From: Lysobacter sp. Root494
GTDB taxonomy: Bacteria > Pseudomonadota > Gammaproteobacteria > Xanthomonadales > Xanthomonadaceae
Length of the DNA: 64,000 nt
NCBI RefSeq assembly: GCF_001427225.1
Contig: NZ_LMFH01000005.1
Location: 795,325 to 859,324 of the forward strand
Direction: 5' to 3'
Shown one piece after another: positions 1 to 64,000 of this stretch. The position numbers were made by a program, and so were the translations under genes. Position 1 is the stretch's first letter. The number at the start of each line of letters is the position of its first letter. Below the pieces are notes generated by a model, which worked only from the letters and a program-made list of their open reading frames with translations, ran no database searches and had not been told where the DNA came from.

Positions 1-254
1 TCGACAACTCGGGGGGGTTCTATCGCAACGAAGTCGACAAGGCCGCGCGTTCGCGCATGAACGTGCCGTTCTTCCTGCACGACGAAGCGCTGGACAAGCC
101 TTTCCTCAAGGAAGCCGAGGCGGCAGGCCTGATCTCGCTCAAGGGACACCGCGCGCTCGGCGGCATGCGCGCTTCGATCTACAACGCGATGTCGGAGGCG
201 GGCGTGCAGGCGCTGGCCGACTTCATGCGCGATTTCCGACAAAGGCATGGGTGA
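1..254 (+). CDS. serC: Phosphoserine aminotransferase, C-terminal part
   Basis: This is the last 84 or so codons of a PLP-dependent class V aminotransferase, cut by the left edge and read in frame from base 3. The tail motif [20 protein letters not shown] and the later [16 protein letters not shown] match the C-terminal substrate-binding part of SerC, which makes phosphoserine from phosphohydroxypyruvate in serine synthesis. The N-terminal half and the PLP lysine lie outside the window. It sits 142 bases upstream of pheA on the same strand, a serC-pheA order common in gammaproteobacteria. Two strong hairpins fill the gap between them. Confidence 0.93.
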
Positions 255-325
255 GCGGACGCGCTTGGCCGATGCCCTATCGGCATTGGCCGCGTCCGCG
301 AACGCCCGGCCATGGATGGCCGGGC
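255..325. repeat. Two adjacent hairpins between serC and pheA
   Basis: The first inverted repeat begins right after the serC stop. Arms GCGGACGCG (255-263) and CGCGTCCGC (291-299) enclose a second paired segment around GCCGATGCC and GGCATTGGC. The next has perfect 10-base arms, GCCCGGCCAT (304-313) and ATGGCCGGGC (316-325). Neither is followed by a T tract, so they are poor intrinsic terminators. They may stabilise the serC 3' end or adjust read-through to pheA. Confidence 0.6.
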
Positions 326-396
326 AGGGCTGTCCGGAGAGAAATGTGTTCCGCCACGGATGGCTGCGATGTTCAGCCCGAAGCGAAGAGACATAA

Positions 397-1575
397 ATGA
401 AAGAAAAGACCAGCAAGCCGAAGCAAGCGAAGGCGAGGAAAGTGTCCCCGCTCTTAGGCAAAGACACAGTATCTGCCGGGGCGGCTTCTCCGGCGCTGCC
501 GCCCGACCTGGGCGAATTGCGCCAGCGCATCGACGGCATCGATCGCCACATCCAGGAATTGATCGCCGAACGGGCGCAGTTCGCGAACCAGGTCGGCAAG
601 GCGAAAGGCAAGCTCGCCGCAGCCGTCGATTACTACCGCCCCGAGCGCGAAGCCCAGGTGCTGCGCCGTGTGGTCGATCGCAACGATGGGCCGCTCAACG
701 ACGAAGTGCTGGTGCGGCTGTTCCGCGAAATTATGTCCGCGTGCCTGGCGCAACAGGAGCCGTTGAAGATCGGTTTCCTCGGTCCCGAGGGTACGCATTC
801 GCAGCAGGCGGTCTACAAGCACTTCGGCCATTCGATCCATGGCCTGCCGCTGGCGAGCATCGAGGAAGTGTTCCAGGAAGTGGAAGCGGGCGACGCGGAT
901 TTCGGGGTAGTGCCGGTGGAAAACTCCACGCAGGGCACGATCCAGTCGACGCTGGATATGTTCCTTACTTCGAAGCTGAGGATATGCGGCGAAGTCGAAC
1001 TGCGCGTGCACCAGCACCTGCTGTCGCGCGCAAATCGGCTCGAGGACATCGAACGCGTGTATTCGCATCCGCAGTCGTTCGCACAGTGCAAGGCCTGGTT
1101 GCGCCAGTACCTGCCGAAGGCGGAGAAGATCGCCGTCACCAGCAATGCCGATGCCGCCAAGCGCGCGCGTAATGCGGACGACGCGGCCGCAATCGCCGGC
1201 ATCAGCGCGGCGACGGTGTACGGACTGAAGTCGCTGGCCGGACCGATCGAGGATCGACCCGACAACACCACTCGCTTCCTGGTGCTCGGACGCGAGCTGT
1301 TCCCGCCGTCGGGCAACGACCGCACCTCGCTGCTGGTGTTCATCAAGGACCAGCCGGGCGCGCTGTACCACGTGCTCGCGCCGTTCGCGAAGCACGGCCT
1401 GAGCATGAACCGCATCGAATCGCGCCCGGGACACACCGGTCTGTGGCAGTACGCGTTCTTCATCGACATCACCGGCCATGCGCAGGAAGACGCGATGCGC
1501 CGTGCGCTCGATGAAGTGCATGAATTCGCACAGGAAGTGAAGGTGCTCGGTTCCTATCCGGTCGCGATCGCATGA
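397..1575 (+). CDS. pheA: Bifunctional chorismate mutase / prephenate dehydratase (P-protein)
   Basis: Converts chorismate to prephenate and then to phenylpyruvate, the committed phenylalanine branch, in the cytoplasm. The 392-residue protein has a basic N-terminal leader, a chorismate mutase helix starting near residue 37 (ELRQRIDGID), a prephenate dehydratase domain from about 122 (GFLGPEGTHS), the NTTRF motif near 290, and a C-terminal ACT domain (PGALYHVL, then ESRP) that in this family binds phenylalanine for feedback inhibition. The leader of roughly 35 residues is longer than in the E. coli protein, so the true start could be later. The stop overlaps the hisC start in an ATGA, which implies translational coupling. 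Confidence 0.96.
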   Translation: MKEKTSKPKQAKARKVSPLLGKDTVSAGAASPALPPDLGELRQRIDGIDRHIQELIAERAQFANQVGKAKGKLAAAVDYYRPEREAQVLRRVVDRNDGPLNDEVLVRLFREIMSACLAQQEPLKIGFLGPEGTHSQQAVYKHFGHSIHGLPLASIEEVFQEVEAGDADFGVVPVENSTQGTIQSTLDMFLTSKLRICGEVELRVHQHLLSRANRLEDIERVYSHPQSFAQCKAWLRQYLPKAEKIAVTSNADAAKRARNADDAAAIAGISAATVYGLKSLAGPIEDRPDNTTRFLVLGRELFPPSGNDRTSLLVFIKDQPGALYHVLAPFAKHGLSMNRIESRPGHTGLWQYAFFIDITGHAQEDAMRRALDEVHEFAQEVKVLGSYPVAIA

Positions 1576-2732
1576 GCGATGCGGCAAGGACGGTTGAGGT
1601 GGCCACGACGTACGATGAAGCCTGGTTCGCGTCCCGCGCTTCGCGCGGGGTGCAAGGCCTGCGCGCGTACGACCCCGGCCACGACCTGGTTGCGTTCCGC
1701 CGCAAGTTCGGGGACATGCTGGTCGAACTCGGCTCCAACGAGAATCCCTATGGTCCGTCGCCCGCCGCACGCATGGCGATCCTGGACCAGCTGCACTCCT
1801 TGCACCGTTATCCAGATCCGCTCGGGCTCGACCTGAAGCGGGCGCTGGCGGCGAAACACGGTGTCGATGTTGGCCAGATCCTGCTCGGCAATGGCTCCCA
1901 TGAGTTGCTGATGCAGCTCGCGCAAGTGTTTGCGGGAGAGGGCGATGAAGTCGTGTTTTCGCGTTACGGCTTCGCGGTATTCGCGCTGGCAACGCAATGC
2001 GCCGGAGCGAAGGCTCGCGTGGTCGAAGCGCTGCCGCGCGACCACGCGACGATGCCGCTCGGCCATGATCTCGATGCGATCGCCGCGGCCGTAACGCCGG
2101 TTACGAAACTGGTCTACATCGCCAACCCGAACAATCCCACCGGCACGTGGTTCGGACGCGACGCGATGGAGGTGTTCCTCTCGCGCATTCCTGGCGAAGC
2201 GGTCGTCGTATTCGACGAGGCCTATGCCGAGATGGCCAACGCGCCCGATTACAGCAGTGTCTTGCCGCTGCTGTCGCGGCATCCGAACCTGGTCGTCACA
2301 CGTACTTTCAGCAAGGCGTATGGGCTCGCAGGACTTCGCGTCGGCTATCTGATGGCGGCGCCGGGACTCGTTGCGGTGATGGAGCGCGTTCGCGAGAGCT
2401 TCAACGTCAACGGTCCGGCGCTGGCCGCATGCGAAGCCGTGCTGGACGACACCGCGCACCTGCGGTGGTCGCTGGATCGAAACGCCACCGAGCGCACGTC
2501 GTTGACAGAGGCCTTGCAGGAACGAAACCTGCGTGTGTACCCGTCGCAAACGAACTTCGTGCTGGTTGAATTCGGCCCGAATACGGCGCTGATCGAGGCC
2601 GCACTTATAGCGCAGGGCGTCGTGCTGCGTCCGATGGGCGGCTACGGCCTCGGCGACTGCCTTCGCATCACCGTCGGCAGCCACGAAGAAAACCTGCGTT
2701 TGCTGGCGGCCTTGGACAAGGTCATCGCATGA
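1572..2732 (+). CDS. hisC: Histidinol-phosphate / aromatic aminotransferase
   Basis: A 386-residue PLP-dependent class I/II aminotransferase of the HisC type. The motif SKAYGLAGLRVGY carries the probable PLP lysine at residue 248, and NPNNPTG and FDEAYAEM are the usual cofactor-contact motifs. It lies between pheA and aroA, overlapping both by four bases. By that context it probably transaminates phenylpyruvate or hydroxyphenylpyruvate (or arogenate precursors) rather than serving mainly in histidine synthesis. That assignment is inference: HisC-family enzymes often have both activities, and any his operon lies outside this window. Confidence 0.9.
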   Translation: MSDAARTVEVATTYDEAWFASRASRGVQGLRAYDPGHDLVAFRRKFGDMLVELGSNENPYGPSPAARMAILDQLHSLHRYPDPLGLDLKRALAAKHGVDVGQILLGNGSHELLMQLAQVFAGEGDEVVFSRYGFAVFALATQCAGAKARVVEALPRDHATMPLGHDLDAIAAAVTPVTKLVYIANPNNPTGTWFGRDAMEVFLSRIPGEAVVVFDEAYAEMANAPDYSSVLPLLSRHPNLVVTRTFSKAYGLAGLRVGYLMAAPGLVAVMERVRESFNVNGPALAACEAVLDDTAHLRWSLDRNATERTSLTEALQERNLRVYPSQTNFVLVEFGPNTALIEAALIAQGVVLRPMGGYGLGDCLRITVGSHEENLRLLAALDKVIA

Positions 2733-4042
2733 ACCGCGAAGCCGTGCAGCACTGGATCGCATCGGCTGGCCAGCCACTCTCGGGCAATGTGCGCGTGCCG
2801 GGCGACAAGTCGGTTTCACACCGTGCGGTGATGCTCGGTGCGATTGCCGAGGGCACGACGCGCATTCGTGGATTCCTCGAAGGCGAGGACACGCGGGCAA
2901 CGGCGCGCGTGTTCGCGCAGCTCGGCGTGTGCATCGAAGCGCCGAGTGCGGGCGAGCGCATCGTCCATGGCGTGGGTCTGCACGGCCTGCGTGGCAGCGA
3001 CGCACCGCTGGATTGCGGCAATGCCGGCACTGGCATGCGCCTGCTCACCGGCTTGCTGGCCGCGCAGTCCTTCGACAGCACGTTGATTGGCGACGAGTCG
3101 CTGTCCAGGCGCCCCATGCGCCGCGTTGCCGAACCTCTTGCGGCGATGGGCGCACGCATCGACAGCGAACCGGGTGGGCTTCCACCGCTGCGCCTCCATG
3201 GCGGCGCGAAACTGCTGGGTGTCGAGACAACCACGGCCGTCGCCAGTGCGCAGGTGAAGTCCGCACTGCTGCTCGCTGGCCTATACGCGGACGGCGAAAC
3301 CGTCGTGCGCGAACCGCATCCGACGCGTGATTACACCGAACGGATGCTCGCCGCCTTCGGCTGGCCCATCGAATTCACACCGGGCGCGGCGCGCCTCCGT
3401 GGCGGGCATCGCCTCACCGCGATCGATGTCGACGTGCCCGCGGATTTCTCCTCCGCTGCGTTTTTCATCGTCGCGGCGACGCTGGTTCCAGGGTCCGAAC
3501 TGCGCATCGAAGCCGTCGGCATGAATTCCCGCCGGACCGGGCTGCTCGGCGCGTTGCGGCTGATGGGTGCCGACATCCGCGAAGAGAACCGCCAGGAGCA
3601 AGGTGGCGAACCGGTCGCCGATCTCGTCGTGCGCCACGCGCCTTTGCACGGCATCGAAGTGCCCGTGGAACTCGTGCCCGACATGATCGACGAGTTCCCG
3701 ATCCTATTCGTCGCCGCGGCCTGTGCGAACGGCCGCACCGTCGTGCGCGGTGCAGCGGAACTGCGCGTCAAGGAATCCGACCGGATCGCGACCATGGCTA
3801 CCGGCCTGCGCGGCCTCGGTATCGAAGTGGAAGAAACTCCCGACGGTGCAGTGATCGAAGGCGGACGTCTGCGGGGCGGGTCAATCGAGAGCCACGGCGA
3901 CCATCGCATTGCCATGAGCTTTGCCGTCGCCGCGCAGCTGGCCGAAGCCGAAGTCCGGATCGATGACGTCGCGAACGTCGCGACATCATTTCCAGGCTTC
4001 GTCGCGCTCGCCAAAGCAGCCGGCATGGCCATGGTGCAGTAG
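2729..4042 (+). CDS. aroA: 3-phosphoshikimate 1-carboxyvinyltransferase (EPSP synthase)
   Basis: Adds enolpyruvate from PEP to shikimate 3-phosphate, the sixth step of the shikimate pathway. The 437-residue length is normal. GDKSVSHRAVMLGA holds the conserved substrate-binding lysine, serine and arginine, NAGTGMRLL is the classic glycine-rich loop, and VKESDRI and GDHRIAMSF are the C-terminal signature motifs. It starts within the hisC stop (ATGA overlap), so pheA, hisC and aroA form one translationally coupled unit. No cytidylate kinase follows; cmk is found 31 kb away. Confidence 0.97.
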   Translation: MNREAVQHWIASAGQPLSGNVRVPGDKSVSHRAVMLGAIAEGTTRIRGFLEGEDTRATARVFAQLGVCIEAPSAGERIVHGVGLHGLRGSDAPLDCGNAGTGMRLLTGLLAAQSFDSTLIGDESLSRRPMRRVAEPLAAMGARIDSEPGGLPPLRLHGGAKLLGVETTTAVASAQVKSALLLAGLYADGETVVREPHPTRDYTERMLAAFGWPIEFTPGAARLRGGHRLTAIDVDVPADFSSAAFFIVAATLVPGSELRIEAVGMNSRRTGLLGALRLMGADIREENRQEQGGEPVADLVVRHAPLHGIEVPVELVPDMIDEFPILFVAAACANGRTVVRGAAELRVKESDRIATMATGLRGLGIEVEETPDGAVIEGGRLRGGSIESHGDHRIAMSFAVAAQLAEAEVRIDDVANVATSFPGFVALAKAAGMAMVQ

Positions 4043-4104
4043 CAGCGGCCCTCGGCCGCGACCTAAGCCATCGCCGCACTGACCGCGCCCAAGGGCGCTC
4101 CTAC
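4041..4104. repeat. REP-type inverted pair between convergent genes
   Basis: Two hairpin units face each other across about 24 bases: AGCGGCCCTCGGCCGCGACC on the left and GCGCCCAAGGGCGCTCCTAC on the right. Each is a small palindrome with the GTAGGAGCG / CGCGACC ends typical of a REP family seen in pseudomonads and xanthomonads (family link from memory). It fills the whole gap between convergent aroA and the TonB-like gene and overlaps both stop codons. Confidence 0.7.
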
Positions 4105-4733
4105 TGCTTGAAGCTGATGGGAACCTGCACGCGACCCGTTACCGGGCGGCCTTCCGCCATCGCGGGACGGAAGCGCCAATGGCGCACCGCATCGACTGCG
4201 GCACGATCGAGTTGCCGGGAGCCGCTGCTCCTGGCGACTTCAACGGCAGAGGGAATGCCGTTCTCGCTGATTTCCGCACTCACCATCACGGTGCCTTGCT
4301 CGCCGTTGCGCAACGCCTGCGCAGGGTACCTGGGGGCGGGCATCGAAACGGGTTGCGGCTGCGACGTCGCGATGGGAGCCTGAGGCGGCGGGGGAGCAGG
4401 TGCAGCAGGCGGCGGAGGTGGCGGCGCGGTTTCGACGAGACGGGGCTGTTCGCCGTTATCGGTGGCGGGCGTCGCCGGCACCGGTATATCGCTGACCTCG
4501 TCCGAATCCCCGGCCATCGGTGCAGGCAGCGGTGCGTAGTGCGGATTCGCTGCGGTCGGTGCTGCCGGACCTGCGCGATAAAAATCGCTGTCGCCCCCAC
4601 GCCAGACCAGCAGGAAAAGCAGCAGCCCCGCTACGAAAGCGCCCAGCACCCAGAACAACGCCCGGCGCGAAGGCCGCCACGCTGCTAGATCGAAAGAACG
4701 GTGCGGAGGGGAGGTTGCAGGCATGTCGGTCAT
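4101..4733 (-). CDS. TonB-family energy transducer-like protein
   Basis: A 210-residue protein with a short cytoplasmic N-terminus, one membrane helix at about residues 28-44 (ALFWVLGAFVAGLLLFLLV), a proline-rich linker at about 80-130, and a C-terminal TonB domain (PRYPAQALRNGEQGTVMV, then WRFRPA). TonB proteins pass energy from the inner membrane to outer-membrane receptors. No exbB, exbD or receptor gene lies nearby, so this may be an accessory TonB or a structural variant. It converges with aroA; its stop codon lies in the REP-type repeat. Confidence 0.8.
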   Translation of the reverse strand: MTDMPATSPPHRSFDLAAWRPSRRALFWVLGAFVAGLLLFLLVWRGGDSDFYRAGPAAPTAANPHYAPLPAPMAGDSDEVSDIPVPATPATDNGEQPRLVETAPPPPPPAAPAPPPPQAPIATSQPQPVSMPAPRYPAQALRNGEQGTVMVSAEISENGIPSAVEVARSSGSRQLDRAAVDAVRHWRFRPAMAEGRPVTGRVQVPISFKQ

Positions 4734-4785
4734 GGGCGAACGGGTCGGGGGAACCGTTCGATGGTGCCGGTCGGCTTGTTAATAA

Positions 4786-6144
<1,359 letters not shown>

Positions 6145-6151
6145 ACCCGCT

Positions 6152-6243
6152 CGTCATTCCTGCAAAGCAGGAATCCATGGACTTGGAGGTTCAGTGCACT
6201 GGCGGGCACACGTCCATGGATTCCCGCCTTCGCGGGAATGACG
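6152..6243. repeat. dRS3/REP-like dimer, copy 1
   Basis: Two inverted units: CGTCATTCCTGCAAAGCAGG with AATCCATGGA (6152-6181), and TCCATGGATT with CCCGCCTTCGCGGGAATGACG (6213-6243). The second holds ATTCCC-N8-GGGAAT, the pattern of the neisserial dRS3 element and related proteobacterial repeats. It lies between the serS stop and the azoR terminator. A related dimer is at 47181 and a half copy at 57369. Confidence 0.75.
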
Positions 6244-6245
6244 AC

Positions 6246-6273
6246 AAAAAAACGGGCCCGCAATGCGGGCCCG
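6246..6273 (-). terminator. Intrinsic terminator of azoR
   Basis: On the minus strand, a perfect 9-base stem (CGGGCCCGC / GCGGGCCCG, 6253-6273) with a 3-base loop is followed by seven T residues. It lies 45 bases beyond the azoR stop. Confidence 0.85.
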
Positions 6274-6318
6274 CTGCGTTCCGGCGCAGGGGAGGGCACC
6301 GGAATACGCTTGCTCAAG

Positions 6319-6900
6319 TCACGCGGCTTCGCGCAGCGGCGCCTGGATAGCCGCCTTGGCGCCTTCCAGTGCATCGGTGCGGTGCTGCGGCGAATACGCC
6401 ACGCCTTCGGCGCGGATGAACTCGATATCGCTGACGCCGAGGAAACCAAATACCTGGCGCAGATAGGCTTCCTGGAAATCCGCCGGGCTGTTGTCGCCGT
6501 AGATGCCACCGCGGCCGCTGGCGATCACCATGCGCTTGCCTTTGGCGAGGCCTTCCGGGCCGTTCTCCGTGTAGCGGAACGTGCGGCCGGCGATGGCCAC
6601 GCGATCGATCCAGGCCTTCAGCGTCGACGGCACGCTGAAGTTGTACATCGGCGCGCCGATCACGATGACGTCGCTATCCAGGAACTGCTGGAGCGTCTGT
6701 TCGCCGGCTTCGGTGATGGCCACGTCGGTCTTGGCGAGGACCGGACCGGTCAGATGCGGCAAGGGTTCGGCATCCAGGTCGCGGTACGTGACCGACAGGC
6801 CAGGCACGGCATCCTGCCAGCGTGCGACGATGGCGGCGGTAAGTTCGCGGGTAACGGAACCGGCGCCGGTGGCGGCGGAGTCGATATGCAGCAGTTTCAT
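6319..6900 (-). CDS. azoR: FMN-dependent NADH-azoreductase
   Basis: A 193-residue flavodoxin-fold NAD(P)H quinone/azo reductase. The opening MKLLHIDSAA, the FMN-loop motif GAPMYNFSVPSTLKAWIDR near the middle, and the GGIYG loop are AzoR hallmarks. Such enzymes reduce quinones and azo dyes by two-electron transfer and protect against quinone or electrophile stress. It is divergent from a LysR regulator across 117 bases. The ATG at 6900 is preferred because the reading frame continues open upstream only by crossing the LysR gene. Confidence 0.92.
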   Translation of the reverse strand: MKLLHIDSAATGAGSVTRELTAAIVARWQDAVPGLSVTYRDLDAEPLPHLTGPVLAKTDVAITEAGEQTLQQFLDSDVIVIGAPMYNFSVPSTLKAWIDRVAIAGRTFRYTENGPEGLAKGKRMVIASGRGGIYGDNSPADFQEAYLRQVFGFLGVSDIEFIRAEGVAYSPQHRTDALEGAKAAIQAPLREAA

Positions 6901-6992
6901 GGACCTCTCCCGATGGGTAGCGGCCGGTGGCCGCGTTGGACGCCACTTTCCATCGTTGCAGTATTGGGATAAAGCTGGTTTAATATCACTGA

Positions 6993-7007
6993 CTGTTCTG
7001 ATTACAG
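6993..7007. promoter_or_regulatory. LysR-type T-N11-A palindrome
   Basis: CTGT-TCTGATT-ACAG is a perfect 4-base inverted repeat with a 7-base centre. It satisfies the T-N11-A rule for LysR-family binding (T at 6994, A at 7006). It lies 10 bases before the regulator start codon in the azoR-LysR gap, the expected place for autoregulation and divergent control. Confidence 0.5.
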
Positions 7008-7017
7008 GATAATTGCC

Positions 7018-8052
7018 ATGCAGGACCTCAACGACCTCTACTATTTCGCCGCCGTCGTGGACCACCAGGGATTCGCCGCGGCCGAGCGCGCGTTGGGCAT
7101 CCCGAAGTCGCGCCTGAGCCGCCGCATCAGCCAGCTCGAAACCGATCTCGGTGTCCGCCTGCTGCAGCGTTCCACGCGCCGCTTCGCGGTGACCGAAGTT
7201 GGCCACAGCGTCTATCGCCACGCGCAATCGATGCTCGCGGAAGCGCAGGCCGCGCGCGAAGTCGTCGATCGCCTGAGCGCTGAACCGCGCGGCGTGATCC
7301 GCGTCAGCGTGCCGGTCGGAATGGCCCAGCAGCAGATGCCGAAGCTGCTGCCGGAATTCCTCGCGAAGTACCCGCAGGTGCGCGTGCAGTTGCATGTCAG
7401 CAATCGCCGCGTCGACATCATCAACGAAGGCGTGGACGTCGCGCTGCGCGTTCGAACACGGCTGGACGACGACGGCAGCCTGGTGATGCGCAACTTCGGC
7501 CAGATCCAGGAGCTGCTCGTCGCGAGCCCCGGCTATCTCAAGCGCATGGGTCGCCCGCAGAACCCCGACGACCTCGCCCAGCACGTCACGCTGAGCATGA
7601 ACGAAGACGAGGCCCACCAGCGCTGGGAGCTGCACGGCCCTAATGGGGAAGTGCGCCGCGTCGAACTGAAGCCGCGCGTAGCCGGTTTCGACTTCCCGAT
7701 GCTGATGGCACTCGCCACGCAGGGTGTGGGCATCACGATGCTGCCGGAAACCGTGTGCGCCGAAGCCGTGCGCAACGGCGAACTGGAAGTCGTGCTCCCG
7801 CAATGGCGCCTCCCGCAGGGCATCTTCCACGCAGTGTTCGCATCGCGTCGGGGCCTGTTGCCAGCGGTGCGCGTGTTCATCGATTTCCTGGCCGAACGCG
7901 TGCCGGCCCTCGTGGAATCCGCACGTCTGCAATGCGGCGACATTCCAGGCGGCAAGCCGTGTCCGGAAGGCGTCAAGAACGCCACGCCTGTGCCGGCTGC
8001 AAAGGACAAGCCCGCTCGCAAATCGCGCGAGCGCACCGCGGAGCCGGCGTGA
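7018..8052 (+). CDS. LysR-family transcriptional regulator
   Basis: A 344-residue regulator with an N-terminal winged HTH at about residues 1-60 (LYYFAAVVDHQGFAAAERALG, then SRLSRRISQLE) and a periplasmic-binding-like effector domain from about 90. The divergent azoR makes it the likely regulator of that quinone/azo reductase, as for quinone-responsive LysR proteins beside azoR in pseudomonads; the effector is unknown. The C-terminus carries an extra basic, lysine/proline-rich tail of about 35 residues beyond the normal fold. A palindrome suited to LysR binding lies just upstream of its ATG. Confidence 0.93.
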   Translation: MQDLNDLYYFAAVVDHQGFAAAERALGIPKSRLSRRISQLETDLGVRLLQRSTRRFAVTEVGHSVYRHAQSMLAEAQAAREVVDRLSAEPRGVIRVSVPVGMAQQQMPKLLPEFLAKYPQVRVQLHVSNRRVDIINEGVDVALRVRTRLDDDGSLVMRNFGQIQELLVASPGYLKRMGRPQNPDDLAQHVTLSMNEDEAHQRWELHGPNGEVRRVELKPRVAGFDFPMLMALATQGVGITMLPETVCAEAVRNGELEVVLPQWRLPQGIFHAVFASRRGLLPAVRVFIDFLAERVPALVESARLQCGDIPGGKPCPEGVKNATPVPAAKDKPARKSRERTAEPA

Positions 8053-8113
8053 GAGAATGCGCGCCCCGTGGTGCACGCGCGGGGCATCCAGTTCGATAAT
8101 TCAGGTTCGATAC

Positions 8114-8203
8114 GGAAGTGTGGCCGAGCGGTTTAAGGCACCGGTCTTGAAAACCGGCGTGGCAGCGATGCCACCGTGGGTTCGAATCCCACCGCTTCCG
8201 CCA
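8114..8203 (+). tRNA. tRNA-Ser (UGA anticodon)
   Basis: The gene spans 90 bases. Acceptor arms GGAAGTG (8114-8120) and CGCTTCC (8193-8199) pair with one wobble, followed by discriminator G and an encoded CCA (8201-8203). The anticodon loop CTTGAAA in the stem CCGGT/ACCGG gives anticodon TGA. There is a long variable arm (GTGGCAGCGATGCCAC), as expected of a class II serine tRNA, and the T loop is GGTTCGAATCC. A GATAAT -10 box at 8095-8100 sits about 13 bases before the mature 5' end. Confidence 0.97.
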
Positions 8204-8280
8204 AACACCCGATTTGCCGCTGTGCGCGGCCGGCTTCTCCGCCATACTTCGGCGTAGGTTTCCTGCTGCGAATCGTCGTC

Positions 8281-9705
8281 ATGGATATTGCTGCATCCAC
8301 GCCCATCACCGAATTGGCCCCAACGCTGCAGCGGCTGCGCGATGCGTGGGTGAAGCAACGCCCGGATTACGACCAGCGCCGTAACGATCTGCAGCGGCTG
8401 CGCAAGGCGTTCCATGCGCGCCTGGATGAAATGGCCGCGGCGGTGAGCGCCGACTTCGGCCACCGCTCCACGCACGAGAGCCTGTTGGCCGATGGCATGA
8501 CGGTGCTCTCCGAACTCGACCATATGATCGCGAACCTGCGCCGGTGGATGCGGCCGCGGCGGCGTGGCGTCGGCTGGCGACTGTGGCCTGCGCGTGCGCA
8601 GGTGCGGCACGTGCCGCTCGGCGTCGTCGGCGTGATCGCACCGTGGAATTACCCGGTGAACCTGTCGCTGGTGCCGCTGGCGACCGCGATCGCCGCGGGC
8701 AACCATGTCTACCTGAAACCTTCCGAGTACAACCCGCGCGCGAATGCATTCCTGCGCGAACTGCTGGCCGAAGTATTCCCGGCGGATCGCGTTGCCATCG
8801 CGCTCGGTGGCTCCGATGTCGCGGCAGCCTTCGCGTCATTGCCGTTCGACCACATCATGTTCACCGGCTCGACCGCCGTCGGCCGCAAGATCATGGCCGC
8901 CGCCGCGCCCAACCTGACGCCGGTCACACTGGAACTCGGCGGCAAGTCGCCAGCCGTCATCGGTTCGGATGCGCCAATGGAAACAACGGCCGCGCGCATC
9001 GCGACGGGAAAGCTCTTCAACGGCGGGCAGACCTGCATCGCGCCGGATTACGTGCTCGTGCCGGAGGCACGCCGCGATGAATTCGTGCAGGCGTTGCGCG
9101 GGGAAGTGGCTTCGCGCTATCCGGACCTCGAAAACAGTTCCGACTTCACCACGATCATCAATGAAGGCAACTACCGCCGGCTTCGTGGCTATCTCGATGA
9201 TGCGCATGAGCGCGGACTGGAGTTGATCCCGCTTGCTCAAGTCAAAGATGCGCAGGCGGCCGAATCACGCCGCCTGTTGCCGCCGACGCTGGTGATCGAG
9301 CCAGGCGACGACGCGAAGGTGATGCAGGAAGAGATCTTCGGTCCCGTCTTGCCGGTCAAGACGTACCGCCGCTTCGACGAAGTCATCGACTACATCAACG
9401 CGCATGACCGCCCGCTGGCGCTGTACCACTTCGGCCATGATCGCGACGAGATCGAGCGGCTGCTCGGCAACACCGTTGCCGGCGGCGTGTGCATCAACGA
9501 AACCCTGCTGCAGTACGCGTGCAACAGCCTGCCGTTCGGTGGTGTGGGCGCGAGCGGGATGGGCCAGTACCACGGCTTCGATGGCTTCGTGACCTTCAGC
9601 AAGGCGATGCCGGTGTTGCGGCAGGCCCGTTGGACGCTGTCGGACCGGTTGAAGCCGCCTTACAGCGGCTTCCCGGCGAAGATGATCAGGCTGTTGCTGC
9701 GCTGA
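8281..9705 (+). CDS. Coniferyl aldehyde dehydrogenase family protein
   Basis: A 474-residue NAD(P)-dependent aldehyde dehydrogenase. Visible motifs are the cofactor-binding APWNYPVNL, FTGSTAVGRKI, the general-base region LELGGKSP (Glu), the catalytic-cysteine segment FNGGQTCIAPDY, and the C-terminal NSLPFGGVGASGMGQYHG. The last motif and overall length fit the class 3-like group that includes coniferyl aldehyde dehydrogenase (CalB). The natural substrate could be an aromatic or a medium-chain aldehyde. The ATG at 8281 is chosen since any longer start would run into the tRNA. Confidence 0.88.
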   Translation: MDIAASTPITELAPTLQRLRDAWVKQRPDYDQRRNDLQRLRKAFHARLDEMAAAVSADFGHRSTHESLLADGMTVLSELDHMIANLRRWMRPRRRGVGWRLWPARAQVRHVPLGVVGVIAPWNYPVNLSLVPLATAIAAGNHVYLKPSEYNPRANAFLRELLAEVFPADRVAIALGGSDVAAAFASLPFDHIMFTGSTAVGRKIMAAAAPNLTPVTLELGGKSPAVIGSDAPMETTAARIATGKLFNGGQTCIAPDYVLVPEARRDEFVQALRGEVASRYPDLENSSDFTTIINEGNYRRLRGYLDDAHERGLELIPLAQVKDAQAAESRRLLPPTLVIEPGDDAKVMQEEIFGPVLPVKTYRRFDEVIDYINAHDRPLALYHFGHDRDEIERLLGNTVAGGVCINETLLQYACNSLPFGGVGASGMGQYHGFDGFVTFSKAMPVLRQARWTLSDRLKPPYSGFPAKMIRLLLR

Positions 9706-9711
9706 TCCTGC

Positions 9712-10620
9712 TTACTGCGAAGCGGTAGCGGCGGCCGCAAAACCTGCGTCCCAACGGCGCAGTGCATCCTCGATGGCATCCACGCCCTGCGCGGCTGCGT
9801 TCGCGTCGATCTGCGCGAGCGTATCGCCGTCGGTGTGGATCACCTGCATGACCTTGGGCATCGCCTTTGGCTTCTTGCCGGCGTATGCATCGAGGATGCC
9901 GGTGATTTCCTCGTTGCCGATCAGCGAGTACGAAACCGCGGGCCAACCCGATTTGAGGAATGACAGGTGGTCGGTGGGCGGATAGTGCTCACCGGCCGAC
10001 AGCTTCAATCCTTTTGCCGCCATCGCATCGCGACTGGCGATGGCGAGGCCGCCTTCGGCTTCGGGCGTCATCATCCAGATGGTGTCGCCCCAGGCGAATA
10101 CATCGAAATTGACGTAGAGCGCCGGTTTGGTGCCACCGTCGGCGACGTACGCCTTGGAGCCGAGCAGACCCTTTTCCTCCAGATCCCAGAACGCGACCGC
10201 GACGCGATGATTCGCGAGCGGCTTTGCCTTCAGTCGCTCCGCGAGCGCGAGCACCGTCGCGCTACCCGATGCGTTGTCGGTTGCGCCTTCGCCCTTGCCG
10301 ACCTGGTCGGAATGCGCGCCTAGCAACAACAGTGGCGCGGAAGTGTTGCCGCCGACGTCGGCGAGGATGTTGGTGCCCTTCTGGCCATCGACTTCGAAGG
10401 GGCTGGTGCGCCACTGGATGCCGAGCGTATCCAGGCGCTTCTCGATGGCGGTGCGACGCCCCGGGCCGGCATCGGCGTCGGCAATCGCGGTGACATCGGC
10501 AAGCCAGCTCTTCGCAGCTGGGGATGTGGCTGCCGAAGGCATGGCTTCCTGCGCCGGACGTGCGCAGGCGGGGAGGGAAAGGAGGCAGGCGATCAGGGTG
10601 AAATGAAGGCTGGGGCGCAT
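9712..10620 (-). CDS. M28-family zinc aminopeptidase, exported
   Basis: A 302-residue protein with an N-terminal export signal (TLIACLLSLPACARP) whose LPAC resembles a lipobox, so it may be a periplasmic lipoprotein. The peptidase domain shows the M28 zinc-ligand pattern: GAHSDQVGKGEGATDNASG (His, Asp), WDLEEKGLLGS (Glu-Glu), VNFDVF (Asp) and a C-terminal VIHTDGDTL (His). M28 enzymes remove N-terminal residues from peptides. It converges with the aldehyde dehydrogenase, with six bases between stop codons, and is divergent from the response-regulator gene. Confidence 0.88.
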   Translation of the reverse strand: MRPSLHFTLIACLLSLPACARPAQEAMPSAATSPAAKSWLADVTAIADADAGPGRRTAIEKRLDTLGIQWRTSPFEVDGQKGTNILADVGGNTSAPLLLLGAHSDQVGKGEGATDNASGSATVLALAERLKAKPLANHRVAVAFWDLEEKGLLGSKAYVADGGTKPALYVNFDVFAWGDTIWMMTPEAEGGLAIASRDAMAAKGLKLSAGEHYPPTDHLSFLKSGWPAVSYSLIGNEEITGILDAYAGKKPKAMPKVMQVIHTDGDTLAQIDANAAAQGVDAIEDALRRWDAGFAAAATASQ

Positions 10621-10782
10621 GGCGGGTGGGTGTCTGGAGAAGGCCGCAGTTTGCAGCAAAACCGGCGGAGTTCTCCTGTCGTCGCGTGTCTTGCCGCGAG
10701 GCCTCCGGTTGGCGGGTTGTTGCGCCGGCCGCAGGAGACCGCTAGCCTCGGCTGCACATGGAGCTCCAATCAAGGGAAAGGG

Positions 10783-11430
10783 ATGACCATTCGAGTATTC
10801 ATCGTTGACGACCACGCGCTGGTGCGCGAGGGCATGCGCCTGATCCTGTCGGCACAGACCGACATCGAAGTGATCGGCGACGTTGAAACGGGCGACGCGG
10901 CCCTGCCGCTGATCAGGCATCTCAAGCCGGACGTGGTGCTTTGCGACCTGCATCTGCCTGGCCTGAGCGGGCTGGAGATCACCGAGCGCGTGACGTATGG
11001 CGGGCATGGCCCACGCGTCATCATCGTGTCGGTGCTTGAAGATGGACCCATGCCGCGGCGCCTCATCGAAGCCGGTGCTTCCGGTTACGTGGGCAAGGGT
11101 GGCGATGCGCGCGAACTGCTGACGGCGGTACGCGAAGTCGCACGTGGCAAGCGTTATCTCGCCAGCTCAGTTGCCCGGAACATGGCGCTCTCGGGGGTAA
11201 ACGGAGGCGCCACGCCCATCGACGAGTTGACGCCACGTGAACTGGAAATCGGATTGCTGATGGCGCAAGGCATCCGCCAGCACGACATCGCGCAGCGGCT
11301 CAGCCTGAGTCCGAAGACCGTCAACACGCACAAGTCGCGGCTGTTCGAGAAGCTGGGCATCGGCGACACCGTGGCTCTGGTGCGCACGTTGAAGCGCTAC
11401 GGTCTCCTGGATCCGGTGCTTGCCTTCTAG
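10783..11430 (+). CDS. NarL/FixJ-type response regulator
   Basis: A 215-residue two-component regulator. The receiver domain (1-120) has the acidic pair in FIVDDHALVREGM, the phospho-accepting aspartate in VVLCDLHLPGLSG and the conserved lysine in GYVGKGG. The C-terminal LuxR HTH is LTPRELEIGLLMAQG followed by SLSPKTVNTHKSRLFEKLGI. It resembles GacA/UvrY, but no histidine kinase is adjacent, so the signal is unknown. The ATG at 10783 follows a purine-rich ribosome site (AAGGGAAAGGG) and begins exactly at the receiver fold. Confidence 0.88.
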   Translation: MTIRVFIVDDHALVREGMRLILSAQTDIEVIGDVETGDAALPLIRHLKPDVVLCDLHLPGLSGLEITERVTYGGHGPRVIIVSVLEDGPMPRRLIEAGASGYVGKGGDARELLTAVREVARGKRYLASSVARNMALSGVNGGATPIDELTPRELEIGLLMAQGIRQHDIAQRLSLSPKTVNTHKSRLFEKLGIGDTVALVRTLKRYGLLDPVLAF

Positions 11431-11460
11431 CGCTTCGCAAAGCAACTGGATCGACAAGTA

Positions 11461-11490
11461 AAAACGGCCGCGAATTCTCGCGGCCGTTTT
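11461..11490. terminator. Bidirectional terminator between response regulator and rne
   Basis: A 13-base perfect inverted repeat (AAAACGGCCGCGA / TCGCGGCCGTTTT) with a 4-base loop and T tracts on both strands. It serves the convergent response-regulator gene and rne. Confidence 0.88.
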
Positions 11491-11517
11491 CTTTGCTGGA
11501 CTTGCAGTCCGATCAGA

Positions 11518-14500
11518 TCACGCGCGCTGCTCGCCGTTTTCCTGCTCAGCGGCCTTTGCCGCGGCATCGGCAGGCGTCGGCGCGACCGGCTGCGGCACGG
11601 CATCGAACAGGCCTGCCGTGCGTGGCAGTTCGTCGACGGGCAGCTGCGAAGCGGCGGCTGCGGCCGGCTCCTCGTCCACATTGACGGCAGGCGTCGAAGC
11701 GGGTTCGACCTCGGCGCTGACCCCAGTGTTGGCGGAAGCCATTTCGCCCGGCAGCGTGTTCACCGCAGGATCGCTTTCTCCAGCCTGCTTCTGCGGATCG
11801 ATCACGATATCCGCAACCGGTTCGGGCTCGACGGGCTCGGGCAACGGCACGACTTCGGCTGCGACAGGCTCGTCCTGCACGACGACGGCCGGCGTGATTT
11901 CGCCCGCGGGCATCGCCACGGTTTCGGTCGCGTCAGTGGCAGACGGATTCGGCTGCACTTCGCCGATGACTTCTGCGGCGATGTCGGCCGGCGTCTTCTG
12001 CGCCGGTGCCGCGGCGACCACCGGTTCGGCCGGTGTGGACGGCGTCGGTGCCGTGGCTGTGGTTTCGAGCGCGGACGCTACCGCCGCTGCCAGCGGCGCG
12101 ACGGGTCCGATGTCGTCGAAGTCGAACTCCGGCTGCGAACGCTGCACCGGTGCGACCGTCGTGGGTTCATCGCCATCGATGGTGAGCTCGTCGCCTTCGG
12201 CATCGTTGTCATCGCCGAGGAAGTCGTCGTGCGGATTGGCATCGGGGTTCCCGGCGGCGCCGAGCGCTGCGCCTTCACCCGCCCCGGCTCCGCCGCGACG
12301 GCGGCGGCGACCACCACGGCGTCCGCGACGACGGCGTCCGCTGCCTTCTCCAGCGGCTTCGCCGGGTGCCGCGGTTTCCATGATGTTCGCGGTTTCGGCA
12401 GTGGTTTCGAGCGTTTCGATCGGCGCCGTCAGTTCTTCGGCGGCGATCACGGCTGCGCTGGCAGCGAGGGGCGTGATATTGGCGACCTCGGGCGATGGTG
12501 CAACGGCAGTCGCTTCGAGCTTGGCCGGTTCCGGCTTCGGAGCCTGCGGCTTCGGCGGCTGCTGCTCGCGCGGCGGGCGTGGCTGTTGCTGCTGGACCCG
12601 CTCTTCGCGCGGCAGATTCTGCTTCTGCTCGGGCTGCGGCTGCTTCTGCTGCTTGGGCTGCTGCGGTTGTTTCTGGTGTTGGCCCTGCTGTGGCTTGGCC
12701 TGCTGTTGCTGCTGCGGACGGCGCTCGTCGCGGCGTTGTTCGTCACGGCGGTTGTCGCGGCCCTGCTTGCCACTGCGTTGTCCGTCGCGGCGCTGTTCGT
12801 CACGACGCTGCCCGTTGCGGTCGTTACGGCCTTGCGCGCGCTCGGCCTGCGTCGGTCCCATCGTAATCGGCTTGCTGCCGCGGAAGAAACCGAGGATGCG
12901 GTCGACGATGCCAACCGATGCCGGTGCTGCCGCAACAGGAGCCGTGACACGCACTACCGGGGTTTCGCGCGATTCGGCTTCGCGCGGCTCGCGCAGCGGA
13001 GCAGGCGAGGTCGGCTTGACGTTGGTGACGGCCGGGAGCGCCGGAATGTTGAGATGGGCCTTGGTCAGCGCATGCGTCGGCAATTTGCGCGGCGTACCGC
13101 GGTGGTAGCTAGGCTTGCTGCTCTCTTCGCCGAGCTCGTTCTCACGGATGCGGGTGACTTCGTAATGCGGCGTGTGCAGCTGCTCGTCGGCGACGATGAC
13201 GATCGGCGAGTCGTGGCGCTTTTCGATTTCGCTGAGCGCACGGCGCTTTTCGTTGAGCAGGTAGTTGGCGATTTCGGTCGGAGCCTGCACCAGCACCTGG
13301 CCGGTGTTCTCCTTCATCGCGTGCTCTTCGGCGAGGCGCAGGATCGACAGCGACAGCGATTCGACGCTGCGCATGCGGCCGTGGCCTTCGCAACGCGGGC
13401 AGACGATCTGGCTGGATTCGCCCAGCGACGGGCGCAGGCGCTGGCGCGACATTTCCATCAGGCCGAAACGCGAGATGCGGCCGAGCTGGACGCGGGCGCG
13501 ATCCTGCTTGAGCGCGTTCTGCAGGCGGTTTTCGACTTCGCGCTGGTGCTTGGTCGACGCCATGTCGATGAAGTCGATCACCACCAGGCCGCCGAGGTCG
13601 CGCAGGCGCAGCTGGCGGGCCGCTTCTTCGGCCGCTTCCAGGTTGGTGTGGAATGCGGTTTCCTCGATGTCGCCGCCCTTCGTGGCGCGCGCGGAGTTCA
13701 CGTCGATCGCGGTGAGTGCTTCGGTCTGGTCGATGACCAGCGCGCCGCCGGAAGGCAGGCGGACTTCACGCTCGTACGCGCCTTCGATCTGCGATTCGAT
13801 CTGGAAGCGGTTGAACAGCGGAACGTCGTCGGTGTAGTGCTTGAGCTTGCGCAGGTTGTGCGGCATCACCTGTTCGACGAACTCGCGCGCTTCGGCGTAC
13901 ATCTCCGGCGTGTCGACGAGGATCTCGCCGATGTCCGGACGCATGTAGTCGCGCAGTGCGCGGATGATCAGGCGCGATTCGGCGTAGATCAGGAACGGGG
14001 ATGGCTTGGTCAGTGCCGCTTCGGCGACGGACTTCCACACCTGCAGCAGATAATCGAGGTCCCACTGCAGCTCTTCCGCATCGCGGCCGACGCCGGCGGT
14101 GCGGATGATCACGCCCATGTCGTCGGGGATGGCCAGCGAGTCCATCGCCTTCTTCAGTTCGGCGCGATCGTCGCCCTCGATGCGGCGCGAGACACCGCCC
14201 GCGGTGGGCGAGTTCGGCATCAACACCATGTAGCGGCCGGCCAGCGAAATGAACGTGGTCAGGGCCGCGCCCTTGTTGCCGCGTTCTTCCTTGTCGACCT
14301 GGACGACGATTTCCTGGCCTTCCTTCAGCAGTTCCTTCAGGCCGGCCTTGTTGTGGTCGACGCCGGGCTGGAAGTAATCGCGGGAAATTTCCTTCAGCGG
14401 CAGGAAGCCGTGGCGTTCCGCACCGTAATCGACGAAGGCGGCTTCGAGCGAGGGCTCGAGGCGGGTGATCTTGCCCTTGTAGATGTTGGACTTCTTCTGT

Positions 14501-14604
14501 TCCTTCGCCGGCTGTTCGATGTCGATGTCGTACAGGGTCTGGCCGTCGACGATGGCGACGCGCAGTTCTTCCGCCTGCGTCGCGTTGATCAGCATTCGCT
14601 TCAT
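11518..14604 (-). CDS. rne: Ribonuclease E
   Basis: The main endoribonuclease of mRNA decay and rRNA/tRNA processing, 1028 residues. The catalytic half opens with [10 protein letters not shown], then an S1 domain ([20 protein letters not shown]), a DNase I-like part with aspartates in [13 protein letters not shown] and VIDFIDM, and the Zn-link [10 protein letters not shown] (Cys402 and Cys405) that joins tetramer halves. The C-terminal half is low-complexity scaffold: Arg/Asp/Gln repeats at about 600-700, a Gln/Pro stretch, an arginine block [16 protein letters not shown] (RNA-binding type) and an acidic/alanine tail. The ATG at 14604 is chosen by the conserved opening. Confidence 0.96.
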
Positions 14605-15193
14605 TGTTGCGTCCTCGCGCTTCATCCCGCCCGAAGGGCAGGCCGCGCGGAACGCCGTGGGCGTTTCGCCTCTGGATACCGCAAGCCGACTGGCGCTGGG
14701 CGGCATCAAATCGATGCGCCCGGCTGCCGAAGTGGCTGACCACGCGTGGCACGCGCCGTCGGCTTCAATTTCCAGCGCTACAACACCACGGCAAACCGCG
14801 GGAGCGCTTTTTTGTTTCGTTCCTTAAGGCCGGCGACCTTGAAGCCGGAACCGTCAGGACGGAGGCGAGCCAGGCATTGCGCTGTTGCTCGTTCCTGCGT
14901 GCTGCGTTTCCCGCTCCCGTCGCACGGGGCGTTGTTCATCTCACGGCGGTTTGACCCGTCGGGCGGGAACCGGTTCCGCCGGGCCGTCGCTGCTAACATG
15001 GCTGCCCCCAGGGCAGTGGTCAGGCGCGGACCGGATCGCAGGAGCGGGGCTTTTGGCCCCACGCTTGTCAGAAGCATGGCTCGTTAGAAGCGGCTTCCTG
15101 GAAGCGTGCCTCCGGATCGACCGGGGGTTGTGGCAACTCCAGCGAAATCAAAACCTTATCTCGCGCCGTCAGTGTAGCAGATCAACCTAACCA
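14605..15193. other. 589-base intergenic region between rne and rluC
   Basis: No convincing gene. It probably holds the rne leader and both divergent promoters. Read on the rne strand, a U-rich run (from AGCGCTTTTTTGTTTCG at about 14804-14820 on the plus strand, A-rich on rne mRNA) lies about 200 bases from the start codon. A REP-like hairpin, GCAGGAGCGGGGC with GGCCCCACGC, lies at about 15039-15065. A possible minus-strand -10, TACACT, is near 15172. In E. coli the rne leader mediates autoregulation; whether this one does is unknown. Confidence 0.5.
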
Positions 15194-16171
15194 ATGACCC
15201 GTTCAGACACTCCCGCCGCGGCCGGTCCCGGCGCCCGTACCGTCCGCGTGCCCGAAGATCGCGACGGGCAGCGCCTGGACAATTTTCTTCTCGGCCAGCT
15301 CAAGGGGGCCCCGCGTTCGCTGGTCTACAAACTGGTGCGTTCGGGTCAGGTCCGGGTCAACGGCGGGCGGGCGAAGGCGGAGCGCAAGCTCGCCGCGGGG
15401 GACGAGGTACGCATTCCTCCGGTGCGTCTTGGCGAGCCCAGTGAGAAAGGAACGCCCCCGGCCGGATTCCTAAAGGCCATGGAGGCCGCGATCGTCTTCG
15501 AGGACGCCCGGCTTCTGGCGCTGAACAAGCCTTCCGGCGTCGCCAGCCATGGCGGCAGCGGGATCTCCTTCGGCGCCATCGAGACAATGCGGGCCTTGCG
15601 CCCGAACCAGGCGCTGGAGCTGGTGCATCGGCTCGATCGGGATACCTCGGGGCTCCTGATCATCGCCAAGAAGCGCTCGGCCCTGGCCGAGTTGCAGGCG
15701 CTCCTGCGCGAGGAGCGCGCCGTTACCGGTGGCGGGATCACCAAACGTTACCTGGCGCTGCTCACCGGCCGCATGCCCGACGGCGTGATGAGCGTCGAGG
15801 CGCCGTTGCACGTCGGCCTGCGCCAGGGCGGCGAGCGCCATGTGCAGGTCAACCCGGCCGGGAAACCGTCACTGAGCCACTTCAAGGTCCTGGAACGTCG
15901 CGGCGGCCAGTCCTATTGCGAAGTGCGCATCGAAACCGGCCGCACCCATCAGATCCGCGTGCACGCCCAGCACATCGGGCATCCGATCGCGGGCGACGAC
16001 AAGTACGGCGATCCGGATGCCAACAAGCGCCTGAGGGAGCAGGTCGGCCTGAAGCGGTTATTCCTGCACGCGTCGACGCTCGAATTCGCGCTCGATGGCG
16101 GCAAGGCGCCTTATCTGCTCAATGCGCCGCTGGTTCCGGAGCTGATTGACGTGCTCGACCGCCTGGCTTGA
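15194..16171 (+). CDS. rluC: 23S rRNA pseudouridine synthase RluC
   Basis: A 325-residue RluA-family enzyme that isomerises uridines in 23S rRNA (positions 955, 2504 and 2580 in E. coli). It has an N-terminal S4 RNA-binding domain (about 20-85) and the catalytic motif HRLDRDTSG with Asp148, followed by the C-terminal ETGRTHQIRVH motif. It is divergent from rne across 589 bases, the usual rne-rluC arrangement in gammaproteobacteria, which supports RluC over RluD. Confidence 0.94.
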   Translation: MTRSDTPAAAGPGARTVRVPEDRDGQRLDNFLLGQLKGAPRSLVYKLVRSGQVRVNGGRAKAERKLAAGDEVRIPPVRLGEPSEKGTPPAGFLKAMEAAIVFEDARLLALNKPSGVASHGGSGISFGAIETMRALRPNQALELVHRLDRDTSGLLIIAKKRSALAELQALLREERAVTGGGITKRYLALLTGRMPDGVMSVEAPLHVGLRQGGERHVQVNPAGKPSLSHFKVLERRGGQSYCEVRIETGRTHQIRVHAQHIGHPIAGDDKYGDPDANKRLREQVGLKRLFLHASTLEFALDGGKAPYLLNAPLVPELIDVLDRLA

Positions 16172-16211
16172 GTTGCGTGCGCCGTGCGCACGTCGCGGCT
16201 CACGAAGCGGA

Positions 16212-16640
16212 TCAGAGGTACTTGTTGCACTCGTCCGGCGGAGGATTCGGCGGAGTGAAAGTCACTGGTACCTGCAACCTGCTCGACACCGGCTTGCCGC
16301 GAAGGGTTGCCGGACGGAATTTCCATTCGCGCACGGCGCTCACCGCAAGCTCGTCGAGCGCCTTGGTGCCGCTGCTCTGCTGGATATCCACTTTCGCTGG
16401 ATAACCATTGGGTGCGAGCGCGACGTTGAGCATCGTGGTCCCGCCGATCTGCTTGCAGGCGTATTCGGGCGGGTAGTCCGGCGGTGGCGTGTCCTGCGCC
16501 ATGGGTTCGGTCGGCGGGGGCGGTGCCGGCTCGGCCGATTGCGGCTTCTGCTGGCAGCCCGCCAGCAGTGCGAGCGAGACCGGCAGCGCGAACCATGCGA
16601 CCTGAGCGATCCGGAAGTTGAAGCAATGCTGGCGGGTCAT
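16212..16640 (-). CDS. Lipoprotein with TonB C-terminal domain
   Basis: A 142-residue protein with a lipoprotein signal (SLALLAGC at about residues 22-29), a short proline-rich stretch (EPAPPPPTEP) and a TonB-like domain (GYPAKVDIQQSSGTKALDE, then VREWKFRPAT). The lipid anchor in place of a transmembrane helix means it cannot act as a normal ExbBD-driven TonB; it may be a periplasmic decoy or an envelope structural protein. It lies 11 bases downstream of phhB on the same strand and may be cotranscribed. Confidence 0.8.
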   Translation of the reverse strand: MTRQHCFNFRIAQVAWFALPVSLALLAGCQQKPQSAEPAPPPPTEPMAQDTPPPDYPPEYACKQIGGTTMLNVALAPNGYPAKVDIQQSSGTKALDELAVSAVREWKFRPATLRGKPVSSRLQVPVTFTPPNPPPDECNKYL

Positions 16641-16651
16641 GGCGTCCTCAC

Positions 16652-16993
16652 TCAGTCAATCAGGGCTTCGGTTTTGGCTGCGCAGATGAAGTCGTTCTCG
16701 CTCAGGCCACCAACGTCATGCGTCGAGAAACGCACGACGCAGCGGTTGTAGTGCACGCCGAGATCAGGGTGGTGGTCTTCGCGGTGCGCCAGGTAGGCGA
16801 GCGCGTTCACGAAGGCCATCGTCTCGTAATAGTTCTTGAAGTCGAACGTCTTGCTGAGCGCGTGGCCATCCTCGATCAGTTCCCAGCCCGGCACTTCGGG
16901 CAGCAGTTCCCGCACGCGCGCTTCGCTGAGTTTGTGTTCGCTGCCGCGCCGGGGGAGGCAATGGGCTTGCGATAGGGGAACGAGATCGCTCAT
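16652..16993 (-). CDS. phhB: Pterin-4a-carbinolamine dehydratase
   Basis: A 113-residue enzyme that dehydrates 4a-hydroxytetrahydropterin, recycling the cofactor of phenylalanine hydroxylase; it also doubles as a transcription coactivator in some organisms. The family signature [14 protein letters not shown] is intact, followed by [10 protein letters not shown]. The start at 16993 ([12 protein letters not shown]) matches the family opening; an in-frame ATG ten codons upstream is possible. No phenylalanine hydroxylase gene is in the window. Divergent from nfuA. Confidence 0.93.
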
Positions 16994-17189
16994 GGCTTCT
17001 TCCTGGAATGCAGCGCCGCTCATCCGAACGAGGTCGTCTGAACGAAAGCGCCCGGCTGGTGTCGTAGGGTAGGCACGCAACGGCTTAAGGCCGCGTGGAC
17101 CCCGGTAGAATAGCCCGGTACCCCACATTTCCGAATCGGCCAAAGACAGCCTGCCCCGCGAGCTGATCGAAGGCGAGACCATAAGCAGC

Positions 17190-17783
17190 ATGATCAATAT
17201 TTCCGAATCCGCCCAGACTCACTTCCGCAAGCTGATCGAGCGCGAAGCGCTGCCCGGTCTCGGCGTGAAGCTGGCCGCGGTGAATCCCGGCACCGCGCGC
17301 GCCGACGTGCGCCTCGAATTCGCCGAGCCGGGCGACCTGCAAGGCGACGAGTGGGCGATCGATTGCGAAGGCTTCACCCTGTGGCTCGACGCCGCCAGCG
17401 TGAACTATCTCGACGGCGCGGAAATCGACTACGAAACCGGCACGACCGGCGGGCAGCTGCAGATCCGCGCACCGAAGATCAAGGGCGAAGTGCCTTCCGA
17501 CTCCGCTTCACTCGTCGAACGCGTGCGCTGGGTCGTGGACAACGAAATCAACCCGCAACTCGCCGCGCACCGCGGCCACGTCGCGGTGCAGGAAGTGACC
17601 GCGGATGGCGCCGTGATCCTCCGCTTCGGCGGCGGTTGCCACGGTTGCGGCATGGCCGACGTGACGCTCAAGCAGGGCATCGAGAAGACGTTGCTGGAGA
17701 AGGTGCCCGGCGTCACGGCGGTGCGCGACGCCACCGATCACGAAACCGGCGACGCACCCTACATTCCACGCGACGTGGCATAA
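17190..17783 (+). CDS. nfuA: Fe/S biogenesis protein NfuA
   Basis: A 197-residue Fe-S carrier: an N-terminal degenerate A-type domain ([19 protein letters not shown], lacking the A-type cysteines) and a C-terminal Nfu domain with the cluster-binding GGCHGCGM (CxxC). It passes 4Fe-4S clusters to client enzymes under stress. A candidate -10 box TAGAAT lies at 17106-17111, giving a leader of about 70 bases. It is followed after 14 bases by the large membrane protein gene, probably in one operon. Confidence 0.96.
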
Positions 17784-17797
17784 GAGGACCGCGGCGC

Positions 17798-19495
17798 TTG
17801 TTCACCGCCGCCGATCTGATCCAGGCCCTGCAGCGGCGGCTGCAGCTCAGAGCTCCGCATCTTCGCCGGCCACCGGGTGAGTTTCCACCGGGATGGAAGC
17901 AGTGGTTCGAAGCGATGCCCGTGCGTGCCGGCGCGATCAGCGGCGCCACCGCGCAGGCGCTCATCGATGTATTCCTGCAGCGTCCGCTGACGGACCGTCC
18001 CCTTCGCAGCGGCGAACTCACGCGCTGGCAGGCATTCAACACCTTGTGGCGCCAGGACTGGCACGCGCCCGAGCCCGAAGACCGCAAGCTGCGATGGTTC
18101 GCGGGTGCGTTCACGGCGATGTGGCACGTCGTCTTCGGCATCCTGCTGTTGTGGTTCTGGTACACGCAGATGCTGTATGTCGAAGAGGCAACCAAGCGTC
18201 GCGGCGAACAAGTCGTCCAGATCGAATTCATCGGGCGTGGCACGCCGGAAGAAGCCGGCGGCGGCCAGACGCAGGAACAACTCGAAGAGTCCGAGGCTGC
18301 AGAGCAGGTGGCCTCGGCACAGCCTGCCGAAGTGCCGCCGCCCGAACAGCCTGCGCCCGGCATCGAAACGCCCGTCGTCGATGCGCCGGTTCCAGAAATC
18401 GAGCAGCGGGACGTGCCGGAGCCGCAGATTCCTCCGGCACCGCCAACTCAGCAGGAAGTCGCGGTCAGTGCGCCAACGCCGGATGCCAGCGAGTTCGTCC
18501 TGACGGCACCGACCCCTCGTATCACCGAACCGCAGCTTCGCGCGCCTGAGATCAGAGCGCCTGCCGCGCCTTTGCAGGCGGTCGAAGTGCCAGAGCCGGT
18601 GCAACCGATCCGGCGCGAAGTCGCACCGCGTCCTGTGGCCGCACCGCAGATCGAAGCACGCATTCCCGAGGTTGCGCAGCGTGAAGTGGCAGCGCCGCTT
18701 GCGCGTCCGGCGGTGCCCGCGGTGGCTGCTCCGGCGATCGCCCAACCGACGTTGCGGACGCCAGAAACAAGCGTTCGCACGCGTGACGTGCCCGCGCCTG
18801 CAGCGCCAACACCCGCACCGGCCGCAACGGCACAAACCCCGTCGACGAAGCCTGCAGCGTCCAGCGCGTCTTCCGCGACACCGAGCACGAAGCCTGCAGC
18901 GAGCGGACCTCCCGCTTCGTCAACCGCCACGACAGCGCGACCGAGCGGAGCAACGCCATCCGTCACCGCAGGACAAGGCCCGAAGCCGATCGCTGCGCCA
19001 GGTGGCTTCGCCACGCCAGCGAAAGCCGACGACTGGGGCGCGTCGACGCGCAACGCGCCGGGCGGGCAGCGTGGCGAACCGCATGGGCTCTACAACGCGG
19101 AAGGCGGCCCGCGCCTGGCCGAGCAACCGGTCAATACCGGGCAGCCACCGGGAACGATCGACGATCGGATCGTCGATCTCGACCGTTCCGGCACGTGGCT
19201 GAAGCGCAAGCCGACGGATTACGAACCGACGACATTCGACAAGTACTGGGTTCCGAACGAGTCCCTGCTCGCGGAGTGGGTACGCAAGGGCATCAAGAAG
19301 ATGGCCATTCCCATTCCCGGTACCAACAAGAAGATCAGCTGTGTCGTTTCAATGCTGGCACTGGGCGGCGCCTGCAGCATTTCGGATCCCAACCTCAACG
19401 ATCAGCCGGCAGAGGCGCGGCCGCCGCCGGACGTTCCATTCAAGCCGCACCTTCAGGAAGACAACGGCAGCGTGAAGCCGAAAGAGGGCGGGTAG
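17798..19495 (+). CDS. Transmembrane repetitive protein (Pro/Ala-rich, function unknown)
   Basis: A 565-residue protein of a type annotated in Xanthomonadaceae as 'transmembrane repetitive protein' (from memory). It has a cytoplasmic N-terminal part, one membrane helix at about 107-124 (MWHVVFGILLLWFWYTQMLY), a glutamate-rich patch, then about 270 residues of low-complexity Pro/Ala/Glu repeats resembling a TonB spanning linker, and a conserved C-terminal part (TTFDKYWVPNESLLAEWVRK, then NKKISCVV with two cysteines). No ATG suits; TTG at 17798 is chosen since it follows AGAGG with about 10 bases spacing and starts MFTAADLIQALQRR. The layout suggests an inner-membrane protein reaching across the periplasm. 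Confidence 0.72.
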   Translation: MFTAADLIQALQRRLQLRAPHLRRPPGEFPPGWKQWFEAMPVRAGAISGATAQALIDVFLQRPLTDRPLRSGELTRWQAFNTLWRQDWHAPEPEDRKLRWFAGAFTAMWHVVFGILLLWFWYTQMLYVEEATKRRGEQVVQIEFIGRGTPEEAGGGQTQEQLEESEAAEQVASAQPAEVPPPEQPAPGIETPVVDAPVPEIEQRDVPEPQIPPAPPTQQEVAVSAPTPDASEFVLTAPTPRITEPQLRAPEIRAPAAPLQAVEVPEPVQPIRREVAPRPVAAPQIEARIPEVAQREVAAPLARPAVPAVAAPAIAQPTLRTPETSVRTRDVPAPAAPTPAPAATAQTPSTKPAASSASSATPSTKPAASGPPASSTATTARPSGATPSVTAGQGPKPIAAPGGFATPAKADDWGASTRNAPGGQRGEPHGLYNAEGGPRLAEQPVNTGQPPGTIDDRIVDLDRSGTWLKRKPTDYEPTTFDKYWVPNESLLAEWVRKGIKKMAIPIPGTNKKISCVVSMLALGGACSISDPNLNDQPAEARPPPDVPFKPHLQEDNGSVKPKEGG

Positions 19496-19539
19496 GCGGC
19501 CGGCGGCGAAAACGAAGGCTATCTGGTTGCTGCGCAAAG

Positions 19540-19564
19540 AAAAAAGGCCCGCGGTGCGGGCCTC
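19540..19564 (-). terminator. Terminator of the cytochrome c pair
   Basis: On the minus strand, an 8-base stem (AGGCCCGC / GCGGGCCT) with a short loop is followed by six or seven T residues, 19 bases past the cytochrome stop. The plus strand has only a weak TCTTCTC tail, but it may also stop the convergent membrane-protein transcript. Confidence 0.82.
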
Positions 19565-19582
19565 TTCTCCAGATCGCAAGCA

Positions 19583-20023
19583 TCACTGGATGCCGTGCAG
19601 ATCCTTCAGGTGCCCGGCACGCGAACCGAAGTAGGCGCCGAGATCGGAGATCTGCTGGTCGGTGAGGTCGGCGGCCTGGCTCGACATCAACGCGTGCTCG
19701 CGGCGGCCATCGCGATAGGCCTGCAGCGAGTGGGCGATGTAGTCGCCGTACTGCCCGGCCAGCTTCGGATAGCTCGCGTCGATCGGGGCATTGCCTTCGG
19801 CGCCGTGGCAATCGACGCAAGCCTGGCCAGTCTTCGCGTTCTTGGCGCTGGCGAATTTTTCGCCGGCGGCGATGTTGCCGGCCGGGAGTCCGGCGGAGGA
19901 GGACTGGGCTTCGTGCGTTCCGGCTTCGGCTGCGGCCTCTTCGGAAGCTTCTTCCGACTTGCTGCAGCCCACGAGGGCGACGGCGGCGGTGAGCAGGGCG
20001 ATGGCGAGGATCTTCTTCGTCAT
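19583..20023 (-). CDS. Class I c-type cytochrome, lipid-anchored
   Basis: A 146-residue protein with a lipoprotein signal (AAVALVGC near residue 20), an Ala/Glu-rich linker, and one cytochrome c domain with haem motif CVDCH and a likely distal Met in EHALMSSQA. Probably an electron carrier tethered in the periplasm. It follows the soluble cytochrome gene by 11 bases in the same operon. The ATG at 20023 is chosen over one five codons upstream since the signal peptide begins MTKKILAIA. Confidence 0.88.
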   Translation of the reverse strand: MTKKILAIALLTAAVALVGCSKSEEASEEAAAEAGTHEAQSSSAGLPAGNIAAGEKFASAKNAKTGQACVDCHGAEGNAPIDASYPKLAGQYGDYIAHSLQAYRDGRREHALMSSQAADLTDQQISDLGAYFGSRAGHLKDLHGIQ

Positions 20024-20034
20024 GGAATGTCTGC

Positions 20035-20418
20035 TCACTTCACGGTGGCGAGGTAGGCGGCGATGTTGGCGATGTCCTGGTCAGAGAAGCTCTGCGCCTG
20101 GGCCTGCATCGTGGGGTGCTTGCGGGTGCCCTTCTTGTATTCGGTCAGGGCGTTGAGCAGGTAGACCTCGGACTGGCCGCCGAGGCGGGGCACGTGGTAG
20201 CTCGGGTAGGCATTCTTGTAGCCGGTCACGCCATGGCAACCCTGGCAGGTATAGATCAGCTGCTTGCCGACTGTGGCATCGCCCCTGAGGGCGGTAGCAG
20301 CGGCGGGTGCGGGCGTGGCCGCGGTGGTGGTGGCGGCCGGCGCCTGGTTCGGTTCGTCGGCGAAGGCGACGGCCGTGGTCAGGGCGAGGCAGGCGGCGAT
20401 CATCAGCGGTCGCATCAT
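20035..20418 (-). CDS. Class I c-type cytochrome, periplasmic
   Basis: A 127-residue exported cytochrome. A signal peptide (MIAACLALTTAVAFA) is followed by an Ala/Thr linker and one domain with haem motif CQGCH, the YHVPRLGGQS segment and a candidate Met ligand in KHPTMQAQ. The fold resembles half of a cytochrome c4, and together with the next cytochrome gene the pair could work as a two-haem relay. The start is ATG at 20418 or the adjacent ATG at 20415. Confidence 0.87.
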   Translation of the reverse strand: MMRPLMIAACLALTTAVAFADEPNQAPAATTTAATPAPAAATALRGDATVGKQLIYTCQGCHGVTGYKNAYPSYHVPRLGGQSEVYLLNALTEYKKGTRKHPTMQAQAQSFSDQDIANIAAYLATVK

Positions 20419-20854
20419 GTAATCCGCACTCTCGAAAGGCTGAGTTGTTGAAGGACGGTCGTTATTGAATCGGTCGTGCGGCCATCCATAACCCCGGAGA
20501 CGCGCACAAGTCGGCAAGTATAGCCGCGTGCCGGGTTTCGAAGAAATCCGACACACCAGTTCAATGTTGAAAGCGTGCAACCCGTTGCTGCCAACATGCA
20601 TCCCAACCTTGCGGATGTGGCTGCGAAGCGGAGGCTTTCGCACGCGTCGTGATCAGTTGCGATCGACCGGCCGATCGGCCGCATCCACTCCATGGCGGCA
20701 GTCACCATGACCTTCGGCCGATGGCCGGCACGAAGACGGGTGATATACCTATGTACAACACCGGCATACAGCCCAGAAACCCGCCGGGAAACCTCTTTCA
20801 ACCGCTTGCCTCAGCCGCTCGCCGTCAACCGCTTGCCCCTCAGGGACCGATTCC
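20419..20854. other. 436-base divergent intergenic region
   Basis: Separates the cytochrome pair from the RND efflux operon. No convincing gene. A minus-strand -10 box TATACT (20517-20522) with a weak TTCTTC -35 at 20540-20545 could drive the cytochromes. A perfect 12-base palindrome GGCCGATCGGCC lies at about 20669-20680, with a related GGCCGATGGCC nearby; either might be a regulator site for the efflux operon. Confidence 0.4.
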
Positions 20855-21991
20855 ATGCGCCAGACCCCACTCCGTTCCGCCTTCTCCAAGGTGCCCTTCG
20901 TCCTCGCCAGCCTGGTCGTCACGGGCGCCCTGGCCCTGACTGCCTGCAAGGGGGGTAATGGCGAAGCCGCCGCCGACGGCAAGGACCCGAAGAAGAAGGG
21001 CCCCGAAGCAATCCCGGTAGAGGTCGCCCAGGCATCCCGCCGTGCGGTCGCGGCGAGCTACACCGGTACCGCGCCGCTGGAAGCACGAGCCGAGGCCCAG
21101 GTGATCGCCAAGGTGTCCGGCGTCGCTTTGCAGGTCCTCGTCGAGGAAGGCCAGTACGTGCACGCCGGCCAGGTACTGGTGCGCCTGGATTCGGCCCGCA
21201 GTGCCCTGGTCGCCGCGCAGAGTTCGGCCCAGCTGCGCAAGCTCGAAGCCAATTTCGAGCGCTCGCGCCAGCTCGCCGAACAGAAGCTGATCAGCGCCAA
21301 CGACAACGACCAGCTGCGCTACGACCTAGAGAATGCGCGCGCCGCGAACAAGGCCGCCAACCTCGAGCTGCATTACGCCAACGTCACTGCGCCGATTTCC
21401 GGCGTGATCGCCTCGCGTTCGATCAAGACCGGCAACTTCGTCCAGATCAACACGCCGATCATGCGCATCGTCGACGTCGCGCGCCTCGAAGCCGTGCTCA
21501 ATGTCCCTGAGCGCGAACTAGCCACCCTCAAGGCCGGCTTGCCGGTACAGCTGGCCGTCGATGCGCTGCCGGGCAAGACGTTCACCGGGACCGTTGATCG
21601 CGTCGCTCCGGTCGTCGATTCGGGCAGTGGCACGTTCCGCGTCGTGTGTGCGTTCGATGGCGAATCGCTGCGCCCCGGCATGTTCGGCCGCATCAAGATC
21701 GACTACGACCAGCGCGCCGATGCGCTCGTCGTTCCGCGCGCCGCGCTGCTCGAAGACGAAGCGGATCCCGCGGTGTTCGTCGTACGTAACAAGAAGAGCA
21801 CCCGCGTCCCGGTGAAGCTCGGCTACATGGATGGCCAATGGGCCGAGGTCCGCAGCGGCATCAAGCAGGGCGAGGAGGTCGTGATCGCCGGCAAGAGCGC
21901 GTTGCGCGACGGCACGGAAGTGCAGGTGATCGGCCAGCCCGGCGCGAAGGCCGGACCTGCGACGGCCGCCACCGCAACTGCACAGCGCTGA
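20855..21991 (+). CDS. RND efflux periplasmic adaptor (membrane fusion protein)
   Basis: A 378-residue adaptor with a lipoprotein-type signal (GALALTACKGG). It has the order expected of this family: barrel-sandwich hybrid halves (ARAEAQVIAKVSGVALQVLV, then LHYANVTAPISGVIASRSIK), a coiled-coil hairpin between them (about 125-175), and a beta-barrel and membrane-proximal domain (RVAPVVDSGSGTFRV, then LRPGMFGRIK). It joins the permeases to an outer-membrane channel, for which no gene is present here. First gene of a three-gene operon with two permeases. Confidence 0.92.
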   Translation: MRQTPLRSAFSKVPFVLASLVVTGALALTACKGGNGEAAADGKDPKKKGPEAIPVEVAQASRRAVAASYTGTAPLEARAEAQVIAKVSGVALQVLVEEGQYVHAGQVLVRLDSARSALVAAQSSAQLRKLEANFERSRQLAEQKLISANDNDQLRYDLENARAANKAANLELHYANVTAPISGVIASRSIKTGNFVQINTPIMRIVDVARLEAVLNVPERELATLKAGLPVQLAVDALPGKTFTGTVDRVAPVVDSGSGTFRVVCAFDGESLRPGMFGRIKIDYDQRADALVVPRAALLEDEADPAVFVVRNKKSTRVPVKLGYMDGQWAEVRSGIKQGEEVVIAGKSALRDGTEVQVIGQPGAKAGPATAATATAQR

Positions 21992-22006
21992 CCGGAGGCT
22001 TCCCTC

Positions 22007-25000
22007 GTGAGCCACACCTCGCAAGCTTCATCCGGCTTGATCGAGTTCGCCACGCGCCGCCGTGTCACGGTGGCGATGGTGACTCTCACCTTCGTGATCT
22101 TCGGCTTCATTGCCCTGTTCAACCTCAAGGTCAACCTGCTGCCTGACCTGAGCTATCCGACTCTCACCGTGCGTACCGAATACACGGGTGCCGCGCCCAC
22201 TGAAATCGAAACCCTCATCACCGAACCCGTCGAAGAAGCCGTCGGCGTAGTGAAGGGCCTGCGCAAGTTGAAGTCGGTTTCGCGTACCGGGCAGAGCGAC
22301 GTCGTGCTCGAGTTCGCCTGGGGCACCGACATGGACCAGGCCAGCCTCGAAGTGCGCGACAAGATGGAAATCGTGCAGCTTCCGCTCGAGGCGAAGAAGC
22401 CGCTTCTGCTGCGCTTCAATCCGTCGACCGAGCCGATTCTCCGTCTCGCGCTGACCTCGAAGACCGGCGGCGATTCCGTCCGCGCACTCGGCGCCCTGCG
22501 CCGCTATGCCGAGGAAGACCTCAAGAAAAAGCTCGAACCCGTCGATGGCGTGGCCGCGGTGAAGGTCGGCGGTGGTCTCGAGGACGAGATCCAGGTCGAC
22601 ATCGACCAGCAGAAGCTCGCTGCGATAAACCTCCCTATCGACACCGTCATCCAGCGCCTGCAGCAGGAAAACATCAACATCTCCGGCGGCCGCCTTGAAG
22701 AAGGCACGCAGCGCTATCTGGTGCGCACGGTCAACCAGTTCGCGACCGTGGATGAAATCCGCGACATGCTGGTGACCACTCAGTCCGCCGGCGGCGGTGC
22801 TGCCGCGAACGCCGCTGCGGAAATGGCCCGCGTCGCTGCCGCAACGGGTAACGCCGCGGCCATGGCCGCGGCGCAATCCGTGCAGAGCGCAAGCTCGTCC
22901 AACTCGTCGACGATCGCCGGCGGCATGCCGGTGCGGCTCAAGGACATCGCCGACATCCGCCAGGGCCACAAGGAGCGCGAAGCGATCATTCGTCTCGCCG
23001 GCAAGGAAGCGGTCGAGCTCGCGATCTACAAGGAAGGTGACGCGAACACCGTTGCTTCCGCCGATGCCATCCAGGCCAGGCTGAAGGAGCTCAAGGACCA
23101 GATTCCGCCGGATATCGAAGTCACCACCATCGACGACCAATCGCAGTTCATCCGCCACGCGATCAGCGACGTGAAGCTAGACGCGGTGATCGGCGGCTTC
23201 CTCGCGGTGCTGATCATCTTCCTGTTCCTGCGCGATGGCTGGAGCACGTTCGTCATCGGCCTGTCGTTGCCGGTTTCGATCATCGCGACGTTCTTCTTCA
23301 TGGACCAGTTGGGGCTGAGCCTCAACGTGATGTCGCTGGGCGGTCTCGCATTGGCGACCGGCCTTGTCGTGGACGACTCGATCGTCGTGCTCGAATCCAT
23401 CGCCAAGGCGCGCGAGCGCGGGCTCGGCATTCTTGACGCGGCGATCCAGGGCACGCGCGAAGTGAGCATGGCCGTTGTCGCCTCGACATTGACCACGATC
23501 GCCGTGTTCCTGCCGCTCGTGTTCGTCGAAGGCATCGCCGGTCAGCTGTTCCGCGACCAGGCGTTGACGGTGGCGCTCGCGATTGCGATTTCGCTGGTCG
23601 TGGCGATGACGCTGATCCCGATGCTGAGCTCATTGAAGGGCCGCGCACCGCTGTCGTTCCCGGAAGAAGCGCCGCATCCCAAGTGGCAGCCGAACTCGCG
23701 CTGGCTAAAACCCATCGCTTTCGTGACCCATCTGATCGCAGCGCTGTTGCGTTGGATCTTCTTTGGTACTGCGTGGCTTGTGGTGCGCGCATGGCGCGGC
23801 ACTGCAGCGGTGGTCGGTCCGATCATGCGCAAGGCGAGCGATCTCGCGATGGCGCCGTACAACCGCGCCGAGAGCGGCTATCTCAAGTTGCTTCCTGCAG
23901 CCTTGAAGCGGCCTTGGCTGGTGCTCGGTTCAGCGACGATCGCGTTCGTGCTCACGCTGATGGTGGTGCCGATGCTGGGTGCCGACCTGATCCCGCAGCT
24001 CGCGCAGGACCGCTTCGAAATGACGGTGAAGTTGCCTCCGGGCACGCCGCTGCGCGAAACCGACGAACTGGTGCGCGAACTGCAGCGCCAGCACGACAAG
24101 GACGATGGCATCTCGCTGCTTTACGGCGTGAGCGGCAGCGGCACGCGACTGGACGCGAATCCGACCGAGAGCGGCGAGAACATCGGCAAGCTCACGGTGG
24201 TGATGGCGAACGGCGGCAGCAAGGAAATCGAAGCTGCGGAAACCGAACGCCTGCGCGAAAGCATGACGGGGCATCCCAGCGCCCAGGTCAACTTCGCCCG
24301 TCCGGAACTCTTCAGCTTCTCCACGCCGCTGGAAATCGAACTGCGCGGTAGCGAGCTCGCCACCATCGAGCGTGCAGGACAGCAGATGGCCGCGATGCTC
24401 CGCAAGAGCGGGCACTACGCCGACGTGAAGTCGACGGTGGAGCAGGGTTTCCCGGAAATCCAGATCCGCTTCGACCAGGAGCGTGCCGCCTCACTCGGCC
24501 TCACCACGCGCCAGATCGCCGATGTGGTGGTGAAGAAGGTGCGCGGCGACGTCGCCACGCGCTACAGCTTCCGCGACCGCAAGATCGACGTGCTGGTGCG
24601 CGCGCAGGAATCCGATCGCGCGTCGGTCGAGAACATCCGCCGCCTGATCGTGAATCCCGGCAGCTCGCGTCCGGTGACGCTGGATTCGGTCGCCGACGTC
24701 GTGGCGACCACGGGTCCCAGCGAAATCCATCGTGCCGACCAGGTGCGGGTGGCGATCGTTTCGGCCAACCTGCGCGACATCGACCTCGGCGGTGCCGTCC
24801 AGGAAGTGCAGCAGATGGTCGAGCAGCAGCCGCTCGGCGCCGACGTGCGCATGCATATCGGCGGGCAGGGCGAGGAGCTCAAGGAATCGGTGAAGTCGCT
24901 GCTGTTCGCGTTCGGGCTGGCTGTGTTCCTCGTGTACCTGGTGATGGCGTCGCAGTTCGAATCGCTGCTGCATCCGTTCGTCATCCTCTTCACCATTCCA

Positions 25001-25471
25001 CTGGCGCTGGTCGGCGCGGTGCTCGCTCTGCTGCTGACGCGTTCGCCGGTCTCGGTGGTGGTGTTCATCGGCCTGATCCTGCTGGTGGGCCTGGTGGTGA
25101 AGAACGCGATCATCCTGATCGACAAGGTCAACCAGCTGCGCGAGGACGGCATCGCCAAGCACGAGGCGCTGATCGAAGGCGCGCGTTCGCGACTGCGCCC
25201 GATCATCATGACGACCACGTGCACGCTGTTCGGCTTCCTGCCGCTCGCGCTGGCCTTCGGCGAAGGCGCGGAAGTGCGCTCGCCGATGGCGATCACCGTG
25301 ATCGGTGGTCTGCTGGTCTCCACGCTGTTGACGCTGGTGGTAATCCCGGTCGTGTACGACCGGCTGGACCGTCGTGCCGATGCCTACTACCGCGAACGCG
25401 GGCTGCGCGTGCGGCGCGAGAAGGCGGAAACTGCCGCCGCCATCGCGGGCGATGCGGAGGCCGCAGGATGA
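22007..25471 (+). CDS. RND efflux permease, first copy (HAE1 type)
   Basis: A 1154-residue proton-driven pump, about 100 residues longer than typical. The extra length is an Ala/Ser-rich insertion at about residues 260-305 (near AAANAAAEMARVAAATGNAA) in a periplasmic domain, and an enlarged loop at about 555-625 between the two halves that includes a hydrophobic stretch (LIAALLRWIFFGTAWLVV). The proton relay looks standard: VVDDSIVV in TM4 and VVKNAIILID in TM10. GTG start at 22007, 15 bases after the adaptor stop and preceded by ACCGGAGG. Confidence 0.93.
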   Translation: MSHTSQASSGLIEFATRRRVTVAMVTLTFVIFGFIALFNLKVNLLPDLSYPTLTVRTEYTGAAPTEIETLITEPVEEAVGVVKGLRKLKSVSRTGQSDVVLEFAWGTDMDQASLEVRDKMEIVQLPLEAKKPLLLRFNPSTEPILRLALTSKTGGDSVRALGALRRYAEEDLKKKLEPVDGVAAVKVGGGLEDEIQVDIDQQKLAAINLPIDTVIQRLQQENINISGGRLEEGTQRYLVRTVNQFATVDEIRDMLVTTQSAGGGAAANAAAEMARVAAATGNAAAMAAAQSVQSASSSNSSTIAGGMPVRLKDIADIRQGHKEREAIIRLAGKEAVELAIYKEGDANTVASADAIQARLKELKDQIPPDIEVTTIDDQSQFIRHAISDVKLDAVIGGFLAVLIIFLFLRDGWSTFVIGLSLPVSIIATFFFMDQLGLSLNVMSLGGLALATGLVVDDSIVVLESIAKARERGLGILDAAIQGTREVSMAVVASTLTTIAVFLPLVFVEGIAGQLFRDQALTVALAIAISLVVAMTLIPMLSSLKGRAPLSFPEEAPHPKWQPNSRWLKPIAFVTHLIAALLRWIFFGTAWLVVRAWRGTAAVVGPIMRKASDLAMAPYNRAESGYLKLLPAALKRPWLVLGSATIAFVLTLMVVPMLGADLIPQLAQDRFEMTVKLPPGTPLRETDELVRELQRQHDKDDGISLLYGVSGSGTRLDANPTESGENIGKLTVVMANGGSKEIEAAETERLRESMTGHPSAQVNFARPELFSFSTPLEIELRGSELATIERAGQQMAAMLRKSGHYADVKSTVEQGFPEIQIRFDQERAASLGLTTRQIADVVVKKVRGDVATRYSFRDRKIDVLVRAQESDRASVENIRRLIVNPGSSRPVTLDSVADVVATTGPSEIHRADQVRVAIVSANLRDIDLGGAVQEVQQMVEQQPLGADVRMHIGGQGEELKESVKSLLFAFGLAVFLVYLVMASQFESLLHPFVILFTIPLALVGAVLALLLTRSPVSVVVFIGLILLVGLVVKNAIILIDKVNQLREDGIAKHEALIEGARSRLRPIIMTTTCTLFGFLPLALAFGEGAEVRSPMAITVIGGLLVSTLLTLVVIPVVYDRLDRRADAYYRERGLRVRREKAETAAAIAGDAEAAG

Positions 25472-25514
25472 TCGCCAACGTACAGACCAGTCGTTCCAGC
25501 GGGAGCGAGGCCAA

Positions 25515-28500
25515 ATGAGCATTGCCGAGCTGAGCATCAAGCGCCCGGTCACCGCGATCATGTTCTTCGTGTCGCTGTTCGTGGTCGGGCTGATCGCAGC
25601 GGTGCGTCTGCCGCTGGAAGCCTTCCCCGAGGTGTCTCCGCCTTTCATCTTCGTGCAGCTGCCGTACGCGGGCTCCACGCCGGAAGAGGTCGAACGCACG
25701 GTGCTACGCCCGGTCGAGGAAGCGATGTCGACCATGAGCGGCATCAAGCGCATGGATTCGGAAGCCAAGGCGGATGGCGCTTCGGTTTTCATGCAGTTCA
25801 AGGACTGGAACCGCGACGTCGCGATTGCCGCGTCTGAAGCCCGCGAGCGCATCGACGCGATCCGTGAGGACCTGCCCGACGACCTGCAGCGCTACAACGT
25901 CTTCAAGTTCTCCACGACCGACCAGCCGGTGCTGCGCGTGCGACTGGCGAGCCAGTCGCAGAACCTCGTCGGTGCTTACGACCTGATCGAACGCGAGTTC
26001 AAGCGCCGCATCGAGCGAATTCCCGGCGTTGCGCGCGTCGAGATCTCCGGCGCGCCGCCAAACGAAGTCGAAGTTGCGATTGAATCCGACCGGTTGACCG
26101 CGCACGGCATCGGTCTGAACGATCTGACGAAAAGCCTCCAGGCGCTGAATTTCTCGGTGTCGGCCGGCGAGATCGAGGACGGCGGCCGGCGCCTGCGCGT
26201 GCAGCCGGTCGGCGAGCTCAGCGACCTGCAACAGCTGCGCGATCTCGTCGTCGCCAATGGCGTGCGCCTGGGCGATATCGCGGAGGTGCGGCTGAAGCCG
26301 TCGCGCATGGACATGGGGCGCCGCCTGGATGGCCGTCCCGCCGTGGGCCTCGACATCTTCAAGGAACGCAACGCGAACCTGGTCGATGTCTCGAAGAACG
26401 CGCTGAAGGAAGTGAAGGCGATCCAGAAGGAGCCGGAACTGCAGGGCGTGCAGGTCAAGATCATCGAGGACCAGGGCGAAAACGTCACGAAATCCCTGCT
26501 GGAACTCGCCGAAGCCGGCGCGATCGGCCTCGTTCTTTCGATCGCCGTGCTGTTCTTCTTCCTGCGCCATTGGCCATCGACGCTGATGGTGACGCTGGCC
26601 ATTCCGATCTGCTTCGTGATGACGCTCGGCTTCATGTATTTCGCCGGCGTGACGCTCAACATCCTGTCGATGATGGGCCTGCTGCTCGCGGTCGGCATGC
26701 TGGTCGACAACGCGGTGGTCGTGGTGGAGAGCATCTACCAGGAACGCGAGCGGATGCCGGACCAGCCGCGACTGGCTTCGATCCTCGGAACGCGCCACGT
26801 CGCGATCGCACTGTCGGCGGGCACGCTGTGCCACTGCATCGTGTTCGTCCCGAACCTGTTCGGCGACCGCAATTTTCTCAGCATCTACATGTCGCAGATC
26901 GCGATCACGATCTCCGTGTCGCTATTGGCGTCGTGGCTGGTCGCGGTCAGCCTGATCCCGATGATCTCGGCACGCATGAAGACGCCGCCGGCGGTGAACA
27001 CCACCACGGGACTCATCCCCCGCATGCAACGCCGCTATGCCGGTTTCCTGCGCTGGACGCTCGAGCATCGCGGCAAGAGCATCCTTGGCATCCTGTTGAT
27101 CATCCTCGTCAGCGTCGTGCCGTTGAAGATGACCAAGGTCAACATGTTCGGCGGCGAGGAGGGCAAGGAAACCGAGTTCTACTACCAATGGAACGGCAGC
27201 TACACCAAGGAGCAGATGTCGGACGAAGTGGCGCGCGTTGAAGCGTTCTTCGACGGGAACCGCAAGCGTTTCCACATCCAGCAGGTGTATTCCTGGTACA
27301 GCGAGGAAGGCTACGCCGGTACACGCGTCACCTTCGCGGACGATGCGGGCGCCATCAAGCCGCTGGTCGACGCCATCAGCAAGGAACTGCCCAAGTCCGC
27401 GCGCGCTACGATCGGCGCCGGCGACCAGGGCGGGCCGGGCGGTGGTGGGCCGGGGCAGAAGGCGCAGGTCTTCCTCGTCGGCGATTCGACGCAGACCTTG
27501 TCCGAACTCGGCCGCGACATCGTGCCGATCCTCTCCAAGCGCAAGGAACTGCGCGACGTGCGCGTCGATATCGGCGACACCAACAGCGAGCTCAATGTCC
27601 GCGTCGACCGCGAACGCGCTGCGGCCTTCGGCTTCAGTGCGCAGCAGGTCTCGCAGTTCGTCGGACTGGCCCTGCGCGGTGCGCCGCTGCGCGAGTTCCG
27701 CAAGGGCGACAACGAGGTGCCGGTGTGGGTGCGTTTCGCAGGAGCGGACAAATTCGGCGTCGAGGACATCGCATCGTTCACGGTGCGCGCACCCGATGGC
27801 CGCACCGTGCCGTTGCTTGCCATGGTCGACGTGGACGTCCGCCCGGCCGCGACATCGGTCAAGCGCGCGAATCGTCAGACGACCCTGACTATCACCGCGG
27901 GCCTGCCCGACAAGGTGACCATGCCGGACGCGCGCAAGGCGATCGAGGAAGTGCTGAAGTCAGTGTCGTTCCCGGCCGGTTACAGCTACACCTTCGAAGG
28001 CGGCGGCTTCGGCGACGACGACGAAGCGATGGGGCAGATGATGTTCAACCTGCTCATCGCGTTGATCCTGATCTACATCGTGATGGCCGCGGTGTTCGAA
28101 TCGCTGCTGTTCCCCTCGGCGATCATGAGCGGCGTGCTGTTCTCCGTCTTCGGTGTGTTCTGGCTGTTCTGGCTCACCGGTACCGAGTTCAACATCATGG
28201 CCTTCATCGGCATCCTGGTGCTGATGGGCGTGGTGGTGAACAACGGCATCGTGATGATCGAGCACATCAACAACCTGCGCCGCCGTGGACTGTCGCGTAC
28301 CGAGGCATTGGTGGAAGGCAGCAAGGAACGTCTGCGTCCGATCCTGATGACAATGGGCACGGCGATCCTCGCGATGGTGCCGATCGCAATCGGTGGCACG
28401 CAGATGGGCGGCAACGGTCCTGCGTACTACCCGATGGCCCGCGCCATCGCCGGTGGCCTGGCGTTCTCGACCATCGTGAGCCTGCTGTTCCTGCCGACGA

Positions 28501-28616
28501 TCTACGCGCTGCTCGACGACCTGCGTGCGGGCACCGTGCGGATCATCCGCAAGGCGCGCGGCAAGGGCGACGTGTCGCTGCCTGGTGCTTCGGTGGCGGC
28601 ATTCAAAGCGGACTAG
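25515..28616 (+). CDS. RND efflux permease, second copy (HAE1 type)
   Basis: A 1033-residue RND pump of normal length, starting MSIAELSIKRPVTAIMFF. Its TM4 relay reads MLVDNAVVVVES (Asp-Asn, not Asp-Asp) and TM10 reads VVVNNGIVMIEH (Asn where the first permease has Lys), so it carries a different proton-relay set from its neighbour. Two consecutive permeases behind one adaptor recall MdtABC, where MdtB and MdtC form a mixed trimer. Starts 43 bases after the first permease. Substrate unknown. Confidence 0.93.
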   Translation: MSIAELSIKRPVTAIMFFVSLFVVGLIAAVRLPLEAFPEVSPPFIFVQLPYAGSTPEEVERTVLRPVEEAMSTMSGIKRMDSEAKADGASVFMQFKDWNRDVAIAASEARERIDAIREDLPDDLQRYNVFKFSTTDQPVLRVRLASQSQNLVGAYDLIEREFKRRIERIPGVARVEISGAPPNEVEVAIESDRLTAHGIGLNDLTKSLQALNFSVSAGEIEDGGRRLRVQPVGELSDLQQLRDLVVANGVRLGDIAEVRLKPSRMDMGRRLDGRPAVGLDIFKERNANLVDVSKNALKEVKAIQKEPELQGVQVKIIEDQGENVTKSLLELAEAGAIGLVLSIAVLFFFLRHWPSTLMVTLAIPICFVMTLGFMYFAGVTLNILSMMGLLLAVGMLVDNAVVVVESIYQERERMPDQPRLASILGTRHVAIALSAGTLCHCIVFVPNLFGDRNFLSIYMSQIAITISVSLLASWLVAVSLIPMISARMKTPPAVNTTTGLIPRMQRRYAGFLRWTLEHRGKSILGILLIILVSVVPLKMTKVNMFGGEEGKETEFYYQWNGSYTKEQMSDEVARVEAFFDGNRKRFHIQQVYSWYSEEGYAGTRVTFADDAGAIKPLVDAISKELPKSARATIGAGDQGGPGGGGPGQKAQVFLVGDSTQTLSELGRDIVPILSKRKELRDVRVDIGDTNSELNVRVDRERAAAFGFSAQQVSQFVGLALRGAPLREFRKGDNEVPVWVRFAGADKFGVEDIASFTVRAPDGRTVPLLAMVDVDVRPAATSVKRANRQTTLTITAGLPDKVTMPDARKAIEEVLKSVSFPAGYSYTFEGGGFGDDDEAMGQMMFNLLIALILIYIVMAAVFESLLFPSAIMSGVLFSVFGVFWLFWLTGTEFNIMAFIGILVLMGVVVNNGIVMIEHINNLRRRGLSRTEALVEGSKERLRPILMTMGTAILAMVPIAIGGTQMGGNGPAYYPMARAIAGGLAFSTIVSLLFLPTIYALLDDLRAGTVRIIRKARGKGDVSLPGASVAAFKAD

Positions 28617-28629
28617 TTCCAGCGTGATG

Positions 28630-28660
28630 CACGGATCCGGCTGGCCGGGTCCGTGTCTTC
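28630..28660 (+). terminator. Hairpin after the RND operon
   Basis: CACGGATCCGG (28630-28640) pairs with CCGGGTCCGTG (28645-28655) with one wobble, followed by TCTTC. The T tail is weak, so it may act as a 3' stabiliser, with true termination at the next hairpin. Confidence 0.5.
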
Positions 28661-28680
28661 GGCGCCCGGAACTCACATGA

Positions 28681-28709
28681 AAACGGCGGGGCTAACCCGC
28701 CGTTTTTTA
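28681..28709. terminator. Bidirectional terminator
   Basis: AAAACGGCGGG and CCCGCCGTTTT form an 11-base perfect stem with a GCTAA-type loop and a T run on each strand. It separates the convergent RND operon and TraB-family gene, and overlaps the TAA stop of the latter. Confidence 0.88.
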
Positions 28710-29939
28710 TGCCATGAACTTGCCGAGGATGCGTGCCAGGCCGATCCATTCGCCCGCGATCGTGCCGAAGCAGGTCAGCATGAAGTTGAGCAGCACGCGC
28801 GACACGCGATTACGGTACCAACCGCGCACCGTCTGGGCGTCGTCGCGAAGCGCGAGGAAGTCGGCATACGTCGGTTTGCGCAGACGCGCTTCGACGAGGG
28901 CGCTGAACGCGCCCGAAGGCATTGCCGGCCGGAACGGTTTGAAAGGCGCCGCCGCCGCGCCGGCGAGAATGCTCAAAGGATGTCCGCCGGCGAGTGCGCA
29001 CCCGATCGCGGTCAAGCCGGATGTAATCGCGATCCATTGCAGCAGCACGCCGGTACCGACTTCGAGCCCGCCGTGGCTGAAGCCCCAGGCCAGGCCGGCG
29101 ACAAGAATCGCCGAAAGCACGAGCGTGAACCACGGCACCTTGCTCTTGCGATGCACGATCTCCAGTTCCTCGCGGATGGCGGCCGGATCGCGGGTTTCCT
29201 CGCGCAGATGCTGCGCAAGGCCTTGGAGGTGGCCTGCGCCGACGACCGCCAACACTTCGCGCGCATCGCCGCTGGTTTCGCGCAGGCGCGCGGCCATGTA
29301 GCGGTCGCGCTCGGCGATCACGCCTTCGTACAACTCGGGGCTGCTGCTCGCGAATTCGCTGAAGCTGGCTTCGAGCATGTCGCCTTCCTTGAGCTTTTCG
29401 ATGTCTTCGGCGCCGACTTCCTCATTGGCGAACAGGCCCGCGACCAGTCCGCTGCCCAGCTTCATGCGACCCCAGAAACCCAGCTTCGCCGCGGCGCGCT
29501 TGAAGGTCAGGCCGACCTCGCGATCGATGAGATGCACGGGCAGCCCGCGTTCGCGTGCCTGGAGCACCGCCTGTTTGAGTTCCGCACCCGGTTCGATGCC
29601 CAGTTGCTCGGCGAGTCGGCGCTGGTACGCGGACAGCGCAAGGTTCGCCGCGAACATCGCGACGCGGCCGGTACGGATGACCTGGATGAGATCGAGTTTG
29701 GCGAGTGCCTCGGGGTCCGTGAGCGCCTGCAGTCGTGGCGGATCGAGTTCGACCGCAACGGCATCGAAGCGGCCGGTGCCGATCGCTTCGTTAACCGCAT
29801 CGATGCTGGCGCGCGACACGTGCGCGGTGCCCAGCAGGGTGTAGCGCACGCCGTCGCGTTCGACGATCGCGTGCGGTTGCGTGGTCAGGAAATTTTCGGG
29901 CGTTGCGGTGGCTTCAGCGGTCATCGACGAGTTCGGCAT
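28707..29939 (-). CDS. TraB/PrgY-family membrane protein
   Basis: About 410 residues. The N-terminal TraB domain has GTAHVSRASIDAVNEAI, VAVELDPPRLQAL and VVGAGHLQGL, which make up the conserved Glu/His metal-site-like pattern of the TraB/GumN/Tiki superfamily. The C-terminal third carries several hydrophobic helices (FTLVLSAILVAGLAWGF, VLLQWIAITSGLTAIGCALA, VLLNFMLTCFGTIAGEWI). The enterococcal PrgY member limits pheromone activity; function in gammaproteobacteria is unknown, possibly a membrane-bound peptidase. Start at 29939 or at an ATG five codons later; no strong ribosome site decides. Confidence 0.82.
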   Translation of the reverse strand: MPNSSMTAEATATPENFLTTQPHAIVERDGVRYTLLGTAHVSRASIDAVNEAIGTGRFDAVAVELDPPRLQALTDPEALAKLDLIQVIRTGRVAMFAANLALSAYQRRLAEQLGIEPGAELKQAVLQARERGLPVHLIDREVGLTFKRAAAKLGFWGRMKLGSGLVAGLFANEEVGAEDIEKLKEGDMLEASFSEFASSSPELYEGVIAERDRYMAARLRETSGDAREVLAVVGAGHLQGLAQHLREETRDPAAIREELEIVHRKSKVPWFTLVLSAILVAGLAWGFSHGGLEVGTGVLLQWIAITSGLTAIGCALAGGHPLSILAGAAAAPFKPFRPAMPSGAFSALVEARLRKPTYADFLALRDDAQTVRGWYRNRVSRVLLNFMLTCFGTIAGEWIGLARILGKFMA

Positions 29940-30046
29940 TGCGGCGGAACGCCACGTTTTTCGCGGCGGCCGCGCAGCATAGTCGTTCCAGCCATGCGTT
30001 GCCCGAAGCCGGATCCCGACTTCCGCAGCGCGGTTAAGCGGAATGC

Positions 30047-30985
30047 TCAGCAGAAGCCGTAGGGCAGGTTGGGACTGGACACGACGCGCTCTCCGACCGG
30101 CTCGCCTTGCAGGAAGCGCAGCGCAGCCGTGATCACGCCCGCATCGTCGGCAACCCGGTTGTGGCCCAGCCCGCGCGTGCTCAGCAGGCGCGATTCGGGC
30201 CAGAAGCGCGCGTAACGCTCGCCTTCCGACCATGGCACTTCGCGGTCTTCCACATCATGCACGATCAGGGCGGGGCGCCCGATGCGGGGGGCGTTGTTGT
30301 GCGCCTGCAGCTCGCTGGCGTCGAAGCGCATCGCCTGTTCGAAGCGCGCGAACATGCGGCGACCGAGATCGCCGGCCAGCCAGACGAAACGCGAGAAGCG
30401 CTCCACGGCCGCGAGCGGGTCCGCGGCAGGGGCGATCAGCACGGCGCGTTGCGCCTCCAGCCCACGCGCGAGCGCCAGCGCCGTGGCCGCGCCACCCAGC
30501 GAGTGCCCGATGACCGCCGCGGCGGGACCGAAGTGATGGCCAATCGCCAGCAGGTGGCAGGTGAAGTCGGGCAGGGTGGTGTGCGTGCCGCCACTGCGGC
30601 CATGGCCGGCCTGGTCGAAGGCAACCACCGCGTAGCCCGCGTCGCGAAGCGGTTTCACCCACGGACCGATGCGGGTGCCGTGACTGGACCATCCGTGCGC
30701 GAAAAGCACGTAAGGCTGTTGCTTCGGGTCGCCCCAGACGTAGGCATGGATGGGCGTGCCGTCGACGCTCAGGTCCAGCTCGGCGGCGCCGTACGTCGGG
30801 GCCGCCAGCGCACGAGCCCGTGACGAGGCGAAGGGTTGAGTGAATAGTGCTGCGGCCTTGCGGACCGCCGCTTCCGGCGCAAGCCACCCGCCGATCAGGA
30901 ATCCAAGTCGCACCGAATACAGCGACGCAAAGTTACGAACGATCGTGCTAATCGAGGGCGAGCGCTTGGAAAGTACCGTAGCCAT
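30047..30985 (-). CDS. Alpha/beta hydrolase
   Basis: A 312-residue serine hydrolase with nucleophile elbow GHSLGGAA, a candidate acid in VEDREVPW and histidine in LGHNRVADD; the oxyanion-hole region is LFAHGWSSHG. The N-terminal 60 residues are mildly hydrophobic. It follows the TetR gene by nine bases on the same strand. Codons 12-17 contain the same 15-base motif as the TetR promoter, so the start may be correct with an internal operator, or a later GTG at codon 25 may be used. Substrate unknown. Confidence 0.87.
   Translation of the reverse strand: MATVLSKRSPSISTIVRNFASLYSVRLGFLIGGWLAPEAAVRKAAALFTQPFASSRARALAAPTYGAAELDLSVDGTPIHAYVWGDPKQQPYVLFAHGWSSHGTRIGPWVKPLRDAGYAVVAFDQAGHGRSGGTHTTLPDFTCHLLAIGHHFGPAAAVIGHSLGGAATALALARGLEAQRAVLIAPAADPLAAVERFSRFVWLAGDLGRRMFARFEQAMRFDASELQAHNNAPRIGRPALIVHDVEDREVPWSEGERYARFWPESRLLSTRGLGHNRVADDAGVITAALRFLQGEPVGERVVSSPNLPYGFC
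30936..30950. promoter_or_regulatory. Candidate TetR operator, copy inside the hydrolase 5' end
   Basis: CGAACGATCGTGCTA is the exact reverse complement of the sequence 12-26 bases upstream of the TetR start. The core ACGATCGT is a perfect palindrome, as expected for a TetR dimer site. Confidence 0.45.
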
Positions 30986-30994
30986 GGGGCACCT

Positions 30995-31618
30995 CTAGGA
31001 ATCAGCGAGTGAGGGGGAATTGGCGGAGTTGGCGGCGAACCAGCGTTCGACCGCCTGTTCGCCGCGTGCGCGGGCGTGGTCGTAACCGAAGAGACCGGAT
31101 TTGTGGTGGACCATCAGCGGGATCGCGTAAAGCTCGAACGCATACTGTTCGACGTCTCCCGCGCGGAGATGGCCTTCGTCGACGGCCAGCTGGATCGCAC
31201 CGCGCAGGATGTCCTGCCAGCGCTGTTCGTTGCGGAGCACCTGGTCGTGCAGCGGACCTGGCCGATCGTCGAACTCGGTCACCGAGCCCAGCAGCACGCA
31301 GCCGCCGGTGTTGCCACGAACCCAGTCGAACCAGTTGTGCATTACCGCGCGCAGGCGCGGCAACCCACGGGGCTGGGAGAGGGCAGGAATGAAGACCGCC
31401 TCGCCGAAGCAACGCGCGGCATGCTCGAGAACCGCGAGCTGCAGGTCTTCGCGCGATCCGAAATGGGCGAAGACGCCGCTCTTTGACATGCCGACGGCTT
31501 GGGCGAGGGGACCGATCGACAGGCCTTCCACGCCGGAGAAGCGGGCGATCTCGTAGGCCCGTTCGACGATGGTTTCCCGGGTCGCGGCGCCTTTGGTGGT
31601 TGCGGTGACGGTGCTCAT
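30995..31618 (-). CDS. TetR-family transcriptional regulator
   Basis: A 207-residue regulator. The N-terminal HTH is intact (TRETIVERAYEIARFSGVEGLS, GPLAQAVGMSKSGVFAHFGS), followed by a ligand-binding domain with a WFDWVRGNTGGCVLLG segment typical of the TetR_C_6/YfiR-like group. It leads an operon with the alpha/beta hydrolase, nine bases downstream, and likely represses it in response to a hydrolase substrate or product. The ATG at 31618 is preferred because upstream in-frame codons overlap the next gene's territory and lack TetR similarity. Confidence 0.88.
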   Translation of the reverse strand: MSTVTATTKGAATRETIVERAYEIARFSGVEGLSIGPLAQAVGMSKSGVFAHFGSREDLQLAVLEHAARCFGEAVFIPALSQPRGLPRLRAVMHNWFDWVRGNTGGCVLLGSVTEFDDRPGPLHDQVLRNEQRWQDILRGAIQLAVDEGHLRAGDVEQYAFELYAIPLMVHHKSGLFGYDHARARGEQAVERWFAANSANSPSLADS

Positions 31619-31629
31619 GCTGCGGAAAA

Positions 31630-31644
31630 TAGCACGATCGTTCG
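31630..31644. promoter_or_regulatory. Candidate TetR operator, promoter copy
   Basis: TAGCACGATCGTTCG lies 12-26 bases upstream of the TetR ATG, over the probable promoter or ribosome site. The same 15 bases recur, inverted, inside the start of the downstream hydrolase gene. Confidence 0.55.
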
Positions 31645-31682
31645 GACGTTGCTTGCCGTCCGTCGGACGCCGAGCCTCTCGC

Positions 31683-32204
31683 TCAGGCAGGCGCACCGGC
31701 GCCCGGTCCCAGCGCCCGCTGCATGAACACCGTGTCCAGCCAGCGACCGTGCTTAAGGCCGATTCCGGGAAATGCACCGATGTGACGGAAGCCGAAGCGT
31801 TCGTGCAGCCGGATCGAGCCGGTGTTCGCGGTTTCGCCGATCACCGCGACCATCTGGCGGAAGCCTCGTGACTCGCAGTCCGCGATCAACCGGCCGAGCA
31901 GGGCCGAGCCGATGCCGCGTCCCTGCCAGTCCGCAGCCACGTAGACCGAATTCTCGACAGTGAAGCGGTAGCCGATCCGTGCACGGAAACTGCTGGCATA
32001 GGCATAGCCGGCGATCTGCCCATCGACCTCGGCGACCAGGTATGGATAACCAGCTTCAACGATCCCCTGCATCCGGCGACGCATCTCGGCTTCGTCCGGC
32101 GCGTCGTATTCGTACGTGTTGACGAAATCGCGCACCTCGGCCGCGTAGATCACGGTGATCGCGGCGATGTCGGCTTCGCAGGCCGCGCGAATGGCAGGTA
32201 GCAC
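31683..32204 (-). CDS. GNAT N-acetyltransferase, phosphinothricin-acetyltransferase-like
   Basis: A 173-residue acetyl-CoA-dependent N-acetyltransferase. The acetyl-CoA loop is DWQGRGIGSALLGRL, and NTYEYDAPDEAEMRRRM and HERFGFRHIGAFPGIGLKHGRW match the Pat/MnaT branch that acetylates phosphinothricin, methionine sulfoximine or methionine sulfone. It begins 12 bases after aguB, so it is probably cotranscribed with the agmatine pathway; an amine substrate from that pathway is a speculation worth testing. Confidence 0.87.
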   Translation of the reverse strand: MLPAIRAACEADIAAITVIYAAEVRDFVNTYEYDAPDEAEMRRRMQGIVEAGYPYLVAEVDGQIAGYAYASSFRARIGYRFTVENSVYVAADWQGRGIGSALLGRLIADCESRGFRQMVAVIGETANTGSIRLHERFGFRHIGAFPGIGLKHGRWLDTVFMQRALGPGAGAPA

Positions 32205-32216
32205 TGGAGCCTGGCC

Positions 32217-33104
32217 TCAGTCGCGATAGCGCTTCAGCAGGTCGCCGTAGGCATCGATGCGCCGGTCGCGCAGGAACGGCCAGATGCGGCGCACGTGCTC
32301 GCTGCGCTCCATGTCGACCTCGCACATCAGGATTTCGGGATCGTTCTGGTTGGCTTCGGCGAGGAATTCGCCCTGCGGTCCGAGCACATGGCTCGAGCCC
32401 CAGAACTGGATGCCCGAAGTTCCCATCGGCGAAGGCTCGTGTCCGACGCGATTGCAGGACAGCACCGGCAACCCGTTGGCGACGGCGTGCCCGCGATGGC
32501 TGAGGATCCACGCGTTGCGCTGGCGATCCTTCTCCGGCTGCCCGTCGTCCGGATCCCAACCGATCGCGGTCGGATAGAGCAGCAGTTCCGCACCGGCGAG
32601 CGCCATCAGGCGCGCGCCTTCGGGGTACCACTGGTCCCAGCACACCATCACGCCGAGGCGGCCGACCGAGGTGTTGATCGGTTCGAAGCCGATGTCGCCC
32701 GGCGTGAAGTAGAACTTCTCGTAGAAGCCCGGGTCGTCCGGAATGTGCATCTTGCGGTACTTGCCCGCGGTGGAGCCGTCCTTTTCGAAGACAACGGCGG
32801 TGTTGTGGTACAGGCCGGTCGCGCGCTTCTCGAACAGCGAACTCACCAGCACCACGCCGTGCTCCTTCGCGAGCTTGCCGAGGCGTTCCGTGCTCGGGCC
32901 CGGGATCGTTTCGGCGAGGTCGAATTCGCACACGTTCTCGTGCTGGCAGAAGTAGGGACCGTTGTGGAGTTCCTGCAGGAGGACCAACTGCGCGCCGCGC
33001 TTCGCCGCTTCAGCCACGCGCGCTTCGATCACGGCGAGGTTCGCATCGGCATCGCCGTGGTTGCGCTCCTGGATCAGGGCGACGGGCAAGGTGGTCTTCT
33101 TCAT
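32217..33104 (-). CDS. aguB: N-carbamoylputrescine amidase
   Basis: Hydrolyses N-carbamoylputrescine to putrescine, CO2 and ammonia. The 295-residue nitrilase-fold enzyme has the Glu-Lys-Cys triad in LLQELHNGPYF, KYRKMHIPDD and GVMVCWDQWYPE, and the family-typical YFTPGDIGF loop. aguA lies upstream on the same strand, 132 bases away, giving the two-step agmatine to putrescine route. An acetyltransferase gene follows at once. Confidence 0.95.
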   Translation of the reverse strand: MKKTTLPVALIQERNHGDADANLAVIEARVAEAAKRGAQLVLLQELHNGPYFCQHENVCEFDLAETIPGPSTERLGKLAKEHGVVLVSSLFEKRATGLYHNTAVVFEKDGSTAGKYRKMHIPDDPGFYEKFYFTPGDIGFEPINTSVGRLGVMVCWDQWYPEGARLMALAGAELLLYPTAIGWDPDDGQPEKDRQRNAWILSHRGHAVANGLPVLSCNRVGHEPSPMGTSGIQFWGSSHVLGPQGEFLAEANQNDPEILMCEVDMERSEHVRRIWPFLRDRRIDAYGDLLKRYRD

Positions 33105-33236
33105 GGCCGATGCGGCTCCGTGATCAATTCGATGATTGTAGTTGGCGCCATGCGCACGGCGGGTTGCACCTGCCGGTTCGCGCCTACGCCTTGTCGTGAG
33201 TCGCGAGCACTGCTTCAGCTCCGCAATTGCCTTCGG

Positions 33237-34277
33237 TTATTCCTGCCTCACGAGCCCGGCAGGCAACTGCATCGTGATGCAATGCAGGCTGCCGTTCTGC
33301 CAGATCAGCGGGCGGCAGGGCACGGCGATCACTTCGCGATCGGGAAACGCTTCCGCCAGCACGGCCTGTGCGGGGGAGTCTGCTTCGTCGCCGTACGCCG
33401 GCATCAGCACAGCGCCATTAATGATGAGGAAGTTGGCGTAGCTCGCCGCAAGCCGGCGCCCCTCGTCGACGATCGGCCTGGCCCACGGCAGTGGGAACAA
33501 GCGGTACGGCTTGCCTTCGCGGGTGCGCAGCGCGGCGATCTCGTCGGCCATCGCCTTGAGTTCCGCATAGTGCGAGTCCGAAGGGTCTTCGCACGCCTGG
33601 AAAACGATCGCGTCCGGTCCGGCGAAGCGGGCGAGGGTGTCGATGTGGGCGTCGGTGTCGTCACCCTCTAGGTAGCCGTGATCCAGCCAGAGCACTCGGT
33701 CCTGGTGCAGCCAGCTGGCCAGCCGGCGGGTGATCTCTTCGCGGCCAGCCGTCGGGTGGCGTTCGCGTAGGCACTGCCAGGTGCTCAGCAAAGTGCCTTC
33801 ACCGTCGGTCTCGATCGCGCCGCCTTCCAACGCAAAATCAATAGGTTGGCGTGCACTGTTCAAGAAGGTTCCAGTTTCGTCGAGGTGCTCGATCAACTGG
33901 TCGTCGCGGCTTGCTTCGAACTTGCCACCCCAACCCGTGAAACGGAAATCCAGCAGCCGGAAACCGCCGCCGTCGCGCAGGGAAATGGGCCCGGAATCGC
34001 GCAGCCAGGTGTCGTCGTATGCGGCGGGAACGAAGCGCACACGCGACAGGTCCACGCGCGCCGAACGCAGGCGCGCCTCCGCATAGGTCTGCAGGTCGTC
34101 ATCGGCGACGCAGATCAGCACCGGCTCGAACCGCGTGATCGCGGCCACCAGGGCGATGTAGGTCTCCTCGACTTCGCCCAGGCGATCGGCCCAGTCGGTT
34201 TCCGCATGGGGCCAGGCAATCAGGATGGCGGACTGGGGTTCCCATTCCGCGGGGAAACGAGGGGGAGCTGGATTCAT
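33237..34277 (-). CDS. aguA: Agmatine deiminase
   Basis: Converts agmatine to N-carbamoylputrescine and ammonia. A 346-residue guanidino-group-modifying enzyme: DTWLRDSGPI and WGGKFEAS in the N-terminal half, the LEGGAIETDGEGTLLST motif, DGYLEGDDTDAHID-type histidine region (written here HGYLEGDDTDAHID), and the catalytic cysteine near the C-terminus in NGSLHCITMQ. The ATG at 34277 (MNPAPPRFPAEWEPQ) is preferred over a longer frame that would run through the terminator upstream. Confidence 0.95.
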   Translation of the reverse strand: MNPAPPRFPAEWEPQSAILIAWPHAETDWADRLGEVEETYIALVAAITRFEPVLICVADDDLQTYAEARLRSARVDLSRVRFVPAAYDDTWLRDSGPISLRDGGGFRLLDFRFTGWGGKFEASRDDQLIEHLDETGTFLNSARQPIDFALEGGAIETDGEGTLLSTWQCLRERHPTAGREEITRRLASWLHQDRVLWLDHGYLEGDDTDAHIDTLARFAGPDAIVFQACEDPSDSHYAELKAMADEIAALRTREGKPYRLFPLPWARPIVDEGRRLAASYANFLIINGAVLMPAYGDEADSPAQAVLAEAFPDREVIAVPCRPLIWQNGSLHCITMQLPAGLVRQE

Positions 34278-34293
34278 CGTGTGCGCGAACAAA

Positions 34294-34325
34294 CAAAAGA
34301 AAACGGCGGGCATGATACCCGCCGT
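34294..34325 (-). terminator. Terminator of the small exported protein gene
   Basis: On the minus strand, ACGGCGGG / CCCGCCGT form an 8-base stem (34303-34325) with a 7-base loop, followed by TTTTCTTTTG. It lies about 40 bases past the stop of the gene at 34368 and just before aguA. Confidence 0.8.
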
Positions 34326-34367
34326 GATGGATTGGCCCGTTGTATGCGGTGGTAGCCGCGCAGCCGG

Positions 34368-34694
34368 TTACTTCACCGGAGGCTTCGGGCCGATTTCCTG
34401 CTCGTCGGCCTTGTTGGCCACGACGTCGATCACGCGGCTCTTTTCGAAGTAGACGGTGAACGCGGGATAGACCCAGCGGTTGATCGTCGGCCACTGGCGC
34501 TTCTGGCCGCCGCGAGGATCGAGTTTGTCGGACGGCGCGCCGTACCTGGCTTCGACCTGGGCCATGGTCTGGCCACGGGTAGGCATGGTGGATTTGTTCT
34601 CTTCCTTGACGCGGTCGACCAGTAGCGTCTCCGCCGAAACGGCGCCCGCCAGGGCGAGCAGGGCGAACATCGGAATCGCTTTCCAGGCTTTCAT
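34368..34694 (-). CDS. Small exported protein, BamE/OmlA-like
   Basis: A 108-residue protein with a cleavable signal peptide (AIPMFALLALAGAVSA, cleavage about residue 21). The mature part has TRGQTMAQVEARYGAPSDK and RWVYPAFTVYFEKSRVIDV, resembling the small alpha-beta fold of BamE/OmlA proteins (G-x-T-x-x-x-V-x-x-x-x-G-x-P pattern). It lacks a lipobox, so it is not BamE itself. Probably periplasmic; function unknown. Confidence 0.8.
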   Translation of the reverse strand: MKAWKAIPMFALLALAGAVSAETLLVDRVKEENKSTMPTRGQTMAQVEARYGAPSDKLDPRGGQKRQWPTINRWVYPAFTVYFEKSRVIDVVANKADEQEIGPKPPVK

Positions 34695-34811
34695 GGCTGT
34701 CACTCCCCAGTGGACGTCGAATTGTACGCACAAGCCTGCGTACAGCGGCAGCAAGACGCCGTCACGGTTTTGCATCGCAGGTGTGCATGCACCCCAGGTC
34801 CCTGAAACGCG

Positions 34812-34833
34812 AAAAGCCGCCTTGCGGCGGCCT
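34812..34833 (-). terminator. Terminator of rpmJ
   Basis: On the minus strand, AAGGCCGCC with GGCGGCTT form a GC-rich stem with a GCAA-type loop and a TTTT tail, about 25 bases after the rpmJ stop. Confidence 0.75.
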
Positions 34834-34858
34834 TCCTGCGAACCGGGAACGCTGGCGC

Positions 34859-34984
34859 TTAGCGCTGGCGAGCCTTGAAGCGCGGGTTCGACTTGCAGAT
34901 CACGAAGACCTTGCCACGACGGCGGACGACCTTGCAGTCGCGGTGACGGGCCTTCGCCGACTTCAGGGAGGACAGGACCTTCAT
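34859..34984 (-). CDS. rpmJ: 50S ribosomal protein L36, zinc-free type
   Basis: A 41-residue basic protein, [17 protein letters not shown] followed by [17 protein letters not shown]. It matches the YkgO-type (C-minus) L36: two of the four zinc ligands of classical L36 are replaced (first Cys by His, final His by Phe). In bacteria with both types the zinc-free copy replaces the zinc one when zinc is scarce; whether a second rpmJ exists here is unknown. A good promoter lies upstream at 35041-35070, with no obvious Zur box. Confidence 0.93.
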
Positions 34985-35040
34985 GACAAACCTCGGACGA
35001 AAAATGGATGGAAACGGGTTGGAGCGGAACGAAGCCCGCG

Positions 35041-35070
35041 ATTCTAGCCGACAAATTATTGAAGGATCAA
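35041..35070 (-). promoter_or_regulatory. Sigma-70 promoter of rpmJ
   Basis: On the minus strand: -35 TTGATC (35065-35070), 18-base spacer, -10 TAGAAT (35041-35046), about 57 bases from the rpmJ start codon. Confidence 0.6.
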
Positions 35071-35203
35071 GTGGTTGCGTGCCCTGAACCGGAGGCGCGA
35101 CCACGTGCCGTAATTCCGGAGCATCCGCCGAGCAGCTGTGGGCTACAGAGCGTATTCCGCCCCTGGCGGCGGTTTGCTTCGGACCTCCCTTCATAATGGA
35201 CGC

Positions 35204-35875
35204 ATGACTGACACCATTCCCGTACTCACCATCGACGGCCCTTCCGGCTCCGGCAAGGGCACCATCAGCCGCCTCGTGGCGCAGCGTCTGGGCTGGCATT
35301 ACCTGGATTCCGGGGCTCTTTACCGTGCGGTCGGCGTCGCTGCCGGGTGGGGCGCGATCGATCTCGATGACCATGCGGCCCTGGTCCGCTGCGCGTTCGA
35401 CACGCGGATCGAGTTCCACGACGACGGCAACGAACTGCGGGTGCTGGTCAATGGCCTCGACGCCACCGACGAACTCCGGACCGAAACCGCTGGTGCCGCG
35501 GCTTCCGCCATCGCCGCTATACCCGAAGTCCGGTCGGGGCTGAAAGACCGCCAGCGGGCCTTCCGCCAGCCGCCGGGCCTGGTCGCGGACGGACGGGACA
35601 TGGGGACCGTGATCTTCCCGGATGCACCCTTCAAGGTATTCCTCACCGCCAGCGCGGAGGAAAGGGCAGAAAGGCGCTATAAGCAGTTGATGGAAAAAGG
35701 AGTTTCCGTTACATTAAGCGGTCTGCTGCGGGAGATTCTCGCCCGCGATGCCCGTGACGCCCAGCGTTCCGTGGCGCCGCTACGACCGGCCGATGACGCC
35801 GTCCGTATCGACACTACCGGGCTGGGGATCGAAACGGTCGTCGAGCAGGTGCTGGCTTTATTGCCCAGGCCCTGA
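35204..35875 (+). CDS. cmk: Cytidylate kinase
   Basis: Phosphorylates CMP and dCMP. The 223-residue protein has the P-loop GPSGSGKGT at residues 12-20, the CMP-site motifs [12 protein letters not shown] and [12 protein letters not shown], and the lid RDARDAQR. Starts at ATG 35204 just downstream of a CATAAT -10-like box (35192-35197), so the transcript may have almost no leader. It precedes rpsA, the conserved cmk-rpsA-ihf order of gammaproteobacteria. Confidence 0.95.
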
Positions 35876-36051
35876 GCGAGCCACTCGCGCGGCAGACAAG
35901 GCCCCGTCGCAATCGTGCGAAGGGATTTCCATCCATTGGTGCATCAATCCCGATAGCACCGCACAACGGGTGGGTCGCCGGATCCTGGCGGACTCGATCG
36001 AGTCCCCGTCCCCCGTCTGCGACCCGTGTGTTCAACCGAGTATTTTTTCTA

Positions 36052-37740
36052 ATGACCGAATCATTTGCCGAACTGTTTGAACAGAGCCAGACCAATCTGG
36101 CGAAGCTGAAGCCGGGCTCCATCGTCATCGGTACCGTCGTCGAAGTCCGCGGCGACGTAGTGGTGATCAATGCCGGCCTCAAGTCCGAGGGCATCGTGCC
36201 CATCGAACAGTTCCGTAACGACGCAGGCGAAATCGACGTCGGCGTGGGCGACGAAGTGAAGGTCGCCCTCGACTCCATCGAGAATGGCTTTGGCGAAACC
36301 GTGCTGTCGCGCGAGAAGGCCAAGCGTTCGATGGTGTGGGATGAGCTCGAAGAAGCCCTGCAGGCCAACGCCACCATCACCGGCCGCATCAGCGGCAAGG
36401 TCAAGGGTGGTTTCACCGTCGACATCAAGGACGTCCGTGGCTTCCTGCCCGGTTCGCTGGTCGACGTGCGCCCGGTGCGCGACTCTTCGTACCTCGAAGG
36501 CAAGGAGCTTGAGTTCAAGCTCATCAAGCTCGATCGCAAGCGCAACAACATCGTCGTCTCCCGCCGTGCGGTGGTCGAGAGCGAACATTCGGAAGAGCGC
36601 GAACAGCTGCTCGAGAAGCTCGTCGAAGGCGCAGTGCTGAAGGGCGTGGTCAAGAACCTCACCGATTACGGCGCGTTCGTCGACCTCGGCGGCATCGACG
36701 GCTTGCTGCACATCACCGACATGGCCTGGAAGCGCGTGCGTCATCCGAGCGAAGTGGTCGAAGTCGGCCAGGAGCTCGACGTCCGCGTGCTCAAGTACGA
36801 CCGCGAGCGCAACCGCGTCAGCCTCGGCCTGAAGCAGCTGGGCGAGGATCCGTGGGACAACATCGCGCGTCGCTACCCGGCCAATACCCGCGTGTTCGGC
36901 AAGGTCTCCAACGTCACCGATTACGGCGCGTTCGTCGAGATCGAGCCGGGCGTCGAAGGCCTGGTGCACGTCTCCGAAATGGATTGGACCAACAAGAACG
37001 TCAACCCGTCGAAGATCGTGCAGGTCGGCGACGAAGTCCAGGTCATGGTCCTCGACGTGGACGAAGAGCGTCGCCGTATCTCGCTGGGCATGAAGCAGGT
37101 CACCAGCAATCCGTGGGAAACCTTCGCGGCCATCCACAAGAAGAACGACAAGGTGTCGGGCCAGATCAAGTCGATCACCGACTTCGGCATCTTCATCGGC
37201 CTGGACGGCGGCATCGACGGCCTTGTGCACCTGTCCGACCTCAGCTGGAACACCACCGGCGAAGACGTGGCGCGCAACTACAAGAAGGGCGACACGCTGG
37301 AAGCCGTGGTCCTGGCCGTTGACCCGGAACGCGAGCGCATCTCGCTCGGCGTCAAGCAGCTCGAACAGGACCCGATGGGCCAGTACGTGGCTACCAACGC
37401 CAAGGGTTCGATCGTGAAGGGCACCGTGAAGGAAGTCGATGCCAAGGGAGCGACCGTCGAGCTGGAAGGTGGCGTGGAAGGCTACATCGCCGCCCGCGAC
37501 ATCTCCCACGATCGCGTGGACGATGCCAGCAAGGTGCTGAAGGTCGGCGACGAGATCGAAGCCAAGATCGTTGGCTCGGACCGCAAGGGCCGCAGCATGC
37601 AGCTGTCGATCAAGGCGAAGGATCAGGCCGAGCAGGCCGAAGCCCTTGCCGACTACAACCGCTCTGCCGCGGATGCATCCAGCGGTACCACCAGGCTGGG
37701 CGCGCTGCTGCGCGAACAACTGGGCAACAAGGGCGAGTAA
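36052..37740 (+). CDS. rpsA: 30S ribosomal protein S1
   Basis: A 562-residue RNA-binding protein that brings mRNA to the ribosome. It has six S1 repeats, with clear units such as [41 protein letters not shown] and [24 protein letters not shown] at 36052 ([12 protein letters not shown]) matches the family start. The 176-base leader after cmk ends in a T-rich run (TATTTTTTCTA) rather than a strong Shine-Dalgarno, as is usual for rpsA, whose own translation is autoregulated in E. coli. Confidence 0.97.
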
Positions 37741-37771
37741 TCGCCAACTTGTTGTAAGTTGTTGAAACAAC

Positions 37772-37799
37772 GAGGGCGGCCCGGCATGCCGGGTCGCCT
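37772..37799 (+). terminator. Possible terminator hairpin after rpsA
   Basis: GGCGGCCCGGC and GCCGGGTCGCC fold into a long stem with one mismatch around CATG, followed by TTCGG. The tail is poor in T, so termination here is uncertain. Confidence 0.45.
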
Positions 37800-37900
37800 T
37801 CGGTCTGTAAGACGATCGGCATCCGTTGTGAATCTCGGAGTCGATCGAAGGAGGGCGCGAGGGGGCGTCCGCCTGGCAGTCAGGGGAGTAAAGCCACGTC

Positions 37901-38203
37901 ATGACCAAGTCCGAACTGATCGAGATCCTGTCGCAGCGTCAGGCACACCTGAAGGGCGATGACGTGGATCTGGCGGTCAAGGCCCTGCTCGAGATGATGG
38001 GCGGCGCACTCTCCAGCGGAGAGCGGATCGAGATCCGGGGCTTCGGCAGTTTCTCCCTGCATTTCCGTCCGCCGCGGCTGGGCCGCAATCCGAAGACGGG
38101 CGAATCCGTCGCGTTGCCGGGCAAGCATGTGCCGCATTTCAAGCCAGGCAAGGAGTTGCGCGAGCGCGTGAGCGGCGTGATTCCGGTCGAAGAAAACGAC
38201 TGA
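37901..38203 (+). CDS. ihfB: Integration host factor beta subunit
   Basis: A 100-residue DNA-bending protein of the HU/IHF family, which pairs with Ihf[39 protein letters not shown] and [12 protein letters not shown] are the family segments, and the intercalating proline is in GRNPKTGE. The ribosome site AGGGGAG lies eleven or so bases before the ATG. Lies downstream of rpsA, as in E. coli. Confidence 0.96.
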
Positions 38204-38346
38204 CGTAACGCGGCGGACTTGTTTGCCGCCACCGCTCGCAAAGCGCGGCACGCGGCGTTGCGATTTCCTTGAATGATGGTGCGTCGCTTCGTTGCGACGT
38301 GTCCGTTAAGCTACGTGGATGACGACTGGGCCGCTGGGAGGCCGTC

Positions 38347-38607
38347 ATGCATGTGATCCGACTATTGATTGCCTTTGCCTGCATTGCACTGGGTGCGATC
38401 GTGGGTGCGCTCAATCGTCAGGCCGCCCTCATTGATCTTGGCGGCACGCAGATTTCAACGACTCTCGGCGTTGCGCTGCTGGTCGCATTGCTGCTCGGCG
38501 TGCTTCTTGGTGGGGCAGCGATTGCCGCCAGCGTCGTATGGCCACTGAGGCGTCGCCTGGCTCGAATCGAACGCCAGGGCGCGCCGACTTCCACTACCGG
38601 AGCCTGA
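38347..38607 (+). CDS. lapA: LapA-family inner-membrane protein
   Basis: An 86-residue protein with two membrane helices (about 5-21 and 40-66) of the LapA/DUF1049 family: VGALNRQAALIDLGG and LVALLLGVLLGGAAI fit. It is paired with lapB, which starts two bases after its stop, and works with it in controlling lipopolysaccharide synthesis through LpxC turnover in enterics. Confidence 0.88.
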   Translation: MHVIRLLIAFACIALGAIVGALNRQAALIDLGGTQISTTLGVALLVALLLGVLLGGAAIAASVVWPLRRRLARIERQGAPTSTTGA

Positions 38608-38609
38608 CG

Positions 38610-39785
38610 ATGGAATTCATCAATGAATGGTTCTGGTTTTTCTTGCTGCTGCCGATTGCAGCAGTCAGCGGTTGGGTGATAGGCCGGCGCGGAGGCGAGC
38701 GGCACAGCGACAGTCAGGTCAGCAAACTTTCCACGACGTACTTCCGCGGCCTGAACTACCTGCTCAACGAGCAGCCAGACAAAGCGATCGAGCTGTTCCT
38801 GCATATCGCCGAGCTCGATAAGGACACCTTCGAAACGCAGGTCGCGCTTGGCCATCTTTTCCGCCGCCGCGGCGAGGTCGATCGCGCCATCCGTCTTCAC
38901 CAGGCCCTCGTGCAGCGCACGGGCTTGAACGATCAGCAGAAGGTGCAGGCCTTGCTGGCACTGGGCGAGGACTACATGCGCTCGGGTCTGCTTGACCGTG
39001 CCGAAACCGTCTTCAGCGATCTGGTCGCGCTCGACATGGCGCCGCTCGCGCTGAAGCACCTGATCGGCATCTACCAGGCCGAACGCGACTGGGACAAGGC
39101 CATCGAGAACGCGCGCCGCTACGAAGCCGCGACCGGCGAGCCCATGGGCAAGCTCATTGCGCAGTTCGAGTGCGAAGTGGCGGAGCGCCAGCGTGCCGCG
39201 GGTGAGGCTGATGCGGCGCGCGCCGCGGTGGCGCGTGCGTACGAGGCCGATGCCAATTCGGTGCGCGCAGGAATGATCGAGGGACGGATCGAACTCGACG
39301 ACGGCAATGACCCTGGCGCCATCCGGGCATTCGAGCGCGTCGCCCGCGCCGATCCCGACTATCTTCCTGAAATCCTTCCTCCGCTTTTGTCGGCCTATGA
39401 GCGGGTCGGTGACAACCCCGGAGCCAAGGCTTTTCTCGCCGAGATGTGCGAACACTACAGGGGCATTTCGCCGGTGCTGGCGCTGACGCAGATGGTCGAA
39501 GCCGATGAAGGAGTTCCGGCCGCGCGCGCCTATCTTGCGCGGCAGTTGAAGGATCGCCCCTCCGTTCGTGGCGAAGCCGCACTGATCGATCTCACGCTCG
39601 CCGAGCAGGCCGATCCGCTCGCGACGCTGCACGATCTCAAGCACATCACCGACCAGTTGCTGGTTCGTAATCCCAGCTACCGGTGCACCCGTTGCGGTTT
39701 CGGCGCACGCAGCCATCACTGGCAGTGCCCGAGCTGCAAGGAATGGGGATCGGTGAAGCCGCTACTGAATTACGCGGTGGTCTGA
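38610..39785 (+). CDS. lapB: Lipopolysaccharide assembly protein LapB
   Basis: A 391-residue inner-membrane adaptor with an N-terminal anchor helix (WFWFFLLLPIAAVSGWVIG), TPR repeats over about 40-330, and a C-terminal rubredoxin-like zinc knuckle (YRCTRCGF, then WQCPSCKEWG). In E. coli it directs LpxC to FtsH for degradation, setting LPS levels. Follows lapA by two bases; the LPS-related glycosyltransferase gene follows by three. Confidence 0.94.
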   Translation: MEFINEWFWFFLLLPIAAVSGWVIGRRGGERHSDSQVSKLSTTYFRGLNYLLNEQPDKAIELFLHIAELDKDTFETQVALGHLFRRRGEVDRAIRLHQALVQRTGLNDQQKVQALLALGEDYMRSGLLDRAETVFSDLVALDMAPLALKHLIGIYQAERDWDKAIENARRYEAATGEPMGKLIAQFECEVAERQRAAGEADAARAAVARAYEADANSVRAGMIEGRIELDDGNDPGAIRAFERVARADPDYLPEILPPLLSAYERVGDNPGAKAFLAEMCEHYRGISPVLALTQMVEADEGVPAARAYLARQLKDRPSVRGEAALIDLTLAEQADPLATLHDLKHITDQLLVRNPSYRCTRCGFGARSHHWQCPSCKEWGSVKPLLNYAVV

Positions 39786-39788
39786 CGG

Positions 39789-40793
39789 ATGCTGTACTGG
39801 TTCGTCCTCCACCTCGCCATCGGACTGGTGGGCACCTGGCTTGCGCGCAGGTATGCGATCCGGAGCGATCTGATCGACCATCCGGGGGAGCGCCGCAGCC
39901 ACGATGTTCCTACTCCCCGAGGTGGTGGCATTGCCATCGTCATTGCGCTGCTGGTCGCCGCTTTCGTGCTTGCCTGGCGCCACCCGCAGCAGATCATTCT
40001 GATAGCCGGGTTCGCGATCGGCTTGCTGCTTGTGGCCGGCGTCGGGATGGTCGATGACCATAAACCGTTGTCACCCCTGCTGCGGTTGGGAGTTCAGGCT
40101 CTCGCGGCCGCGATCGTTGCCTTGGCTGTGGCGGCAACCTCCGGCGACCTCGTGTTGTCGCTGATCGCGTTTGCCGCCGCGATGGTGCTGACCAACGTCT
40201 GGAACTTCATGGACGGGATCAACGGCATTGCAGCGACGCAGGCTGCACTGGTGGCTGGGGGGCTGGCCCTGATCGTTGGCGGCATCTGGACCTGGCTGGC
40301 GCTTGCATTGGCAGCCGCTTGCCTGGGCTTTCTGCCATTCAATTTTCCACGGGCGCGGATTTTCCTCGGGGATGTGGGAAGCGGTGCACTTGGCTTCGCC
40401 ATTGCGACGCTTCTGGCGGTATCGCTTATGGATGGCCGTCTGTTTGCGCCTTTGTTGCTGCTTCCACTGTCGGCGTTCCTGGTGGATAGCGGCCTGACCC
40501 TGCTGCGCCGGATCGTAAGGAGGGAGCGATGGTGGGCTGCCCATGCTCAGCACGCCTATCAGCGTTGGGCGAGCATCTCCGGCTCTCACACGATCGTGAC
40601 ATTCATGTACGCAAGCTGGACAGTTGCAGGTTGGCTATTGGCCTGGTGGCTTGGGCCAAGGACGGAGGGACAGGTGGTCCTTTGTTGCCTGGTCTGGTTC
40701 ACTATGGCGGCGGCTTCATGGGCCTGGCTGCAGCGTTTCCATGAAACTGGTGGCGGGCCGCGGATTGCAGCGACAGAAAAGGACAGGAAATGA
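39789..40793 (+). CDS. Undecaprenyl-phosphate sugar-1-phosphate transferase (WecA/WbpL type)
   Basis: A 334-residue polytopic membrane protein of glycosyltransferase family 4. About ten helices are visible. Signature motifs are DHPGERRSHDVPTPRGGG, GMVDDHKPLSPL (catalytic Asp pair), NVWNFMDGINGIA and FLGDVGSGALGF. It starts O-antigen or a related glycan by loading a HexNAc-1-phosphate on undecaprenyl phosphate. Its stop overlaps the next gene by four bases; the pair resembles wbpL-wbpM of Pseudomonas. Confidence 0.9.
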   Translation: MLYWFVLHLAIGLVGTWLARRYAIRSDLIDHPGERRSHDVPTPRGGGIAIVIALLVAAFVLAWRHPQQIILIAGFAIGLLLVAGVGMVDDHKPLSPLLRLGVQALAAAIVALAVAATSGDLVLSLIAFAAAMVLTNVWNFMDGINGIAATQAALVAGGLALIVGGIWTWLALALAAACLGFLPFNFPRARIFLGDVGSGALGFAIATLLAVSLMDGRLFAPLLLLPLSAFLVDSGLTLLRRIVRRERWWAAHAQHAYQRWASISGSHTIVTFMYASWTVAGWLLAWWLGPRTEGQVVLCCLVWFTMAAASWAWLQRFHETGGGPRIAATEKDRK

Positions 40794-42703
40794 GTTCCTG
40801 GTTTGATCGATGGAAGAGTCTGCTTCCCCGGCAGGCAGTGGTATGTCACGACCTTTTCATGGTCTGGCTGGTGTGGCAAAGCCTGCATCGCCTGCGTTGG
40901 GGGATGGTGAGCCATCCTCCGGAAATCCCCTTATGGAGCACCGAGGTTGCGCTGGTCCTGATCGCCCAAGGGCTGGTTTTCTGGCAGATCGGTCTGTACA
41001 GAGGGCTCTGGCGCTTCGCGAGCGTCCCGGATCTGTGGAACATCCTGAAGGCCTGCGTGCTAGGCCTGTTTGCAATCCTGCTTGGGCTGTTCCTCTATAA
41101 CCGCCTGGACATGGTGCCGCGCACCGTCCTGGTGCTTTATCCGATGGCCCTGATGGCACTGCTTGGCGCTCCGCGCCTGGCGTATCGGGCGTGGAAGGAC
41201 AGTCGTATTGAGGGAGCCCACGGCGAAGGCAGCGTGCGCACTCTCATCCTGGGCGCAGGCCGGGCGGGCGAAGCATTGGTCCGCGATCTCCGCCGGGTAG
41301 GTAATTATCAGCCGGTGGGTTTCCTTGATGACGCCGCAGCTCTCAGGGGCAGCAAAGTGCAAGGCGTGCCCGTACTGGGCACGGTGCAGGATGTCGCGGA
41401 AATCGCACGCGAGACTGCGGCCAAGCTCCTCGTCATCGCAATGCCGTCCGCAGATGCGCGGGCGATGCAACGTGTGCTGGCCGCGTGCGAGCGTACCGGC
41501 CTGCCATTCCGCATGGTCCCACGATTGCAGGACATCCTGGAGGGGCGTTCGCTTCCCGGTGAGCTCAAGGAAGTCGCGATCGAAGACCTGCTCGGACGCA
41601 AGCCCGTTTTGCCGGACTGGAAGTCCATTCGCGGTTGGCTCGGCGGCCGCACCGTTTTGGTTACTGGTGCCGGCGGTTCGATCGGTTCGGAACTCTGCCG
41701 CCAATGCGCCCGTCATGGCGCGCATCGGATTGTGTTGATCGAGATGGACGAGATTGCACTGACGACGACGGAAGCGACGCTGCGCCGCGACTTCCCGGAT
41801 ATCGAATGCATTCCACTACTAGGGGATTGCGGCGATCCAGCATTGACCAATCATGCGATGAAGTTGGCAGAACCGGATGCAGTCTTTCATGCCGCCGCCT
41901 ACAAGCAGGTGCCGCTTCTCGAATCCCAGCTGCGCGAAGCCGTACGGAACAACGTGTTGGCGACCAGCACTGTCGCGCACGCATGTCGGGAGCATGGCGT
42001 GGGCACATTCGTGCTCATCTCCACGGACAAAGCGGTGGACCCGGTCAATGTGCTCGGCGCAACCAAGCGTCTCGCGGAGATGACCTGCCAGTCGCTCGCT
42101 GACCATCGGTCGACCCGTTTCGTTACGGTGCGCTTCGGCAACGTACTCGACTCGGCCGGCAGCGTGGTGCCGCTGTTCCGCGAGCAGATCCGCAAGGGCG
42201 GTCCGGTCACGGTGACCGATCCGGAAGTGACACGCTTTTTCATGACGATTCCCGAAGCCTGCCAGCTGATCCTGCAGGCATCGGCAATCGGCACCCACGA
42301 AGCAATCTACACGCTCGACATGGGAGAGCCGGTGCCGATCCGGTTGCTGGCCGAGCAGATGATCCGGCTGGCAGGAAAGCAACCCGGCCGCGACATTGCT
42401 GTCATCTATACCGGCCTACGTCCCGGTGAAAAACTTCATGAAACGCTTTTCCACGCGGATGAACGCTATCGGCCGACCGCACATCCCAAGATCCTGCAGG
42501 CGGAGCCACGCCAGGTTGCGCCGCAGGTCATCGAGCAGGCGATAACCCACCTGCGCGAAGCCAGCGCGCGTTACGACGTTGAGTCGCTGAAGGAACAGTT
42601 GCGGGCCGCGGTCCCCGAGTTCGAGCCCGTGGGCTCACACGGCGTGGAACACCAGGCCTCTACCGTGGTGGCATTCCCCACACGCAATATCAGGAAGATT
42701 TGA
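40790..42703 (+). CDS. UDP-HexNAc 4,6-dehydratase (WbpM/CapD type)
   Basis: A 637-residue enzyme with four N-terminal membrane helices, a linker nucleotide-binding domain (about 140-270; LILGAGRAGEALVRDL), and a C-terminal extended SDR domain (VTGAGGSIGSELCRQC, FHAAAYKQVPLLE, STDKAVDPVNVLGATKR). It should make UDP-4-keto-6-deoxy sugars for surface polysaccharide. The active-site Tyr/Met of the YxxxK/MxxxK motif is Leu422 here, with Lys426 kept. ATGA overlap with the previous gene, and a one-base overlap with galU. Confidence 0.9.
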   Translation: MSSWFDRWKSLLPRQAVVCHDLFMVWLVWQSLHRLRWGMVSHPPEIPLWSTEVALVLIAQGLVFWQIGLYRGLWRFASVPDLWNILKACVLGLFAILLGLFLYNRLDMVPRTVLVLYPMALMALLGAPRLAYRAWKDSRIEGAHGEGSVRTLILGAGRAGEALVRDLRRVGNYQPVGFLDDAAALRGSKVQGVPVLGTVQDVAEIARETAAKLLVIAMPSADARAMQRVLAACERTGLPFRMVPRLQDILEGRSLPGELKEVAIEDLLGRKPVLPDWKSIRGWLGGRTVLVTGAGGSIGSELCRQCARHGAHRIVLIEMDEIALTTTEATLRRDFPDIECIPLLGDCGDPALTNHAMKLAEPDAVFHAAAYKQVPLLESQLREAVRNNVLATSTVAHACREHGVGTFVLISTDKAVDPVNVLGATKRLAEMTCQSLADHRSTRFVTVRFGNVLDSAGSVVPLFREQIRKGGPVTVTDPEVTRFFMTIPEACQLILQASAIGTHEAIYTLDMGEPVPIRLLAEQMIRLAGKQPGRDIAVIYTGLRPGEKLHETLFHADERYRPTAHPKILQAEPRQVAPQVIEQAITHLREASARYDVESLKEQLRAAVPEFEPVGSHGVEHQASTVVAFPTRNIRKI

Positions 42704-43620
42704 TGTCTCCCGCTGCAAAGCAGACTCGCATCCGTACCGCAGTATTTCCCGTTGCAGGGCTCGGCACCCGGTTTCTTCCCGCCACCAAGACGGTGCCGAA
42801 GGAAATGCTGCCGATCATCGACAAGCCACTGATCCAGTATGCAGTCGACGAGGCCGTCGAAGCCGGATGCGACACGCTGGTCTTCATCACGAATCGCTAC
42901 AAGCACGCGGTCGCGGATTATTTCGACAAGGCCTACGAACTCGAGCAGAAGCTCGAGCGCGCAGGCAAGTTCGAGCAACTGGACCTGATCCGCAATGTCC
43001 TGCCGCCGAATGTCCGTGCCGTGTTCGTGACGCAGGCTGAGGCGCTTGGCCTGGGCCATGCGGTGCTCTGCGCGAAGGCTATCGTCGGTGATCAGCCCTT
43101 CGCGGTCCTGTTGCCGGACGACCTGATATGGAACAAGGGTGGCACCGGTGCGCTGAAGCAGATGGCCGATGCCGCCGAAGCGACGGGCGCAAGCATGATC
43201 GCCGTACAGGATGTGCCGCGCGAACAGACCTCCAGCTATGGCATCGTCGCCACCGAATCATTCGAGAGCCGCCAGGGACGGATCAGCGGCATCGTTGAAA
43301 AACCCGAACCCGATGTCGCGCCGAGCACATTGGCGGTGGTCGGACGTTACGTCCTCAGTCCGCGCATTTTCGACCTGCTTGAATCGACCAAACCGGGCGC
43401 GGGCGGCGAAATCCAGCTCACGGACGCAATCGCCGGATTGCTCAAGCAGGAGCCGGTCAACGCCTATCGCTTCAAGGGCACGCGTTTCGACTGCGGCACG
43501 CATATCGGGCTGATCGAAGCCACCATCCGCTACGCGCTTGACCACGAAAAGCTGAGCGACGTCGCGATGCGACTGATGCAGAACGCGCTCGACGAACTCG
43601 GCGTCAAGGACATTCACTGA
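42703..43620 (+). CDS. galU: UTP-glucose-1-phosphate uridylyltransferase
   Basis: Makes UDP-glucose for LPS, exopolysaccharide and glycan synthesis. The 305-residue protein has the nucleotide loop VFPVAGLGTRFLPATK, VPKEMLPIIDKP, the GLGHAVLCAK motif, LLPDDLIW and the C-terminal GGEIQLTDAI. ATG at 42703 is preferred to the TTG just before it. Its first base is the last base of the dehydratase stop codon, so it lies in the same sugar operon. Confidence 0.96.
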   Translation: MSPAAKQTRIRTAVFPVAGLGTRFLPATKTVPKEMLPIIDKPLIQYAVDEAVEAGCDTLVFITNRYKHAVADYFDKAYELEQKLERAGKFEQLDLIRNVLPPNVRAVFVTQAEALGLGHAVLCAKAIVGDQPFAVLLPDDLIWNKGGTGALKQMADAAEATGASMIAVQDVPREQTSSYGIVATESFESRQGRISGIVEKPEPDVAPSTLAVVGRYVLSPRIFDLLESTKPGAGGEIQLTDAIAGLLKQEPVNAYRFKGTRFDCGTHIGLIEATIRYALDHEKLSDVAMRLMQNALDELGVKDIH

Positions 43621-43663
43621 TTGTCTGGGCAGGCGGCCGAAAGGCGTATGCCTTGTTGTCAAC

Positions 43664-44095
43664 CTACGGGGCGAATTTCCACCACGCCCACGCGGACCAG
43701 GCAATCAACAGGCCGGCCAGCACCAGAGCCGCGGTACCGGCCAATTCGACCCGGCGAGCCCACGCGAGTCCGGGGGCATCCCGCAGCACGCGCACGTCAC
43801 GAAGCGTCTTCCACTTGGAAGGAGGGAAGCGGCCTTCCAGGCGCGAGGCATGACCCAGCTCCCGTAGCGTCAGGCCGAGGCCAATCGCGGGAATCGCCAA
43901 TCCGGTTCCAAGTGCGCATAGAAGCAACGCTACCCAGAAACGCACCGTGTCGGGATCGCCGTTTCCGAATTGCTCCGTGAGATGGTTGAGCCAGGCCTGC
44001 AGCTGCCATAGCAGCACGCCGCAAAGAAGCACGATTCCCGCAAGCAGCCACATGGCCCGCTTGCGATAGTCTTTGTCCGCGTAATGGATTTCCAT
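43664..44095 (-). CDS. Predicted membrane protein of unknown function
   Basis: A 143-residue protein with three hydrophobic helices at about 14-34, 53-74 and 117-138 (WLLAGIVLLCGVLLWQLQA, FWVALLLCALGTGLAIPAIG, AALVLAGLLIAWSAWAWW), a short cytoplasmic N-terminus and a loop with charged residues. I do not recognise a family. It converges with galU and is divergent from the FAD oxidoreductase across 46 bases. Confidence 0.72.
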   Translation of the reverse strand: MEIHYADKDYRKRAMWLLAGIVLLCGVLLWQLQAWLNHLTEQFGNGDPDTVRFWVALLLCALGTGLAIPAIGLGLTLRELGHASRLEGRFPPSKWKTLRDVRVLRDAPGLAWARRVELAGTAALVLAGLLIAWSAWAWWKFAP

Positions 44096-44141
44096 CTGGC
44101 ACCCTCCCCGAGCATGCTAATCACACCTGTGCCGCACGGAC

Positions 44142-45437
44142 ATGTCCAGACCTCCTGTCAGCTATTACCGCGCAACCGTCACAGAGCGCGCGCCGACGCC
44201 AACACTGAATTCGCACGAGGAAGCCAGCGTATGCGTGGTCGGCGGCGGGTTTGCCGGATTGAATACCGCCTTGGGGCTGGCCGAGCGGGGCATGCGCAAC
44301 ATCGTGCTGCTCGAAGCCAACGAGATCGGGCATGGAGCCTCCGGTCGCAACGGAGGCTTCGTATTCGGCGGATATTCGCGCGGCGAAGATGCGCTTCTGC
44401 GCGAGCTCGGACCGGAACGGGCGCGCGCGCTCTACCGGGGAACGACCGCCGCGGTGTCCCTGATCCGGCGCCGCATCGACCAGTACGGAATCGATTGCGA
44501 CGTAAACGATGCGGGGGTGATCTGGGCGAACTGGTTCCGCGACCAGGACATCCTTCGCCGACGGCAGTCCCTGCTGGAAGAGCATTACGGGGAACATTGG
44601 GAGTGGCTGCCACGCCACGAGCTCCGGCGGCGGATACGGACCACCCGCTATCACGACGGACTGTTCGAACGTCATGCCTTCCACTTCCATCCACTGAAGT
44701 ACGCCAGGGGCATTGCCGACGCCGCAAGCCGCGGGGGCGTGACCATCCGCGAACGCAGTCCCGCACGTGGTCTGCGGCGCGAAGGTGAGCAATGGCGAGT
44801 ACAGACGCCCAGTGGCGAAGTACTCGCCGAAAACGTGGTGCTGGCGTGCGGCGGTTACCTCGCGCGCCTGCAGCGGCGTGTCGATGCCGCCGTACTGCCG
44901 ATCGCGACATACGTGATGGTTACCGAGCCCCTGGGGTCTCGCATGAGCGAGGTGTTGAGCACGAACGCGGCGGTCTACGACACCCGCTTCGCTTTCGATT
45001 ACTACCGTCCGCTGGCCGATACGCGACTGCTATGGGGCGGGCGGATTTCCGTGCTGGATCGTTCGCCCGAAGCTGTGAAGCGCCTGCTGTACCGCGATCT
45101 GCTGAAAGTATTTCCGCAATTGAAAGGCGTGCGCATCGATTACGCCTGGTCGGGCCTGATGAGCTACGCCAGGCACCAGATGCCGCAGATCGGCCAGATC
45201 GACGACGGTTTGTGGTTGGCGCAGGCGTTTGGCGGACACGGCATCGCTCCGACGACATTTGCCGGGGAAGTCCTGGCCTCCGCATTGGCGGAAGGCGACA
45301 TGCGTTGGCGCGAGTTCGCGGACTACGGCCTCGTATCCGCCATGAAGCCGGCCGGCTTCGTCGGCGCGCAGCTGAGCTACTGGTGGGCGGAATTCAAGGA
45401 TGCATGGAACTCGGAGCGGGAAGGCCGCGACGCCTGA
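44142..45437 (+). CDS. FAD-dependent amine/amino-acid oxidoreductase (PuuB-like)
   Basis: A 431-residue DAO-family flavoprotein. FAD-binding motif CVVGGGFAGLNTALGLAERG at about residues 31-50, the second FAD segment GASGRNGGFVFGGYSRG, and the C-terminal AQAFGGHGIAPTTFAGE. The pattern is close to gamma-glutamylputrescine oxidases, which deaminate the product of PuuA, and the window also has aguAB that yield putrescine. Other glycine/D-amino-acid oxidases share this fold, so the substrate is not certain. Confidence 0.85.
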   Translation: MSRPPVSYYRATVTERAPTPTLNSHEEASVCVVGGGFAGLNTALGLAERGMRNIVLLEANEIGHGASGRNGGFVFGGYSRGEDALLRELGPERARALYRGTTAAVSLIRRRIDQYGIDCDVNDAGVIWANWFRDQDILRRRQSLLEEHYGEHWEWLPRHELRRRIRTTRYHDGLFERHAFHFHPLKYARGIADAASRGGVTIRERSPARGLRREGEQWRVQTPSGEVLAENVVLACGGYLARLQRRVDAAVLPIATYVMVTEPLGSRMSEVLSTNAAVYDTRFAFDYYRPLADTRLLWGGRISVLDRSPEAVKRLLYRDLLKVFPQLKGVRIDYAWSGLMSYARHQMPQIGQIDDGLWLAQAFGGHGIAPTTFAGEVLASALAEGDMRWREFADYGLVSAMKPAGFVGAQLSYWWAEFKDAWNSEREGRDA

Positions 45438-45532
45438 TCGAAAACACGGCTGCGGCGTTCCATTTGCAACACCAACGCGAGCAGCGATGCGGGGCACCAT
45501 GCGCCCTTCGAACTTGAGCGAGCAGTGATCCG

Positions 45533-45865
45533 ATGAACACCATCGAATGGAGCGACTTCGAAAAGGTGATGCTGTGCGCCGGCACCGTACTACGCGTGGA
45601 AACCTTTCCGGAAGCGCGCAAGCCCGCCTGGAAACTCTGGGTAGACTTCGGTCCGCACGGCGTACGCAAGACGAGCGCGCAGATAAAGGCGATCTATTCG
45701 GCCGAAGAACTCGTCGGATGCCAGATCGTTGGCGTGATCAATTTTCCGCCGAAGCAGATCGGCCCGTTCGTGTCGGAGTTCCTGCTGACCGGATTTCCTA
45801 CCGAAGAGGGAATCGTGATCACGACGGTGGAGCGTGCGGTTCCCAACGGCGCCCGCATGGCTTGA
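45533..45865 (+). CDS. csaA: tRNA-binding protein CsaA
   Basis: A 110-residue OB-fold protein, the free-standing form of the tRNA-binding domain of MetRS/PheRS. Signature parts are CAGTVLRVETFPEARKPAWKL, DFGPHGVRKTSAQIKA, VVNFPPKQIGP-type (here VINFPPKQIGPFVSE) and LLTGFPTEEGIVITTVER. CsaA has been described as a chaperone that suppresses secretion defects. It follows the oxidoreductase by 95 bases. Confidence 0.93.
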   Translation: MNTIEWSDFEKVMLCAGTVLRVETFPEARKPAWKLWVDFGPHGVRKTSAQIKAIYSAEELVGCQIVGVINFPPKQIGPFVSEFLLTGFPTEEGIVITTVERAVPNGARMA

Positions 45866-45887
45866 GGCGTGCGTAGCCTGAAAACCG

Positions 45888-45915
45888 AAAGGGCAGCCAT
45901 AGCTGCCCTTTTTTT
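45888..45915. terminator. Bidirectional terminator after csaA and fadA
   Basis: AAAGGGCAG / CTGCCCTTT is a 9-base perfect stem with a 6-base loop and a seven-base T run on the plus strand, A run on the other. It serves the convergent csaA and thiolase genes. Confidence 0.88.
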
Positions 45916-45932
45916 CTACCTCGACGTTGTAC

Positions 45933-47141
45933 TCAGAGCGCTTCGAAAATACCTGCGGCGCCCATGCCGGTGCCGATGCACATCGTCACCATGCCGTACT
46001 TCTGCTGGCGACGACGCAGGCCGTGCACGATCGTCGCGGTACGCACCGCACCGGTTGCGCCGAGCGGATGGCCCAGCGCGATCGCACCGCCGAGCGGGTT
46101 GACCTTCGACGGGTCCAGTTGCGAGTCGCGGATCACGGCGAGGGCCTGCGCGGCGAAGGCTTCGTTGAGCTCGATCCAGTCGAGCTGGTCCTTGGTAAGC
46201 CCGGCCTGCTTCAACGCCTTCGGAATCGCCGCGATCGGGCCAATGCCCATCACTTCCGGACGCACGCCCGCGACCGAGAAACTCACGAAGCGCGCGAGCG
46301 GAACCAATCCGTAATCCTTGATTGCCTGCTCCGAAGCGAGCAGCACGGCACCGGCACCATCGCTCATCTGCGACGAATTGCCCGCGGTAACCGTCCCGCC
46401 GAACTGGCCATTGCGGAACACCGGCTTCAGCTTGCCCAGGCCTTCGAGCGAGGTATCCGGACGCGGACCTTCGTCGATTTCCACCAGCGTCTTCTTCAGG
46501 CGGATCGCGTTGCCCGCGAGGTCAGGCAGGTGCGAAACGACTTCGTACGGCGTGATTTCGCTCCTGAACTCGCCCGCCTGGATCGCAGCCATGGCCTTCT
46601 GGTGAGAGGCGAGGGCGAACGCATCCTGGTCTTCGCGCGAGACCTTCCATTCCTCGGCGACCTTCTCGGCGGTGATGCCCATGCCATAGGCGATGGCGAC
46701 GTTCTCGTTGTTCGCGAACACGCTCGGCGAGAGCGCGACCTTGTTGCCCATCATCGGCACCATCGACATCGATTCGGTGCCGCCCGCGAGCATCAGGTCG
46801 GCGTTGCCCAGGCGGATCTGGTCGGCGGCCAGTGCCACCGCCTGCAGGCCAGACGAGCAGAAGCGATTGATCGTCTGCGCGGCCACCGTATTCGGCAGTC
46901 CGGCGAGCAGCGCGCCGATGCGTGCGACGTTCATGCCTTGCTCGCCTTCCGGCATGGCGCAGCCGATGATCGCGTCGTCGATGCGGTTGACGTCGATACC
47001 CGGCGCCTGCGCGACCACGCTGCGCAGCACGTGCGCGAGCATGTCGTCGGGGCGGGTGTTGCGGAATACGCCGCGCGGCGCCTTGCCGACCGGAGTACGG
47101 GTGGCGGCGACGATATAGGCTTCCTGGACTTGCTTGGTCAT
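45933..47141 (-). CDS. fadA: Acetyl-CoA C-acyltransferase (3-ketoacyl-CoA thiolase)
   Basis: Cleaves 3-ketoacyl-CoA in beta-oxidation. The 402-residue thiolase has the nucleophile cysteine in NRFCSSGLQAVALA, GGTESMSMVPM, the acid/base motif NPLGGAIALGHPLGATG and CIGTGMGAAG near the end. ATG at 47141 (MTKQVQEAYIV) is the family start; the longer frame runs into the REP-type repeat. It is the third gene of psrA-fadN-fadA, 127 bases after the dehydrogenase gene. Confidence 0.95.
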   Translation of the reverse strand: MTKQVQEAYIVAATRTPVGKAPRGVFRNTRPDDMLAHVLRSVVAQAPGIDVNRIDDAIIGCAMPEGEQGMNVARIGALLAGLPNTVAAQTINRFCSSGLQAVALAADQIRLGNADLMLAGGTESMSMVPMMGNKVALSPSVFANNENVAIAYGMGITAEKVAEEWKVSREDQDAFALASHQKAMAAIQAGEFRSEITPYEVVSHLPDLAGNAIRLKKTLVEIDEGPRPDTSLEGLGKLKPVFRNGQFGGTVTAGNSSQMSDGAGAVLLASEQAIKDYGLVPLARFVSFSVAGVRPEVMGIGPIAAIPKALKQAGLTKDQLDWIELNEAFAAQALAVIRDSQLDPSKVNPLGGAIALGHPLGATGAVRTATIVHGLRRRQQKYGMVTMCIGTGMGAAGIFEAL

Positions 47142-47180
47142 GTCGGCTCTCGATTTGTTGGAGCTTGGCGATTTGGTTTT

Positions 47181-47264
47181 TTGCTCGTTATCCCTGCGAA
47201 AACAGGGATCCTTACGCGGAAGCGAAAGGCACTGGATTCCTGCTTTCGCAGGAATGACGAGCAA
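47181..47264. repeat. dRS3/REP-like dimer, copy 2
   Basis: Outer arms TTGCTCGT (47181-47188) and ACGAGCAA (47257-47264) flank two inner hairpins, ATCCCTGCGAAAACAGGGAT and ATTCCTGCTTTCGCAGGAAT. The second arm ends in GGAATGACGA like copy 1. It occupies most of the gap between fadN-like and fadA within one operon. Confidence 0.75.
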
Positions 47265-47268
47265 AGGG

Positions 47269-49644
47269 TCAGTTGCGCAATGGCTTGCCGGTCTTGAGCA
47301 TGTGCGCGATGCGCTCCTGCGTCTTTGGCATCTGCGCAAGGGCGACGAAGTGTTCGCGTTCGAGGCGGATCAGCCATTCCTCGTCGACCAGCGTGCCGCG
47401 ATCGACTTCACCACCGCATAAAACAGTGGCGATACGGGTGGCGATTTCGTAGTCGTGCGGCGAGATGAAATGGCCTTCCAGCATGTTCACCAGCATCATT
47501 TTGAAGGTCGCGATGCCGACATCACCGGCGACCTGGATGCGGCGTGCGGGAAGGGGGGGACGATAGCCGGATTCGGCCAGCGCGCGCGCCTGCGCCTTGG
47601 CCACGTGCAGCAGTTCGAATGCGTTGAACACGACCACGTCGGATTCGCGGGCCAACTTGAGTGAGCGCGCTTCAAAGGCGGAGGTCGACACCTTGCCCAT
47701 CGCCACACTTTCGAATGCGGTCTTCAGCTGCGCGAACACGTCGCCGCCCGAGCCTGCGGCTTCCGATGCGCGCACGGCGAGTTCCTTCAGGCCACCACCG
47801 GCCGGCAGCAGGCCGACGCCCGCTTCGACCAGGCCGATGTAGCTTTCCAGTGCGAGCACGGTGCGTGCCGCGTGCATCTGGAACTCGCAGCCGCCACCGA
47901 GGGCGAGCCCGCGGACGGCCGCGATGACCGGTACCTGTGCGTACTTGATGCGCTGGCTGGTCTTCTGGAAGTTGGCGACCATCGCCTCGAATCCGGCGAC
48001 GTCACCTGCCTGCAGCAACCCGAGCGCGCCCTGCAGGTCCGCACCGGCGGAGAAGGGCTCCTTCGACTGCCAGATCACCAGGCCGCGGAAGTCGCGCTCG
48101 GCGATCGCAATCGCTTCCTGCAAGCCGTTGAGCACTTGGTCGTTGACCGTGTGCAGTTTGGTCTTGAAGCTGACCACGGCGATGTCTTCGCCTTCATCCG
48201 CCCACATGCGTACGCCGTCGTTCTCGTACACCGTGCGGCCCTGCGAGAACTTCTCGCCGATCAGCGCATCCGGGAAGCGCTGGCGCGCGTACACCGGATT
48301 GGCAGAGCGCGGCACCACCATGTTGCGGCCCGGACTGTAGCTGCCGGCGGTTCCGTGCACGCCTTCGCGGCCGTCGAAGACCCAGTCGGGCAGGGGAGCG
48401 CTGCTCATCGCGGCACCCTTCACGATGTCATCGGCGATCCATTCGGCGACCTGCTTCCAGCCTGCGGCCTGCCAGGTTTCGAACGGACCGAGCGACCAGC
48501 CGTAGCCCCAGCGGATCGCCAAGTCGACATCACGCGCGGTTTCGGCAATGGATTCGAGATGGAACGCGCTGTAGTGGAAGGTGTCGCGGAAGCAGGCCCA
48601 GAGGAACTTCGCCTGAGGGTTCTCGCTTGCTCGCAGCGCGGCGAATTTCTTCGCTGGATCCTTTTCCTTCAGCAGCGCGGCGACATTGACATCGAGTTCG
48701 CCTGCGGAAACACGGAAATCCTGCACCTTGAGGTCGAGGACGAGGATGTCCTTGCCCTTCTTCGTGTAGAAACCGGCCCCAGTCTTCTGGCCGAGCGCGC
48801 CCTTGTCGATGAGCGCGGATAGCCACTTCGGCGCCTGGAAGTACTTGTGCCATGGGTCATCCGGCAGCGTATCGGCCATGGTCTTTATGACGTGGGCCAT
48901 GGTGTCGAGACCGACCACGTCCGCGGTGCGATACGTCGCCGACTTCGGGCGCCCGATAGCCGGGCCGGTCAGCGCGTCCACGGTGTCGAAGCCGAGGCCG
49001 AACTGTTCCGTGTGGTGCATCGCGGCCAGCATCGAGAACACGCCGATGCGGTTGCCGATGAAGTTCGGGGTGTCCTTCGCATAGACCACACCCTTGCCGA
49101 GCGTGGTGGTGAGGAAGGCCTCGAGGCCTTCGAGCACCGGGGCATCGGTGGTCTTTGCGGGAATCAGCTCCGCCAGGTGCATGTAGCGCGGCGGGTTGAA
49201 GAAGTGCACGCCGCAGAAGCGATGGCGCAGTTCTTCCGGCAGCACTTCGGCGAGCTTGTTGATGCCCAGGCCCGACGTGTTGGAGGCCAGCACGGTGTGC
49301 GCCGGCACGAACGGAGCGATCTTCCGGTACAGGTCCTGCTTCCAGTCCATGCGTTCGGCGATGGCCTCGATGATCAGATCGCAGTCCTTCAGCAGTTCCA
49401 AGCCCGTTTCGTAATTGGCCGGCACGATGCGTTCGGCCAGCGCCTTGTCGGCGAGCGGAGCGGGGCTCAGTTTGGCCAGGTTGGCGATCGCTTTCGTCAC
49501 GACGCCGTTGGGGTCACCTTCCTTCGCCGGGAGGTCGAACAGCACCGTGTCGACGCCGGCGTTGGTCAGGTGGGCGGCGATCTGCGCACCCATCACACCG
49601 GCACCCAGAACGGCCGCACGCCGGACAAGTAGATTGTTAGACAT
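47269..49644 (-). CDS. 3-hydroxyacyl-CoA dehydrogenase / enoyl-CoA hydratase (FadN-like)
   Basis: A 791-residue enzyme whose order is dehydrogenase first (LGAGVMGAQIAAHLTNAG; VHFFNPPRYMHL; the C-terminal HAD helix part) and crotonase last (GLALGGGCEFQMHAARTVLA; GLVEAGVGLLPAGGG). This is the reverse of E. coli FadB and matches B. subtilis FadN. It runs two steps of beta-oxidation. The crotonase loop has EAGVGLLP rather than the canonical ExxxG-P arrangement of both glutamates, so hydratase activity is inferred. ATG at 49644 preferred over a TTG three codons upstream. Confidence 0.92.
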   Translation of the reverse strand: MSNNLLVRRAAVLGAGVMGAQIAAHLTNAGVDTVLFDLPAKEGDPNGVVTKAIANLAKLSPAPLADKALAERIVPANYETGLELLKDCDLIIEAIAERMDWKQDLYRKIAPFVPAHTVLASNTSGLGINKLAEVLPEELRHRFCGVHFFNPPRYMHLAELIPAKTTDAPVLEGLEAFLTTTLGKGVVYAKDTPNFIGNRIGVFSMLAAMHHTEQFGLGFDTVDALTGPAIGRPKSATYRTADVVGLDTMAHVIKTMADTLPDDPWHKYFQAPKWLSALIDKGALGQKTGAGFYTKKGKDILVLDLKVQDFRVSAGELDVNVAALLKEKDPAKKFAALRASENPQAKFLWACFRDTFHYSAFHLESIAETARDVDLAIRWGYGWSLGPFETWQAAGWKQVAEWIADDIVKGAAMSSAPLPDWVFDGREGVHGTAGSYSPGRNMVVPRSANPVYARQRFPDALIGEKFSQGRTVYENDGVRMWADEGEDIAVVSFKTKLHTVNDQVLNGLQEAIAIAERDFRGLVIWQSKEPFSAGADLQGALGLLQAGDVAGFEAMVANFQKTSQRIKYAQVPVIAAVRGLALGGGCEFQMHAARTVLALESYIGLVEAGVGLLPAGGGLKELAVRASEAAGSGGDVFAQLKTAFESVAMGKVSTSAFEARSLKLARESDVVVFNAFELLHVAKAQARALAESGYRPPLPARRIQVAGDVGIATFKMMLVNMLEGHFISPHDYEIATRIATVLCGGEVDRGTLVDEEWLIRLEREHFVALAQMPKTQERIAHMLKTGKPLRN

Positions 49645-49728
49645 GTTCAGCAAGTCCTTGTTGTTAAAAGGATCCGTGCTCCGGTTTGTAGCAACCTGGG
49701 CAGGGAAAAAGAGATTTGGGCGTACCGC

Positions 49729-50349
49729 TTACGGACTCCGGAAACCGGCCGCAGCGAAGTGGATGAGTTCCCGCGCAGCGCGCTCACGATGAGCCGCTTC
49801 GGTGACCCCGGTCGGGCGGCGGATCAGCCCGAAATCGGCCATTGCATACGTGAGCGAACCAACCAGGATATCCAGCCGCCAGTACAGCGAATCCTTGGCA
49901 AGGCCGGGAAGGCAGGCGGAAATGGCCTTGGCGAACTCACGCAGCACGTGGCCATAGTGCTCGGACAGGAACTTGCGCAGCGCGTCATTCTTCTCCGCGT
50001 ATGCACGCGCCACCATCCGCGCGAAAGCACTGCCGTGGCGATCCTGTGCGATCGCCAGCGCCGGTTCGACGAAGGCGGCGAGGATGGGTTCAAGTTCGCC
50101 GGGGTGTTCTTTCACGGCGACCTTCAAGCCCGCCAGCCGCTGCTGGCTCATCTCGTCCATGCGTCGGCGGAAGACCTCGTTAACGAGGTTTTCCTTGCTG
50201 CCGAAGTGGTAGTTGACCGCGGCGATATTGACGTCGGCGCGGCTGGTGACCTGACGCAAGGACGTACCAGCAAAACCGAACTGGGCGAAGAGTTCTTCGG
50301 CCGCTCCGAGGATGCGGTCCTTGGTCGAGAAGGGTTGGGGCGTGGCCAT
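49729..50349 (-). CDS. psrA: TetR-family regulator PsrA
   Basis: A 206-residue regulator: HTH ([21 protein letters not shown], then [21 protein letters not shown]) and a C-terminal ligand domain. PsrA of Pseudomonas represses beta-oxidation genes until long-chain fatty acids bind. Three facts support that here: the next two genes downstream are beta-oxidation enzymes, the proteins share the [14 protein letters not shown] motif, and an exact PsrA-box sequence lies just upstream. The ATG at 50349 gives the family length. Confidence 0.85.
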
Positions 50350-50376
50350 TTTGTTCGTGCGCTCAATGGACAGATT

Positions 50377-50390
50377 CAAACGTGCGTTTG
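50377..50390. promoter_or_regulatory. PsrA box in the psrA promoter
   Basis: CAAAC-GTGC-GTTTG matches the published Pseudomonas consensus (C/G)AAAC-N2-4-GTTT(C/G) exactly. It sits 28 bases upstream of the psrA ATG and right after a candidate promoter (minus strand -35 TTGACG at 50414-50419, 17-base spacer, weak -10 CAGCAT at 50391-50396), which suits steric repression. Confidence 0.7.
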
Positions 50391-50501
50391 ATGCTGGGCC
50401 ATACGCCACCGCACGTCAACTCCCGCGTTCACCGTGCGGTGGTGAAAAAAGCTCCAAACCGATCCGCATATCGGCTAGAATTCGTACCAGCCATATCGGC
50501 T

Positions 50502-50527
50502 AAACCCGCGATTCGACGCGGGTTTTT
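50502..50527 (+). terminator. Orphan terminator upstream of ndk
   Basis: AAACCCGCG / CGCGGGTTT is a perfect 9-base stem with a 6-base loop and a five-base T tail. The plus-strand transcript it would end begins somewhere in the 150 bases after psrA's start, where no protein gene is seen. Confidence 0.7.
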
Positions 50528-50588
50528 CTGTTATTCTCGGGCCGGACAAGGATCTGTCCCGCTGCCCGCCTATCCGGAGAAACATCCC

Positions 50589-51014
50589 ATGGCGCTGGAG
50601 CGCACCCTTTCGATCATCAAGCCCGATGCCGTCGCCAAGAACGTCATCGGCGAAATCTATTCGCGTTTCGAAAAGGCCGGCCTGAAGGTCGCCGCCTCGA
50701 AGATGAAGCAGCTCTCGCGCGCCGAAGCCGAAGGCTTCTATGCCGTGCACCGTGAGCGTCCGTTCTTCAACGCGCTGGTCGAATTCATGATCAGCGGTCC
50801 GGTGATGATCCAGGTGCTGCAGGGCGACAACGCCGTGCTCAAGAACCGCGAACTGATGGGCGCCACCAATCCGAAGGAAGCCGCGCCGGGCACGATCCGC
50901 GCCGACTTCGCCGACAGCATCGACGCGAATGCGGTGCACGGTTCGGACTCGCTGGAGAATGCGGCGATCGAAATCGCCTACTTCTTCCCGGCCACCGACG
51001 TGTACGCCCGTTAA
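50589..51014 (+). CDS. ndk: Nucleoside diphosphate kinase
   Basis: Transfers the terminal phosphate of ATP to other (d)NDPs. The 141-residue length is standard; [28 protein letters not shown] and the phospho-histidine motif ANAVHGSDS are intact. An extended -10 (TGTTATTCT) lies at about 50529-50537. ndk-rlmN-pilF-rodZ follows the usual gammaproteobacterial order. Confidence 0.97.
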
Positions 51015-51020
51015 GGCGAA

Positions 51021-52283
51021 GTGACTGAAGCAATGACCGCCTCCGGCAACAACACGATCGAACTCAAGCTGGGCGACGCAGTCGCGCGGGTCACAGGTTC
51101 GCTCGCTCCAGCGGCGGACGTTGCTGCGAAAAGCGCATCGGAGTCGAAGAAGACGAACATCTTCGACTTCGATCGCGCCTCGCTCGAGCGCTTCTTCGAG
51201 GAAGACCTCGGCGAGAAGAAGTTCCGCGCGCACCAGGTGATGAAGTGGATCCACCACCGCTACGTCACCGACTTCGCCGAGATGACCGATCTCGGCAAGG
51301 TGCTGCGCGCCAAGCTGGAAGAGCGCGCCGTCGTGCAGGCGCCGCAGCTGATTTTCGACAAGGCATCCACCGACGGCACGCACAAGTGGCTGCTCGGCAT
51401 GGATCCGAAGAACGCGATTGAGACCGTCTACATCCCTGACAAGGGACGCGGCACGCTGTGCGTGTCCTCGCAGGTGGGTTGTGCGCTCAACTGCCAGTTC
51501 TGTTCGACCGCTACGCAGGGGTTCAACCGCAATCTGTCGACCGCCGAGATCATCGGCCAGGTCTGGATCGCGGCACGCCACCTCGGCAACGTTCCGCACC
51601 AGCAACGCAAGCTCACCAACGTGGTGATGATGGGCATGGGCGAGCCGCTGGCGAACTTCGACAACGTCGTTCGCGCCATGAGCATCATGCGCGACGACCT
51701 GGGTTACGGCCTGGCCAACAAGCGAGTCACGCTGTCGACGGCCGGCATGGTGCCAATGATCGATCGGCTCGCAGCCGAGAGCGACGTATCCCTCGCGGTT
51801 TCACTGCATGCGCCGAATGACGAGCTGCGCAGCGAACTGGTTCCGCTCAACAAGAAATACCCGATCGCCGACCTGATGGACGCCTGCGTGCGCTATGCGC
51901 TGCGCAAGAAGGGCGAATCGGTGACGTTCGAATACACGCTGATGAAGGGCGTCAACGACCAGCCGCAGCACGCGCGCGAGCTCGTTCGCCTCATGCGCGA
52001 ATTCGAACGCCGCGTGCAGATGAAGGATGCGGCGAAGGTCAACCTGATTCCGTTCAATCCGTTTCCGGGTACGCGTTTCGAACGTCCGGATGATGAAACT
52101 ATCCGCGGCTTCCAGAAACTCTTGAACAACGCCGGCATGATCGCGCCGGTACGCCGCACGCGCGGTGACGACATCGACGCCGCCTGCGGCCAGCTCAAGG
52201 GGCAGGTGATGGATCGCACCCGCCGCCAGGCCGAATTCCGCAAGCGCCTGAGCGCGCAGGAAGCGGGCGATGCCGCTGCGTAA
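51021..52283 (+). CDS. rlmN: Dual-specificity 23S rRNA/tRNA methyltransferase RlmN
   Basis: A radical-SAM enzyme that methylates C2 of adenine 2503 in 23S rRNA and adenine 37 in some tRNAs. The 420-residue protein has the Fe-S motif CALNCQFC (CxxxCxxC), [15 protein letters not shown], and the C-terminal catalytic cysteine in [15 protein letters not shown] at 51021 follows AAGGCGAA; an ATG four codons on is an equal candidate. The N-terminus is about 35 residues longer than E. coli's. Confidence 0.95.
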
Positions 52284-53100
52284 TGTGCTAATGCTCGTGT
52301 TCCTGATCGCAGTAGCTGCTACCGGCGGCTGCGGTGGAAAGAGTTATGTGAGCACCAGTCTCGGCAAGCAGCATCACATCGAACCTGCGGTTAACCGGAT
52401 CAGCGAGAGCAAGGGCAGCCGCAATGGCGCGGCAAGCATGGAGCGCGACCTCGCGGAGACCGAGCGCTATCTGTCCGTCGGCGATTTCGCTGCCGTGAAG
52501 CGCATGACCGCCGCCATCCTCAAGCGCCAACCCGCTTCGGCCCAGGCTCATACCTATATGGCGATCGCCCTGGATCAGACGGGCGACTCCACGGGCGCGG
52601 GCACGCACTACCTTCGCGCAGCGGAAGCGGCGCCCAGCAATGGCGCCGTGCTCGGCAATTACGGCATCTGGCTGTGCGAGCAGGGGCGTGCAGCCGAAGC
52701 GCTGGGCTGGTTCGACCGCGCGCTCGCGGTTCCGGCTTACGCGGACTCGCCGGTGATCCTCGCGAACTCCGGCATGTGCGCTGGCAAGGTGGGACAGCAA
52801 CAGCGTGCGGAACGTGAACTGCGTCGCGCGATCGAGCTCGATCCGGAGAATCCCGTAGCGCTTGGCGCCCTCGCACGACGCGAATTCGAGGCTGGTAACG
52901 CGTTCGGGGCACGGGCATTTTCGGAACGGCGTCTCGCTGCTGCACCAGCTGATCCGGAGGCGTTGCTGCTTGCGTCACAGATTGAACAAAAACTCGGCGA
53001 CAGCGCTGCAGCTGCGCGCTACGTTTCGAAGCTGAAGACGGAGTTCCCCGATGCAAAGGAAGCACGGAGCTCCGCAAATGGGGATGGTGGCAGGCAATGA
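52270..53100 (+). CDS. pilF: Type IV pilus biogenesis lipoprotein PilF/PilW
   Basis: A 276-residue outer-membrane lipoprotein: signal with lipobox-like ATGGC at residues 17-21, followed by six TPR-like helical repeats (for example [45 protein letters not shown]). PilF/PilW inserts and multimerises the PilQ secretin. It overlaps rlmN by 14 bases and rodZ by four, a tight unit. Confidence 0.9.
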
Positions 53101-53906
53101 CTGGCTCTAACGATCAGACCGTACCAGGCGTCGGCCCGGGCTGCGGCGCCGCCCTTCGGCAGGCGCGCGAGGCGGCTGGTAAATCCATCGAACAGGTGGC
53201 CGCACAGCTGCACATGACGGTGCGCGCCGTCGCCAATCTCGAAGCCGACGACTGGAGCTCGCTGGGAGCGCCAGTATTCGTGCGTGGCCAGCTGCGCAGT
53301 TATGCGCGACTGCTGGGTGTCGACATCGAGCCCTACATCGAGCAGGCATCGATTGCCGCAGTGGCTCCGTCGACGATTACCAGCCACACCCACACTCCAG
53401 GTTACCAGCGCTTCGCCGAACAGATCGGACGCCGCGCCATCTATGTGGCCATCACCGCCGCCATTGCCGTGCCGGTGTGGCTGGGCACGCGCTCGCATTT
53501 CGGCAACAGCGAACTCGCCGTGCAATCGCTCGATGTTCCCGCGACGCAGACCGAAGAAGTCGCGGCGCCAGCGCAGGCCACGCCCCAGCGAACGCCGCTC
53601 GTGGCGTCCATCGCTTCCCTGCCTGCCGCGCCGCAGGCGCCTGCCGCGTTGACGATCACGTTCAACGGTGACAGCTGGGTCGAAATTCTCGGCGCCGACA
53701 ACCAGGTGCTCGAGCGTGGCCTGCTCACCGCTGGGCAGCAGCGCAGCTACAAGCCTGGCGAACTCGGCCGGGTGAAACTTGGCAACATCGACGCGGTCGA
53801 AGTGAAGCGCGCGGGTGTTGCGGTCGACCTGGGACCGTTCAGCCGCGCGAATGTGGCGCGCTTTACGTTATCCTCTGACGGTTCCCTCGCGCCGGTCGCC
53901 AACTGA
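53097..53906 (+). CDS. rodZ: Cytoskeleton protein RodZ
   Basis: A 269-residue bitopic protein: an N-terminal HTH (ALRQAREAAGKSIEQVAAQLHM, then VRAVANLEADDWSSLG) that binds MreB, one membrane helix at about 118-136, a proline/alanine linker, and a periplasmic domain (TFNGDSWVEILGADNQVLERGLL, typical RodZ_C). Controls rod shape. The ATGA overlap with pilF implies coupled translation. In E. coli ispG follows rodZ, but here yfgM does. Confidence 0.91.
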   Translation: MTGSNDQTVPGVGPGCGAALRQAREAAGKSIEQVAAQLHMTVRAVANLEADDWSSLGAPVFVRGQLRSYARLLGVDIEPYIEQASIAAVAPSTITSHTHTPGYQRFAEQIGRRAIYVAITAAIAVPVWLGTRSHFGNSELAVQSLDVPATQTEEVAAPAQATPQRTPLVASIASLPAAPQAPAALTITFNGDSWVEILGADNQVLERGLLTAGQQRSYKPGELGRVKLGNIDAVEVKRAGVAVDLGPFSRANVARFTLSSDGSLAPVAN

Positions 53907-53985
53907 CCCGCGTCGCGGGTCGACTTCCCACCGGCGGACAGCCGGTTTCTGACCAACCCTGCCTTTCCGGGCGGGGCGAGATTCC

Positions 53986-54615
53986 ATGGCGATCGACGAA
54001 CTCCTAGACGAACACGAACAGAGCGAGCGCGTCCGCGAATGGCTGCGTCGCAACGGCAGCGCTCTCATTCTCGGCATCGCACTCGGCCTCGCGGCCATCG
54101 GCGGATGGCAATGGTGGCAGCGCCACCAGACCAACAAGCAGTACGAAGCCGCTGCCAACTACCAGGCCGCCGTCGACGCCATCAAGGCGAACGACAAGGC
54201 TGCGGCCGGCAAGGTCAACGGTCTCCCGGACGGCATGTTCCGCACACTGGCGCAGCTTGAACTCGCGAGGTCGCAGGTGCAGGCGAACCAGAATGAAGCG
54301 GCCATCGCGACGCTGCGTGCGATCCGTAGCGAAGACCCCGCGCTTGCTGCGATCGTCAACCAGCGCCTGGCGCGGCTGCTGATCGATTCCAAGCAGGCGG
54401 ATGCCGCGCTCAAGCTGGTGGCGAATGGGGATTCGCTCGCCACGCTGGAAGTGCGTGGGGATGCGCAGATGGCCCTCGGCCAGCGTGAGCAGGCGCGCGA
54501 CAGCTACAGCAAGGCCCTGCTCAAGGCCGAAGTCGGTACGCCCCAGCGTCGCGTGCTCGAGCTGAAGCTCACCGATGCCGGCGGTACTCCCCCCAAGACC
54601 GAGAGCCAGTCCTGA
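53986..54615 (+). CDS. yfgM: Ancillary SecYEG translocon subunit YfgM
   Basis: A 209-residue membrane protein with one N-terminal helix (ALILGIALGLAAIGGWQWWQ at about 25-44) and a periplasmic TPR-like domain. YfgM binds SecYEG and PpiD and helps secreted proteins move to periplasmic chaperones. MAIDELLDEHEQSERVREWLRRNG is the family N-terminus. bamB starts on its stop codon (one-base overlap). Confidence 0.92.
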   Translation: MAIDELLDEHEQSERVREWLRRNGSALILGIALGLAAIGGWQWWQRHQTNKQYEAAANYQAAVDAIKANDKAAAGKVNGLPDGMFRTLAQLELARSQVQANQNEAAIATLRAIRSEDPALAAIVNQRLARLLIDSKQADAALKLVANGDSLATLEVRGDAQMALGQREQARDSYSKALLKAEVGTPQRRVLELKLTDAGGTPPKTESQS

Positions 54616-55823
54616 TGACGTCTACCCGCACGACTTTCCGCATGCCGGCCGCTCCGGTGCTGTTGCGTACTTCCGCCGTGCTGCTGTGTGCTTTCGCGCT
54701 CGGCGGCTGCTCCACCGTCAAGGGCTGGTTCGGCGGAAAAAAGGACGAGAAGCCCAACGAACCCGCCGAACTGACCGACTTCACCCCGTCGGTGACCGTC
54801 AGCAAGATCTGGTCAGCGCAGGCAGGCAAGGGTGAAGGCCGCGTCGGCGTTCGCCAGGGGCCGACCGTGGCCGATGGACGTGTCTATGCCGCCGCCGTGG
54901 AAGGTGGTGTCCGTGCATTCGACCTGCAGACCGGCAAAACGGTGTGGACTTACGAAAGCAAGCTGCGCCTCTCCGGCGGTCCAGGTGCGGGCGATGGTCT
55001 CGTGGTGGTCGGCGGCCTCGACGGCGAAGTGATCGCGCTCGATGCGGCGACCGGCGCCGAGAAATGGCAGGCGAAGTTGCCAGCTGAAGTCATCGCGGCG
55101 CCGGCGATTGGTCTTGGCAGCGTCTTCGTGCGTTCCAACGACGGGCATGTCACGGCATTCGACGCGGCCAGCGGTGAACGTCGCTGGTTCTGGGTGTATG
55201 AAGTTCCGGCGCTGAGCCTGCGCGGCAACGATGCCGTCGTGCTTGGCCCGGGCTACGTGTTCTCCGGTAACGACGACGGGTCGGTCACCGCGTTGTCCGC
55301 TGCCGATGGCCACACGCTCTGGAACCTCCCAGTCGCGCAGCAGGAAGGCCGCAGTGAGCTCGACCGCCTCGCCGACGTCGACGGGACCCCGGTGCTGGAC
55401 GGCAGCACGCTCTACGCAACCAGCTTCAAGAAGCAGACCGTCGCGATAGATGCTCCGAGCGGCCGCGCGATCTGGGTGAGCCAGTTCGGTGGCGCCGGTC
55501 GCCTGGGGGTGGGGAGCGATCGCCTGGTCGTTTCCGATCCGGCCGGTAGCGTCCACGCACTCGACAAGGCCAGCGGCGCATCGCTGTGGCAGCAGCCGGC
55601 GCTCGCACGCCGCCTCCTGACGTCCACGGCCGTGCAGGGTGACTACGCGGCGGTCGGCGATTACGACGGTTACCTGCACTGGCTGAAGCTCGACACCGGC
55701 GAACTGGCCGCGCGTGCCCGCGTGAGCGGCAAGGCGCTGCGTGGCTCGCCCGTGGTGGCCGATGGCATTCTGGTAGCGCAGGACATCAACGGCGAACTGG
55801 CTGCGTTCCGCCTCGGCCAGTAA
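54615..55823 (+). CDS. bamB: Outer-membrane protein assembly factor BamB
   Basis: A 402-residue lipoprotein (lipobox ALGGCSTV near residue 30) with an eight-bladed beta-propeller of PQQ-like repeats (YAAAVEGGVRAFDLQTGKTVW, VVVGGLDGEVIALDAATGAEKW). It is part of the BAM complex that folds outer-membrane proteins. The N-terminal methionine lies in the yfgM stop; der follows. Confidence 0.94.
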   Translation: MTSTRTTFRMPAAPVLLRTSAVLLCAFALGGCSTVKGWFGGKKDEKPNEPAELTDFTPSVTVSKIWSAQAGKGEGRVGVRQGPTVADGRVYAAAVEGGVRAFDLQTGKTVWTYESKLRLSGGPGAGDGLVVVGGLDGEVIALDAATGAEKWQAKLPAEVIAAPAIGLGSVFVRSNDGHVTAFDAASGERRWFWVYEVPALSLRGNDAVVLGPGYVFSGNDDGSVTALSAADGHTLWNLPVAQQEGRSELDRLADVDGTPVLDGSTLYATSFKKQTVAIDAPSGRAIWVSQFGGAGRLGVGSDRLVVSDPAGSVHALDKASGASLWQQPALARRLLTSTAVQGDYAAVGDYDGYLHWLKLDTGELAARARVSGKALRGSPVVADGILVAQDINGELAAFRLGQ

Positions 55824-55846
55824 CATCCCGTTGGTTCCTCTCCATG

Positions 55847-55875
55847 ACCCCGGCCCGTGGCCGGGGTTATTGTTT
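55847..55875 (+). terminator. Terminator after bamB
   Basis: ACCCCGGC / GCCGGGGT form an 8-base stem with a 5-base loop, followed by TATTGTTTA. The der gene begins 54 bases later, so some read-through or an internal promoter is likely. Confidence 0.7.
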
Positions 55876-55928
55876 ATGCGGTTCGTCCGGTTCGCTCCCC
55901 GACCCGCACCCTTGATTGGCAGGTTTGC

Positions 55929-57329
55929 ATGCTCCCCCTCGTCGCCCTCGTGGGCCGTCCCAATGTCGGCAAGTCCACACTGTTCAACGCGCTGACGCGT
56001 ACCCGTGATGCACTGGTGCACGACCAGCCGGGCGTGACGCGCGACCGCAACTACGGCGTGTGCCGGCCGGAAGGCCAGCGCCCGTTCGCCGTGGTCGATA
56101 CCGGAGGTATCGCTGGGGAGGAAGAAGGCCTGGCCGGCGCCACTGCACGCCAGGCCCGCGCCGCAGCGGAAGAAGCCGACCTCGTCCTGTTCGTGGTCGA
56201 TGGCCGCGAAGGCCCCTCCGCGCTCGATGACGACATCCTGCAATGGCTGCGCAAAGCGGCGCGTCCGACCGTGCTGGTGATCAACAAGACCGACGGCATC
56301 GACGTGCGCGCCGCGATGGCGGAGTTCGCACGCTATGGCTTCAGCGACGTCACCGCGATTTCCTCCGCGCATCGCGTCGGCATCGACGACCTGCTGGACG
56401 ACATCCAGGAGCGCCTGCCGGAAGAGGGCAGTGCGATCGTGCCCGACAACGACCCGGATCGCATCCGCGTCGCCTTCATCGGCCGCCCCAACGTCGGCAA
56501 GTCGACGCTGGTGAATCGCCTCCTCGGCGAGGAACGCATGATCGCGTCGGAAGTGCCGGGCACGACGCGTGACTCGGTTTCGATCGACATGGAACGCGAC
56601 GGCCGCCTGTACCGCCTGATCGACACCGCCGGCCTGCGCCGCAAGTCGAAGGTCGAAGAAGCAGTCGAGAAGTTCTCGATCGTGAAGACCCTCGCCGCGA
56701 TCGAGGAATGCCAGGTCGCCGTCGTGATGCTGGATGCAGGCGAAGGGGTCACCGACCAGGACGCAAGCGTGCTCGGTTACGCGCTCGACGCGGGCCGCGC
56801 GCTGGTCGTTGCGGTCAACAAGTGGGACGGACAGACGGAATACCAGCGCCAGCAGACGGAAAACCTCCTGGTGCGAAAGCTGGCATTCGTGGAATGGGCC
56901 GAAACGGTCCGCATCAGCGCCAAGCACGGATCCGGCTTGCGTGAGCTCTTCAACGCCATCCATCGCGCGCATCGTTCTGCAACGACCGAGCTGGGCACGA
57001 GCGAGGTGACCAAGGCGATGGAAATCGCCTACGAAACCAATCCGCCGCCGGTCGTTCGCGGCCACGTGGCGAAGATGCGTTTCGCGCATCCGGGTGGCAC
57101 CAATCCGCCGACCTTCATCATCCACGGCACGCGCCTGCGCACGCTGAGCGAAAGCTACAAGCGTTACCTGGAGAATTTCTTCCGAAAGCGCTTCAAGCTG
57201 GTGGGCACGCCGGTGCGCTTCGTGTTCAAGGAAGGCACCAATCCGTACGAAGGCAAGAAGAACGTACTGACCGAGCGACAGGTGGCGAAGAAGCGACGGA
57301 TGATTCGCCACGTGAAACGCGGCAAGTGA
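55929..57329 (+). CDS. der: GTPase Der (EngA)
   Basis: A tandem-G-domain GTPase for 50S ribosome maturation, 466 residues. GRPNVGKST occurs near residue 8 and again near 187; G3 DTGG and DTAG, G4 NKTD and NKWD follow in each half; the C-terminal KH-like domain begins about 360. ATG at 55929 ([15 protein letters not shown]) is the family start; a longer frame crosses the terminator. Ends the ndk-to-der block. Confidence 0.96.
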
Positions 57330-57373
57330 CGCAATGGCGCGTTCGCGTCGCGAACGCCTCGGCCATTGCGTCA
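57327..57373. repeat. Nested palindrome over the der stop codon
   Basis: Perfect 12-base outer arms TGACGCAATGGC (57327-57338, including the TGA stop of der) and GCCATTGCGTCA (57362-57373). Inside, GCGTTCGC / GCGAACGC adds an 8-base pair around GTC. It can form a tall hairpin or cruciform. No T tract follows. Confidence 0.7.
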
Positions 57374-57398
57374 TCCATGCGAAGGCGGGGATCCAGCG
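57369..57398. repeat. dRS3/REP-like half copy
   Basis: CGTCATCCATGCGAAGGCGG followed by GGATCCAGCG resembles one arm of the copies at 6152 and 47181, with substitutions. It abuts the palindrome at the end of der. Confidence 0.55.
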
Positions 57399-57515
57399 AT
57401 TTTGCTTTCCGCTTTGGTTTCGCTGTTAGTTTCAGACTACTGCCAGCACACCCAGGTCGATGGAAAGCCAGAAATCGCCTAAGTAAAAAGCCATTCGCGG
57501 CAAACGCCGTCATCG

Positions 57516-58109
57516 ATGAATCCCGATAGCTCCCAGATCACCCTCGGCATTCTTGCCGGAGGACGCGCCACCCGGCTCGGCGGCCTCGACAAGGCCTGGA
57601 TCGAGCGCGGCGGTATCCCCCAGGTACTGCGCTGGCAGCGCCGCTTCGCGAGTGAAACCACCGCATTGCTCGTCAGCGCGAATCGCGATTTGTCCCGCTA
57701 TGCAGAAGCCGGATTGGAAGCCGTCACCGACCGCTTCACGGATGACCTCGGCCCCATCGCCGGCCTCGACGCGTTGCTCCACACCTGCCGCACACCCTGG
57801 GTGCTGACGCTTCCTGTCGACCTCGTCGGTGTCAACGAGTGCCTCGTTCCAAGCCTGTGCTCCAGTCGCAGCGACAACGGCGCCTTCGCCATCGATGCAG
57901 ACGGCCCGCAGCCGCTGGTGGCCTTGTGGCGTGTCGAGATGGCCTCACCGGCGATCGCGACTGCGATCGGGCAGGGCAACGGAGCCATCCACGCATTGCA
58001 TACAACACTCGGCATGGCCCCCGTGCGATTCGAAGGCGTACGCTTCGGCAACCTCAACACACCCGAAGACCTGCTCGCGGCCGGCGCTACAGCCATCCCT
58101 CATGATTGA
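57516..58109 (+). CDS. mobA: Molybdenum cofactor guanylyltransferase MobA
   Basis: Attaches GMP from GTP to molybdopterin. A 197-residue NTP transferase: LAGGRATRLGGLDKAWIERG is the nucleotide loop, and DLGPIAGLDALLHTC and LPVDLVGVNE follow. Slightly divergent from the canonical LAGGxSxRMGxDK in the loop. Precedes moeA, which it overlaps by eight bases. Confidence 0.9.
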   Translation: MNPDSSQITLGILAGGRATRLGGLDKAWIERGGIPQVLRWQRRFASETTALLVSANRDLSRYAEAGLEAVTDRFTDDLGPIAGLDALLHTCRTPWVLTLPVDLVGVNECLVPSLCSSRSDNGAFAIDADGPQPLVALWRVEMASPAIATAIGQGNGAIHALHTTLGMAPVRFEGVRFGNLNTPEDLLAAGATAIPHD

Positions 58110-59316
58110 TTTCCACATCAGCCTGTCGTTCGATGAAGCCTTGGCACTGCTGCGCGATGTAGCCGCTCGCCATCGCCTCGACACCGAATCGCTGGCCTTG
58201 TCACGCTGCCACGGACGCGTGCTGGCGGAAGACATCGACGCACCCATCGCGCTGCCACCTTTCGACAACAGCGCGATGGACGGCTTCGCGCTCCGCCATG
58301 CGGACCTACAGGACGCGAACACGATTCTGCAGCTGACCGGCGAGCAGTTCGCCGGCAATTCGCACGAGCTCTCCGTGCAACCAGGCGAATGCGTGCGGAT
58401 CACGACGGGCGCGCCGATGCCGACAGGTGCCGACACGGTGGCGATCAAGGAGAACAGTCGCGTCGAAGGCGCTGCGGTGATCGTCCTGACGCCACCAACG
58501 CCCGGCGCAAACGTGCGCCGCGCAGGCGAGGACGTGCGCGAAGGCGAGCGCGTCCTGCGTTCAGGTGAAGTGCTCACCCCGGCGCGCGTGTCGCTCGCGG
58601 CTTCGCTGGGTATCTCATTGCTGCGGGTGGCGCGCAAACCAACCGTGGCGGTGTTCACTACGGGCGACGAACTGGTCGAGCCGGGAATGCCGCTCGCCGC
58701 CGGCCAGATCTACGACAGCAACCGCGATCTGCTGATGGGGCTGCTGCGCGCGGATGGACTCGAACCCACGGCCTGGCCGCGTTTGCCCGACGATCCGAAA
58801 CAAGTGGAGATCGCCCTGCGTGATGCGGGCTGCGCCTTCGACCTGATCATTACCGCCGGTGGCGTGTCCGCCGGCGAGAAGGATTACCTCCCGGGCGTGC
58901 TCGCGCAGTTTGGCGAAACGCACTTCTGGAAAGTGAAGATGAAACCCGGCATGCCGTTGCTGTTCGGCAGCCTCGACCAGGCTCGCGTGCTGGGTCTTCC
59001 CGGCAATCCCGTATCGGTGCTCGCGACATACCTGACGTTCGGTCGTGCGTTGATCGATGGCTTGCAGGGACGCATGGAAGCCCGGCCCGCATGGCAGGCG
59101 CAACTCGTCGCCCCCCTGGACAAGTCCCACGCACGGCGTGAGTTCATCCGCGGCCGTGTTTTCAGCGGGCCGAACGGCGCGTTGCACGTCGATGCGAATC
59201 CGGCCACGGGTTCGCATCGCCTGCGTGCCGTTGCGGATTCCAACGCGCTCATCGTCGTGCCCGAAGGGCCGCAGCACTTCGCGGCGGGCGAAGTAGTCGA
59301 AATCCTGCCGCTGTAG
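58102..59316 (+). CDS. moeA: Molybdopterin molybdenumtransferase MoeA
   Basis: Inserts molybdate into adenylylated molybdopterin. A 404-residue protein: PPFDNSAMDGFALR, GAPMPTGADTVAIKEN, IYDSNRDLLMGLL, GGVSAGEKDYLPGVL and LGLPGNPVSVLATYL are the conserved segments. ATG at 58102 overlaps mobA by eight bases; the frame is open farther upstream but only within mobA. Confidence 0.95.
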   Translation: MIDFHISLSFDEALALLRDVAARHRLDTESLALSRCHGRVLAEDIDAPIALPPFDNSAMDGFALRHADLQDANTILQLTGEQFAGNSHELSVQPGECVRITTGAPMPTGADTVAIKENSRVEGAAVIVLTPPTPGANVRRAGEDVREGERVLRSGEVLTPARVSLAASLGISLLRVARKPTVAVFTTGDELVEPGMPLAAGQIYDSNRDLLMGLLRADGLEPTAWPRLPDDPKQVEIALRDAGCAFDLIITAGGVSAGEKDYLPGVLAQFGETHFWKVKMKPGMPLLFGSLDQARVLGLPGNPVSVLATYLTFGRALIDGLQGRMEARPAWQAQLVAPLDKSHARREFIRGRVFSGPNGALHVDANPATGSHRLRAVADSNALIVVPEGPQHFAAGEVVEILPL

Positions 59317-59337
59317 TCCGCGGCAACATCCCGCGCG

Positions 59338-59373
59338 TTGGCGCGAACCCGCCACGGCGCCGATAATCCTGCC
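59338..59373 (+). promoter_or_regulatory. Candidate leaderless promoter of moeB
   Basis: -35 TTGGCG (59338-59343), 18-base spacer, -10 GATAAT (59362-59367). The expected start site, about seven bases downstream, falls on the A of the moeB ATG. There is no Shine-Dalgarno sequence before that ATG. Confidence 0.5.
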
Positions 59374-60501
59374 ATGGGCATCCCAACGATTACTCCGAAA
59401 GAAGCCCTGCAGCGGCAACAGGCAGGTGCAGTGCTCGTCGACGTGCGCGAGGCGCACGAGCGCGCGACGGGCTTCGCGATGGGCGCCGTCGGCATCGCAC
59501 GCGCGGAACTCGAAGCCGACCCGCAAGCCGTGCTGCCGGACACCGACACCGAGGTTCTGCTGATCTGCCAGTCGGGCGCGCGTTCGCTGAAGGCCGCCGA
59601 AGCGCTGCGGGCAGCCGGATATGGCCATCTGGTTTCCGTCGAAGGCGGCACCACGCGCTGGATCGCCGAAGGCCTGCCAATTACCCGGCCCGACGTCGAC
59701 AGTGATTTCTACGATCGCTATTCCCGCCACCTGCGCCTGCCCGAAGTCGGCGAGGCAGGGCAGCGCCGCCTCGAAGCCGCACGCGTGGCGATGGTCGGCG
59801 CGGGCGGTCTGGGCTCGCCGGCCGCGTACTATCTCGCCGCCGCGGGTGTAGGCACGCTGGTGCTGGCCGATGACGACGTCGTCGATCGCAGTAACCTGCA
59901 GCGCCAGATCCTGCACACGGAAGCGCGCATCGGCGTTCCCAAGGTCGAATCGGCGCGCGCCGCGCTGTCTGCATTGAACCCTCGGGTGAAGATCGAGGCG
60001 TTCGCCGAGCGCATCACCGCCGCGAACGTCGAACGCCTGATCGCCGAGGCGGATGTCGTGGTCGACGGCGCCGACAACTTCCCCGTGCGCTATCTCCTCA
60101 ACGACGCCTGCGTGAAGCTGCGCAAGCCGCTCGTGTACGGCGCCGTGCATCGTTTCGAAGGGCAGGTGAGCGTGTACGACGCCGGGCGCCATCGCGGACA
60201 GGCGCCGTGCTACCGCTGCCTCTTCCCCGAACCGCCGCCGCCCGAAGCCGCACCCAACTGCGCGGAAGCTGGCGTGCTTGGCGTGCTGCCGGGTGTCATC
60301 GGCCTGCTGCAGGCTACCGAGGCGATCAAGCTGATTCTCGGCATCGGCGAACCCCTCGCGGGACGCCTGCTGAATTTCGATGCGCTGGCGATGCGTTTCC
60401 GGGAGACCCGGTTGCGCCCCGACCCGGACTGCGTCGTGTGCGCGCCGGGGCGTGAATTCCCCGGTTACATCGACTATGCGAGGTTCTGCGCGGGCACCTG
60501 A
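59374..60501 (+). CDS. moeB: MoeB-type adenylyltransferase with N-terminal rhodanese domain
   Basis: A 375-residue protein: rhodanese domain first (about 7-105; active-site cysteine in LLICQSGARSLKAA), then a ThiF/MoeB domain (VGAGGLGSPAAYYLAAAGVG for ATP, DGADNFPVRYLLND, and zinc cysteines in CYRCLF and DPDCVVC). MoeB adenylates the small sulfur carrier MoaD; the rhodanese could pass sulfur. In MOCS3 and MoeZ the rhodanese is C-terminal, so this order is reversed. It follows moeA by 57 bases. Confidence 0.93.
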   Translation: MGIPTITPKEALQRQQAGAVLVDVREAHERATGFAMGAVGIARAELEADPQAVLPDTDTEVLLICQSGARSLKAAEALRAAGYGHLVSVEGGTTRWIAEGLPITRPDVDSDFYDRYSRHLRLPEVGEAGQRRLEAARVAMVGAGGLGSPAAYYLAAAGVGTLVLADDDVVDRSNLQRQILHTEARIGVPKVESARAALSALNPRVKIEAFAERITAANVERLIAEADVVVDGADNFPVRYLLNDACVKLRKPLVYGAVHRFEGQVSVYDAGRHRGQAPCYRCLFPEPPPPEAAPNCAEAGVLGVLPGVIGLLQATEAIKLILGIGEPLAGRLLNFDALAMRFRETRLRPDPDCVVCAPGREFPGYIDYARFCAGT

Positions 60502-60512
60502 GGAGGTTGCGG

Positions 60513-61571
60513 ATGGCCGATAGCGGGAAAGAAGCGGGTTCGCCCGCCATTCGTTTCACTTCCATCGCGCTGGGCGGCCTGCTGGCCGCCTGCCTCGAAA
60601 TGGCCCCGGGCCCGGCTACGGCGGCGCGGGTCTGCGAGCGCATTCCACAGTCGCCGCCTTCCTACGCTTCGCGCATCGCCGCGGTTGCGTGCGCGGAAAA
60701 CTCGCTCTGGTACAGCCCTTTCATCGATGAGCAGGGCCGGCTGGCCAGCCTGTCGGTGGCGGAGACGGAGCGGGTGCGCCTGCAGGATGGCGCAACCCTC
60801 GCTTGGCAGCGCGTCGCCGAATACTGGAAGGGCAGCGGACTGCTCGCGCAGATGTCGTACTTTCCTGGCGCGAACGACTGTAGCTATGGCGAAACGCAAC
60901 ATCTGCCCGCGGCTTCCTGCCGCGCGTTTCTCACCGACACGCCGTGGTCGGCGGCGTTCGTGTCGTTCGTGATGAATCGAGCCGGATTGCCGGGCTTCAG
61001 TGCTTCGGCAAGCCATATCGATTTCATCCGCGATGCCTACGCGAATCCGGGTTCGCCATACGCGCTCCATGATCCGGACACCACCACGCCGGGCGCGGGC
61101 GACCTGCTTTGCTTCAGGCGCGGCGGCACGCCGATCGGTCCGCAGGGATTGCGCGAGATGCTGGCCAGCGGCTCGGCCGAAGGCATGAACATGCATTGCG
61201 ACATCGTCGTTGCAGCCAATCCGGGCGGCGACGGCAAGCTCTATCTCGTCGGCGGCAACGTGCTGCAGGGCGTGACGATGCGCGTGCTACCGCTCAATCG
61301 CAGCGGAATGATCTGGGGGCTGCCGCGCAAGACCAGCAATCCCGTCGACTGCCAGCCCGGCAATGCCGCCGCCTGCAGCTTCAACCGCCAGGATTGGGTG
61401 GCGCTGTTGAAGCTGAAGCCACTGCCTGCGCCGAGTGGCCCGTTGCCGATGCCTGACACGCTGTCGCAGCAGTGCTGTACGCAGTGTCCGTTGCCAATGC
61501 CCGCCGACATGAAGCGATGCCCGGTGCTCGAACGGCCCGTGGACATGCAGCCGGGATCGAGCGCGCCGTAA
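60513..61571 (+). CDS. DUF2272 protein
   Basis: A 352-residue protein with a hydrophobic, possibly exported N-terminal segment (about 15-40; FTSIALGGLLAACLEMAPG) and a DUF2272 domain: RIAAVACAENSLWYSPF, PWSAAFVSFVMNRAGLPGF, DPDTTTPGAGDLLCFRRG and HCDIVVAANPGGDGKLYLVGGN. The middle recalls NlpC/P60 or CHAP amidase folds (a Trp-Ser near the start, later His-Cys-Asp). A C-terminal Cys-rich tail ends it. RBS GAGGAGG is strong. It follows moeB by 11 bases; why it is there is unknown. Confidence 0.82.
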   Translation: MADSGKEAGSPAIRFTSIALGGLLAACLEMAPGPATAARVCERIPQSPPSYASRIAAVACAENSLWYSPFIDEQGRLASLSVAETERVRLQDGATLAWQRVAEYWKGSGLLAQMSYFPGANDCSYGETQHLPAASCRAFLTDTPWSAAFVSFVMNRAGLPGFSASASHIDFIRDAYANPGSPYALHDPDTTTPGAGDLLCFRRGGTPIGPQGLREMLASGSAEGMNMHCDIVVAANPGGDGKLYLVGGNVLQGVTMRVLPLNRSGMIWGLPRKTSNPVDCQPGNAAACSFNRQDWVALLKLKPLPAPSGPLPMPDTLSQQCCTQCPLPMPADMKRCPVLERPVDMQPGSSAP

Positions 61572-61604
61572 GCGGCACCCGCTCGGTCGCGGTTCGTGCT
61601 GCGG

Positions 61605-61805
61605 TCAGACTGCGCGTTCTATCCCACTCCGGCGCCGCGGCTTCGCGCGCGGATCGAGCTGTACATGGAGCACGGCATTGCAGTGAATGCAGCTGTAGCT
61701 CAGGCAGCGCACGTCGTCGTTGCCATTGTTCTGGCCGACGATGGTTTCAATGCGGACATGCAGCAGTCGCTTGCCGCATTTGGGGCATTCACCTTGGTGG
61801 GTCAT
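61605..61805 (-). CDS. Small zinc-ribbon-like protein
   Basis: A 66-residue protein with cysteine pairs CPKCGKRLL near residue 8 and CLSYSCIHCNAVLHV at about 34-42, fitting a four- or five-cysteine zinc ribbon. Its ATG overlaps the TGA of the upstream alpha/beta hydrolase (ATGA), so it is likely translated by coupling. A basic C-terminal tail (PRAKPRRRSGIERAV) might touch nucleic acid. No family recognised. Confidence 0.68.
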   Translation of the reverse strand: MTHQGECPKCGKRLLHVRIETIVGQNNGNDDVRCLSYSCIHCNAVLHVQLDPRAKPRRRSGIERAV

Positions 61806-62728
61806 GTGGATTTTCTCCGGCTCGGGCGGGGATTGGATCGCGGATTGCGCATGGCCCGCGCGTCCGGTGCCGGGCGGGAATTCAAGGTCGGAGGCTTCTT
61901 CGCACCGGTACGGGAGCGGCGTGCGGTTGGAGTCTTCCTCGATACGGTCGCTACGCCGCCGCCGAAACCTGGCGTGGCGAAGAACAGTTTCATCGTGCGC
62001 GCCAGCGCCGACGAGAATGCGATGCTGCTGTGATCCGCAGTCCGCAATTGCAGCACCTTGGGCGGGCGGGGCAGGGAGTTGATCAACCGCTGCGTGTTGG
62101 CCGCGGGAATCACGGTGTCCTGCCCGGCGCGCACCACCAGGATCGGTCCGGTGTAACGCGACAGGTTCGAAACCGAGTCATAGCGCTCTCGCGCGAGCAG
62201 GTGGATCGGCAGCCAGCGGTAGTGCGCCTGGCCAACATCGGCGAGCGTGTCGTACGGGGTGACCAGCGCCAGCCGGCGTACGGGACGGCGTGCCGCCACG
62301 TGCGCAGCGACGCCCGAACCCAGGCTGCGCCCGATCACGTCGATACCGATGTCCGGATGCAACCGCTGCACGTGGTCGAACAGGGCGAGCGCATCGCTGG
62401 TGATACCGGCTTCGGTCGGCTCGCCTTCGCTCGCGCCGAACCCCCGATACGCCATCAGATAGATCGTATGCTGCGGGAACCAGCGGGCAAACCGATCGCG
62501 ATTGACCTGCACGGGTTCGGCATTTCCGCCGAAATAGATCAACGCTTCTCGCCGTCCCGGATTGACGACCCATCCACGCAGCGTGACGCCGTCGTGTACG
62601 AGGGCGAAATCCGTATGTTCCGCGGCGACCCGCGTTTCATGCGGGCAATACACCAGGTCCCGCTGCCGCGCATACATCAGGCCGCAAAGGCCGAGGTACA
62701 CCAGTGGCGGCAAGGCGAGCCAGAACAT
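61802..62728 (-). CDS. Membrane-anchored alpha/beta hydrolase with basic tail
   Basis: A 308-residue protein: an N-terminal helix (FWLALPPLVYLGLCGLMYA, probably a membrane anchor), a hydrolase fold with nucleophile GRSLGSGVAAHVA, acid in VRAGQDTVIP and His in LRTADHSS, and then about 60 residues of Arg/Pro/Lys-rich, low-complexity tail absent from the usual YchJ/FrsA-like relatives. Its stop is in the ATG of the small zinc-ribbon gene. Substrate unknown. Confidence 0.82.
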   Translation of the reverse strand: MFWLALPPLVYLGLCGLMYARQRDLVYCPHETRVAAEHTDFALVHDGVTLRGWVVNPGRREALIYFGGNAEPVQVNRDRFARWFPQHTIYLMAYRGFGASEGEPTEAGITSDALALFDHVQRLHPDIGIDVIGRSLGSGVAAHVAARRPVRRLALVTPYDTLADVGQAHYRWLPIHLLARERYDSVSNLSRYTGPILVVRAGQDTVIPAANTQRLINSLPRPPKVLQLRTADHSSIAFSSALARTMKLFFATPGFGGGVATVSRKTPTARRSRTGAKKPPTLNSRPAPDARAMRNPRSNPRPSRRKST

Positions 62729-62836
62729 GGGCCAGGCGCAATACCTGTTGGCGGCCCGTCGCGGGCCCTGGATGAAAGCCTAGCGGCAGCAGCGTGAGCC
62801 GGATGCATAGCGCACGGCTCGCCCCCTTCGCGTTGG

Positions 62837-63148
62837 CTAGTCCTTGTGCAAACGCTGTGCTGCCTCGAACGCGGCCAGCTGTTCGGGGGTGGCTTCGCGC
62901 TGGTGCCTCGCCTTCCATTGCGGGAAGGGCTCGCCGTAGACCGCTTCGCGGGCCTCGTCCCTGGTCATGGTGATGCCCCGGTGTTCGGCTGCGTCGCGAT
63001 ACCAGTCGGCCAGGCAGTTGCGGCAGAAGCCGGCGAGGATCATCAGGTCGATGTTCTGCACGTCGGGCCGTTCCTTGAGCAAATGATCGCGCAGGCGGCG
63101 GAATACGGCGGCTTCGATCTGGGTGGTTTCGAAATCGGTGTCGGTCAT
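62837..63148 (-). CDS. DUF1244 protein
   Basis: A 103-residue protein of the DUF1244 group: ILAGFCRNCLADWYRDAA is the family signature with two cysteines three apart, followed by EAREAVYGEPFPQWK. Function unknown. ATG at 63148 starts MTDTDFETTQIE. It is divergent from folD across about 70 bases. Confidence 0.88.
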   Translation of the reverse strand: MTDTDFETTQIEAAVFRRLRDHLLKERPDVQNIDLMILAGFCRNCLADWYRDAAEHRGITMTRDEAREAVYGEPFPQWKARHQREATPEQLAAFEAAQRLHKD

Positions 63149-63218
63149 GGCGGGGCGGGTGTAGCGGACGATGGGCGATAATGTGCGCCTTCCTCGCTCC
63201 CCACGGCCAGCGCCACGC

Positions 63219-64000
63219 ATGACTGCCCGCATCCTCGACGGCAAACGCATCGCCGAAGACCTGCTCGACAACCTGAAGGTGCAGGTCGATGCCCGCATTG
63301 CCGCCGGCGGGGCCGCCCCGGGGCTCGCGGTGGTGCTCGTGGGCAGTGATCCGGCGTCCGCGGTGTACGTGAAAAACAAGCGTCGCGCGGCGCAGAAGGT
63401 GGGCATCCGCGCCATCGACTACGACTTGCCGGCGAACACGTCCGACGAGGAGCTCCTCGCCCTGATCGACCGGCTCAATGCCGACCCGCAGGTGCACGGC
63501 GTCCTGGTCCAGCTGCCATTGCCGGGACACCGCGACGCGACGCAGCTGATCCACCGCATCGACCCGCGCAAGGATGTCGACGGTTTCCATCCGGAAAACG
63601 TTGGCCACCTGGCCCTGCGCCAGTTCGGCCTGCGCCCATGCACGCCGCGCGGCATCACCACGCTGCTGGCCTATACCGACCGTGCCGTGCGAGGCCAGAG
63701 CGCGACGATCGTGGGCGTGTCCAACCACGTCGGCCGGCCGATGGCCCTGGAACTGTTGATCGCGGGCTGCACCGTAACCAGTTGCCACAAGTTCACGCCG
63801 CCTGCCGTGCTGGAGCAGTCGGTCCGGAACGCCGACATCCTCGTCGTGGCCGTGGGCCGTCCGCAGCTGATCCCTGGCGAATGGGTGAAGCCGGGCGCCG
63901 TGGTCATCGATGTCGGTATCAACCGGCTCGACGACGGGCGTCTGGTGGGCGACGTCGGTTTCGAAGCCGCGGCCCAGCGCGCGAGCTGGATCACGCCGGT
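63219..64000 (+). CDS. folD: FolD, methylenetetrahydrofolate dehydrogenase/cyclohydrolase (5' part)
   Basis: Interconverts methylene-, methenyl- and formyl-tetrahydrofolate. 260 codons are present before the right edge cuts it; the whole enzyme is about 285-290 residues. Visible are [20 protein letters not shown] (catalytic Lys and Tyr), [28 protein letters not shown] and the Rossmann [16 protein letters not shown]. The last has Asn-His-Val for the more usual Ser-x-x-V. ATG at 63219. A GATAAT box lies at 63177-63182. Confidence 0.96.

Follow-up and report, generated by a model that had tools for sequence, protein, structure and literature searches.

The analysed window, a 64,000-nucleotide stretch of the genome of Lysobacter sp. 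Root494, carries on its minus strand a gene pair that consists of a TetR-family regulator gene (tetR) and an alpha/beta hydrolase gene. Two copies of a 15-base motif (O1 and O2) and a third, partial one (O1u) are associated with this pair. The features are given below, starting from the upstream side of tetR, with the basis of each assignment.

31654–31666, minus strand: O1u, an upstream CCGACGAACGGTC-like operator or half-operator, 22 bp before O1 (10/13 in the window).
31630–31644, minus strand: O1, candidate promoter operator CGAACGATCGTGCTA, overlapping the extended −10 (TGCTATTTT) (exact copy; at least 12/15 in 61/62 family loci).
31626–31631, minus strand: likely tetR −10 hexamer TATTTT, 7 nt 5' of the ATG (from conservation, with a putative promoter role).
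30995–31618, minus strand: tetR, TetR-family regulator of 207 aa, first gene of the pair (PF00440 and PF16925).
30990–30996, minus strand: Shine-Dalgarno-like sequence AGAGGTG for the hydrolase, which shares bases with the tetR stop codon (from the sequence).
30936–30950, minus strand: O2, candidate intragenic operator TAGCACGATCGTTCG in hydrolase codons 12–17, inverted relative to O1 (exact copy; conservation).
30047–30985, minus strand: alpha/beta hydrolase of 312 aa, second gene of the pair (PF12146 Hydrolase_4, E 8e-17).

The tetR product has an N-terminal helix-turn-helix domain (PF00440 TetR_N, 25.7 bits; cut-off 24) and a TetR-class C-terminal domain (PF16925 TetR_C_13, 88.6 bits; cut-off 27), and its nearest solved chain by sequence was 2hyj (E 2.8e-35). 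No terminator-like site was found between tetR and the hydrolase in the window, and the hydrolase is probably co-transcribed with tetR. The gene directly upstream of tetR, at 31683–32204, encodes an ArsN1-related GNAT acetyltransferase whose score of 155.9 bits does not reach the cut-off (210). Several relatives differ here, in that the sequence preceding tetR has an end like that of the amidase gene located at 32217–33104 in the window. Direct repeats of 25 and 16 bases were also observed at 36659–37221, and these might reflect a domain that recurs within a single protein, for example ribosomal protein S1.

An earlier note on this DNA had placed the 15-mer 12–26 nt 5' of the tetR ATG (31618), with an inverted copy in hydrolase codons 12–17, and all of its coordinates were correct. 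The 15-mer TAGCACGATCGTTCG occurs with zero mismatches at 31630–31644 on the plus strand, in the tetR promoter (O1), and again with zero mismatches at 30936–30950 on the minus strand (O2), inverted relative to O1 at a spacing of 694 bp. O1 and O2 were the only exact occurrences of the 15-mer in the complete genome of 3,437,688 bases, and the other genome matches at two or fewer mismatches were four, each with exactly two. A motif widespread in the genome, which the same note had named as grounds for abandoning its proposal, was looked for and not seen. Its statement that a chance 15-base repeat is very unlikely was too strong for a scan of this kind, since Markov-simulated 64-kb windows contained on average 0.53 exact inverted 15-mers 100–1000 bp apart, and 22 of 60 such windows contained at least one. 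Part of the 15-mer is a palindromic core (ACGATCGT), so that this part matches in either orientation. As a scan result alone the repeat is modest, and the real evidence is comparative.

A TetR protein search of 149 genomes of the family gave 62 strong loci, the window's own included. This family set comprises the strongest matches (E 4e-43 or better), and the weaker ones (E 4e-11 and above) were left out. It includes Lysobacter, and other named loci with O1 and O2 are labelled Luteimonas, Vulcaniibacterium, Pseudoxanthomonas, and Arenimonas. The comparison of both sites in related genomes, which had been proposed as a check, showed O1 and O2 each at 12–15 of 15 positions in 61 of the 62 loci. 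The single miss (L072) was a 40% identical paralogue without the hydrolase and was left out of later family counts. When control windows were scored, 12/944 reached 12/15 and none reached 13/15. Although simulated windows show that inverted 15-mers within 1 kb are not rare in 64 kb of sequence, the retention of both sites across the family and the failure of every control window to reach 13/15 make chance a negligible explanation of the repeat.

O2 always lay on the minus strand relative to tetR and 667–750 bp from O1 (61 loci). O1 itself was best matched on the minus strand in four loci (L047, L048, L061, and L064), so that the description of O2 as inverted relative to O1 is true of the other 57. 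The consensus of O1 was AAAACGAACGGTCGTGCTATTTT and that of O2, read the same way, was TTACGAACGGTCGTGCTAATTTT. O2 is kept at least about as strictly as O1, with the higher score at O2 in 21 loci, at O1 in 11, and equal scores in 29. Over 190 loci from the family, order, phylum, and named sets, the O2 zone, unlike any of the 944 control windows of the same loci, reached at least 13/15 in 102, a count in which some genomes appear twice and in which, as in our other locus counts, the sequences are related and hence non-independent. We also note that tetR is apparently frameshifted in one locus of the same genus (L060, genome G074), where residues 1–88 and 85–198 are in different frames while O1 and O2 are kept, and that in L137 and L138 (genomes G032 and G124) a second, 47–48% identical hydrolase immediately precedes tetR and shares its strand.

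With regard to O1, the TATTTT hexamer begins inside the site, and its T/A/T/T/T at positions 13, 14, 15, 16, and 18 were conserved at 0.93/0.89/0.85/0.89/0.82. A conserved dyad lies over the likely tetR −10 in 61/62 loci, as judged from sequence only. A two-hexamer promoter scan of the window returned none for tetR and none around O2. Because only 7 nt separate the end of the −10 from the ATG, the tetR mRNA may be leaderless. TetR bound at O1 would cover the −10 of its own promoter and, with the weaker upstream copy O1u, would bring about autorepression. In the window O1u reads CCGACGGACGGCA, a partial operator-like site. Such a site (at least 9/13) was present in 42/61 loci compared with 5/61 in control windows 100 bp further upstream, and it was positioned 22–23 bp before O1 in 34 of the 42. 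In two loci (L043 and L030) the site corresponding to O1u is a nearly complete operator (14/15).

The placement of O1 also bears on a possible control of translation through pairing of the two copies at the mRNA level, between the tetR leader and the start of the hydrolase. The copies are indeed exact reverse complements in the window, but a site that overlaps the likely −10, as O1 does, would not be part of the tetR transcript, and the centres of the two sites showed no co-variation (24/57 equal, against 20.5 expected if independent). RNA pairing was rejected on this lack of covariation, and we give it hardly any credence.

It had been suggested that the hydrolase start may be wrong and the second copy a promoter operator. 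This was not borne out, since a Shine-Dalgarno-like sequence and a start codon precede O2 in frame in most of the family. Specifically, when the 50 nt 5' of O2 were inspected, 56/61 loci had a start codon with a Shine-Dalgarno-like sequence in the frame of O2, compared with 0 and 2 in the other frames. Four more loci had a start 5' of O2 without a Shine-Dalgarno-like sequence, and a start codon 5' of O2 and in frame was present in 60/61 loci, with L041 as the sole exception. The O2 frame remained open for at least 298 codons beyond O2 in 60/61 loci (the reading frame of L020 is broken), and among the 59 loci with an assigned start, 41 had it 23 nt from O2. In L041, O2 lies 5' of the hydrolase start and so belongs to the leader and not to the codons, with AGGAG and an ATG 34 nt after the first base of O2. 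A wrong hydrolase start was rejected for the window on the in-frame start 5' of O2 and the open frame, L041 being a real exception. The hydrolase start of the window is right.

The codons of O2 carry a strong bias. We aligned 55 of the 61 hydrolases, leaving out five that have diverged (L041, L052, L053, L056, and L057) and L020 with its broken frame, and obtained 182 testable columns. The O2 valine codon was GTT in 52/54 (96%), compared with 5.3% of valines elsewhere, and the O2 isoleucine codon was ATT in 37/39 (95%), compared with 5.2% of isoleucines elsewhere; ACG was used in 54/54 (41% background) and AGC in 51/52 (38% background). These four columns were the most biased of the 182. The fifth O2 column, ACC in 36/37, ranked only twelfth in bias because ACC is common anyway. 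Given that O2 forces rare codons, selection acts on the DNA and not on the peptide. Variants keep the dyad symmetry via another half-site (TAGCACGATCGTACTA at O2 of L065), and the O1 of L047 is fully palindromic (TAGCACGACCGTGCTA).

Conservation of the site for the N-terminal hydrolase peptide ISTTVR, and not for the DNA, might be argued from the fact that ISTTVR is the commonest peptide at O2 (31/61). However, the choice among synonymous codons is nowhere in the gene as biased as at O2, 16 different hexapeptides are encoded there, and O2 persists beside hydrolases that are only 31–36% identical (the five diverged loci named above). In addition, 30 order-level loci were read, with O2 in 7 and absent in 23, and the hydrolases of all 23 O2-less loci (50–56% identity) lack the peptide ST[TI]VR. 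Peptide conservation as the cause of the repeat was ruled out in the main by the codon test, and we regard it as very improbable.

To the extent that a sequence model can identify further targets, none was apparent. The model (23 positions, built from 47 sites) recovered O1 with E 2.8e-4 and O2 with E 3.0e-4 in the window's own genome, and the next match had E 0.5, with scores computed for 150 of the 3173 first-look candidates. When the model was applied to 14 chosen relatives, all matches with E <0.01 were at the tetR locus, and the best elsewhere had E 0.04 (G116). Three O2-less genomes (G307, G351, and G353) yielded O1 only, and G044, a genome without a close tetR, yielded nothing below E 0.1. 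Eight loci (L030, L047, L048, L061, L063, L064, L065, and L072) were left out of the model, which consequently leans to the consensus, and some true O1 sites scored weakly (E 0.016 in G090 and G137, 0.044 in G065, 0.28 in G176, and 0.5 in G096), so that weak additional sites could be missed. A loose 12-mer search gave 20 places compared with 1 for the reversed pattern, a control that is weak because the reversed pattern holds CTAG. Thirteen hydrolase loci without a TetR match (32–47% identical to the window's hydrolase) had no match above 12/15, but these are too distant for clean orthologues and carry little weight as a control. A wider regulon was not found by the exact-motif search or by the site model in the own genome and the 14 relatives, which points to what would be a local, two-site system. 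The conservation, the codon constraint, and the genome scan strongly support the proposal that a single repressor has two operators, at which binding of TetR is predicted.

The history of O2 was traced on a tree of 173 distinct TetR proteins (103 with O2) from the family, order, phylum, and named sets, from which identical TetR and those outside 170–300 aa were left out. O2 needs five changes over the whole tree, in which several deeper nodes are weakly supported. Within a tetR-hydrolase clade of 128 there was one O2 loss, in a clade of 39 (support 0.99) that includes Rhodanobacter, Dyella, Frateuria, and relatives and in which 38/39 are without O2; the other 89 members keep it. O2 thus appears to have been lost once, in the Rhodanobacter/Dyella/Frateuria clade. 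This clade retains tetR, O1, and the hydrolase, and the absence of O2 from 38/39 of its members with the rest kept indicates that O2 is dispensable in some lineages. The perfect O1 consensus was found in 37/39 loci of the O2-less clade compared with 33/61 family loci (Fisher p 6e-6, a value that ignores relatedness), as if a lone operator must be better. The O2 of L179, the remaining member of this clade (12/15 and 763 bp from O1, positive by score), is probably chance.

In more distant loci the position of the site varies. O2 was intragenic in three MAG loci labelled Betaproteobacteria (L173, L193, and L206), and L171, whose contig ends early, resembles these. In L088–L091, which represent a gammaproteobacterial genus of 44–46% GC, an O2-like site is intergenic and follows a hairpin with a T run, its first base 56–69 nt 5' of the ATG at which the next gene likely starts; L090 and L091 have other in-frame ATGs between the site and the likely ATG. 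A hairpin pattern scan found this structure in L088 and not in L089 or L090, and the fold in L091 was weaker (z −2.0). The downstream product in L088 is an alpha/beta hydrolase by Pfam. L122–L124 have a dyad after tetR, where the hairpin of L122 was no better than shuffles (z −0.1), and in L203 and L217 the site lies near the end of tetR. The tetR end of L203 carries two operator-like sites in tandem. An acyl-CoA dehydrogenase is encoded by the gene that follows in L203 and in L197, the latter without O2. Some 20-odd further relatives without the hydrolase have an O1-like site upstream of tetR and no O2.

We consider it probable, on these comparisons, that O1 and O2 are operators of the adjacent TetR, with O1 serving autorepression and O2 most likely acting as an elongation roadblock on the hydrolase. 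TetR at O2 would most likely halt RNA polymerase that is already past tetR. The repressor would then be produced under its own control, and the hydrolase would remain silent as long as no ligand has released TetR, and the roadblock at O2 would in this way uncouple the hydrolase from tetR expression. Because O2 stays by the target start while the O1–O2 distance drifts without a helical phase, we prefer such a local action of O2 over looping or an internal promoter.

It is conceivable that O2 is instead an auxiliary operator, so that TetR at O1 (with O1u) and at O2 would loop ~690 bp and thereby repress the tetR promoter more tightly, in the manner of LacI with lac O2. The presence of two high-quality sites and a third, partial one within a single operon is in line with this, and an O1–O2 loop of LacI is part of the model in the available excerpt of PMC3711431. 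Nevertheless, no helical phasing was detected over the 61 distances (Rayleigh p ~0.25; phasing would be weak anyway at ~690 bp), and O2 remains at the target gene start, with its distance from O1 drifting, though looping would be compatible with other positions as well. The location of O2 at the target gene is better explained by a roadblock, and we consider the loop unlikely. A further alternative is that O2 controls an internal promoter, either sense for the hydrolase or antisense back through tetR. The antisense strand of O2 resembles the tetR promoter (the consensus reads TGCTAATTTT), and the O2-like sites that lie before the likely hydrolase ATG in L088–L091, after the hairpin, and 5' of the start in L041 would also suit a promoter operator. 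Against this, a start codon lies 5' of O2 in nearly all family loci, as described above, several loci have AAAAAAGC flanks, and conservation of the −7 T of the −10 falls from 82% at O1 to 48% at O2; the two-hexamer scan of the window also gave none around O2, although it gave none for tetR either. An antisense promoter at O2 was not supported, given the 48% conservation of the −7 T, and an internal promoter in general seems to us improbable. A roadblock at O2 is the reading that we prefer.

Titles and abstract openings among the matches listed by a search of open-access literature, a scope that most subscription journals fall outside, contained no description of the site. LacI is a tetramer of another family than TetR, and lac O2 lies hundreds of bases inside lacZ. 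As in our system, LacI has a main operator and further ones (O1/O2/O3), and looping between O1 and O2 as well as roadblocking at O3 are described in the excerpt (PMC3711431). Our locus differs in that no phasing was seen and the site hugs the start codon of the target. In Corynebacterium glutamicum, a roadblock is described for the TetR-type RolR and proposed for AtsR, according to the excerpt seen of PMC9210681. RolR (with rolO) and AtsR are, like our regulator, TetR-family proteins with an operator downstream of the transcription start (a predicted position in our case), but the same excerpt gives a single operator 40–105 nt after that start, whereas here a second candidate operator is part of the coding sequence of the second cistron and is separated by 694 bp from the one at the promoter. 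The controller protein C.Kpn2I also has a site inside a coding region, with experimental support for a roadblock there; in the excerpted account, however, it is not a TetR, and the site is in the regulator's own gene and not in a downstream target (PMC6237814). FadP is a predicted TetR regulator of fatty-acid degradation in beta-proteobacteria (excerpt of PMC5343134), and two Burkholderiales TetR relatives (L197 and L203) share a likeness with it in that they adjoin acyl-CoA dehydrogenase genes, which is a lead to FadP-like regulators with an acyl-CoA ligand. With the site model, the window's genome has only O1 and O2 below E 0.5.

TetR roadblocks are known, and it is the conserved, fully coding operator in a second cistron that is new, that is, known parts in a new arrangement. 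To our knowledge, operators within coding sequence have mostly been encountered as isolated curiosities. Here, a coding operator is kept against codon usage in 60/61 sampled site-pair loci, together with a natural control clade that lost O2. Codon-optimised or start-trimmed versions of the gene could lose regulation, and this should serve as a warning. The system makes it testable when a repressor acts on elongation as opposed to initiation, and why evolution writes an operator into a gene. We tentatively put forward a family-wide design, which may well prove otherwise, of one repressor, two operators, and one transcript, in which a relaxed promoter site would be combined with a stricter coding site that blocks elongation. 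If this is true, the coding operator would replace the terminator and separate target promoter that some distant loci suggest, and the repressor and its target would be uncoupled without a second promoter.
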